Positions 1 through 64,000 of a stretch of 64,000 nucleotides of DNA are shown piece after piece. The stretch's first letter is position 1. Each line of letters starts with the position of its first letter. Location: assembly GCF_932294415.1 (NCBI RefSeq), contig NC_065538.1, positions 23,144,957-23,208,956 on the forward strand, given 5' to 3'. The stretch is from Quercus robur (lineage: Eukaryota; Streptophyta; Magnoliopsida; Fagales; Fagaceae). The position numbers and the translations under genes are program-made. Under the pieces are notes generated by a model that saw nothing but the letters and a program-made list of their open reading frames with translations, made no database searches and was not told the origin of the DNA.

Positions 1-962
1 AGAGAAAAAGTAAGAGAGAGAGAGAGAGAGAGAGAAATGAATAATTTTTTTAGGTTTTGCATACCAGGTTGGAGCATGTTTTTGGGCTTTTAGTGGCTAA
101 AATAGCAACTGGGGGTTGTAAAACACCCCCCAATGCTAATGCTCTAATGCAACATCTTCTACAGAGTGATTGTGCCTAATTTAACTATCTGCCTCTGTAT
201 CTTGCTCTTGTTATCCAATTTCACTTGAATGAAACTACTTTCCCATAATAAAAAAAAATAAGAAAAAGAAGTGTGCAAGCTGGACAACAGTTAAAAAAGT
301 ACAGTCAACAGAGAATAACATAGTCAACACAATTAGTTACAGTTAGTTACCACTTACCACTATTATGCTAGCTGTCTCGAGTTAGTTAGGGGATTTGCAT
401 AAAACTTGATATGGCTATGAATTTGATTGGTAACCTTCAACAAACTTATATTTGTATATTTAAATTGTCTTTTTATGATTGATGATATAACAATTTGTAA
501 TTTTTTTTTTTTTTTGAGAATCTATCAATTTGTAAATTTAATGTAGTAAAACTTGTAGTACGTGTAGCACAACTCCTAAATTTTTGTTAGGGAAAGTCAA
601 GCAAATATATAGCAAGTGAAACAAATGATTTGTTTCCCTTTTAAACACTCTACTTTCTATTTTTAAAATGGATGGATTAAATTCTACCAACTCATCTCTA
701 TATCTAAATAAAGTTCATAAACAGTAATCCCCACTATGTTTTAACCTATTTTTGGACATGGAATTGCCAATAATTTGGAGATCAGCCAAAATTGTTCTGG
801 GAGGAATTTTTTTTTCCTTCAAGAATCAAATATTTTGGGAATATTAGTTAGGTTTCTACTTGCCGAGTCTTTAATATTTATAAAGCTATAAGGAGTTCTA
901 GGACAAAGTCTTTTCTATTTAACTTGGAATTTCTGGGAGTACTTTGGTAAGGGAAAGAAAAA
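1..962. other. AT-rich intergenic DNA
   Basis: No convincing gene. A short GA microsatellite lies at about 15-34. Around 200-260 a sequence resembling the tail of a plant LINE (a tract ending in AATAAAAAAAA) may be a retroposon remnant. Upstream of the next gene, a TATTTATAAAG stretch near 880 could be its TATA box, about 80 bp before the ATG. Confidence 0.4.
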
Positions 963-1246
963 ATGGAGAAAAAATTGATGTCTCTAGTTGTGCTACTTTG
1001 TTTAGTGATGGGGGTGGCTGGCTAGTATTCCACAGCTTCTCTTAAGAAATGCTAGCGTAAGTGCTTCTCTCTTTGTATTGTCACTCCCGACAGTTCAGCT
1101 ATCCTCTGCCCCGTGAAGTGCTTGAGACACTGCACCGTGTCCAGCTTTCCTATAGACTTTACTCATAGAGTCAACGTTTACTTCTGTAAGCTTGGTTGTG
1201 CCATGTCCTTGTGTACCAATATCAGCACCATATTATTTCCATGTAT

Positions 1247-1293
<47 letters not shown>

Positions 1294-1422
1294 CACTTTT
1301 TCATATTGTTTTAACTTTCTTTTTTGGCTTTGTTTCTTAATATTGTAGAGTAAGGACAAGTGGAAGCTTGTGTGGATTCATGCTCAGATACATGCCCCAA
1401 AGCTAAACCATACAATTTATGA
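963..1422 (+). pseudogene. thionin-like cysteine-rich secreted peptide, broken
   Basis: An ATG at 963 opens a reading frame with a typical short signal peptide (basic start, then about 14 hydrophobic residues, ending near residue 20). A cysteine-rich mature part follows, with the C-x3-C spacing of plant thionin-like proteins. In-frame TAG codons stand at 1023-1025 and 1053-1055. Past them the frame stays open and cysteine-rich to about 1230, followed by a CT-rich intron-like stretch. A second block at about 1355-1422 encodes a further C-x3-C-x3-C segment and ends in TGA at 1420-1422. The family is made of small secreted defence or pollen-associated peptides. With two stops next to the signal peptide this copy should not make a full product. 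The exon 1 donor and exon 2 acceptor are not certain. Recognition rests on cysteine pattern and layout, so family assignment is moderate. Confidence 0.6.
1251..1289. repeat. (CT)n microsatellite
   Basis: About 39 bp of uninterrupted CT repeats lie inside the presumed intron of the broken thionin-like gene. Confidence 0.9.
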
Positions 1423-1566
1423 AGGAATTTAGGTTTGGTTTACGTTGTTATATTGCAAATGAAACTAGCTAGTACTGTTCTTTAAATTCTAATAGCCTTG
1501 TTTAAAGAATCACACGGTAGGTTGTCTCACAAATTTTAATCTTGAGTCTAGATGCAATCCTTGTTA

Positions 1567-1570
<4 letters not shown>

Positions 1571-1604
<34 letters not shown>
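1571..1604. repeat. (AT)n microsatellite
   Basis: About 34 bp of pure AT dinucleotide repeat, just outside the 3' end of the first Helitron. Confidence 0.9.
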
Positions 1605-1606
<2 letters not shown>

Positions 1607-1620
1607 AATGAAAATAATAA

Positions 1621-4600
1621 CTAGTCGCTAACCCGTGCGATACACGGGAAAGCTATTGTATATGAATGTAAACTATTCTTTTTCTCTTCCTCTTTAATTG
1701 TTGATATGAAACATTAAATTACATAATGAAAAATAGAAATCAAACTTAAGTTTAAATTAAAATGAAGAATCAAATCTTTAACATCCTCAATTATCTATTA
1801 AATGTATGAAACACAAATTTAAAGAACTACTCAATCAATATTTCAAATAAATTGAAAGATAACTTTAAAGTGTTCTTTGTATCTTCTTCCTTTGTTGCTT
1901 TGTAGAAGTCACTAAATATGCCCTTTTGTTTTCCTTGATTATAGATGTTGGTGTGAGTTGTACATAACTTTGAACATAAACTTTTTGAAACTTTGTAAAA
2001 TCACCATCTTGTTCACTTGATAATTTGTTGTTACATTCATTTGAAGTATAACTAAGCCTGGCAATAGAACAGGTTGAGAAATGTATTACAACATATAGAA
2101 GTTAAAAATCAAATTTATAATTTTGCCATATTAAATAATACGTACTTCTGTCATTTTATCAAGCTGAATTGCTTTGTCAATTCCTTCAAAAGATTCAAAA
2201 ACTTTCTTGACGGTGAAGAATTCCCATCCATACTTGAGATTATAGTCATTTAGTTGTATTTGGAAAACAAATTCTTTTCCATTTAATTAATGAATATCAA
2301 TCAACTCATAATTTTATAGTTAAATTTTGTAAAAGCAGGTCTATAGTACATAAAGCAATGTTAAGGACACAATACTATTGTTCAAGGTTCTCTTTTTTCT
2401 TACCTTATTATCAGAGTCCCACATAATTTTTGTTATTTCACTAAGGGTTCTTTTGTAGACAACATATCCTTCCTTAATGTAATCCTTCCGTGGGTATCCA
2501 CCAAGCATAACGGCAATATTGACATCTTTACACGCTTCAACAACATCTGTGGTAGCAACCACACCTATTGAACCATATTCATGACATGAGTGAAGAAACC
2601 TGAGGGAAGAGAATAATTCTACCTACCTAGAATTAGCTCTCAAGATAAGGGACATACCTTTCAGAAGAGGAAAGGTAGCATTAGTCATTTCCATTCTTAT
2701 CCCATTCAAGGATTCAGCTGCCTGTTCAATATCAAGCAAGTGCAAAATCACAGCTTGTGCTACTATTATAATCTTTCTAATTTCTATGGTTAAACTTTTT
2801 TTCATGTCACTGTCCGTTTATTTAAGCAATTGTCGAACCATGCAAACTCTTTTTTATTTTTTTATTTTGTTTTGCGTAATTTATTTTCTTCTTTAATTTG
2901 AATCATGAGTGTGCTATTTGCTAAACAATAATTATAATAATGGATATAATCGGAAAAAGCTTGTAAAGGTTACTATGAACTCCGACAGTCCACCTCAATT
3001 TGTAATCGATAGGCCACCCATATCAGGTCCCTTCTATGCATCTCTAGGGTTGAACCAAAACCATCGGCAAGCAGCCCCACACTCTTAAGGTGGTTAAGTG
3101 CTGATTCCTACAAGGACATGAGTTTGGAAATTAAGTTAAGCATTTCAGTTGGTACAATATTGAGTTTTGATGACATACATATCAAACTAAGATTCAATAG
3201 TCAGAACCTGCAAACGATTCACTAAGGCTACTATGGAAACCTTTCCATCAAGGTCTAACTCATATGATCTAATCATGCTTAGAATTGGGACCATAGGCAC
3301 TTGAAACACCAACTTGTATTGATCATCCACACATCTGAACTTACATAAATTGAATAATTTCCCACAGCCCCATCAACTTTCTTTACTACTCTTCTAGTCC
3401 ACAGCAATAGCAGCCCAGCGGAGGCCCCTAAAGCTCCAAAGTGACACTAGTCCACAGATTAATAATCAATATGGTAAATCATTGTTACAATAGTGCAGCT
3501 AAAAACAAAAAACATTTGTACAGTACTATCAACTATTACCAAAACTATCTAAATGTTGTTTTATACTATATAAACCTATCTCACCATCAATGCCAATAAA
3601 ACTTTCTAAAAGCTTTGATTCCTTTGAAGTTATTAAGGGTAACAAACTCTAATCTTAATGCACAAACCTGCCATGAAATAAATCATTAAAAAAATCAAAA
3701 TTACTTCTCAAAGGGAATCGTATCAAAATCTCACCATCAATACCAATCCCAATATCAAACATATGACATTGAGAAAATAAGGCCAACAAAACATCTCACC
3801 TTGATTAAATCAACAACACAACATCGCATTTCCTACTTATCTTCCTCCTTACCACTCTCCATGTATTATGACTTCTAAAATAACAACAAAAAACCACTTA
3901 GGAATTTTATCAAACAGCTTGTGTACGTGTAAGAGAAACAACACTTAATGAAAGTGGACATCAATGAGAATGATCTTTTACTCTGCAATTCTTTAACTTT
4001 AGCTATCTTCTACCTTTTACATGGATTTAGATGTATATTATTGCCTACACAACAAAGCAAAAAACCCAACCCTGGTTTGAATATGCTTAATTTTTGTATT
4101 CTTTCTAATTAATATATAAAGAAAAAACAAAACAGAGATAAAAGAAACAAAAACCCCAACCCTGATCTGAATATGCTTAATTACAAATTTGCTAATAAAT
4201 TAAACTTACCTTGGGACTGTGACAATGGTTCAGAGCAATCATCGCTTTCACTTTGGCTCCTCCTCGGCTTCAAGAGAGACAGCCTTAGCCCCAACCCCTT
4301 CTTCGCACCAATGGACAGTGGCAAAGGTTCACAACAATCATCGCCCATTCTGCTCCTCCTTGGCTTATGTTGGATCGGATTTCGGCGTTATGTCTCAATC
4401 CTGACCATTCTCGGAATATATTGAGCCAGTCCAATCAATATATTTGAAAACATTGTAGTAGGAATGCCATAGCCCATAGAGGGTAGAGATTTAGAGTGAG
4501 AAAGGGAGTGCTTCTGCATTAGGTCTCTTTATAAAAGGAAGAGATTTCGTGCGTGAGGTTAAGGATTTGGGGGAAGGTTAGAGATTTAAAGAGAGAGGGA

Positions 4601-4765
4601 GTTCTTCTGCATTAGGAAGGGAGTCGGGGAGATATAGTATAGTCGGGCTAATTCTCTTTAAAAAAAATTAACTTAAATAAATAAAATTAAAAAATTAAAA
4701 AAGAAAAAGAAATACTGGTGACGTGGAAAATTGTGGGAGCTTCAAAAGCTTCGGTTTTATATATA
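1621..4765 (-). mobile_element. Helitron 1 (minus strand), carrying host gene pieces
   Basis: Read on the minus strand, the element ends in CTAG followed by T (plus-strand 1620-1624). The small hairpin CCCGTG...CACGGG (1632-1648) ends a few bases before the terminus, the standard Helitron 3' end. Its 5' region (plus strand about 4715-4765) has a TATATAAAACCGAAGC-type start shared with Helitrons 2 and 3 in this window. The initial TC is not visible because Helitron 2 sits directly against it, probably inside the TA run. No Rep/helicase ORF is present, so it is non-autonomous. It carries two exons of a malate dehydrogenase gene (2404-2760). The rest is anonymous AT-rich sequence. Confidence 0.75.
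2404..2760 (-). pseudogene. captured fragment of cytosolic NAD-malate dehydrogenase
   Basis: Two exon-like blocks on the minus strand match the N-terminal part of plant cytosolic malate dehydrogenase, which interconverts malate and oxaloacetate. Block A (2760 to 2658) encodes the stretch around VILHLLDI...AAESLNG...FPLLK. It stops at a GT donor (AAAG|GTATGT). Block B (2564 to 2404) follows an AG acceptor and continues in phase with [20 protein letters not shown] and a GGYPRK loop close to the family's GGFPRK. The codon split across the junction restores the conserved Gly. The sequence diverges after that loop, and the nucleotide-binding start and the catalytic half are missing. It lies inside Helitron 1 and keeps an intron, so the capture was of genomic DNA and not a cDNA. 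Confidence 0.8.
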
Positions 4766-5149
4766 CTAGTCGCTAACCCGTGCGATGCACGGGATTAACA
4801 AAAAAAAAAAAAAAAAACAATATTGCAATTATCATCTCCATAAAAATACATACATGCCGAAAAGATTAATACCACTACCATAGGTCCATTGGCAATGAAG
4901 TTATTTTCATAGTTACATATATACTATGAATAAACAAATAAACAAATTGCAATAATGATCGCAATCTTATTTTCATAATAAATAAATAGAATATAGTTAC
5001 CAATGTCAAATTCTTTTGCTATGCATCAAATAGAGTAGAGAAAGAACATAATACAACAAATCTGCATTATATAGTACATCATATATTTATTCAACATAAA
5101 ACATTGAGTTTTATAAATCTTCTTTGCTTGCTCACATTCCCAACCACGT

Positions 5150-5345
5150 CTCTTGTGCTAAGATACCATAGATATTGCTTTTTCAAAATCATGAATAGAC
5201 TTTGCCAATAAAGCCTTCTCCATGTCAAACCCTTTTGCTTTGCCTTGAAATAGTTCCTAGAAAACAGCTGCTTTACCCAAGTTAGGGGCTTTGAGAATAG
5301 AAGAAGATTTATAGTATTTGAGAAAGTGCGATAACCACAACATAT
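5150..5345 (-). pseudogene. possible captured alpha/beta-hydrolase (EMB8-like) fragment
   Basis: On the minus strand one frame reads through a conserved-looking stretch (KAPNLGKAAVF, then a TAG, then GKAKGFDMEKALLAKSIHDF and EKAISMVS, then another stop). A frame slip leads to a TRDVVGNV-like motif. This resembles the region before the catalytic Asp loop in plant alpha/beta-hydrolases annotated as embryogenesis-associated protein EMB8-like. The match is from memory of the family and could be wrong. Two stops and a frameshift show it is not functional. It lies in Helitron 2. Confidence 0.4.
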
Positions 5346-5993
5346 TGGTGTTATTTTCATATATAACAAATAACGAAATGTGGAAACACCATTACTAAAC
5401 AAAACCTATTCTTTAATCTCAGAAAGTATCATTAACAGGCAATTCTGTCAACTTCTTCTCTCTTTTCTTAAGGGAAAAAAAAAATTGCTTTACACCTACC
5501 ATAGGCAAAAGGACCATAATCCAAAGCTCTACCCAAATACAATTTAGGATAGTTAAGGACAACCAATATGAGAATCAACTTCAAAATAATTAAATAAGAA
5601 ATAAAGACCACCATAGCTCAATTTTTAAAGTAGCTTTCCTCATAGACACATGCATAAGAAATCACTATATCAGACGCATAAAGAATCAACATTTAAAGCA
5701 ACCCAAATGAGATTTCAAGAAAAATAAGCTCGATTATGAAACCCATATGTCATAGTAGTGAAGCTAAAATTTTCTTAACTGTGACTTATGAACAATTATG
5801 AAGCATATATAAATCATTAAACAAACTTTTTAAAAAATCAATGACATAGATAATCCATTTTCACAATCCTTTCTTCTACCAAAGTTCCAGACTTGTCCTG
5901 TAAATTCACCTACTTGGCTGCCCTGTTTTTAATTGATATAATGGTGGTTAGGATGTTGAGAGATAAGTAGAGACTCTTTTTACTTTCAAACAG

Positions 5994-6242
5994 GGTATAA
6001 TCAAGCCAAGTCTCACATGTGTATGAGATACAAATTGCAATGCCATCAACAGGATATAATATGTATGAGATACCCTCACTGAGATACAAATTGCAATACC
6101 TGGTCGATACCATATCTCAAAACAGGAGAAGCAGAGTAACCGTAAGATTTTCCATAACTCAAGGGTATCTCATAAGATTTTCCATAATCAAGCCAAGTCT
6201 CACATGTGTATGAGATACAAATTGCAATGCCATCAACAGGAA
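5994..6242. repeat. dispersed direct repeat of about 55 bp inside Helitron 2
   Basis: A block beginning TAATCAAGCCAAGTCTCACA occurs near 5997 and again near 6185. It is essentially identical for about 55 bp. The sequence between repeats part of the same motif in shorter pieces (ATGAGATAC, CAAATTGCAAT). Confidence 0.85.
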
Positions 6243-7087
6243 TAGACATAATAAGCATAGTAACTGTAAGAAACAGCAATTAAACTTCCTTAGCTCAAGG
6301 GTTCAATTGTTCCCCATATGCAGAATCCCACTAAGACCTAGCATCAAACACCTCACAGGCACAACCATTTAAATTGCCACAATGATTTCTTGTATACGAG
6401 TGTTTCAATTTAGGTCCACGACAACCGGTTGTCTGTGGGGGATAAGGTTCTTATTATAATAACAACAACTTTAGTGGGTGAGGCATTTATGAACACGATA
6501 CTTTATAGTTACATCAGAATCTTTCTGTGTCCTTGATCACTAAGGAGACACAGTAAACCAAGTGTGGTGGATAAATCATGACTAAAAGTCATATGATCCA
6601 TTGGTTAATACTAATAGGGCAATAGATGATCGTTCTTAGCTATAATAAAATATGAAGACGAAGCAGAAGAAGAGTTTGAAGAAGTTACCCATGACTGGAT
6701 TAGATTACGGCTTGCTCTTGCTCTTCTTCGTCATCTTCTTCTTTGACAATCTTTATCTTAACAAACTACACGCCCAAAAGAACACCATATGAGTTGTTAT
6801 TTCAGATTAGTTTACATCCCCAAAATCACGGATCTTCAAAATCGTTTTTTGCTTTTGGGTTGTGGGTTTGATATGGTCTGATTATGGTGGTTTACATCCC
6901 CAAAATCGCCCAAAATCGCGGATCTTCAAAATCCCATCTACACACTAAAATAAATGAATAAATTCTCAACATTTGGATAACCAAAAAAATCTAAAGCGCA
7001 TCCAAACAACTTCTAAGAAACCCAATGACCCAGAATCGAAATCATCAAGAAGGAAACGAAATAAAAAGCAATGGATTAGTAAAATAC

Positions 7088-7219
7088 CAACCGTAACCAA
7101 ACGCGGAGGTACCGTAAGTCGTTTTTGTAACGGCGATCGGAATCAAAGGTCTGTGCACACTTCTGCAAAAACCGTGGCAGCTTCTCATTCAGAACTTGCG
7201 AAGGTAGCGAATCCTTCAT
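7088..7219 (-). pseudogene. captured exon of a Mad3/BUB1-type spindle checkpoint gene
   Basis: From an ATG at 7219-7217 the minus strand encodes about 44 residues containing FLQKCAQTF, DRRYKNDLRYLRVWL. This is the start of the Mad3/BUB1 homology region I, a TPR-like segment of plant BUB1/BUBR1 checkpoint proteins that act at kinetochores. The frame runs to a possible donor (CGGTTG|GTATTT) and then into a stop. Nothing else of the gene is present. It lies near the 5' end of Helitron 2, as expected for a captured exon. There is no stop within the exon itself, so the capture may be recent. Confidence 0.65.
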
Positions 7220-7288
7220 CTTTCTGATCCCTCTGTATATACAAAAAGCCAAACAATCTCACTTTTTAAAACCATTAACAGAGCTACC

Positions 7289-7292
<4 letters not shown>

Positions 7293-7322
<30 letters not shown>
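7293..7322. repeat. (GA)n microsatellite
   Basis: About 30 bp of GA repeat in Helitron 2. Confidence 0.85.
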
Positions 7323-7325
<3 letters not shown>

Positions 7326-7645
7326 AGAGGCATACCGGAGCCATATGGTTGGTGATGCCTTCTTTCTAACTCAGACCTGACAGTATGGGGATGGCTTCTA
7401 GGCAGGATTGATTTTTAGTGTTGGGTTTTAGGGAAGGAGAAGGTAGAGAAAAAGAGACCAAAGAGGAACGGCAGAGCTTTTTTGGTGCTTATGTTTTTTT
7501 ATACTTAGGTTTTTATCGGGTTTTAGGAAAGGTTTTTCTTTGCTTATTTATTTATTTTTTTCATTTATGTTTTTTTTTTTAATATTGTGCTGACGTGGAA
7601 ATTTGTGGGAGCTTCAAAAGCTTCGGTTTTATATATATATATAGA

Positions 7646-8194
7646 CTAGCCTCTGAGCATGCGCTCATGAGCGTGCTCAGAGGCTCTTCTATTTTTTGTG
7701 TAAGGATTAATAATTTGCATTTATTATAATTTGAGATTTCTACTTTTTCCAATTAAAAAAAAAAAAAAAAAACACTAAGGGTGTAATGAATTTTATTTTT
7801 TTAATTGAAAAAAAAGAGGACAGAAGAAACAAATACATCGTGATGAAGTAAAAAAAAAAAAAAAAAAAAGAATACGTGAGGTGAGTTTTATAAACTGGAG
7901 GAGTTTTAAAACTAACAAAAGAGTAATCCTATTTTGTAGGGAGTTAGTGAGTAGAAGTAGGAATTTAAATCAACGTAAAAGTAGGAATTTATTATTTTTG
8001 TCAATTTACTATTAAAACCCCATTTTTAAGTTTTAAGTAGGGGTATTTTTGACAGTAAAAAAAAATAACTAACTTTCTTTTTCCAATTTACTATTTTAAT
8101 CCCATTTTTAAGTTGATAATTAATTAATTTAGGGGTATTTTTGACAGAGAAAAAAGCAATAACCAACTTTCTGAATCCTCTTAATATATACAGA
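7646..8194 (-). mobile_element. Helitron 3-type short element (second family), 549 bp
   Basis: On the minus strand it starts TCTGTATATATTAAGAGG (from 8194) and ends with a long near-perfect hairpin (7649-7684; outer 11-bp arms GCCTCTGAGCA/TGCTCAGAGGC and an inner 12-bp palindrome). The hairpin runs directly into CTAG followed by T. These are Helitron 5' TC and 3' CTRR-T signatures of a different family from Helitrons 1 and 2. It is non-coding. Internally a block of about 95 bp beginning near 7999 (CAATTTACTATT...GGGGTATTTTTGACAG) is repeated near 8085. Confidence 0.8.
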
Positions 8195-8220
8195 TAATAA
8201 TAATAATAATAATAATAATA
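8195..8220. repeat. (TAA)n microsatellite
   Basis: Pure TAA triplets directly at the 5' flank of the short Helitron. Confidence 0.85.
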
Positions 8221-8352
8221 TTGATAATAAAGAATAAACATTATTATCATGTGATTTGACTGAATTTATAATCTAATTTAAGGTAAATACTATCTCTTTT
8301 AATTCTATCACAGTATAATGTGAATAACAAAATCTAAATTTTTTTTAAAAAA

Positions 8353-8710
8353 AAGGCTAAAATGCAAAATTGACCCTCTAAGTTTTTTCAGATTTTATTT
8401 CAGTCCTCTAACTTTAATTTCGTTCATTTCACTCCTCTAAATTTCAGATTTATTTAATTAAGGTCTTTCCTTTAACTTTAGTTAAAATTTTTTGAAAAAA
8501 GAATCTGGAAAATATTTTTCAATTATTAATTGAAATTTGAAGAAAAATTTATATAACTAAAAAATTGACCACAACATATAACAAAAGTTGATGGAAAAGC
8601 CTTAATTGAATGAACTTGAAAGTTAGAGAACTGAAATGAACAAAAGCAAAGTTAGATGACTAAAATGAAATCTGAAGAAATTTAGAGGGTCAGTTTTGCA
8701 TTTTATCCTT
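8353..8710. mobile_element. MITE with about 110-bp terminal inverted repeats
   Basis: The left arm (AAGGCTAAAATGCAAAATTG...) and right arm (...CAGTTTTGCATTTTATCCTT) are inverted copies of one another over roughly 110 bp with scattered mismatches. The middle is AT-rich and non-coding. The flanks are A-runs, so a target duplication cannot be resolved. The superfamily is uncertain. Confidence 0.65.
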
Positions 8711-8750
8711 AAAAAAATGTAGAATTATTACTCTATGTGACATGAGTTCC

Positions 8751-8754
<4 letters not shown>

Positions 8755-8781
<27 letters not shown>

Positions 8782-8933
8782 GAGGAAGTTTCAACCTATG
8801 ACGTCCTCTTCTGATAAAGGCACTTTATCATCAAACTAAGACACCAATAAGTTTTTGGTATAGGCGGGGATTGAACCTCAAATCTCTTATTCAACCATAA
8901 GATACTTTACCAATTGAGCTAACGGAAACCCAT
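8755..8933 (-). mobile_element. tRNA-derived SINE with perfect target duplication
   Basis: On the minus strand it begins TGGGTTTCCGTTAGCTCAAT (box A-like). It continues to a box B-like GGTTCAATCCCC and ends in a poly(A) tail (plus-strand T-run from 8755). It is flanked by the identical 10-bp AGTTCCAAAA at 8745-8754 and 8934-8943. A shorter relative lies at 44807-44895. Confidence 0.85.
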
Positions 8934-8943
8934 AGTTCCAAAA

Positions 8944-9691
8944 CCAATATCAGAAAGTTCTAAACTCATACCTTTTTCCAATTAAGTGATAAAAATGCAA
9001 TTTATGTATCCTCCTATGTTACATATATTCGAAAATTTGCTACTAAATTAGTATTTATGATGATATTGTTCCCTTTTAAATAAATTTGATGCTAATAATT
9101 GGATGAAGGAAGTGGTTGGATTAAGAGACTTAAATTTATTTATTGTATATAATGTGTGAAGTATGAACTGTTCCTCTTTTGAGAATCTTCTGGCATGTTT
9201 TTACTTTGTAGGCAAGCTAACACATATTGATGAAGTGAAGGACTCTATGGAGACTTGTAGATAAAGCTACGAGAGGATCTATTAGTTGCTTCCTTTAATA
9301 TTTGCTTGTAATAATACCATCTTATGTTCTGAAAATAAAATAAAAGTTCAATACCACCGACCTTATAGTTGAGTGGTAAATTTTTTTTTTTTTTTTTTAG
9401 AATACTAACTATTTTAACACACACAGGGAGATGGAAAAAGATTTTAAAGAAACTGACAGTGATTTATATTCAAAAAGTATAACTCTTGGATTTACAGTTG
9501 AGTGGTAAATCTGTTCATCAAAAAAAAAAAAAAAAAAGTTGAGTGGTAAATCTTTCTATTTGTATGGTGCAATTCAGGGTTATTCAATCCATGGAAGGGA
9601 GGGCTACCCCTCTCATGTGTAGCCTATTTTAAAATGTATATTCTTAATAAAACAGAGATTTTCTTAGTTTCGACATAAATGAGAAGGTTAG
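8944..9691. other. AT-rich intergenic DNA
   Basis: No gene seen. Two short copies of a motif containing AGTTGAGTGGTAAAT (about 9367 and 9497, with a third at 9538) next to A- or T-runs look like tRNA-head fragments of decayed SINEs. Confidence 0.3.
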
Positions 9692-9701
9692 CCAATACCT
9701 G

Positions 9702-9979
9702 GGCAAAATTTGCCAAATAGTACGATTCTAAAAAAAATTTAGACGGATGGCATGCGTTTAAAGTTTATTAGTTAGTTGGACTATTTTTTGGATATCGAGT
9801 ATAGCAAAATCAACTTCCAGCCAAAATTGCTAAAATCGAGTATTGTAAACTCGATTTTGGCTAGAAGTCGATTTTACTGTACTTGATTTCCAAAAAACAG
9901 TCCAACTAACTAATAAACTTTGAACGCATGCCATCCACCTAAAATTTTCCCAATATTATACTGTTTGGCAAATTTTGCC
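9702..9979. mobile_element. MULE-type MITE, 278 bp, 10-bp target duplication
   Basis: It starts GGCAAAATTTGCC and ends GGCAAATTTTGCC, with inverted arms of about 100 bp. The flanks CCAATACCTG (9692-9701) and CCAATACATG (9980-9989) form a 10-bp target duplication with one mismatch. A relative with the same ends lies at 27937-28300. Confidence 0.8.
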
Positions 9980-9989
9980 CCAATACATG

Positions 9990-10800
9990 CCCAGCCCACT
10001 CTTGAAAAATATGTTTAATTTACAATGATAGAATCGTTGGGATTATTATACATGAATAAGTCATGTTAAAAGGTCTCATTATCAAAAATATTGTACTTTT
10101 TTTTTTTTGTTGAGAAACAACAATAGTGTACTAAAAAATTATCATGAAATGATTTTATGTTCTTATCAAGTACAACTTATATTGGTTTTTTGTTAAAGCT
10201 ATAAAATGATTAAAAGCCAAAATACAAGGTGGTTCTTAAAGTTTACCTTGCAAGCGTTTTCGGTCATTGAAGCTTTAAATGAGTACTATTAGTCCATAAG
10301 TTTCAAAAATGAGTAACTAATGAAATATGACACTAATTCTTTAAGTGCCATGACATCATTTTTAATATTAAAAAATTACACTTCTCCTCCATAATATATC
10401 ACCCTTTTAATGGGCCCAAATCAAACCCAGTATTCCCCAAATTCAAAACTAAACCCACCCACCTACACATCGTATACTGCAAAACTAATGTATTAGGGTA
10501 GAGAAGGAGTTTCCACTCGAATTTAGGATAAAAATATGGGAAATTATTTTGCACTCACTCTTCCTAATTTGAAAACATGCAGTCATTAGTCAAGTATACG
10601 GATATATATATATATAGACACACACGGATATGGTGCTTGGGAAACAAACTCCAATTCTTATTCATGCGATGCTTTAAGAAACTAAATTCCTTATCAAAAA
10701 TAGAAAAAGAAAGAAACTAAACCCAAAATATATAGTTAGTATAATATCAAGAAAACCAAGCAAACATGTAGAAAAGCACCAAAAGTCAATTTATATAATA
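9990..10800. other. AT-rich intergenic DNA
   Basis: No gene or clear element boundaries seen. Confidence 0.3.
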
Positions 10801-10832
10801 CTAGTCGCTAACCTGTGCGATACACGGAAAAA
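10801..10832 (-). mobile_element. Helitron 3' end, orphan
   Basis: CTAGTCGCTAACCTGTGCGA after an A at 10800 is the same 3' terminus as in Helitrons 1 and 2, but the hairpin is decayed by one base. I see no matching TATAAAACCGAAGC 5' end to the right, so the element is truncated or its other end has been lost. Confidence 0.6.
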
Positions 10833-10989
10833 CTATTGACTCTGAAAAAAAAAAAAAAAAAAAATTCAACAATGAGTAAATAGACATTTTGCTAGTTAGT
10901 ATTTTTTTTTTTTTTAAAAGAAGAAATATTTAACTTCTATACTTAGTTTAGAAGTGTTGTCTAACATTGAACGTTATTGAGTTGTAAGT

Positions 10990-13900
10990 GCATAGTTACC
11001 GAAACCTACAAAGTAATTTACAATTCTTAAATTAAAACTTACTACCACGACCATGTGACAGCTCTGAGTTCACGGACTACTTCTTTCCTTCATCTGCAGC
11101 AACCACAAGTTTTCCTACTTGTAACTTTGAGACTCCACTCAAAGGTTTCAGATCTTCTTTAAGTTCTTTATGCAACAACTGAAGAGATCATCAAGTTCTT
11201 GACATGAATCTTGATCTTGATAACTCTTTGTGTGAGTATGAAGGCAAACACCTCTAGATCTCACAAAAGATTCAACACACAACTCTCCAAAGACTTCTAA
11301 AATGTAATTAGGTTTTTTCCTTTTATACTTGGAGTAAAACACAAAACCCCATGTCAAACGGGCTTGGGCTGAATTGGAATTTCTATAGAAAAATAAATCT
11401 GCACGTGTTTCGATCATTCGTATCTAACTTTTGATCGATCGAGCCTTGCAGATTTTGTCCAATATTTTCTGCAATCACTCGATTCCAATTTTATAATTAA
11501 ACACACTTTGAGCAAGCCTAAACCTAGACTCTACGTTTTGATCATAGTTTGCCAACATATTACAAATTGAAGTTCTAATACATTAGTTCCTAAAGTCTTA
11601 GAACCTAACAAACTCCCCATTTGGTAATCCGTGACAAAACAAATCACAAAATTTAAAAATGCTCAAAGTAAAATAGCCCATTCAAATTAAAAAGCCCTAA
11701 ATACAATTTAACCTAACCATTATCTATCAGTTGCTAAAGTAGACAGCAGCCACGATTGAATTAACCTATAAATTCCTAAAACACTCAACAAACACATAAA
11801 TGCATGTGTGGAAAATACAAGTAAAACAAATTAACTTCTTGATTTCACAAAACATAAAATAAAAGACATATATCATGAATAATCTCGTAAATATAAATCA
11901 ATAATCTATGTACCATATGTGAAACAAGAAACAATAAACTAAACATAAAACATAATGTCTCCCCCTAACATATACAACCCATAAAAAAGAAATACATCAA
12001 AGCCAAAATGAAATACATCATAAGCCAAAAAACATAAATACATAATCAAGCTCCTAGATACAATCTACAAACACCAATCTCCCCCTATCTCTATGTGTAT
12101 GTAATCCCCCTTTTTGTGACGAATTGCTAAAGGACAATCATGACTCATTAAAGGGTGGAGCTTATGGAGTAGAACCTCTAGCATCTGCCAAATCTACTCA
12201 TAAAGCATGAAGTTCATTGAGCACATCCAATAGAAGCTGTCCATGCGTCGCTTGAACGGTCATAACATTATCCAGCATACTTCGCAAGGAAGAATCACCT
12301 GATGTAGATGGTGGAGGATCCACAGCAGCTGTAGGGTCTACATATGTCTTAATAGAAGGGTCACCAGATGGAGGAGGCCTAGATGCATCACCTGTAGAAG
12401 ACGCGACTCTAGGGCGCTTAGAGCTAACTCTCAACTAAGCTGCTCTTTGCTTAAGGAAGGTGGCATCTATAGGAGCTATGATATGTACGGGCTCGGATGT
12501 TGGAAAGTCCTCTAAACCTAAGTCCAAAAGAATCCTACGAATAATAACCGAAAAGAACAAGCCATGGGATTTGGCACTACTCCTATGAACCTCAACAAGT
12601 GAGCTAATGAAAAGAGAGGGAAAACTTATAGGAACATCAATGACGAGAGCATACAAAAACGCACATCTCTCAATAGGAATAGTATGAACATGAGAGATAG
12701 GCCAAATACAGTGACAAGAAATCTGGAAAAACAAATAGTTGAGCTCAGAAAGCTCATGAGAAGTGACATGAGGATCAGTACCCAACTAATGGAAGTACCA
12801 GTGATGAGTGAAATAATGTCATCACAGTGAGAGGTCTTAGTGTAAGGGTACACGGGTTGTTGTAAGAAAGGTACACCAAGAGCAGAGGCCACTACATCAA
12901 GAGTAATGACATACTCTTCACCCCTTATCCAACTCTTCACAAACTGAATGTTGGAGGAAGTGGAGTGGACAGAGAGGTTCGAATAGAACTCTCTAATCAA
13001 CGCAGCCGAAGGAGGATGCTCTACCTCTAAGAGTGGTAACCAACCCCTACGCTCAAAATTCCTATATGTCTCAGGATCAGCCTCATCGAAAATGACCTTA
13101 TGCTCAACCCAAACCGATCTAAAGATATTCAGCTTCTCATAGGTTTCTTAGTTTTTCATGGTTCTAAACCTATCACTCTGGAACTCAAGAGTATAAGGGG
13201 TAGGGGTTTTCTTAGCTCTAGTCTTCCTAACCATGATGCTAAGGGTTTAAAGGAAAGGAAAACAAAAAAACAAAGAAAATACCAAGGGCAGACTGCATTA
13301 GAGAGGGTTAGAGCACAAGAATATTAATAAATAACAATCTATATGATGCATGTAATGAATGCACATATGATGCATGCTCTAATGCATTGAAATTTGTCCA
13401 ATTTCACTTTAGAAACCATCAATTGACTTGAACATAAAGTTTTAGTCCAAAAACCCCAAATTTGAAAAACCCAATTTCAAAAAAAAACCAAATTGATCAA
13501 TTAACCATTATACTAGTTAGGAAACATCATATAATGACTTAATTTATCAATATCACAGGTCAATTTCATCAAATTAATCTCAATTGAACAAAATCCCCAA
13601 TTTCACTAAAATTCGAAACCCTAGAATTTCCAATTGTTCTTAAACCAACAAACTAACCAAATTAATGCATGTGAATCATGTTTATAGCATCTAAGAACAA
13701 AAACCCATTGAACAAAAATGATTAAAAACAATTGAAATGAACAAAAATCCCTAAATTCCTATGTTTGGAATTTTCAAGAAAAATGCATGAAACATGTAAT
13801 TAAATTGAAAAAGAAAGAGTATCGAGGTCTTACCAATGCTTGAGGACAAAAACCTTGGAGAAATTTGAGAAAGAAAACAAAAAAAAGAAAACCACTTAGA

Positions 13901-14580
13901 TTGGATCGGTCGAAGAGAGAAAGTGAGAAAAAGTTTGAAAAAGCTTTTGAATATGTGAAGAACACGTGAGGAGAAGCTTTTTATAAAACTGAACTTTCGA
14001 AATTCAATCGGTCGAGATTGGTCTTCGATCGATCTAAAAAATAGATTTGATTGATTGAAAACTAATCGAGCACCAATCAAGCTAGGCAGATTCAAACCAA
14101 ATTTTTAAACGCAATTTCGATCAATCGAAAAGCACATTCGGTCAATCGAAAATCTGGAAATTTGAAATTTTTGAAAAAAAAAAGGAAGTTTTATGGAGAA
14201 ACCACTCAAACCAACTTATTTCATGAATGAAATGCATGATTATGAGTTTAAAAGTTTTTCAAAAACACTTGAATTCAACCCAGATCTTCCAAAAACAAGA
14301 TTTTCACACTTTTTGTCCCTAAAACTCAAACAATAAACATATTTTGTATCAAAATCAAGATACATATAATCTTGGATGGCCAAACCAACTTCACACACAA
14401 TTTCATGTACTAAGTTTAGCAAAGCATAACTTATGTAGTGTGTGTAACTAGTAACAGCATGAGATACATGTGAGGTGATATGTAGATAGTAATCAATCAC
14501 AATTTCTTCATTATTCATCACATAAGTTTGCAAGAGACTATCACCTAAAGAGTTACATCATATACTCTCACATCTTCTAG
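10990..14580 (-). mobile_element. decayed non-autonomous LTR-retroelement region
   Basis: Minus-strand reading gives a decayed protein ORF (12198-13234). Downstream is a purine-rich CCAAATGGGGAGTTTGTTAG stretch (about 11608-11627) that resembles the polypurine tract and 3' LTR start of plant retrotransposons. Repeated GATCGATCG-type motifs occur on both sides of the ORF. I could not define paired LTRs or target duplications, so boundaries are approximate. Confidence 0.4.
12198..13234 (-). pseudogene. 'putative plant transposon protein' domain ORF, broken
   Basis: The minus-strand frame opens at ATG 13234-13232 with a basic stretch. It continues through a segment with IREFYSNL, WIRGEEYVITLDVVASALGV and, after a slip, HELSELNYLF...PISHVHTIPIERCAFLYALV. 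This is the architecture of the plant-specific domain called 'putative plant transposon protein', found in retroelement-derived ORFs. It ends in a Pro/Ser-rich tail and a helical segment. Damage: TAA at 13148-13150, loss of one G near 12783-12787 that shifts the frame, and TAG at 12435-12437. Each lesion is single and the frame resumes afterwards, so the decay is moderate. No protease, integrase or reverse transcriptase accompanies it. Confidence 0.65.
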
Positions 14581-14609
14581 AAAACAAGCTTGCAATCATG
14601 TAATTTTTT

Positions 14610-14745
14610 ATTTAGCCTCATAATGTACACACCATTTTTATTTCATTGTGAAATTGTTATTGTAGCTAGATAATGTACACACTAATTTTATTTCTTTGTG
14701 TAATCTTTATTATAGCCAGATAATGTACATACCAATTTTATTATT
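14610..14745. repeat. tandem repeat, about 58 bp x 2-3
   Basis: A unit with TAATGTACACAC...ATTTTATTTC...GTGAAATTGTTATTGTAGC recurs at about 14621, 14679 and 14717 with point changes. Confidence 0.7.
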
Positions 14746-14749
14746 ATTC

Positions 14750-15500
14750 CAAAGCTACACCTTATGTTCTTTTTGTACATGTGCTACACTTTCTCGAGCT
14801 CAAAATCTTATAATATGCACTAAGGTGTTCATGATTGGCTAGTAAACAGTGGTGAGATGGTTATTTATATATTTCTCTTAAGTTCTAGTCCTAACAATCA
14901 AAAGCATGTAACTTCAAAATCAAGATCAAGTGATCAAAAACTATAAATAACTTCCACACAACATGCACTACATAGTTAAAACTAGCAAAGTGCAGCAAAA
15001 TAAGCTCATCCAAGCTAAACAAGGTACATGATGAGAATGCAAATTGTCATATTTTTCTCCCTTAATGTTTATTCTTTTATACTTATTTGGTGCCTAACTG
15101 TACTCATTATTCTTATATTTTGATTTAGGATGCAAATTGAGGCATCAAGTGCAAAACGTAGCTAATTGGGTGATTTTGGACAATTTCGACATCGCTTCAT
15201 AATCTAGGCATAACTCTCTCATCAGAACTCCGATTGATATGATTCAAGATGCTATGGAACGCCAAGAAAAAGATCTACAACTTTCATGTTTTGAGTTTTG
15301 AGAGATACTGGATGAATCAAGGTCGAAATTGGGCTTGAATTTGCTACACTTGCACTGCTAACGTTCTGGAATGTTCCTTTACTTGAAATTCTAATACCTG
15401 ATACGGTTTATTTTCAAAATATCCTCACTTCACCAAAATATTCTAATTTCACCACATCCTTGTAATAACAATGTTAAAAAAAAAAAAAATTAAAAAATGC
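14750..15500. other. intergenic DNA with possible retroelement remnant
   Basis: No gene. The segment about 15120-15360 (AACTCTCTCATCAGAACTCC, ATGGAACGCCAAGAAAAAGA) resembles leader sequence of plant Gypsy-type elements, but I cannot confirm this. Confidence 0.3.
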
Positions 15501-15504
15501 ATGA

Positions 15505-15665
15505 CTTAGGTACAGTACTTTGATGCTGTTCCTCAAGTTCCTCTTTTAAGATTCAGTTATGTAGATTTTTTTTTCATGGGATGGAAGTGTATTTTTTAAT
15601 TAAGTAGCCACATGGCTAAATCTTAAGAGGAGAATTTAAAGAACTATACCTAAGATACGGTACCT
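15505..15665. mobile_element. short MITE-like inverted repeat
   Basis: The left arm CTTAGGTACAGTACTT...TTTAAGATTCAGTTATGTAG is mirrored by the right arm CCACATGGCTAAATCTTAAG...GATACGGTACCT. Length is about 160 bp and it is non-coding. Confidence 0.6.
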
Positions 15666-15943
15666 AAATTTTGTCCTTAAAAAAGGTTGTAATATGTAAT
15701 ATAGTTTTTCAATCTCTCTATAATAAATAACTTTTCCTTTTTCTTTTCTAGAATCACCCTAATATATAAGAGTATTAACATCTCATAAAAATCTATTTTT
15801 TCTATTTTACACAACTAATTTGCAAAAACATCACATCAGATTATCTACAATACACCCTCTTTTATTTAAATAATACTTTCTCACATTTTTATTATTATTT
15901 CACACTTACCCATACACTCTACCACCTTAGAGCATTAGTACCC

Positions 15944-16263
15944 GGTTTCTAAAAAATATCACATTTTACCATTTCAAAAGCTACTTTCTCTATTAGATCA
16001 TACAATTTTACAATACACCTAACATCCCAACTTTTATTTTATTATATAACAAATTAAAATAATATATTTACACAATAAAATAATATAACCCCAAAACCCA
16101 ATAAAACCCAAAGTCAGTGAAAGAGGGAGACAAAATGATCAAAAGAAAGAGGCTAAACGAATAAAAAATAAATTAAAAAATAAATACAAGCTACTACAGT
16201 AATTTGCATATATAAGAGCCTATTGTAGTAGTATTGTAAATTTTTTAGGATATAGAAACCGGA
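15944..16263. mobile_element. MITE-like element with CCGGTTTCTA ends
   Basis: ACCCGGTTTCTAAAAAATATC at the left is mirrored by GGATATAGAAACCGGAT at the right. The interior is AT-rich and non-coding. The superfamily is unresolved. Confidence 0.45.
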
Positions 16264-16319
16264 TAAAGCATCATTTTAGTGTTTGTGGTTTGTAAAATAC
16301 CATTTTGGGGTTTGTAACT

Positions 16320-17110
16320 AAGCCTTTGTTTGGGATGAGTGAATGAAATGGAATGGAAAAGAAGGAAAAAAAATAATTTTAGAATATTCTTCACTTCCCT
16401 TATTTGGAAGTTTTAATGGAAGGAAAGGAAAGTTCATTCCCCTTGTGGGAGTTTAAGGCCTCATTTGCGAGGAGGGAATGGAATGGAATGGAAAGGAATG
16501 AAAATAATAATTTTAGAATATTCTTCCCTTCCCTTATTTTGAGAGTTTTAATGGATGGAATAGAAAACTCATTCCCTTGTTTGGGAGTTTAAGTAGGAGG
16601 GAATGGAATGGGTAGGAGGAAACACTCATTCTTCTCTATTCCCTTAAGTTTCATTTGGGAGTTCATAAGGAAATGGAATGAGTAGGAGGACACACTCATT
16701 CCTCTCTATTCCCTTAGGAATGGAATGATCATAAGGGAACGGAAATGGATGGAATGTATTTATGTAAAGGAAATGAATGGAATGAAATGGAATTAAGTAT
16801 TCTTAATTGGATGTTTTAAAATAAAGGAATGAAAATAAATGAAAATAAATAGAATGTAAGTAATCTTGTCTGGGAGTAACATGGAGAGAATGTAATGGAA
16901 TCATTTTATGTCAATATTACTATTAGACCCCTATTTTAAAATAAAGTGTTGAATATATAGAAGTATTTTGAGAGTTTTAGTAAAAAATTCATTAAATCTA
17001 ATTTCATTCCCTTCTATTCTTTCCAATTTTAGAAGAATGAAAAATTTGAGATTTTAAAGGAATAGAGAGGAATGAGTGTTCCCTCCTACCCATTCCATTC
17101 TCTCTAGTTT
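16320..17110. repeat. GGAATGGAATGG-rich repeat block
   Basis: A unit of about 130 bp (GGAATGGAATGG..., TTTTAGAATATTCTTC, CCTTATTT, GTTTTAATGGA) occurs at about 16326 and 16458, with a weaker third copy. An inverted version (GAGGAATGAGTGTTCCCTCC, ATTCCATTC) lies near 17060-17100. It may be a fold-back transposon of unknown family. Confidence 0.5.
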
Positions 17111-17382
17111 TTACAACGAAGAGTTGCGGGTCTAGTAAGGCTCTCCAGCGAGAAGAGGTCAGTAAGAGTGGGAATTTGACCTGGTTGCAGAGAGAACGCC
17201 ATGGTTGGTAGAGATAGAGTGAAAGTGAGAGAGAAATACGAGGGCGTTGACAATAGCAGAATGGTTATTGTTTAGGCGCGCATTTTATTTTTATTGACAG
17301 CAAAAGATGACAACAATAGTTGACTCATCATGTTTATGATTCCTTATCAATCAAGCACATGTTTATTTGGGAATATTCAGGC

Positions 17383-17390
17383 ATCTCAAC
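17383..17390. repeat. 8-bp target-site duplication of hAT (left)
   Basis: ATCTCAAC directly before the left terminus. The identical octamer lies directly after the right terminus (24328-24335). Confidence 0.95.
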
Positions 17391-17572
17391 TAGGGCTGTC
17401 TAGCGGTTCTTTGACCCGCCCAAACCGACCGGGTCCGACCGACCCGCATCCCAACGGGTGAACCCGATATCTGTAGTGAGTCGGATTCGGGTGTGTTTCT
17501 TTCAAAACCCGAATAATCGGGTCGGGTAGCGGTTTAAGGAAGAAAAAACCCGCATTACCCGACCCGACCGAT

Positions 17573-17612
<40 letters not shown>

Positions 17613-18090
17613 TAATTCAGCACTCAGTTCAGTTTACCCGTGAAGACTGAGTTGCTGTCCAGGACTGAAATGAGGAGACAGAGACTGATTGGACTTAAAG
17701 CACTCAGTTTTTTTTTGTTGTTTTACACGCTAAGTTCAAATCAGCCTACTTGCACCTAAGATTTTTACACACCAAGAAATCATGGCCGTCCGATTTGAAC
17801 GTGATCAACGGTTAAAGGAGCACTCAGTTTTTTTTTGTTTTACACGTTAAGTTCAAACTTCAAATCAGCCTACTTGCTCAGTTGCTCCTAATATTTTTAC
17901 ACACAAAGCAATCATGGCCGTTGATTTGAGCGTGATCAACGGTCTTGATCCTTCTGAAGACCAACAAAATCATTCCAACTTCCAAGTTCCCAACGCAAAA
18001 GAAAATCCCACAAATCTCTCTTCAGAAAATCCCACAAATCTCTCTTCATCTTCAGACTCTCAGAGGTGCAGAACGGCTAACCCTCACCTC
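17391..18090 (+). repeat. hAT 5'-end tandem repeat, unit 1
   Basis: This 700-bp unit begins with the terminal inverted repeat. It differs from units 2 and 3 by a longer poly(A) run (about 34 against about 22 bp) and T for C at the eleventh base. It contains an inner duplication of about 120 bp: CACTCAGTTTTTTTTTG...GATCAACGGT at about 17701 and again at about 17820. Confidence 0.95.
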
Positions 18091-18778
18091 TAGGGCTGTC
18101 CAGCGGTTCTTTGACCCGCCCAAACCGACCGGGTCCGACCGACCCGCATCCCAACGGGTGAACCCGATATCTGTAGTGAGTCGGATTCGGGTGTGTTTCT
18201 TTCAAAACCCGAATAATCGGGTCGGGTAGCGGTTTAAGGAAGAAAAAACCCGCATTACCCGACCCGACCGATATTTAAAAAAAAAAAAAAAAAAAAAAGG
18301 TAATTCAGCACTCAGTTCAGTTTACCCGTGAAGACTGAGTTGCTGTCCAGGACTGAAATGAGGAGACAGAGACTGATTGGACTTAAAGCACTCAGTTTTT
18401 TTTTGTTGTTTTATACGCTAAGTTCAAATCAGCCTACTTGCACCTAAGATTTTTACACACCAAGAAATCATGGCCGTCCGATTTGAACGTGATCAACGGT
18501 TAAAGGAGCACTCAGTTTTTTTTTGTTTTACACGTTAAGTTCAAACTTCAAATCAGCCTACTTGCTCAGTTGCTCCTAATATTTTTACACACAAAGCAAT
18601 CATGGCCGTTGATTTGAGCGTGATCAACGGTCTTGATCCTTCTGAAGACCAACAAAATCATTCCAACTTCCAAGTTCCCAACGCAAAAGAAAATCCCACA
18701 AATCTCTCTTCAGAAAATCCCACAAATCTCTCTTCATCTTCAGACTCTCAGAGGTGCAGAACGGCTAATCCTCACCTC
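18091..18778 (+). repeat. hAT 5'-end tandem repeat, unit 2
   Basis: A 688-bp unit starting with TAGGGCTGTCC. It is joined directly to the CCTCACCTC that ends unit 1. Only a few substitutions separate it from its neighbours (for example TTATACGC for TTACACGC). Confidence 0.95.
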
Positions 18779-18959
18779 TAGGGCTGTCCAGCGGTTCTTT
18801 GACCCGCCCAAACCGACCGGGTCCGACCGACCCGCATCCCAACGGGTGAACCCGATATCTGTAGTGAGTCGGATTCGGGTGTGTTTCTTTCAAAACCCGA
18901 ATAATCGGGTCGGGTAGCGGTTTAAGGAAGAAAAAACCCGCATTACCCGACCCGACCGA

Positions 18960-18990
<31 letters not shown>

Positions 18991-19468
18991 TAATTCAGCA
19001 CTCAGTTCAGTTTACCCGTGAAGACTGAGTTGCTGTCCAGGACTGAAATGAGGAGACAGAGACTGATTGGACTTAAAGCACTCAGTTTTTTTTTGTTGTT
19101 TTACACGCTAAGTTCAAATCAGCCTACTTGCACCTAAGATTTTTACACACCAAGAAATCATGGCCGTCCGATTTGAATGTGATCAACGGTTAAAGGAGCA
19201 CTCAGTTTTTTTTTGTTTTACACGTTAAGTTCAAACTTCAAATCAGCCTACTTGCTCAGTTGCTCCTAATATTTTTACACACAAAGCAATCATGGCCGTT
19301 GATTTGAGCGTGATCAACGGTCTTGATCCTTCTGAAGACCAACAAAATCATTCCAACTTCCAAGTTCCCAACGCAAAAGAAAATCCCACAAATCTCTCTT
19401 CAGAAAATCCCACAAATCTCTCTTCATCTTCAGACTCTCAGAGGTGCAGAACGGCTAACCCTCACCTC
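18779..19468 (+). repeat. hAT 5'-end tandem repeat, unit 3
   Basis: This unit of about 690 bp starts with the terminal repeat and runs into the unique hAT sequence after CTCACCTC at 19461-19468. Its internal ATG near 19292 opens a 203-codon frame to 19903. That frame does not join in phase to the transposase, so I read it as leader sequence. Confidence 0.9.
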
Positions 19469-20630
19469 ACCTCAAATCATAGTCAAAAATTTCCACTTCC
19501 CCAAGCCATGGCCGGTTACCCTCTCTCAGCCTCAAGAGACCCTCAACCCTCATCTCTTTCTCTTTTAAATAGATCTGATTTTTCTCTCTGTTCCACTTTT
19601 CTCTGCTCTCTAGTCTCAAGGGCTGATTCAAAATCCCTCTTTTATTTTGGAACCCTTGACTTCAATCCAACTCTCCAAGTCTCCAACGGACCAAACACCA
19701 AACCTTGCTGCCTTGCTGGTTCATCTTCACACGTATCCCGCGCTGAGCAGAGGATCGGAGTGTTGTCGCTGGTCTGTCGCACCAAGGGCACCGTCCGCCG
19801 CCTCTCAGCCTTCAAGCACGGCGACCGCGGTTTTGCTTTCCTCGTCAACAGGTTCGTGTCGCTCAAACAAATCTGTTCTTTCTCTTTTTTATTAGTTATT
19901 TAGATTCTTCAGTTCTGATTGTTTTTTAAAGCTTTTAAGATTATTTGATTGCCTTATTGTATAAAGAATGGTAAGGATTTAACGAATAATACAGACACCA
20001 AACAAAGTTTGTAACTTTTTGAAGTAAAAAAATATTTGAGGTGACGGATTGTGATTGGTGCTCAAGCACCTCCTTTCCATGTAAGAACACTGTGATGTTG
20101 AGGAAGTTTGTTCAAAAACCATTGGCTATGTGTAACTAAGCAAAGTAAAAAATAAAAATAAAAAAAATAAAAAAAAAAAAAAAAAGAGAAAAAAAAAAAG
20201 AGAGAACTAAAGACAATGAGAGTCTCAGATCACTTCAACTGAAGTTGTGTCTATGATCTGGTTTTATAAAAAAAAAAAAAAAAAAAAGATTTGGGAAAAT
20301 GTATTGGGCCTCTATGTTTTGAACAAGGACAATTTCTTTCACATGCTTATAGTTATATCAGTTCTTAGTTTTGTCTTGACTCTTAAACAATGCATACTTG
20401 CAATTTAAATGAAATCATGAAGTGCCATGTAATTTACCTTGATACAGAACACTGAGTGTTAAATGAAATCAGTACTAGTGAAGTAAATTCTTATGCATAA
20501 TGATATTTCTTATTTTACAAAGCTCCAATGTATGTGATTTTGCCCTTTAAGAGGTCAACTACAATGATCTTTCTTAGTATTAGTTTTTTTATGGTTGTTT
20601 GTTTTTGCTTAAATTTGATGTCTTTAGGTC

Positions 20631-22952
20631 ATGGAACCCTCTACTGATGCCCCCCCTTCCCAAACAACACCCGCTGCCCAAGCTGGACCTGCTGTCCAAG
20701 CTGAACCTGTTCCCACTCCAACAAATGCTGAGGCACTTCCACCTAGACCTAGTGATAAAACCAAAGTGAGTGAGATAGCTGCTGATTGTGGTAATAATAG
20801 GAAAAAGTCTAGTGCCTGGGATCATTTTGAAAAAATAAAAATGAGTGAGGGTCAATTTAAGGCTGTTTGCCATTATTGCCAAAAAACTTACCGTGCTAAT
20901 AGTAAGGGTCATGGTACTACTAATTTATTGAATCATACACCAAACTGTGTTAAGAACCCTAATAGAGCTTCACTTAAAGGGCAACAAACCTTAGCATTTG
21001 AACCCAAAATGAATGGGGAGGAAGGGTTTAAGCTTGTACCAACAGCCTTTACTGTTGAGGCTTCTAGGAAGGCACTCGCAGAAATGATTATAATAGACGA
21101 GTTGCCTTTTAGGTTTGTTGAAGGGTATGGGTTTCAAAAATATTCAACAACCTTACAACCTAAGTTGCAAATCAGGGATATCACATCTCGTCAAACTGTG
21201 GCTAGAGATGTGATTAGCATTTATGGTGTTGAGAGAGAGAAACTAAGGGAAGCCTTGAAAGGTCGTAGGGTGTGCCTTACTACGGACACATGGACTAGTA
21301 TTCAAAATCTGAATTATATGTCCCTCACAGGTCATTTTATTGATGATGATTGGAACTTGCATAAAAGAATTTTGAATTTTTGTCAAGTGGAAGACCATAG
21401 GGGGGAGACTATAGGTAGAAAGATTGAGATGTGTCTCCGTGAGTGGGGTGTTGATGGCATATTCACCTTGACAGTGGATAATGCTTCCTCTAATGGTGCT
21501 ACCATTAAATTTTTACAAACAGTAACTAAAGATTGGAAAGGGACTATTTTAGAACATGAGTTCTTGCACATGAGGTGTTGTGCACATATCTTAAATCTGA
21601 TTGTGGGAGATGGTATGAAAGAAATTGATCCGTCCATTGCTAGGGTGCGTGAAGCAGTGAGGTATGTGAAGTCCTCACCAAATAGAAATCAAACTTTTAG
21701 GAGTATTATGGAGATATTAGGTATTGAATCCAAATGTTTACTAAGTCTTGATGTACCAACTAGGTGGAACTCTACCTATCTCATGTTAGATACTGCTGAA
21801 AAATTTGAGAAAGTGTTCCTAAGAATGGACTTTGAGGATGATAGCTATTCTTCATACTTTTTGAACAAGGAAAATAGTGGTGGTTTGGGATCTCCTTGTG
21901 GGGTTGATTTTCAAAATTGTAGGACATTTGTGGGTTTCTTGAAACTTTTTTACAATGCAACTAAAAAGTTCTCCGGTTCTTTGTATGTGACTTCAAATAC
22001 TTTCTTTGATGAGATGTTTGTAATTCAAGAAAATATTGCTCATTTAATTAAATCTCAAAATCATCTCTTGAAAAACATGGCAACTAAAATGGAAGCTAAG
22101 TTTGAAAAGTACTGGGGGAAAGGGGATAAAATTAATAAGCTTTTGTATGTGGCTGTGGTGCTGGATCCAAGGAAGAAAATGAGGTTTTTGAAGTTTTCTT
22201 TTTTTGAAATTTATGGGGATGAAGTGGCTAATGAGATGGTTGACTTGGTGGGGAGTTTTATGGCTAGGTTGTATGATGATTACTCTAGGGTTGATTCACC
22301 AAATGTGGTGCTACCAAGTGAGAATGAGAGGACACACATGGAAGGTGATACAGTTGGTTGTAGTGATCCGTATGCAATGGTTAATTCACGATATGAGCGG
22401 TTTTTAGAGGTTGAGAAGTCTATAGGATGTAGCAATGAGATGGAAAAATATTTGGCTGAAAATTGTGAGAGTAGAAGGGATGTGAAATTTGAGATTTTGG
22501 GGTGGTGGAAAGCCAATTCAGATAGGTACCCAGTGCTGTCCAAAATGGCTAGGGATGTGCTGGCTGTACCTGTTTCTATGGTTGCTTCTGAATCGGCTTT
22601 TAGTACCGGAGGGCGCATACTTGATCCATTTCGAAGTTCACTCTCCCCTCTCATGGTTCAAAATCTTATTTGTGCTCAAAACTGGCTGCAAGCCCGTGTC
22701 CCAATTTCTTTTCGCAAGTCAAAGGACGAGATGGAGGCCTTGGAGGATGAATTTCATGAATTAGGTAATATGTTTAACTTCTAATCTTCTTGTTTACTAA
22801 GTGTTATTAAATGAGTCATATACTTGAGCAAAATTTAATCTATTGTCTCAATTTTTTCTTTTCTAGTTTTAAATCAAACAACAACAGCAGCAAATTCTAG
22901 TTCCTGTTCAAACAAAGGTGGTACTCGTACCACAGTCAATATTGATGAATGA
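20631..22952 (+). CDS. hAT transposase, BED zinc finger, two coding exons
   Basis: Cut-and-paste transposase acting in the nucleus on the element's terminal repeats. Exon 1 runs 20631-22764 and exon 2 runs 22867-22952. The intron (22765-22866; GTAATA...TTTTCTAG) joins in phase and replaces a six-residue read-through tail with 28 residues, giving 739 aa. Domains: Pro/Ala-rich N-terminus (1-45); BED finger with C80, C83, H102, C106; RNase H-like core with D219 (TTDTWTS) and D283 (TVDNASSN); CCAHILNL at 316-323; TRWNST at 378-382; and the C-terminal dimerisation block with catalytic E654 (ASESAFSTGG). All key residues are present and there are no stops. It belongs to the Ac-like/RICESLEEPER type. 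A splice acceptor TTTAG lies four bases before the ATG, so an upstream 5' UTR exon ending near 19851 (CAACAG|GTTCGT) is likely. Confidence 0.93.
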
Positions 22953-23510
22953 TCACTGATTGGGTATGTTTCTGCCTTTATAATTTTTGTTCATATTGGT
23001 GTCCCTTTTGGTTATTCTGTAGCTGTTATTCTGTCTTTATATAGTATTGATAAATATTTTTCCCCTTGTATTGTAGGAGGATTGAAGGTCGCCTTTTGTA
23101 TAGGAGGCAGTTTTTTTGGATATATTTTGAAGCTTTTTTGGACAGATGTGTAGCTTTTCTAATTATAATTATACATGAACTCTTGTCTTGCTTAGAGGAA
23201 GGAAAACTTAGCATCTGTGTAGGCTTTCCTCTCTATAAGTTATGGACATGTTAACTATAGAAAATAGAGTAGTTATTTACTGCCTTAGGAAAGCTATTTT
23301 TTGGAAATACTTAATAGTATTTCATAGTTGTAACTTATTATATATACTGCTGGGAACTGCCTACTGATTTGGTAGTTTATTGCCTTGTGCAGTAACTGCC
23401 TTCTCTGCTGCCTCTATGGCTTTATATATCAAATTATGAAGATGATGTATTTTTAGTAGTGCTTGTAGCCTATGTGGTTCTGGAAATTTGTTTGATGTGT
23501 GGAATGGTTG

Positions 23511-23800
23511 GTAGGTACTGCCTAGGCCTAAAGGCTTGACAGATTGATGAATGTGGAAACAAAATGGTACTGCCTAGGCCTTAAGGCTTAGGCAATTTGG
23601 AAAATATTTGTTATAAATTTATAATGTGTGGATGATGAAAAGGTGGTAACAAAAATGGTAATTGTGTTTTATTGATGAATGTGGAAACAAAATGGTACTG
23701 CCCAGGCCTCAAGGCTTAGGCAATTTTCAAAATATTTGTTATAATGTGTGGAATGTGGATGATGAACAGGTGGTAACAAAATGATAATTGTGTATTTGTG
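23511..23800. repeat. tandem repeats in hAT 3' region
   Basis: A unit of about 125 bp (ATGAATGTGGAAACAAAATG, GTACTGCC[T/C]AGGCC, GGCTTAGGCAATTT, AATATTTGTTATAA, GGTGGTAACAAAA) occurs twice in full and once in part. The GCCTAGGCC core is palindromic. Confidence 0.8.
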
Positions 23801-24327
23801 TTTTTATCTATTTGATTAATGCTTAGGTTTTACATTCTATTGATATTTAACATGTATCCAGATTTTACTCTGAAGTCATACTCAATGAAGGCCCATTTTA
23901 CATACTTTGAATTCATATTTTGAAATTTGAATTGATAATGTATTGGTATTTTACATTCTGGGAAGTATGAATTTGGAGTTTTGGACAAATTATAGTAGAG
24001 TTGAAGGCCCATTTTAAAAGAAATTTAGTAAAAAACAGGCCCAATCTGATATGTTAAGATTCAAAAACTCTTAATTCGTTGAAAAGTCCAATAATTTCGG
24101 CCAAAAGGCCCAAAAAAATTAATTTCAATAAAATTTACAGAAAAGGCCCAATAAGAGGTCCAACCCGTTCAAACCGATGATCCGACCCGTTCAAACCGAT
24201 GATCTGACCCGGCGGGTTTAACCCATATTATAGATGATTGCGGGTCCGTTTTTCAGTGACCCGACCCAATCGGGTCGAGTGCGGGTTGGGCCCAAACCCG
24301 GGCTGACTCGACCCGTGGACAGCCCTA

Positions 24328-24335
24328 ATCTCAAC
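24328..24335. repeat. 8-bp target-site duplication of hAT (right)
   Basis: ATCTCAAC, identical to 17383-17390. Confidence 0.95.
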
Positions 24336-25412
24336 TGCCCTTTTGTCGTTTATGTTTATACAAAATGTAAAATTTTCGTTTTTACGGGAAAAAAAAAAAA
24401 GAAATCGTTTTTTTTTTTTTTTTTTTGAGAATAGTGACATGTTTTGTCTTATATACCATATATAGAATATGTTATGCCCTGACGGACGGCAGTTTTTGTC
24501 TTATAATGTATTTTTATTATTATTTTTGGAAATGTCATATATATATATATATATATAAGACAAAATCTTATTTAATATTTCCATTAAAAAAAAATTTGTC
24601 TTGCTTTTAGTCTTCGAGAGCAACTACATCACTTTTTCTAAAAGATTCCATCTATTTTACACAAAAAAAAAAAAAAAAAAAAAAAAAAACTTATTTTTTC
24701 TATTTAAACCATCACTTTTACAAAATACCCACATCAATTTATTTATTTTACAAGATATTTCAATAAAATATTCATTTTTCATCAATTTTTTATTATTTTC
24801 CCTAATGGTCATACTTTTTTAATTTAATTCTTTTTCTTCTTGACATTGAAGAGAGGGTGAGAGAGAGTCTGACAAGGCAAGGGAGAGGAGAGAGAAAAAA
24901 ATTTAAAATAATAGGATAGAAAGCTACATGTAAATACACACGGTTACTGTAGTAATTTTGCATATGAATAGTATTATAGATGGACTGATGTAGATAGTTT
25001 TTAAGAAAAATGTGTAAAAATGAACACTTTTTCTATTTTGCACTGACTAATGCAAGTGCTCTAACTCAAGTGAATTTTCCATATAAAGTTAAATTCTTAA
25101 TGCAAGTCTGTTTGGCACCAACTTAAACCTAGTTTTTAGCTTTTATATATAGTTTTTTAAAATTTCATTTTTTCTCACTTTTTTCAATATACAAAAATAC
25201 TTTAACATACTTTCAATAAAAAAATTTCAGTAAAAAGCTAGATAAGTTGTTCCCAAACAAACATATAGATATTTACAACAGATTTTAGGTTACAAATTGT
25301 TATTAATAAGTAATAACGAAATGTCAGTGGTGGGTTCAAATTAAAATCTTGTCATTCATAATTTATTGTGAGATTTTTTTGTACATACAACTACTCGAAG
25401 TTAAAAGAAACC
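24336..25412. other. AT-rich intergenic DNA, possible MITE
   Basis: No gene. Between about 24610 and 25070 a sequence starts GAGAGCAACTACATCACTTT and ends GCACTGACTAATGCAAGTGCTCT. Weak inverted ends suggest a decayed MITE. (AT)n lies at 24537-24557 and an A-run at 24661-24690. Confidence 0.35.
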
Positions 25413-25422
25413 TTTTTTTTAA

Positions 25423-27046
25423 GGCAGAAAACACATTCTAGTCCCTACATTTTTAGGTTATTCCCATTTTAGTCCCTACATTTTATTTTTACTACTTTTA
25501 GTCCCTATCTTGAAAAACGTTTCTCGTTTTGGTCATTGCCATTATATCAGAAATGGAGAAAGCTGACGTGGCAAATGGCAGGAATAAATAATACTAAATT
25601 AATGTCCACGTGACCTAAATTAATAATAAAAAATGTTTTTTGGCATTAAAAAATGCCACGTCAGCATCTAAATTAAAAAAATTAATTTATTAATTTTAAC
25701 TAAATAAAAAAAAATTAAAAACTAAAAATCATATGAATTGAGATCTAAGTGTGTCTTGAATAAGAACAATAAGAATACAAACCCAGATCCAAGAACACAA
25801 ACACAGAAATTAAAAAAAAAAAAAAAAAAAAAGAGTTCATAATTTTCTGACAAAACTTCTCACAGAATTAGAGCACAACATTCCAATTCTACACAATTAA
25901 GCTAGATAACATAACTCATTGCATCAATAACACCTACAACTTCAAAATGAGTTCCACAAAACACAATATCGAAAACCCACATTAAAAAACACCTCCAATT
26001 TTGCACAAATAAGCTAGATAACATAATCCATTGCAGCAATAACACCTAAAAAACTTCGAAATTAAGTTCACTAACACGCACAATATCGAAAACCCACATC
26101 AAAAAAACACAAAAAGGGCATAAATTTACAACAAAAAGAGCTCAATTTTACCGCGGCGTGATCATAAGGGTGATTGTAACGGCACCTACTACCATATCCA
26201 CAAAACATAGTAAGTTAAGCAAAACATTATCTAATTTAAAACATCTTACAGAATTTCTAAAACTTTGAGGTGAAGCGAATCTGGAAGTGGAAGTGGAAGT
26301 GGAAGAGCGTCGTCTTAGCGGTGGTGACTTTTCAGACTTTCCAAACTGCCCCTATCGGAACTCAATCTGGGCAACCTTCTGAAACCCTGAGAAGGAGACA
26401 GCCTCGGTGACCTCCTCCTAACCACCTCACATTGCATTATTAAAGTGGTTTTCTTAGCTACATTATTATTATTGACTTTTGGAGAGGAAGGCACCAGATC
26501 GATGTTGCTCTCCTCAAGCAACATTGGCGAATTCAAATGCAAAGATTCGGATTTGGATTTTGGAGAGGAAGACATTTTTGCTTGCGATTTGGAATTTGAG
26601 AGAGAGAGATTCCAATTCCAAATCTGAATCTTTAAAAAAAAATCTTTTTTTTTTTTTTAATTTCTGGGTTTGTGTACTTGGATCTGGGTTTGTGTTCTTG
26701 TTATTCTTGTTCAAAACACACTTAGATCTCAATTCATATGATTTTTAGTTTTTATTTTTTTTTTATTTAGTTAAATTAATAAATTAAAATTTTTAATTTA
26801 GTTGCTGACGTGGCATTTTTTAATGCCAAAAAACATTTTTTATTATTAATTTAGGCCACATAGACATTAATTTAGTATTATTTATTCTTGTCGTTTGCCA
26901 CATCAGCTTTCTCTGTTTCTGATGTAACAGTAGGAACTAAAACGGGAAGCGTTTTTCAGGATAGAGACTAAAAGTGGTAAAAATAAAATATAGGGACTAA
27001 AATGGGAATAGCCTGAAAATATAGAGACTAAAATGTGATTTCCGCC
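25423..27046. mobile_element. MULE (Mutator-like), 1,624 bp, 400-bp inverted repeats
   Basis: It starts GGCAGAAAACACATTCTAGTC and ends GACTAAAATGTGATTTCCGCC. The left arm (25423 to about 25820) and right arm (about 26640-27046) are inverted copies over about 400 bp. The same TTTTTTTTAA stands on both sides (25413-25422 and 27047-27056), a 10-bp duplication within the MULE range, though its T-run makes exact length uncertain. The unique middle holds a short minus-strand ORF and no transposase, so it is non-autonomous and possibly a Pack-MULE. Confidence 0.8.
26315..26575 (-). CDS. small ORF inside MULE, possible captured exon
   Basis: An ATG-started frame of 86 codons (ATG at 26575-26573, in good leader context). 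It begins MSSSPKSKSES, is Ser-rich, and has a basic RRRSPRLSPS segment near residue 54. It ends at a stop 260 bp from the inner edge of the MULE. I do not recognise the family. Composition differs from the AT-rich arms (a GGAAGTGGAAGTGG-type run at 26284-26304 and GAG-rich codons). This suggests that the MULE picked up the first exon of a host gene. It could also be chance. Confidence 0.35.
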   Translation of the reverse strand: MSSSPKSKSESLHLNSPMLLEESNIDLVPSSPKVNNNNVAKKTTLIMQCEVVRRRSPRLSPSQGFRRLPRLSSDRGSLESLKSHHR

Positions 27047-27056
27047 TTTTTTTTAA

Positions 27057-27926
27057 TCATGGTTAGAAATCTACCCCAACTTGTACCCTAGGGTCTTGAA
27101 TCACAAACACCCCCCCCCCCTCCCTCTTTCTAAGTACTTAGGGAGGTACCATCATACTAAAAATGTCTACAGAGTTAAAAGTAAGGCTATAAATGAACCA
27201 AACTATTAATAAACAGCTCGAACTTGGCTTAATAAAAACTCTTTCATATTTGTTTGTTTATAAACGAGCCAAGCTTGAGCCTTAGAGGCTTATTTAATAT
27301 TATTTAATAAACAAGCTGAATCTAGTAAAAAAAATTGTTCATGAACAAGCTCATGAACAATAGGGCTCTAGAAAAACAAGCTACGCTTAATTTGGTTTAT
27401 GGACTTCATAATAAGATTGATATGAGCTTGAAATATAAACTAATATCTTACTAAACTTTTAATTAATTAGGAGTTAGGACCACATATCTAAATCAAATGG
27501 GCTTAATAATATGCTTAACATGGGTTTAGTAATGTACTTGTATTGTATCTCAAGCTCAAAAACTTGATATTAAGCTTGAGTTTGAACTTAAACTCAACTT
27601 GATTAATGAATTGAGTGAAGCTAAGCTAAGCTTAAGTTTAGGTTTTTGGACTAATTGACAAGTTCAAGATTAAACATAATTTATATGTTTGGTTTGATCG
27701 AACTCAAGTCAAATTTGAATTCTTTCTCAAAAAAAAAAGGTCAAATTTGAATATTTTATATTTGTCGTCAAGCTAAGCTTGAACCTCTAATATTTAACAA
27801 AACTTACAATCCTAATTAAAAGAAACCCTTTAATTGGTAAACAAATTTAATTCAACTGCCACCCATGGATCCTACACATTCACACGGTCAAACTCAAAAA
27901 AAATAAGAGGGTTGAAACTTGAAACA
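27057..27926. other. intergenic DNA
   Basis: No gene. A C-run of about 12 lies at 27109-27121. From 27190 to 27790 there are many scattered AAGCTTGAGC/GAGCTTG-type motifs, as in a known kind of plant dispersed repeat; its ends cannot be fixed. Confidence 0.35.
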
Positions 27927-27936
27927 CACAATAGTC

Positions 27937-28300
27937 GGCAAAATTTGCCAAATAGTAGCTTTTTAGAAAAAATTTTGCTACATAACATGCGGATGAAACA
28001 TTTTAGTAAGTTGGACTGTTTTTGGAACTCGAGTTCCAACCCATTCCCTCTTGGATGAAGTCTGACATGAACCAAAAAAAAAAAGAAAAAAAAAAAAGAG
28101 GTGGAACTCAAGTCTCTTTTGTACAGAACTCGAGTTTCCTAAACTCGAGTTCCGTGTGAAAAATCTTAGAACTCGAGTTTCAAAAACTTAAGTTTCATTT
28201 AAAAAAAAAAAAAAAAAACAGTCTAACTAACTAAAATGTTTCCTTTACATGCTTTTTTGCTCATATTTTTCCAAAAAGATGTTTTTCTGCAAATTTTGCC
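27937..28300. mobile_element. MULE-type MITE, 364 bp, perfect 10-bp target duplication
   Basis: It starts GGCAAAATTTGCC and ends GCAAATTTTGCC. CACAATAGTC flanks it at 27927-27936 and 28301-28310. Inner sequence has repeated AACTCGAGTT motifs. It is the same family as the element at 9702-9979. Confidence 0.85.
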
Positions 28301-28328
28301 CACAATAGTCTGTAACGTTCAGTTTAGT

Positions 28329-28361
<33 letters not shown>

Positions 28362-28515
28362 AGGTAAGAACTAAGAAGTTCTCTCCCTATTCCTCTGAAA
28401 GGTAAGAGCAGTGCTGGAACATTACATCTGATCGGAAGATCAATCATTCTAGAATTCTTGCCAAATACATTCAGGGACCCATCTTCCATACCAATTCAGC
28501 AAAAGTGCATAGCGT

Positions 28516-28880
28516 GCTAAAATATGTGCCACTACATATGGCCGAGTCCCTTTCAAAAAAATTAATAAAAACTGCCTACTTTGTATTTTCTTTTTTAAAT
28601 GCTAAAATACGTGCCACTATATGGCCGAGTCCCTTTCAAAAAAATTAATAAAAACTGCCTACTTTGTATTTTTTTTTTTTAAATGCTAAAATATGTGCCA
28701 CTATATGGCCGAGTCCCTTTCAAAAAAATTAATAAAAAACTGCCTATTTTGTATTTTTTTTAAAAATGCTAAAATATGTGCCACTATATGGCCGAGTGCC
28801 TTTCAAAAAAAGAAAAAAAAAATTGCTAAAATATTTGCCGCCATTATGACCGAGTCCCTTTCAAAACTACCTCCTTCCTA
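28516..28880. repeat. tandem array, about 85 bp x 4-5
   Basis: The unit GCTAAAATATGTGCCACTA, TATGGCCGAGTCCCTTTC, AATTAATAAAAACTGCCTAC recurs near 28516, 28601, 28686, 28768 and, shortened, 28824. It ends about 310 bp before the next ATG, so it lies in the promoter region of the dehydrogenase gene. Confidence 0.9.
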
Positions 28881-29187
28881 CTTTGTATTTAAGAAAAAGA
28901 AACAGACAAACCCTTTTAAATCAGTTCTAAGTTTTCTGCTATGTTTATTTATTTTGATCTCCCACCGGATGTGGTGGTGAACTTACTTGCTCTTGACAGG
29001 GCAGCAACTTCTTGTAACAGACTTATTGCTGTGGTTGGTTAGTGTTTTAATATATTACCCCTTTAACCAAAAAAAAAAAAAAAAATCTTTTATCGATAAA
29101 AAAATCATTTAATAAACTTCTTACTTTTGTTTTGGGCATTAATAAACTTCCTAACCTCATTTTCTCAGAACCATCCATGATCCATCA

Positions 29188-30771
29188 ATGGCTACCGAAG
29201 ACAACGAAGTCGAAGACCACCGTCCTCTCGTCCTTATACACCACCTCCCTTCATTCAAACTTCCACTCCAAGACCGCTTGATCACCCACTTCCGCCTTTT
29301 CGACTCGCTGGCCTCCCCCGAGGCCTCCTCCGTACGCGCTCTCATCTGCGTCGGCCCCACGCCCGTCACCGCCGACACCCTCGACCACCTCCCTTCTCTG
29401 CGACTTGTCGTTGGCTCCAGCGCCGGCCTTGACCACGTCGACCTCGCCGAGTGCCGCCGTCGTGGCATTGCCGTCACCAATGCCGGCGACGCCAACTCTG
29501 AGAACGTGGCCGACTACGCCGTCGCGCTTTTGCTCGATGTTCTGCGCCGAGTTTCCGCTGCTGACCGATTTGTTCGCTCTGGTTTGTGGCCTCAAATGGG
29601 AGAGTACCCACTTGGCTGTAAGGTTAGTTTTGTTTTTTTGTTTTTTTTAGCACATCTGGATTGGTAGCTTTTTTTGTTAAAAACGACAAGCATAGTGAAT
29701 GACACAAAAAAAACATGTTCATAGTTGCTGAGGTAGCATCTGGTGATTGGTGTGTAATAAAGTGAATATTAAGGTTTTGTTATTGATCGAGAGGTGGTTA
29801 GCTGAGGCATGTCTCTTTGTCACTGTGTGGAACTTTTGTATAACATACAACTGAGATACGAAATACAGATCTAGATAAATTATGGTTGATTAGCTGGGAT
29901 TTTCAGTGGGATTAGCTTGGAAAGATTGAAAAAGAGAAGCAAGGGTATATAATTCAAAGCTACTAACCTTGTAAATATATTCATTTAGCTTGAAAGAGTA
30001 TAACTAGTATCTGTGTTTTGGGAATTGAATTCATTGTCATAGAAATTCAGAGCTGGTAAGAAACATACAGGGCCTTGATCAAGTGCTAGTGATGTGGTAG
30101 CCGCAGCTACTAAGTTACTAACCTTGTAAACATTAGAATAGTGTTGCTACAAATCTGGTTGTATTCACTAGTTATACTTGCATCTTGATTAAACTTAAAC
30201 ATTATATTATCCAATCGGTTCTTATATGAATTGGTTATGACTGCAGTTAGGGGGAAAACGAATTGGTATTGTGGGGCTGGGAAGTATTGGCTCTGAAGTT
30301 GCAAAAAGGCTTGTGGCATTTGGCTGCACAGTTGCATACAACTCGAGGAACAAGAAGCCATCTGTACTGTATCCTTACTATGCCAATGTCCATGACCTTG
30401 CTGTTAACAGTGATGTTCTTATTGTTTGCTGTGCGCTGACGAATGAAACTCACCATATAATCAACAAAGATGTTTTGACAGCATTGGGAAGGGAAGGGTT
30501 TATAATTAATGTTGGGCGCGGTGCTCTTGTTGATGAGAAAGAATTGGTGCAATTTTTGGTCCAAGGGGAGATTGGTGGTGCAGGTCTTGATGTGTTTGAG
30601 AACGAGCCTAATGTCCCAAAAGAGCTATTTGCCCTGGACAATGTTGTGTTGTCTCCACATCTTGCTATTTCAACTCCAGAATCCTTCGAAGCCTTGAACG
30701 AGGTGATTATAGCAAACTTGAAGGCTTTCTTTTCAAGTAAGCCTTTATTGTCGCCTTTCCAGCAGGAATGA
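29188..30771 (+). CDS. D-2-hydroxyacid dehydrogenase, hydroxy(phenyl)pyruvate reductase type
   Basis: It reduces small 2-oxoacids (hydroxypyruvate, glyoxylate or 4-hydroxyphenylpyruvate) with NAD(P)H, probably in the cytosol since no transit peptide is visible. Exon 1 is 29188-29622 and exon 2 is 30247-30771. The intron 29623-30246 (AAG|GTTAGT...CTGCAG) lies in phase 0. The 319-aa product is the usual family length (about 310-320). The split-catalytic-domain N-terminus (1-100) is followed by the Rossmann nucleotide-binding domain with GLGSIG at 155-160. Catalytic R236 (NVGRG), E265 (ENEP) and H283 (SPH) are all present. The ATG context CATCAATGGCTACC is shared with the partial copy at 37471. 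Codons in exon 1 are strikingly GC-rich compared with exon 2. I cannot separate HPPR from HPR3 by eye. Confidence 0.92.
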
Positions 30772-31565
30772 AGTAGTAATATGCACACAGGGTTGTATGA
30801 TTGGAAGGTTGCCATTTGTATGATTGGTGTATTTTTTTTTTTTTTTTTTAAATAAGCCTTTGTTGTGGCCTTTCCAGCATGAATGAAGTAATATAATAAT
30901 ATTCACATATGGATGTATGATTGGAAGGTTTCCATCTATATAAGATTATTAGATTAAAGACTCTTTAGAGGTCAAATTCAACAGCATGGTGAATATTAAT
31001 GCATATATAAATCCTTAAAAGGCAAAGAAATTGAAGATAAACTTGGAGCTTTTTAGTTTTGTTTTTGTAAAATTTAGTATGTAGATTACATGTTCAGAGA
31101 AACATTTTCTTTTGTGGTTTCATGAATTGTCAAACACGTGTCTCTAACAATAGTCTAAAGAAAAAGAGAGAAGAGGGATTTTGATTATTAAATATGTGAT
31201 TATTTTAATGTTTTGTTGTGTTTTTTTAACGGTAAGACACACATGGGTTACAACTAAATAATAGAGTTATGCTCAAGTGGTAAAAATGAACATTTTTCAA
31301 AGCATTGATGGCAATGAAATCAGCCCTAACCACAAGTAAGTGATTTGTAATTATTTCTATAAAAAATAGTTTCACGAACTTTGTATTGCTAAAAATTATA
31401 TATCATTTTTACTACAAAATTGACTATTTATATTATTAATAACTTACAAATAAAAAGTTATTGCCCTATAAATTTATATAAATTCAATTTTTAGTCTATA
31501 TATATATATATATATATAAATTGAACCTCTTATTCATGAGCGTGTTCACTTACACAATATTTTGT
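30772..31565. other. 3' flank and intergenic DNA
   Basis: A short direct repeat of the gene's 3' end lies at about 30790 and 30900 (ATGTATGATTGGAAGGTT, GCCTTTCCAGCA). An AATAAGCC near 30851 could serve polyadenylation. (AT)n at 31497-31518. Otherwise nothing seen. Confidence 0.4.
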
Positions 31566-31612
31566 TTGAATTCAGTTTTTTTTTTTTTTTTTGAAAGCAA
31601 CCTCAATATCAT

Positions 31613-32041
31613 TTAATTAGAAATAGAATCCAAATACAAGGCCTCTAAAGCCGGAGGTGGAGAATCTTCCAACCAAACAATATCCTCATCTAAATGCTTA
31701 GCATAATGAGCTAAGGAATGAGCTACTCCATTGGCACTTCGACTAATACTATTAAATTCCACATGTCGCAAACCTCCAGCCAAACAACGAATGTCGTCAT
31801 ATATATTTCCCAAGCAAGATAGATCTGATTGGGCTGAAGTAATAGAATTCATGACAATTGTATTATCCCCTTCCACAATCAAATTTGAAAAACAAGCATC
31901 CATGATGAATTCCAGAGCTTTCCTACACACCAATACCTCTGCCTCTTCACTATCCTGAACAACACCACCCTTCGACGACAAAGTTGCCATAACTTGACCC
32001 CTATCATTCCGAATTATAACCCCAATACCTGAAGCAGGCAA
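31613..32041 (-). pseudogene. LINE RNase H-like (RVT_3) domain
   Basis: An open frame of about 142 residues at the 3' end of LINE ORF2, with GIGVIIRNDRG at the start and EAEVLVCRKALEF, VEGDN and RSANGVAHSLAHYA motifs. This is the plant L1 RNase H fold (Asp/Glu/Asp and the HxxA-type end). It is open in itself but separated from the rest of ORF2 by stops. Confidence 0.85.
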
Positions 32042-32469
32042 GTCCGCAGAAATTGCCGCGTCAAAATTGAGCTTGTATACTTGTCCTTCGGGTGGCTACC
32101 ATATTTGTGATCCATTTGAAACCGGAACAGTTAGCTGTGTTTGTGCCTCTTTAAACTCCCTTAGAAGACTGCTAGCTCTCGCATTTAGCCTACCAGGTTC
32201 CTGCAAAATTCCTCCATGCAAAACTAGATTGCGTTGGTTCCAAATGAGCCACGTTTGGACAGAAAAAACTCAAAATCTTCCTCTGATAGCTTTTGCATCA
32301 GATTCTCAAACAGCTGCATCACACTAAATTGATTAGTTAGCCCCTTCTGCAGAATTCTAACTGGACAACCAGCCCACACATCCTGAGCAGCCCCACACTC
32401 CCACAAAGCATGAATAGAGGTTTCCGAGAAGCAGTGGCAAATTGGACATGAATCATCTTCAATAATCTG

Positions 32470-33018
32470 TCATTGCCACAGCTTCTCTCTAGTTGGTAAA
32501 ATGGAGTGATAAGCAAGCCAGCCAAAAGCTTTTATTTTATTTGGAATGTGGAGCTTCCAAATCCTCGCCCAAACCATGCTGCTTGACATCTGATCTGACC
32601 TTTCCCCCACCTGGCTAGCTTCACGCAGCAACCTCCTCGCAACATAGTACCCAGACTTCACCAAGTACCTTCCCTTTTTATTATGCAACCAAACCAAGAC
32701 ATCAAGCACACAACGTTGACTTAGAGGAATCCTATAAATAGCCTCGGCATCAAATCCATGAAACACCGCATCTATCAAACCACGATCCCATTGAACATTC
32801 AACCAATCAATTAAATCTGACACTCATCACTCCTCATCAACTTCATGTGGTGGGACAAGAATTTTGTTTTTTGGATGGCAGGGAAGCCACTTATCTGTCA
32901 GAACCCGAATAGAGGATCCAGTGCCCACTCGCCAATAACAACCCTTCTTTAAAATAGGTTGAGCCGCTAGGAGACTTTTCCAATTATATGAACTATCAGG
33001 ATTGTCAGCAGCCTCCAA
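32470..33018 (-). pseudogene. LINE zf-RVT (zinc-binding) region
   Basis: Minus-strand frames read WARIWKLHIPNKIKAFGWLA (near 32540-32600), the conserved zf-RVT start of plant LINEs. Upstream is GTGSSIRVLTDKWLP (around 32900). Stops separate it from neighbouring domains. Confidence 0.8.
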
Positions 33019-33384
33019 AAAGGAACATTAAGGAAAATATTTTGCCTTGAAACACTTGTAGAGAAGAGAGCCTTGGTCATTCAACATCCTCCACCCTTGC
33101 TTCGCTAGCATAGCAAGATTGAAATTTCGAATATCTCTGAAACCCATTCCCCCCTCCTTCTTTGACTGAACAAGAGACTCCCAACTCTTCCAATGTATCT
33201 TCTTTTCATCACCACACTGACCCTACCAAAACCTAGTGCACATCGCATTTAATTCATCACAAAGTTTAACTGATAATTGAAACACCCCCATCATATATGT
33301 TGGAATCGATTGGGTCACAGCTTTTATTAGAACTTCCTTCCCAACTCTAGAGAGCAACTTCCTTTTCCACCCCTGAATTTTCTT

Positions 33385-34575
33385 CTAGACCATCTCCTTG
33401 ATAAATGAAAAGGCTTGATATTTGGATCTACCAATTAAGGTGGGCAGGCCTAGATAAGATTCAAATTTGGCCACCTCCTTTACTCCCAACACATGTGTGA
33501 TCCATTCTCTTTGTGCCCCTGTTGTATTGATACTAAAGAACACAAAAGATTTTTCTAAATTGATACATTGTCCAGAAGCCGTTGCATACAAATCTAATAC
33601 TTTTGATATCACCTGCACTTCTTCTTGTTTAGTTTGACAAAATAAAAGAGAATCATTAGCAAAAAGCAAATGGGAAATAGCAGGGGCTGTTCGGCCAATG
33701 GCAACACCATGAAGCCGACCATTCACCTCTTCCTTGGCCAACAATGATGTGAAAGCCTCTGCACATATCAAAAATAAATAGGGGGATAAAGGGTCACTTT
33801 GGCGAATCCCCCTAGTAGGCCAAAATTACCAAAGGCCTTACCATTAATATGAATCAAGAACGAGGCAGTAGTGACACAACTCATAACCCGATCAATCCAC
33901 CCTTGAGGGAATCCCAGCTTAATCATCACTCCCTTCAAAAAAGACCACTCAACCCTGTCATATGCCTTACTAATGTCTAGCTTCAATGCAAGAGCACCTT
34001 TTTTTACCCTTCCTCCGGCTATGCATGGCATGCGAAGTTTCATATGCAACAATTACGTTATCAGTAATCAAACGGCCAGGCATAAAAGCACTCTAGGTGG
34101 GTGAAATTAATTGGGGCAGAATCACCTTCAATTTGTTAGCCAAGACCTTAAAAATAATTTTATAAATAACATTACACAGGCTAATAGATCTGTAGTCTGA
34201 CATTTTCTCCAGAGACTTTATTTTAGGGATGAGAACAATATGTGTACAATTTATATCAGTCAACATATTACCATTATTCAAAAAATCCAAAACCGCATGA
34301 GTCACATCAGTCCCAACAATATGCCAAATTTTTTGATAGAAAAAAGCATTCATACCATCCGATCTAGGAGCTTTTGTTGGTCCTATTTGGAAAAGCACTG
34401 TCTTCACCTCATCCACACTAAATTCACTGGATAAAACATTAATCATATCTAGAGACATCTTATGAAGGACTGCATTAAGGCATTCCTCCATTCGTTCACA
34501 CCTATCCGAAGAGAAAATATCCTCAAAGTAATTTACTGCCACCTTTGCCACATCCTCAATCTCTTCAACCCACAC
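33385..34575 (-). pseudogene. LINE reverse transcriptase domain
   Basis: Order on the minus strand: PTKAPRSDGMNAFFYQKIW, LIPKIKSLEKMSDYRSISLC, then a TAG replacing a Gln codon near 34094, then SAFMPGRLITDNV, LKLDISKAYDRVEW (motif A Asp kept), and LLFANDSLLF, where the catalytic YADD/FADD box has become FAND, so the second Asp is lost. A frame slip lies near 33770-33800. It was once an RVT_1 enzyme and is now inactive. Confidence 0.88.
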
Positions 34576-34620
34576 ACCCTCCGAAGTTTTAATTCCCTAA
34601 ATGAAATTTCTACGCTGTCT

Positions 34621-35729
34621 TTATGAGGCCTTTGAGTGGAAAAATTTAGTGTTCTTATCCCCGAAGTTTAGCCAAGACAAGCGGGGGCGCTGTGCCCAAT
34701 ATATTTCTCGCTTTAGAAGGAGATCATCAAGCTGTTTACTTGCTGCCACAAAGCCAGATCTGGTTGCCTCAGTTTGATCACAAACATTTAGCCTCTCAAG
34801 CAATTTTTTCAGTCTCTTAATCCCAGCCACCCAAGGATTTGTCCTATTTGAACCCCAAGCCTTTAATTCTACCCCACAATGCAAAATTTTATTGCTGGTA
34901 CTGACCAAAAAGCCCCTTCACCCCCTGATCGGCCCCAAGCTTCTCCAACCAATTCTTCACACTCGTCAGAGAGTAGCCATACCTCTTCAAACTTGAAACC
35001 CCGAGCAACACATCCTTGGAGTCTATTATCCTTTCCTATTTGCAAAAGTAATGGCATATGATCCGGAGCATGCGAAAATTCATGGGACACCGAGCTTGCG
35101 AAGAATGCATCTAACCACTCCTTATTTGCAACAGCACAATCAAGCCGTTCTCTTGTATTGACTGCACCTGGTCACTTGTTATTCCATGTGAACTTATATC
35201 CCTGAAAACCTGGATTAATTAGTTGACAAGACTCCAAGGCAGCCCCGAACTCCTCCATCTGTTTTGCCTGTGGCGGATGATTGCTCAGCTTTTCTGATGA
35301 ATATAAATAAGCATTAAAGTCACCAATGCAGCACCAAGGACTCGTCACCAGCGAAGAGAGATGCTTCAAAAGAGCCCAAGATTTGTGTTTCTAACATGAT
35401 TCCGGCCAGCCATAAAACTCAGTTAAAAACCATTGAAATCCATTATCCTCAACAACCTTTGCCAAGACATGATTCTTTGTATAATTAATTACTTCCAACC
35501 TTACATCCTCTTTCCAAATCAATGCTAAACCACCACCCGAATTAGGTTTCTTCACAATTAATTTGTTCAGATAGGCCAAGTTTCGACAATGTTTCATAAA
35601 CCCGTCTCTATCAAGTCTTGTTTCCATGAGGAAACATACATTGGGAGCTTGAGCCCTCACTAAATTGTGAAAGTTTTGAATTGTCCAAGAGTTCCCAAGC
35701 CATTGGCAGTTCCAACTTAGCAACCTCAT
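34621..35729 (-). pseudogene. LINE AP-endonuclease domain
   Basis: Starts MRLLSWNCQWLGN (35729). It keeps the METRLD, GDFNAYL and PDHMPLLL motifs of the exonuclease-endonuclease-phosphatase fold. In-frame TAG at 35391-35393 and TGA near 35170 interrupt it, the latter where a CGA Arg would be expected. The linker to the RT domain follows to about 34621. Confidence 0.85.
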
Positions 35730-35825
35730 TGTGTTCGGAAATGGTGTTTTGACACCCCCGCCGATTCAAAAAATTGAGAACCATCCCCAAACTTTACTTT
35801 CTTCTCTGCCTGCTCTTCACCCCTA

Positions 35826-37093
35826 TCAAACACATTCTGCTGCATTCCCTGGCTGCCTCTCTTGCCCAAAATAGACTTTGCTCCCTATTTTAATAAATCC
35901 ACGGGTCCAAAGTCCATGCGTGTGAACCTGGTCCATTTGCTTTGCTTGTCTACTCCCTGAGGCCCAATTGGTCCATTTTTTATTCATAGGCCTATTAAAG
36001 ACCCCTAGCCCGTCCCTACTTAGACTAAAATCTTCAGTACCTGACGTAATCCCATCCACCCCTTCCATCTTCGTAGACTTCTCTCCATGAAACTTGTGAT
36101 TTGGCAACGTATCTTCTGGAAAAATCCCATAATTTCCGGTAGTACCAGCAGCATGTGTATCCGTGCAAACCCTAGTGAATACTTCGCCACCACCGCCGTC
36201 ATCCGCCTCCGTTACCCTACCACTCCCCTGTTGTGAACGGACAGTCCTCTCCTTAGTACCATGATTAGCCTTACCCCGATACCTACCTTTACTACTTGGT
36301 GAACATGCTCGAGTTCCAGTTGCCTTCATCCATTCCCCATATTGACATTCTGCTTCCTCACCATTCTTAGTTGCTACAAAGTAATGAGCACAATGCTTGA
36401 GGTCATGCCCAAGCAAGTAGCAACAATGGCAGAACAAAGAAAGTCTCTCATATTTAAACGTAACCCAAGTCTTCTACCCATTCGATCCTGTCAAAAAATC
36501 TCCTCTCCGAAGAGGTTTAGATAAAGGGAAGGCAACCTTCACACGCATAAAAAAATTTGGGATGTCTTGTTTCCGCCTATTCTTCACCTTCTCCACCACT
36601 CCTAAACGTCCCCCCACTGCTTTGGCAATTGACAAAGAGACCATGTCGAACAGTGCCCCCCAAATTTGTACCCAAAAGGAAGCCAAATCGAACCTCACGT
36701 TACCAGCAGTCATCCCGGGTTTCCATCGGACTAACAATAAAACCTGATTGTCAAAGGTCCATGGTCCCCTCTTAACACCCTAGCCATATCAAATTCTGAG
36801 TTAAACTTAAACTGAAATAGATTTGGCCCGACTTCTACAACTTGTACCTGATTCTCCAAGCCCCATGTGCGTTTAAGAGTGCCCTGAGCAGCCCTCTTGT
36901 TAAAAGACCTGCACATGAGAAACTTCCCAATCAAACTTTGACAACAACTTTCAATCTTTTCCTTCCGTCCTTCATCCAAAACAAAAATAATCTCTTCCTT
37001 CTCTGTGGTCAATTTCATGTTCTCTAAAATATTTATCACATCATCGGCCATAATCCAAGAAGAGTTGTCATCGAAAAAATAGAGAAAAGTCAA
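35826..37093 (-). pseudogene. LINE ORF1, DUF4283-type domain and zinc knuckle
   Basis: The ORF1 protein binds element RNA. It begins near 37093. A frame change near 36765 and a TAG at 36474-36476 break it. The zinc knuckle CHCCYLLGHDLKHC (CX2CX4HX4C) lies near 36420-36440. A Gly/Ser-rich tail runs to 35826. Confidence 0.8.
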
Positions 37094-37470
37094 GCCCTTA
37101 GTATAAACTAAGGGGGGGAGATCCTTGTATGCAAACGAGAGAGAGAGCTCCTACCCTAGAGGAGAGAAAGTTTGTAAAATTAAGCATTGAATTCAATTTG
37201 TTTAATGGTGGAGTTTAAACCTATGTTATGCCTGACTTTGGTTAAGTTGGTTTTTTATTTTATTTTTTATTCATATTTCAAGGAAGGTTTGATTTGTTAA
37301 ATAAACCATCATAAACAAATTTAATGATTTTTATAATTCGTTTTCTCCATTTGGTGAATAACTCTAAACTATAAAGCTTGCCCACCATTAATAAAATACA
37401 ATCGTTAAAACCACTGCAAATTAAAGATTCCAGTTGACCCCCTCAAGGCGGCAAAGCCTTGCATCAATCA

Positions 37471-37968
37471 ATGGCTACCAAAGAAGAACAGCCACAAGTC
37501 TTGGAAAACAAAGAAGAACCAAAGGAGGAGAGTGAGCTACCCTTAGTTGTTGTGCTTCGTTCCAAAAACTTCAACCTTCCCCTTGAAGACCACTTACAGA
37601 GTCATTTCCACCTACTTGACCCAAATGACTCGCCTGATGAGTCGACCAAGTCCTTCCTATCTCGCCATGCCCACTCGGCTCGTGCCTTACTCTGCGTGGG
37701 CTTGACCCCTCTCATTGCTGACACCCTTGGTCCCCAACCTAGCCTGGAACTCGTGGTTGGGTCCAGCGCTGGTGTTGAACACATTGACCTTCACGAATGT
37801 CGCCGTCGTGGAATCATGGTCATCAATGCTAGTGCTGCCTTATCTGAGGACGTAGTTGACTATGCCGTGGCACTGTTGATTGATGTTCTGCGTCGAATAT
37901 CGGCTGCTGACCATTTTGTTCAAGGCAGGTTATGGCCTGTGAAAGGAGAACATCCACTTGGTTTCAAG
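37471..37968 (+). pseudogene. D-2-hydroxyacid dehydrogenase paralogue, exon 1 only
   Basis: The 166 codons correspond to exon 1 of the gene at 29188. Shared stretches include LCVG, VVGSSAG, ECRRRGI, DYAVALL and VLRR, and both end just after PLG[C/F]K at a GT donor (AAG|GTTTGT). I choose ATG 37471 because it matches the CAATCAATGGCTACC start of the other copy. It has an extra Glu-rich segment of about 15 residues near the start. No exon 2 with a GLGxxG loop is visible in the 9.5 kb before SEC6, so the nucleotide-binding and catalytic half is missing. The exon itself has no stop. Without splicing the frame ends at 37980 after three more residues. It is either a truncated duplicate or a gene whose second exon was lost. 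Confidence 0.8.
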
Positions 37969-37980
37969 GTTTGTTTTTGA

Positions 37981-39770
37981 ATTTGTTGTTTCTCAAATTA
38001 AAAAAAAATAAAAGTTTTTACCATTTAAATTCTTCCTATATATTTTTATTGGATATGAATTTTGAAATTTTAGATGGTATGTTTTTATTATATCCTCCAT
38101 ATCCATATTTGCAAAGTTTCAAAAAAAAATATCAATAATTATGTCATTAATCAAATGTTTAAATATCACGTTTTTGTAGTATAGAATTATGCATAAAAAA
38201 AAGGTTAATTGATTGAATAGTAAATAATATTTAATTTGAACGAAATTTGATATACGTGTTAAAAATATATATTAAAAAAATGCATTAGATATTCAAATTT
38301 CACATTTAAATATCCAATAAAAAGACATTGGAGGAGTTTGAAGGGTTTGAGAGGTATGTTTAAGACTAACTCTAGTGGCGGCTCTAAAAGTTTTTTTTAG
38401 AGTGGTTATTAAGAAACTTAAATTATACAAAATCTAATAAAAAAAAAAACTTCATATATAGACCCAAAAAAAAATGCAAATACATAGTCTTACAATTTCC
38501 TTATATAAATTTTTTTTTTTAATTTTGAAATCGTTGCATGATAGTCTCATTATCAAAACGCTGCAAATTACATATCTTTCAAAATTTTAGTTAAATAAAA
38601 TTTTTCTTGGACTTTTTTATTTTATTTTTAAGGACCTAATATATTGTTAAAGGGACCAAAGTTTGGCTACAAACTTAATTGTAGCCTAAAGCTACAGTTT
38701 TCACTAAACAAATTAATTCAGCTACATATTTTAATAATCTAACTGTTAAATTGCATGTTCTTAAAACACATGTCAAATTTCATGTTAATCATATGTTATT
38801 TATTATTCAATCTATAAACTTATTTTTTATATATAATTTTAGACTACAAAAACTTGAAATTTTAAAATATAATTGATAACATAACTATTAATCTTTGATT
38901 TTTAAAATATTTTTGCAAATATGGGAGATCAAGTTATAAGAAGAAAATATAATATATTGGTGGATTTGTCAAAATTCACATCTAATAAAAAAAAATATTG
39001 AGAAGAGTTGTAGCCTTAGTTTACAACTAAGTTTGTTGCCAAATATTGGGTACATTGTTTTCTTATCAAATATTTGTCCATAATTCTAGCAAAAAAATAA
39101 ATAATAAACTATAAGTTCATTTGAAATATTAATAAAATTATTAATTATTGTTGTTTAGTTGTTTCATTAATTTGTTTGTCTTTTATAAACTATAATTTGT
39201 AATATTGTTATTTCATTAATTATAAAATTATGAATTATTATTTAGCCTAACATAATTTAATTCATTTGTCTTTTATAATGTATTGGTTAATTATACAACT
39301 TTAATTATTGTTGTTTAGTGTAACAATAAACTATATTGCTTTAATTTGTTTTTCATTAATTATACTGCTTTAATTTGTTATATTGTTTAGCCCCTTGTGC
39401 ACATTACACTAAAAGAATCAGACATTACACATCCCATGTATAGCACAATAATTAAAGCAGTGTAATGTGCAGCACATTACACTGCTTTAATTATTGTTTA
39501 CTCGGCCCCATGTGCCCATCAGCCCATCTACCCCCACCCCACCCAATAGACAAGCACAAGCCTCATGCCTGATGCCCCAATCACAATAGTCAATAACCTG
39601 CCAATCAGAAAACTTCACAATCACAAATCACAATACACATTACACTAAAAGACAATTAATATCTCACAGTCACTAACACCAACACCAACACACACTCACC
39701 AACACCAACGAATAAGATAAAGCCAAATTCAAAAAGATAAAAAACAAGCAAAAAACAAAATATATATAAA
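37981..39770. other. AT-rich DNA with MITE-like inverted repeats
   Basis: No gene or missing exon 2 seen. About 38650-39058 has inverted ends (TTTGGCTACAAACTTAATTGTA against TACAACTAAGTTTGTTGCCAAA) and is probably a MITE. At 39400-39490 an inverted pair around CATTACAC...TGCAGCACATTACACTGC flanks a short palindromic region. Confidence 0.45.
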
Positions 39771-40500
39771 GCTCATTCATTCGGCCAGTCAATCACAGAG
39801 AGAGAGAGAGAGAGAGAGTTACTAAGTTACACTAGAATAAAGAGACTTAAGAAAGAGACATTCATTAATTTAGTTTTCATTTCAGACTTTTAGTGAGATA
39901 AAGAGAAAGAGAGACTGAGAGTGAGAGAGAGTCAGAGAGAAAAAGAGATAGAAATACCTTGAGGGAGGGAGCATCGAGCACCGAGTACTAGAGCAGAGCG
40001 ATCTGCGATCTGCGATTTGCGATGAGGGGCTAGCAACGAGCGACGACGATGAGGGCGAGTGAGTGAGCGACGACGATGACGAGGAACGAGCTACGGCGAC
40101 GAGGAGGAGGAATGAGCTACAGCGATGACGACAAAGAGCGAGCTACGGCGACGACGAGCGAGTATTGGGGTTTTTTTGGTTTGGTTTTGGTACAAAGGCT
40201 TTGTTTTGGGTTTTTTTTTTTTTTGATAAACACAGTATTGGAGTTTGTTTTGCTTTTGCTTTGTATAGATTGTATTGGGGTTTGGTTTTCTCTGCTTTCT
40301 CTGCCAGCAACGTCACCGTGGGCTTGGCTCTATTACAATTATTATTTTTTTGGGATAGAAGAGTTTTAGTGAAGTTCAAATTTGGGATACTGAAATGAAA
40401 GCACACAGATTGCCAGCCTGGACTGATGAGGTGTCAAAATAATAAGTCATTGGATTAAATGGAAGGTTGAGATTTATGCTATTGCACATCGTGCAATACC
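39770..40500. other. GA-rich then GC-rich leader-like stretch, no confirmed gene
   Basis: A (GA)n tract (39798-39818) and a run of GACGACGATGAGG/GCTACGGCGACGA repeats (40030-40160) look like a transcribed leader. The frames from 40076 encode only a low-complexity Arg/hydrophobic peptide with no family I know. Confidence 0.3.
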
Positions 40501-40502
40501 CT

Positions 40503-40654
40503 AGGTATTGCACGAGATCTCAATCCAATAGGGGGAGTATCCCGTCTCTGAAAAAGTAAAAAACAATAAAGCGCGTGAAGGTATTGCACGAGATCTCAAT
40601 CCAATAGGGGAAGTATCCCGTCTCTGAAAAAGTAAAAAACAATAAAGCGCGTCA
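40503..40654. repeat. tandem duplication, 76 bp x 2
   Basis: AGGTATTGCACGAGATCTCA...CAATAAAGCGCGT at 40503 and 40579, nearly identical (one G/A difference). Just before it, GTTGAGATTTATGCTATTGC is an inverted partner of the unit start. The second unit ends in AAAGCGCGTcaaatttcACGCGCTTT, a 9-bp-stem hairpin. Confidence 0.9.
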
Positions 40655-41535
40655 AATTTCACGCGCTTTTAGATAAGAGTGGTGGAGTAAGATTACAAAA
40701 ATTGTAATTTTTATGATTAACGAGGGCATCCTTTTGATTTGCCACTCCAGATTGCATTTAGCGTGCGTTTGGATTGAGATTATAAATGAAAATTATTTTA
40801 CTATTAAGTTTATTTTTGCTACTATTTATGGGTTCTACTATGCTTTTTGGCACTATCATGGGCTCCACTGTACTATTTCAACTAACTTTTACTTTTATCT
40901 ACAATACTTTCAATAATAATTTTTTAATTTCAGCAAAATAAGCAGTATCCAAACACACTTTAAATAAAAGTGAGAACATGATCTGTATCTTTCAAAATGG
41001 AATGTTACATAGTTAACATATAAAACCTGTTATTAACATGGTTTCAAAAAGTATTACGTTAAAAAGAATTGTTTTGGGTCCCAATTGTTTTTTTTTTTTT
41101 TTTCAAATTTTTTTTACTAATTTTAGGAGTTTTTATTCGACTGAATTAGTGTTCGGTTCTCAATTGATCTAACTAGTTCAGTTCTTTTTTTTCATAAATA
41201 AAGCTTTTACTAATATAGTCCTAGAGGGTAATTTCGAAGTCTTCATTAAATCACTGTAAACCAGCAACAGTTTTTTGGCCTAATATGGGCACATTGTAAA
41301 TGATCTACATTACTTTGCTTCACATTTTTCAGCTTTCACTCTTTATCATGTATGTAGGCATTGTAATAAGGTTGCTCATTTACTAGCACAACAAGCAATT
41401 CTTTCCCTCCCTTATTAGTTTGGATGAAAGATGTACTATTAGACATTAATATTGTATTAAAAGCTTCTTTGAATAGTCTATCATAATAATATGCGTTGAA
41501 CCTTTTCTCAAAAATAAATAAATACTACTGCATAC

Positions 41536-41678
41536 TCTTGGGGTGATGGTCACTCCACAAGTATAAGTGCTTGTGGGATGTGGGGGGCAAGGGTCATGGT
41601 TCAAGTTTGCAGGAGGGAACTTCACACATATATACACTTAGATTAGGTTAGAGTAGAATTTCTATCTTGTATAAAAAA
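41536..41678 (+). mobile_element. tRNA-derived SINE, copy 1
   Basis: Box A-like GGGTGATGGTCACTCC, box B-like GGTTCAAGTTT (41598-41608), an A-rich end. About 75 per cent similar to the copy at 41973. Confidence 0.7.
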
Positions 41679-41972
41679 ATAATAATAAAATGTTAATATA
41701 AGAACCAAAAAATACAAAAAAGTATGGTAAAAAGGAGTCCTAAATCATCTTGCCCAAAACAAAAAAAGAAAAAAAAAAAGAAGAAGTCCATAATCATAGA
41801 AGAATTCATTTGCACGACATATAACACCATCTCAAAATCAAAAATTAATAACTAAATTGCACGATATTGTAAATAATTAAAGTTAATGATCCAATTTGTT
41901 TGTCACACATAAATGCCATAATTTATTAGTAGTATTTTGCTTTTGTAAAAGTCCTAACTTGAACACCACGCA

Positions 41973-42130
41973 CCTTTGGTGTGGTGATCACTCCATAAAT
42001 ATAAGTGTTTGTGAGGTATGGGTAGGCAAGAGCCACTAGGGTTCAAGTTTCTAGGAGGGAATTTCACATACATATACACTTAAATTATTCTAGAGTAGAA
42101 TTTCTACCTTGTATATATTAAAAAAAAAAA
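41973..42130 (+). mobile_element. tRNA-derived SINE, copy 2
   Basis: Same family: TGGTGTGGTGATCACTCC near the start, GGTTCAAGTTT at 42040-42050, A-run end at 42119-42130. Confidence 0.7.
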
Positions 42131-42158
42131 TCTTAACAAAAAACTTATTAGTTATTAC

Positions 42159-42658
42159 TGTAGGGAATGAATATGAAATTCCCAACTTATGAGAAACAAA
42201 AAAAAAAAAAAAAAAAAAATAGAGAAAACACACGCCAAAGAAAATAATCACACGCACAAGACAATATTTACGTGGTTCGGCAATTTGCTTATGTCCACGG
42301 AGTTGCAGGGATTTCACTATTATTAGGGAAAAATATAAAGTGTGGCTACAGTGTTTCACACTCTCTCTAAAACTACAACAACCACTAAAAACCCTAATCA
42401 CCAAAAATGGTTTTTTACATCCTGCGCATAGGATTCACAATGGACTACAAAAGGGGCCAAAAAATTTTCCCGGGGCCGTTGCCCCCGGACTCCTAAAAGG
42501 CTTGTCCATGAGCACTCCAGCTTAGGCCTATCAGCCCAAGTCTTCGCTCCATGAACTCAGCCTCAAAAAATCTCCCATTAAAAACTACACAACATTATTT
42601 CGGATTAGGTCAAGTCGTCAACCAAATCAAACACAATTAAGCTCCATAAAACCCAACA
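42159..42658 (-). mobile_element. solo LTR (Copia type), 500 bp, ATTAC target duplication
   Basis: The minus-strand sequence starts TGTTGGG and ends CCCTACA (TG...CA). It is flanked by ATTAC at 42154-42158 and 42659-42663. It contains the TTACGTGGTTCGGCAATTTG-like stretch seen in many plant Copia LTRs. No internal region remains, so it arose by LTR-LTR recombination. Confidence 0.85.
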
Positions 42659-42887
42659 ATTACATGACAAAAGAAAGAGAAAAGAAGAATCTTTGATATC
42701 AAAAATTTTATCAAATAAAAGAATTATGTCTTTTGTGTATGTGTGTGTGTTAAAATTTTTCTTAAGTAATAACTTGTGCTATGTGAAGAGGAAAAATAGT
42801 TGACAACAACTATTAATAAAAGATAAGAAGAAATAATTAAGTTCTAGAATTATAATTAAAAAAAAAAAAAAACTGCTACTAATCTAA

Positions 42888-43866
42888 GTAGCCCCGCCAT
42901 ATCGCTGCTAGTGTCTCAACAGAGGCTTGTGCTTCCACCACCGTTCAACAACCACCACCTGGTACATTTGTTTTTGTTTTTCTTTCTTTTGCTAGTATTG
43001 GTATTTAAATCTGCTAAGAACTTTTTTTATTTTTTATTTTTTTTATCTCCATGTGCGAATTTTTATAGTAGAAATTCTTGTTTTGGGACAAATGTTTGGC
43101 ACCATTATATTGGCAATATACTAAACATAATTGATTAAAAGGTTATAGCTAAAAGGTAACCAAACCAACACAATTCTGATGCAAAGAACTCTGATTCAAA
43201 CAAAGTCAAAAAACACAAAATGCAATTAAGTTAGACAAAGCTTTTTGTACCATAGAAGGAGTTAGACATGTGAAAAAAATATCAAATACTAAGGCCCATC
43301 AATTGGAAATTAATTTATAATATATAATCCTCTATATAAACAAAAAAAAATTAGTTTAATAGTAAACCAACATAACAAATTTTTCTTATGAAATTTTGTG
43401 TATTTGTTGTTTTCTTTCACCAACTTCAAACATGAAATTGTTGTTGATGAGGCCTTTGCAAACAACCTTGTAGAAACACCAATCCCAAAGATTAAACCAA
43501 GCAACCAAACCCCATTAGCAGTAGCCATATCTCTCTCAGGCATTTAATTAAACAACTCTATGGCATACTCAAATGCAACAGCTGCGGAAAAGGCAAATGG
43601 AGATAATAAAAAACCAAGAATTTCACAAAGACCCAACCCAAAAATTAAACCAAAACAAGAATTTCTACCATAAAAATTTGCACATGGAGATAAAAAATTA
43701 AAAAAAAAATTCTTAGCAAATTTAAATACCAATACCAGCAAAAGAATGAATGAATGAAAGAAAGAAAAAGAAAAAGAAAAAAAAAACCATACCAAGTGGT
43801 GGCTATCGAACGGCAGTAGAAGCACAAGCTGCTATCGAGACACTGGCAGCGATACGGTAGGGCTAC
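42888..43866. mobile_element. fold-back element with about 240-bp inverted arms
   Basis: GTAGCCC..GCCATATCGCTG at the left is mirrored at 43840-43866 (CAGCGATACGGTAGGGCTAC). The arms continue to about 43130 and from about 43620, with T-rich tracts. The middle has minus-strand frames ending with an MPERDMATANGVWLLGLIFG stretch that looks like a membrane segment but which I do not recognise. No clear target duplication. Confidence 0.6.
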
Positions 43867-45643
43867 CTATCACGGCGGCTCTAGTTCTACCGTGTCTCTC
43901 TCCCTCCGCTAGACCTAATTCTCTTCTCTCTTCTTTTTGCTGGGTTTTGGACCTTTAGGTGATTTTAAGTTTGTTTTTAAAAGTCATGTGAGTCTCATGT
44001 GCTTATTCTGTTAGTGTTTTAACGTGAGACTAACTAGAGTATTAATTTGGTAGTTGTAAATAGTTTAAGGAGTAAATTGGCCAATAAAAAGTTGAGGGGG
44101 TCTTTTGGCCAGTAGTTGAAAGTTTAGGAGGTGTATGAGCATTTTTCCCCTACCTTTATATAGATAATTTAAAGTTGTGAAGAAATCGATATGAACAAAA
44201 AGAAGACCCCCAATTTGTAAGATCATCTAGAACCACACAAGTCTAGAAAGGTGTCACACCCCTGGTGCTTCAACACCTGCTTTACCAAGACCTCCTTAAT
44301 CATTTGGTTTTTTCTTGTGCTTTCCCTTTGTTGTATTTCATTTTCTCCAATTGAATGAATTATAGTTTCTTAAAAAAAAAAAAACAAAAAGAAGAAATAA
44401 GAATGCATATCTTAGTTGTCTTGGAATTTAGGTATTCACATATTCTCTAAAAACAAAAGAGGATATTTATATGGGAAGAGTTCCATTTGGTATAAAATTT
44501 AAATTGTAATGAAATTAACATTTCTAATGATCATGTATGCTGCCATCCCATTAAAAAATGGTAAAAAAAAAAAAAAAAAAAACCAAAAGAAGAAGGGTTT
44601 TACTGTAATAGAAGGAAGAGTTGCATTTAACACAGAATTTTAAATTGTAATTAAATTAGGTTTCAAAAATTAATTTAAGTTTACATAGAAGGTATGGAAA
44701 TAGAGAGTTTGGGAGTAAAGAGAAACCTAAGAGCATATGCATTTGGAAAATTCTTATCTATTTTAGCATAAAAATCTTCCCTTTTTATTTTATATATTTA
44801 TTATTATTTTTTTAGAGAGTTTCAACCTATTGCGTCCGCCCTAGATATCTTATACAACCATTAGAGACTTTACCAGTTGAGCTAACTGGAACCCACATTT
44901 TATTTTTCAAAACTCCTAATATCAGGTTATCTATTTTATACTATATTTCATTAAAATATCAAATTTTCTTGATTTTCTGATTTTTTTTTTCTTTATACAC
45001 AACAACCACCATTTACTCTCTTTTTTCATTTTGGAATGCGTAAAAAAATAATAAAAAACTAAATGCAAAATGAGTAATACCAGTGTAAATTTACATGGTT
45101 ACTATATAAGCCATGTATTTTTATATAACTTTCGTGAGATTGATGTGAGTGAATTTTGAATTTATTTTTTAAGATAGTTATAATATGCCAACTCATATTT
45201 CATCACCTGAAAATTCCAAAAGTTGTTCTCACTTTCCACAACTTTAGCCTAATTTTTTGAGTAATGAGTTATGAAAATTGAGAACAAAAACTAAACCAAA
45301 CAACCTCAATTGGTGTGGGGCCCACGAAAAATTTGAGTGATGAATGATGAAAATTCAACAAACCAAACATGGCCTAAACAGTTATTATCAATGAAGAAAT
45401 GATAAAGCAATAGTTGATACTTGGAGAACAAATTAGTTCTTAGTTCTTTTTATTTTTTGTTTATAGGAATTAGCTCTTTTTTCTTATATTTAGAAAAAAA
45501 AAATTTGGTGTAATTAAAGTTTAACTTTTATTATATAGTTTTTTTTTTTTAGTATATGATTTATTCCATTTGTTTCTCACATTATATGATTATATCACAT
45601 GTGCACTCTAAGTGAAACTCTATTGCAAAGTTTCAAAATTGTA
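43867..45643. other. AT-rich intergenic DNA with SINE fragment
   Basis: No gene. A truncated relative of the SINE at 8755 lies at 44807-44895 (ends GAGCTAACTGGAACCCA, minus strand). A stretch ending in AATGAATTATAGTTTCTTAAA at 44360 resembles a LINE tail. Confidence 0.45.
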
Positions 45644-46017
45644 CTAGCCTAATCACACATGCTCCGCACATGTGATGAAGATTTTATTTATTTATTTTTT
45701 TAAGTTTAATGTAATTATAAATTTGAATTTGTTTATTGTTAGTGAGGTTACATAAAAAGAGATTTTTTAAGAACCTAAATTTAGGTGCTAATTTTTATGA
45801 AAAAATATATCAAATGTGTGAGATATATTTAAATAGAGAATGTGTGCTAATTTTTAGAAAAAAAGTTTCTCCAGTAGAATTTTTTTTATTGTTTTAAATT
45901 TTGTTGAATTATAATTTTAACCATATTTTTACTTTTTAGGAATAAAAATTTTCTTATGAGATTAATGGTATTTTTGGCAGTTTTTGAATTCATAATTAAC
46001 TTTCTAAATATTCTTAA
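45644..46017 (-). mobile_element. short Helitron, 5' end interrupted
   Basis: The minus strand ends with hairpin arms CACATG/CATGTG (45655-45674) shortly before CTAG (45644-45647), followed by T. The other end (TTAAGAATATTTAGAAAGTTAA) matches the 5' end of the element at 7646-8194 but stops at 46017, where another Helitron begins. It is the same family. Confidence 0.65.
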
Positions 46018-46048
<31 letters not shown>

Positions 46049-47205
46049 CCGAAGCCTCTGCTAGCACCACAATTTTCCATGTCAGCACAATATTTAAAAA
46101 ATAATAAATAAAAATAAAAACATTATAACACCTCAAAACCCTAGCCACCTTACCCTCAAAACCCTAGCCATCTTACCCCTCTCTCAAATTAATAAATATA
46201 AAGCCACAGTTTCTGCAAACTCTCCCTCTCCAAACGTAAATATCAAAATCAACCCCTTTAATTTCTCTTTATATTTTTGAGGCTTCTATAGAGTTATAGT
46301 GAGTTATGCTGATTTTGTTTTGTATGTGTGTGTGTATAGATGGTCATAATACTCCGGTATTTCAAGAGAAGTTTGTGTTTTCGTTAATTGAAGGCCTTAG
46401 AGAGATAAGTGTTGCAGTTTGGAACATCAATACAAAAGACAATTTCATTGGCAGCGGAAAGTAATTACTTTGTCTCATATTTTTGTTTTTTGAATTGATT
46501 TTGTGTGCTTTTTAGACCCTTTTGGATCAATTTTGTTAATTAGGTGTTTTTTTTTTTTTTTATAATTTTTTTATAGGGTCTAATTGGGAAAGGTTCTTTC
46601 AAAGGGTTACGACGACCGCACTTGGTATTCGTATACTAATAGTGGGGGATAAGTGCTATAAATTACTAACCCTTTTAAGTGTATAATCTGTTTTTAAAAT
46701 TATCTATAATATTTTGTCCTCCAAAAATTTTATCTCTTTAATTTTATTATATTGTGTTTCTTAAGCTATAGACAGATTTTCTTTGTTTCTTATTTTCAAT
46801 AATAAATCATTTTATTGCAATACCGGTAATTGTTTGAAAAATCCAATATGTTCATATCTCTATAGAATAGAGAATAGTAGAAGCCAATTTTATTACAACT
46901 ACTTAAATTGAGTTGACTTAATTCCGTACAATTACAAAGTATAGCATGAAAGATAATAGAATTAATTGTTGTAATTTTTATTTTCTTTCCATGTTTTGAA
47001 TTTCCATGTTTTATTGTTGATGAGAAATTAAGGCTCAGTTACACAATATGTGTAAATTCTTCAGAAGACTACTTTAAATAGTAAGTCAATACGTCTCTTA
47101 CATTTGGGTATTAGTTAGAATTATTTTCAAATGATTGTACCAATAAAAATGAATGTGTATAAATTTTGTTTAACTATCCCGTGCATCGCACGGGTTAGCG
47201 ACTAG
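46018..47205 (+). mobile_element. Helitron (plus strand), 1,188 bp, with C2-domain exons
   Basis: Starts TCTATATATATA...AAAACCGAAGC after an A and ends with hairpin CCCGTGC-ATC-GCACGGG (47178-47194), seven bases, and CTAG (47202-47205) before T. Same family as Helitrons 1 and 2 but opposite orientation. It carries a captured C2-gene fragment and ends 311 bp before the SEC6 start codon. Confidence 0.88.
46340..46645 (+). pseudogene. captured C2-domain (ERG3-like) gene fragment
   Basis: Block 1 (46340-46460) after a TATAG acceptor encodes VFQEKFVFSLIEGLREISVA and VWNINTKDNFIGSGK and stops at a GT donor. Block 2 (46577 to about 46645) after TTATAG continues in phase with LGKVLSKGYDDRTW. These are core strands of the C2 domain as in plant elicitor-responsive protein 3, which binds phospholipid with calcium. 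A TAA stands where a Gln is usual at the start of block 2, so it is dead. The intron is kept, so genomic DNA was captured. Confidence 0.75.
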
Positions 47206-47516
47206 TATATAAAAAATTACAATTTTAACTATATTTTTTATTTTTTAAGAATCAAAATTACCTTATTAGATTAGGGTATTTTTGATAATTTATGAAATCA
47301 TAACTAATTTTCGATTTTTTTTTTAGGAATTTGGAATCATCGATTAAAAAAAAAATTACACCACATTGAAATTCTGCTGCCAAGATTTTATTTATTTATT
47401 TTTATTTTTTCATTTTTACTATTTATTTTATTAAAATTGAAACTTTTAAAATTTAGGTAGATTTCCAACCTGATCGTGAACCGTGTTACAGTTACAGTGT
47501 TGGTATAGGAAGAAAA

Positions 47517-59766
<12,250 letters not shown>

Positions 59767-60304
59767 TGATATGTATTAATTTCTCAAAAATTAAATTACG
59801 ACTCATAAAGTAAAAAAGAATTTTAGAATAGGTTCACATAAATTCGTAATATAAAGTGTGCATGGAAAATTTTTTTTCTTCAACTTTCTTCATGTTTATG
59901 TTTTTCACATCCAGGACCATGCAGCAGTGATAACATGTTTGGACATACGCTCACATTAATAAAGATTGTTTCCTATTAAAAAAAAGGAGGGTGAATACTT
60001 CCTCAGGAAGTAATCTTGGCTATAAAAAGTGTCAGCTCTGTATTCTTTGTTGAGGGGATGAAATGAATTGAAAGTTGAGCTTGTTGAGTTATTGCTTGGA
60101 ATTTTCCTCCCTCTCCTTCCTCTACCTTCCTATCTAATCTTATCTCTCGTTGCTACTTTCAGCATTCTTGTATCCTATTCTTTTCTAACCTGATTTCCAA
60201 CAAAATCAGATTCGTTGCCTACTACATATCGAACCTAAAACTTTCCAACAAAATTAGATTTTAACTTCAGCTGAAATTAAATGCTAAGTTACTCTTTTCA
60301 AAAC

Positions 60305-60693
60305 TTCATTGTCCTAATGCTACTGAGTTGGGGTCTGGTTTTTGTCTTGTTTGGTATCCATTGGGTGATGCTGAGAACTGTAGTGGATCTAAATCTAATA
60401 GCTTGTTGGCAATGAAAGTTTGGGCGTCATTGTAATGGTGTTATTTGGAAGGCTGTCCCTCACTGTTTTATGTGGTGTAGTTGGCGGAAGAGGATTTGGA
60501 TTTTTGAAGATTTAGAGAGGAATTTACCGGATCTGAAATTGTTTTTCTCTAGAATGGATGTCAGCTGTAGGAAGTCACTCTTTATTTTTGGTTTGTGATT
60601 TGATAGATGTTTGAAATTTGAGTGTTTGACTGTATACTTGGGTGACTCTTTATTTAATTCAATAAAGTTTCATTAATTATCAAAAAAAGAAAA
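60305..60693 (+). mobile_element. 5'-truncated LINE in SEC6 intron 15
   Basis: One frame reads NGVIWKAVPHCFMWC, RKRIWIFEDLERNLPDLKLF, the C-terminal end of plant LINE ORF2. It ends with ATTCAATAAAG and an A-run. GTTACTCTTTTCAAAAC (60288-60304) and GCTACTTTTTTCAAAAC (60694-60710) form a 17-bp target duplication with two mismatches. Confidence 0.8.
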
Positions 60694-60967
60694 GCTACTT
60701 TTTTCAAAACCTGCAGAATTAGAGTTAGAATATAGTTCCATCTTGTTTGAAGTGGCAAATTAGGGAAAGATTAGGAGGACTTTGAGGGGCCAGAGCCATC
60801 TATGAAAAGAGTAAAATCTCATTGTCTTGGATTTCTCTTCTATTTAAAGACATTGGATGGGAGCATACCTTCCAATGGCTCTCTCTTCTATTTGATGTTA
60901 GTGGATGGCAGTAGAATGATGCCAAAAAAAAAAAGAAAAAAAAGAAAAAGGAATTTCAAAGAAAGTT

Positions 60968-62836
60968 GCTATAGCCAAACAGCAGGTACCAGGAGCTATT
61001 TTTGTTTCCTTAATTGCTCGCAATAGCAGGTCGGGTTAGGTTTCCTCTTAGCTCTCTTTAGATACATGTCCTTATGTTCTGTAGGCACAACCCTAATAAA
61101 TGCACGCCCAAACTTTTCCATGTGGTTGGGTGTATAGGAAAGTTTAATTGGCAATTCTACCTAAAGCTCACCCACCATGATATAAATTATATCTATAATT
61201 GTTGCAGTAACCCATCCTCGAGCTACAACATCAAGGTCCACCAAGGCCGATTTTGTGTCTTACTGACTCCAACAAGAATTCACAAGAGGAATTCTTAAAG
61301 GTCACTTGGAATTGGTATGCTGAGGAGATCCCATACCCGGCCTCCTTAAACCAACCAGGTTCGTAGATCCAAGGGGTTATTGCATATCCTTTTTTTTTTT
61401 TCCTCTAACATTAGGTGTTTTCTTCTCCATTACTGTGGGTGTAAACTTTAAATCAAAGAATCTGGTTGAGGTTTTGCACTTTCACAAAATTCAAGTTCAA
61501 ATTAAAGTTCCGAGAATCTGTACACCAAAAACTTGAGAAAAGGGAATTAGTAGAAAACACCATGATATGCAACAACCCCTTGGTTTGTTGCATATCCTCT
61601 CTTCTTTTTTTCTTTTTTCTTTTTTTTTTCTTTTTTTATAATTTTTTTTTTATCTAACACTAGGTGTTTTCTACTAATTCCCCTTTCTCTGATTTTTGGT
61701 GTGCAGATTCTTAAAACGATAAGCTAAACTTGAATTTTATCGAAGTGCAAAACTTTAACTGAATTTTTTGGTTTGAAGTTTACACCCATTCTAATGGTCA
61801 CTCCATGCCTCAAGATGCTATAGCCGAATAGCAGATACCAATGACTATTTTTGTTTCCTTCATAGCCCACAATAGTAGGTGGTGTTAGGTTTCCTTTTAG
61901 CTCTCTCTTGATGCATGTCCTTAGGTTCTATAGGGCCCAGATAAGTGCATATCCAACCGTTTCCGCATGGTAGGGTGTATAGAAAAGTATAATAGGCAGT
62001 TCGGCCAAAAGATCACCCAACACAATATAAACTATATCTATAATTGTTGCAGTAACCTATCCTCAGACTACAACATCAAGGTCCACCAACGCCGATTAAG
62101 GCAGGTTTCGTGTCTTTTTTACTTCAACACGAATTCACAAGAGGAATTCTTAAATCTGACTGGGAACTGGTATGCTAAGGAGATCTCATGCCCCCCCTTC
62201 ACAAACAAACTAGGTCCATGATCCAAGGGCTGTTGCAAATCTTTCTTCTTCTTTTTTTTTTTTTTTTTTTTTAATTTAACACTAGGTGTTTTCTACTAAT
62301 TCCCATTTCTCTAATATTTGGTGCGCAGATTCTCCAAATGTTAAGCTGAACTTCAATTTGTGGAAGTGCAAAACTACAACCAAATTTTTCGGTTTGAAAT
62401 TTACACCAACTCTGATGGTCACTCTATTCCCTTTGTACCCACTATTTGGCTATAGCATCTTGAGGCACGAAGTGACCATCAGAGCAAGCGTAAACTTCAA
62501 ACTGAGGAATTCGGTTGAGGTTTTGCACTATTGCTAAATTCAAGTTCGGCTTAACCTTTGGAGAATCTACATGCCAAAAATTAGAGAAAGGGGAATTAGT
62601 AGAAAACACTTAGTTTTCTTGGATATTCAACAACCACTTGGATCCACAAACCTGGTTTGTTCTTGGAGGCTAGGTATGGGATCTCCTCAACATACCAATT
62701 CCCAAGGACCTTTAAGAATTCCTCTTGTGAATTCTTGTTGGAGTCTACAACACATGAAATCTGCCTTAATTGGCCTTGGTGGACCTTGATGTAGTAGCTA
62801 GAGGAGGATAGGTTACTGCAGCAATTATAGGTATAA
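60968..62836. repeat. complex of direct and inverted repeats in SEC6 intron 15
   Basis: Unit A (about 420 bp, GCTATAGCC...) occurs at 60968-61390 and 61817-62243 in direct orientation. Its second half returns inverted at 62636-62830. Around T-rich centres at about 61620 and about 62270, arms with GGTTTGAAGTTTACACC-type ends form two palindromes. This suggests nested fold-back elements. No transposase. Confidence 0.65.
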
Positions 62837-64000
62837 TCTATATATTACTAAAAGCTGAAGCGTAGCATTTATTATTGCTGAGTTCTTGTTGCGCCACCTC
62901 ATTGCCACATCATTTGCCATATAATTTTTATTCTTTTTTAATTCTTTTTTTTACAAGAAAATATATAAATAAATTATTAACTTTACATATTCATCTTTGT
63001 CAGTTTTAACATCTATATATATATATATATATATCCTTTTTATTTCCAATTTTCCTATAATTTTTTTTGACATTCACTTTATTTTTTAAAAATATTTACA
63101 CTTTCTTCCATCTTTCTTCTTCCCTTACCTTTTCATCTTCCCACTACCCTCTACTTTAATATCACTATTCATCTTTCCCTTCATCTTCCTTTATTTGTCT
63201 CTTCTTATTCACTCCATCTTACTATAAATTTGTCACTCTTTTCCATTCTTTGCATAATTTTCTCTCACAAAAAGGTTCTCTCTCTCTCTCTCACACACAA
63301 TGTTTTGGTGGATTTTTATTTTTTATTGCATCTCCGCTTTGGGTTGATAAATTTTTGTGTTTTTAAGAACTCTAATTTAGGTTTATACGATTTAGTTTTG
63401 TGTTTTAGGTTTATTTTTTTTTTCCGTTAAATTTTATCCAATTACGTTATAAAAAATTAAAGATAGTAGATAAAAATATAATAGTATTCCATTACATAGC
63501 ATAATTTGGATAATTTAGTGTTTATTGTTATATCTTTTAATTTATTTTTTTCTTCTCATCTTATTTTATTCAATATTCAAATTCAACTGCATCCTCCTTA
63601 TCATTAAATTATTGATATTTTCTCTCTCTCTCTTTTTGTTTTAAAAAATAAAAAAGGTAATATTTTACTTAAATTCAAATAAAAGAAAATTGTGCTCATC
63701 AAATTGTACTCATTTTTTTTTTAACATTTACACTTTCTCCAACCTTTTTCATTCTCTTTACCTTTTCATTTCCCTAAACATTCTACCTTGATATCACTCT
63801 TCCTCTTTCCTTTTATCATCCTTCTTTATTTTGTTTCTTTTTATTATCATTCTCTTAGTATAAATTTGTCAATCACTCTTCTATTCTTTACATAATTTTC
63901 TCTCACAAAAAATGTGTTATTTCCCACTCTTTCTCCCTCAATTTTTTGGTGGATTTTATTTTTACTTTTCTTGCATCTCTATTTTAGCTTGATAAAATGT
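62837..64000 (+). mobile_element. 5' end of a Helitron, running off the window
   Basis: After an A, TCTATATATTACTAAAAGCT and AGCGTAGC, with CCACCTCATTGCCACATCAT, fit the 5' terminus of a common plant Helitron group. A block of about 300 bp at 63057-63360 (ending GGTGGATTTTTATTT...GATAAA) recurs at about 63709-64000 as a direct repeat. No coding sequence seen. The 3' end is not in the window. Confidence 0.65.

Follow-up and report, generated by a model that had tools for sequence, protein, structure and literature searches.

A hAT transposon of Quercus robur with its left end in three direct tandem copies that each start exactly at the terminus

The window analysed here, a stretch of 64,000 nucleotides of Quercus robur DNA, contains a complete hAT element (window positions 17391-24327) whose left 690 bp are tripled in direct tandem, as units of 700, 688 and 690 bp that all open with TAGGGCTGTC and close with CTCACCTC. 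The reading we favour, to which we give roughly two chances in three, is that this is a young, structurally intact element that formerly had the ordinary 5.5-kb form with a single left end; that its left terminus, freed by transposase, was joined to a leader site in a sister or nested copy; and that unequal exchange then took two units to three. The initial annotation had described a hAT transposon with three left ends and one right end, and this description is borne out by the units, the ATCTCAAC duplication, the termini and the transposase. The features of the element are as follows.

17383..17390, no strand: left target-site duplication ATCTCAAC; the same 8 bp stand at 24328-24335
17391..18090, + strand: left-end unit 1, 700 bp, with the terminus, an ACCCG-rich subterminal stretch, an A34 run and part of the leader; T at position 11
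18083..18090, no strand: CTCACCTC preceding inner terminus 2, the candidate leader target sequence; the exact junction occurs genome-wide only here and at 18771
18091..18778, + strand: left-end unit 2, 688 bp, with an A22 run and two private C-to-T changes
18771..18778, no strand: CTCACCTC preceding inner terminus 3
18779..19468, + strand: left-end unit 3, 690 bp, with an A24 run and one private C-to-T change; joins the unique leader
19461..19468, no strand: CTCACCTC continuing into ACCTCAAATC, the undisturbed site, also found in relatives
19469..20630, + strand: remaining leader, with TATA-like TTTAAATAG at 19564 and a predicted intron at 19852-20627 (splice sites picked by eye)
20631..22784, + strand: hAT transposase, 717 aa, with zf-BED, hAT-like RNase-H and Dimer_Tnp_hAT domains
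24143..24327, + strand: right subterminal stretch with ten ACCCG motifs, and right terminus GACAGCCCTA
24328..24335, no strand: right target-site duplication ATCTCAAC

The target-site duplication is perfect (8 of 8 bp), and the short terminal inverted repeats, TAGGGCTGTC and GACAGCCCTA, resemble the ends of relatives, both in keeping with a hAT element. On the + strand of the window, TAGGGCTGTC is found at the three unit starts only, and GACAGCCCTA is found at a single place, the right end of the element (24318-24327). Counted from the starts of units 1, 2 and 3, the element measures 6937, 6237 and 5549 bp, which agrees with the 6.9-, 6.2- and 5.5-kb forms proposed earlier. Unit 3 passes into the unique leader just as the lone unit of single-unit relatives does. 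The sequence CCCTCACCTCACCTCAAATC is identical in five of the seven relatives displayed; L036 and L038 retain CTCACCTC and diverge right after it. The claim that each unit holds the whole leader did not hold, as 1,162 bp of leader (19469-20630), including the predicted 776-bp intron and the TATA-like box, lie outside the unit. A 203-codon open frame upstream of the transposase (19292-19903) overlaps unit 3 and the remaining leader; of eight copies compared, the window copy and L031 have it open, L032 carries a frameshift, and in the remaining five no start motif was detected. The frame is probably due to chance. No Rfam family matched at gathering scores.

The surroundings of the element contain other repeats. 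Just upstream lies an MITE-like inverted repeat (16597-17104; arms of 51 nt, 92% complementary), and a second MITE-like hairpin with 127-nt arms is found at 9701-9980, with a related single arm 18 kb off at 27937-28023. An 83-bp unit forms an array of about 3.5 copies at 28497-28826. Open frames at 29155-30771 and 37438-37980 resemble what we take to be two copies of a plant hydroxyacid (hydroxypyruvate/glyoxylate) reductase gene.

The transposase has the domains of a hAT enzyme, with matches to PF05699 (4.8e-31), PF14372 (2.6e-26) and PF02892 (5.9e-07), and its best solved relative by sequence is the Hermes transposase (E 4.6e-14). Its frame is open, and all four motifs that were sought, TDTWTS, VDNASS, RWNSTY and SESAFS, are kept; their putative roles as DDE catalytic residues are taken from Hermes, with which they align in part. 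ACCCG/CGGGT motifs number 12 in the first 185 bp of each unit and 10 in the right 185 bp, with a single one in the body from unit 3 to the right 185 bp. Since these motifs concentrate in the end 185 bp, a sequence that probably binds the transposase is present three times on the left side. Position 11 of the terminus is T in the outermost left end and C in the inner ends, in the right end and in all 17 relatives fetched for comparison. The same T is present at two other terminus sites of the genome, and therefore need not be harmful. We predict the inner left ends to be at least as good as the outer one, although the genome searches gave no sign that the inner ends have been used.

The evidence that carries the favoured reading is the position of the repeat boundary. 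Every repeat starts at base 1 of the terminus (TAGGG), with no base lost or added. The base C precedes the outer and inner termini alike, so that possible microhomology amounts to 1 bp and the boundary is fixed to within 1 bp. By our own estimate, about 2 positions in several thousand would bring a randomly placed boundary to the terminus in this way. Together with the 1-bp microhomology, this exact start favours an end made by transposase over random slippage. The initial annotation had also pointed to the exact joining of units 2 and 3 at the terminus. The TAGGG start is indeed exact, while the CTCACCTC that precedes it adds no independent evidence, because these 8 bp close the unit before and would be present after a tandem duplication of any kind; we therefore rejected CTCACCTC as proof of a target-site duplication.

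The strongest rival is an ordinary tandem duplication in which transposase had no part, arising by replication slippage, microhomology repair or unequal exchange and meeting the terminus at its left boundary by chance. Tandem duplications are common here, and eight others were found in the element and its relatives: two inside the units (spacing about 132 bp and 24 bp), two near the right end (spacing 128 bp and 22 bp), one internal duplication each in L033 and L037, and terminal duplications in L056 and L061. None of the eight is bounded by the terminus: the right-end duplication of L056 has its boundary 14 bp short of it, and that of L061 lies about 20-24 bp outside, at a GACC microhomology. 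L061 (G000:C2:7878100-7880300) is hAT-related and has three tandem right termini, each followed by the same flank of about 20 bp, which shows that multi-ended elements can also arise by ordinary duplication. It is because of L061 that we still give this explanation some weight, and the liability of the family to such duplications weighs against the favoured reading. The step from two to three units is, moreover, most likely of this ordinary kind. Set against the exact start at the terminus, the 1 bp of microhomology and the absence of a terminus boundary in the other eight cases, we nevertheless consider ordinary duplication an unlikely explanation. The earlier interpretation of end duplication mediated by transposase or repair, as opposed to slippage, is thus partly supported by the exact start and by the eight dissimilar duplications.

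A diverged relative provides four same-strand left ends within 28 kb (G000:C6:24444797-24472507, L057-L060), three of which match the unit at 65-67% over its first ~180 bp. All four have the same flank outside the terminus, and because the copies share host flank, this cluster is probably a tandem block duplication carrying the element. L056, L061 and the C6 cluster were considered as candidates for a second case and rejected, as none contains an exact-terminus junction.

The initial annotation had counted three near-identical units of about 690 bp that begin with the terminal repeat, and the units indeed differ by four substitutions and in their poly-A runs (34, 22 and 24 in units 1, 2 and 3). 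The substitutions are at position 11 (unit 1), 336 and 691 (unit 2) and 410 (unit 3); an alignment with the six relatives L031-L036 shows each of them to be a derived C-to-T change that is found in a single unit and in no relative. Such a C-to-T pattern would be expected of a methylated, silenced transposon. These differences bear on the possibility of an assembly artefact, in which the real genome would have one unit. Near-identical 0.7-kb repeats with long poly-A runs are difficult to assemble. However, the window is free of any N, the poly-A lengths differ among the units, the boundaries fall exactly at the terminus, and the unit-private substitutions, absent from all six relatives, weaken the concern as far as sequence comparison can; we regard an artefact as very improbable.

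The same comparison speaks to the source of the units. Leaving out gapped columns, units differ pairwise at 2 or 3 of 688-690 columns, and comparison of each with L032, the nearest relative, gives 6 or 7 differences in 684 columns. One derived change is common to all three units and found in none of the six relatives. The window copy, represented by unit 3 and the remainder of the element, shows 27 changes of its own over 5,323 gap-free columns. Because the units are closer to each other than to the six relatives and share this derived change, they most likely come from the element's own lineage, by a triplication that would postdate the split from those relatives. Another genomic copy as donor is not favoured, considering that 2-3 substitutions in 688-690 columns separate the units and 6 or more separate them from any of the six relatives. 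We withheld a date for the triplication, as the changes are few and gene conversion is possible.

The suggested search of the host genome for one-, two- and three-unit copies (assembly of 785.7 Mb, 42 contigs) returned, among the candidates scored, single-unit copies and no other two- or three-unit copy. The unit query gave 48 match rows, with 40 of 81 candidates scored; six rows are inner pieces of copies and 42 begin at query base 1 to 6. Three of these left ends belong to the window element, and all 39 elsewhere are single among the candidates scored. A further multi-left-end copy was found neither by the one-unit query (33 of 651 candidates scored) nor by the right-end query (40 of 353 scored). 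In addition, we searched for the left terminus with the pattern TAGGGCTGTCCAGCG, allowing up to one mismatch and reading neighbours by eye, a search that more diverged ends escape. It found 98 sites (control 1), and at this threshold none of the 95 sites outside the window element has a same-strand neighbour within 6 kb. Among the 14 longest-matching other left ends (at least 367 query bases), there were no derived two- or three-unit copies and no solo left ends, all 14 having their own right end. For the right end, the pattern CCGTGGACAGCCCTA (up to one mismatch) gave 900 termini genome-wide (control 5) versus the 98 (control 1) of the left, an excess that suggests many non-autonomous relatives with such termini.

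For comparison, 17 places of ~10 kb each were fetched, none of which has a second left unit. At least seven of the eight target-site bases are kept in 12 of the 17, with 8/8 in nine (L031, L032, L033, L036, L038, L039, L040, L041, L044) and 7/8 in three (L034, L035, L045). Target sites are poorer in L042 and L047 (6), L043 (4) and L046 (1), and the right end of L037 lies beyond the fetched stretch. The nearest copies, L031 and L032 (98%), are single-unit 5.5-kb elements with perfect 8-bp target-site duplications. That a multi-unit left end is a general trait of the family is hardly credible and not supported in the Q. robur assembly: the element is intact within a perfect target-site duplication and so could have inserted in its present form, but the 39 other left ends among the candidates scored and the 95 outside terminus sites with up to one mismatch speak against it.

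The inner junction is confined to the window element as well. The exact succession of CTCACCTC and TAGGGCTG occurs twice in the genome, both times within the window element, and the junction pattern CTCACCTCTAGGGCTG has no exact match beyond these two junctions; allowing one mismatch adds six sites and brings the total to eight, versus seven for the reversed pattern.

How the favoured reading would account for these junctions can be set out in a few steps. During hAT insertion, the target is cut with an 8-bp stagger and its left half receives the left terminus of the element. Here, transposase would have freed the left terminus of a single-left-end 5.5-kb element, and the freed terminus would have been joined to CTCACCTC in a copy of the element, most simply that on the sister chromatid, at a point some 690 bp in from that copy's left end. 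Two routes lead to this outcome. The first is a sister-chromatid (alternative) transposition in one step, in which a left end from one sister would pair with a right end from the other; the left end would enter a target inside the element to give flank-L-CTCACCTC-L-R-flank with the outer target-site duplication kept, while the right end would close a circle that is then lost. In the second, which takes two steps, the element would insert into its own leader to give a nested structure (L, then a complete L-R, then R), and the adjacent R segments would recombine to leave L-L-R. Both routes would retain the outer target-site duplication, as observed, and both yield the same product, so that they are indistinguishable here. 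Because both inner junctions are identical, we attribute the third unit to unequal exchange among the repeated left ends; this two-to-three step, like the joining reaction and its timing, is inferred.

We looked for traces of the partner product, which would normally be lost. In this one assembly, no reciprocal or nested junction was found above control: a right end followed by CTCACCTC gave no exact match and three one-mismatch matches, versus two in the control. With a left-end junction and no right-end partner, CTCACCTC can be called no more than a candidate target-site duplication, and it fits the target preference of the family weakly to moderately. Of the 13 family target sites that went into the matrix, 10 score higher than CTCACCTC, as do 597 of 5,542 element positions, and at target position 7 CTCACCTC has T, where 11 of the 13 sites have A. 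The matrix is small and symmetrised, with five of 18 places (window counted) left out for poor or missing target sites, and by this measure CTCACCTC would be an acceptable but not striking target.

We put forward more tentatively that a one-step sister-chromatid self-hit produced a stable element with three competing left ends, which would leave as 6.9-, 6.2- and 5.5-kb forms and shed solo left ends; this is possible, with the odds against it. In that one-step version, the inner ends may be favoured over the outermost, which mismatches the right end at position 11.

In the open-access literature searched, we found no direct precedent for hAT elements with repeated ends. The nearest parallel is the alternative transposition (reversed-ends and sister-chromatid) of maize Ac/Ds and dhAT (PMC3744419). 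There, a hAT end precisely initiates the tandem direct duplications obtained with Ac, no target-site duplication that would match the other side accompanies the inner end, and sister chromatids are proposed partners. Three natural dhAT duplication cases are also reported in maize, two of them with the said target-site pattern (PMC3744419). The oak element resembles these in that each repeat begins precisely at the transposon end and in that CTCACCTC precedes the inner left ends, as against ATCTCAAC after the right end. In contrast to the maize cases, in which the transposon and neighbouring DNA are duplicated, in exactly two copies, through the ends of two nearby elements, the oak element duplicates its own left end, in three copies, and the reciprocal product was not seen (PMC3744419). 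Three units thus depart from the two copies expected of alternative transposition, and later unequal exchange must be added.

A second parallel is provided by the Mutator-like elements with multiple long TIRs, of which type 3, as described in PMC3310237, also has an extra terminus at one end of a plant DNA transposon, a single target-site duplication around the whole and none for the inner terminus. Mutator-like elements belong to another superfamily, with target sites of 9-11 bp and long TIRs (PMC3310237), unlike the 8-bp target site and short termini of the oak element. At least one multi-TIR family has 13 tandem-TIR copies, compared with the one multi-left-end copy found here, and for the origin of such elements slippage, recombination and nested insertion are discussed and left unsettled in PMC3310237. 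The nested Ds and the chromosome-breaking double Ds of maize are likewise hAT elements with an extra copy of an end, and self-insertion is a possible first step in oak as well; they contain whole nested elements, whereas here the left end alone is repeated, in direct orientation (PMC3260210). For the B73 genome, PMC3260210 reports no double Ds. The oak structure, of which one copy was found, is a variant akin to the products of alternative transposition and to multi-TIR elements.

If it was transposase that made the junction, the locus would record a natural case of a hAT element turning on itself or on its sister copy, and such a route of self-attack, if true, places extra ends inside a single element. 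The locus allows one to ask which end a hAT transposase chooses when several near-identical ones are present, and it bears on the formation of multi-ended DNA transposons, which PMC3310237 left open for the multi-TIR Mutator-like elements.
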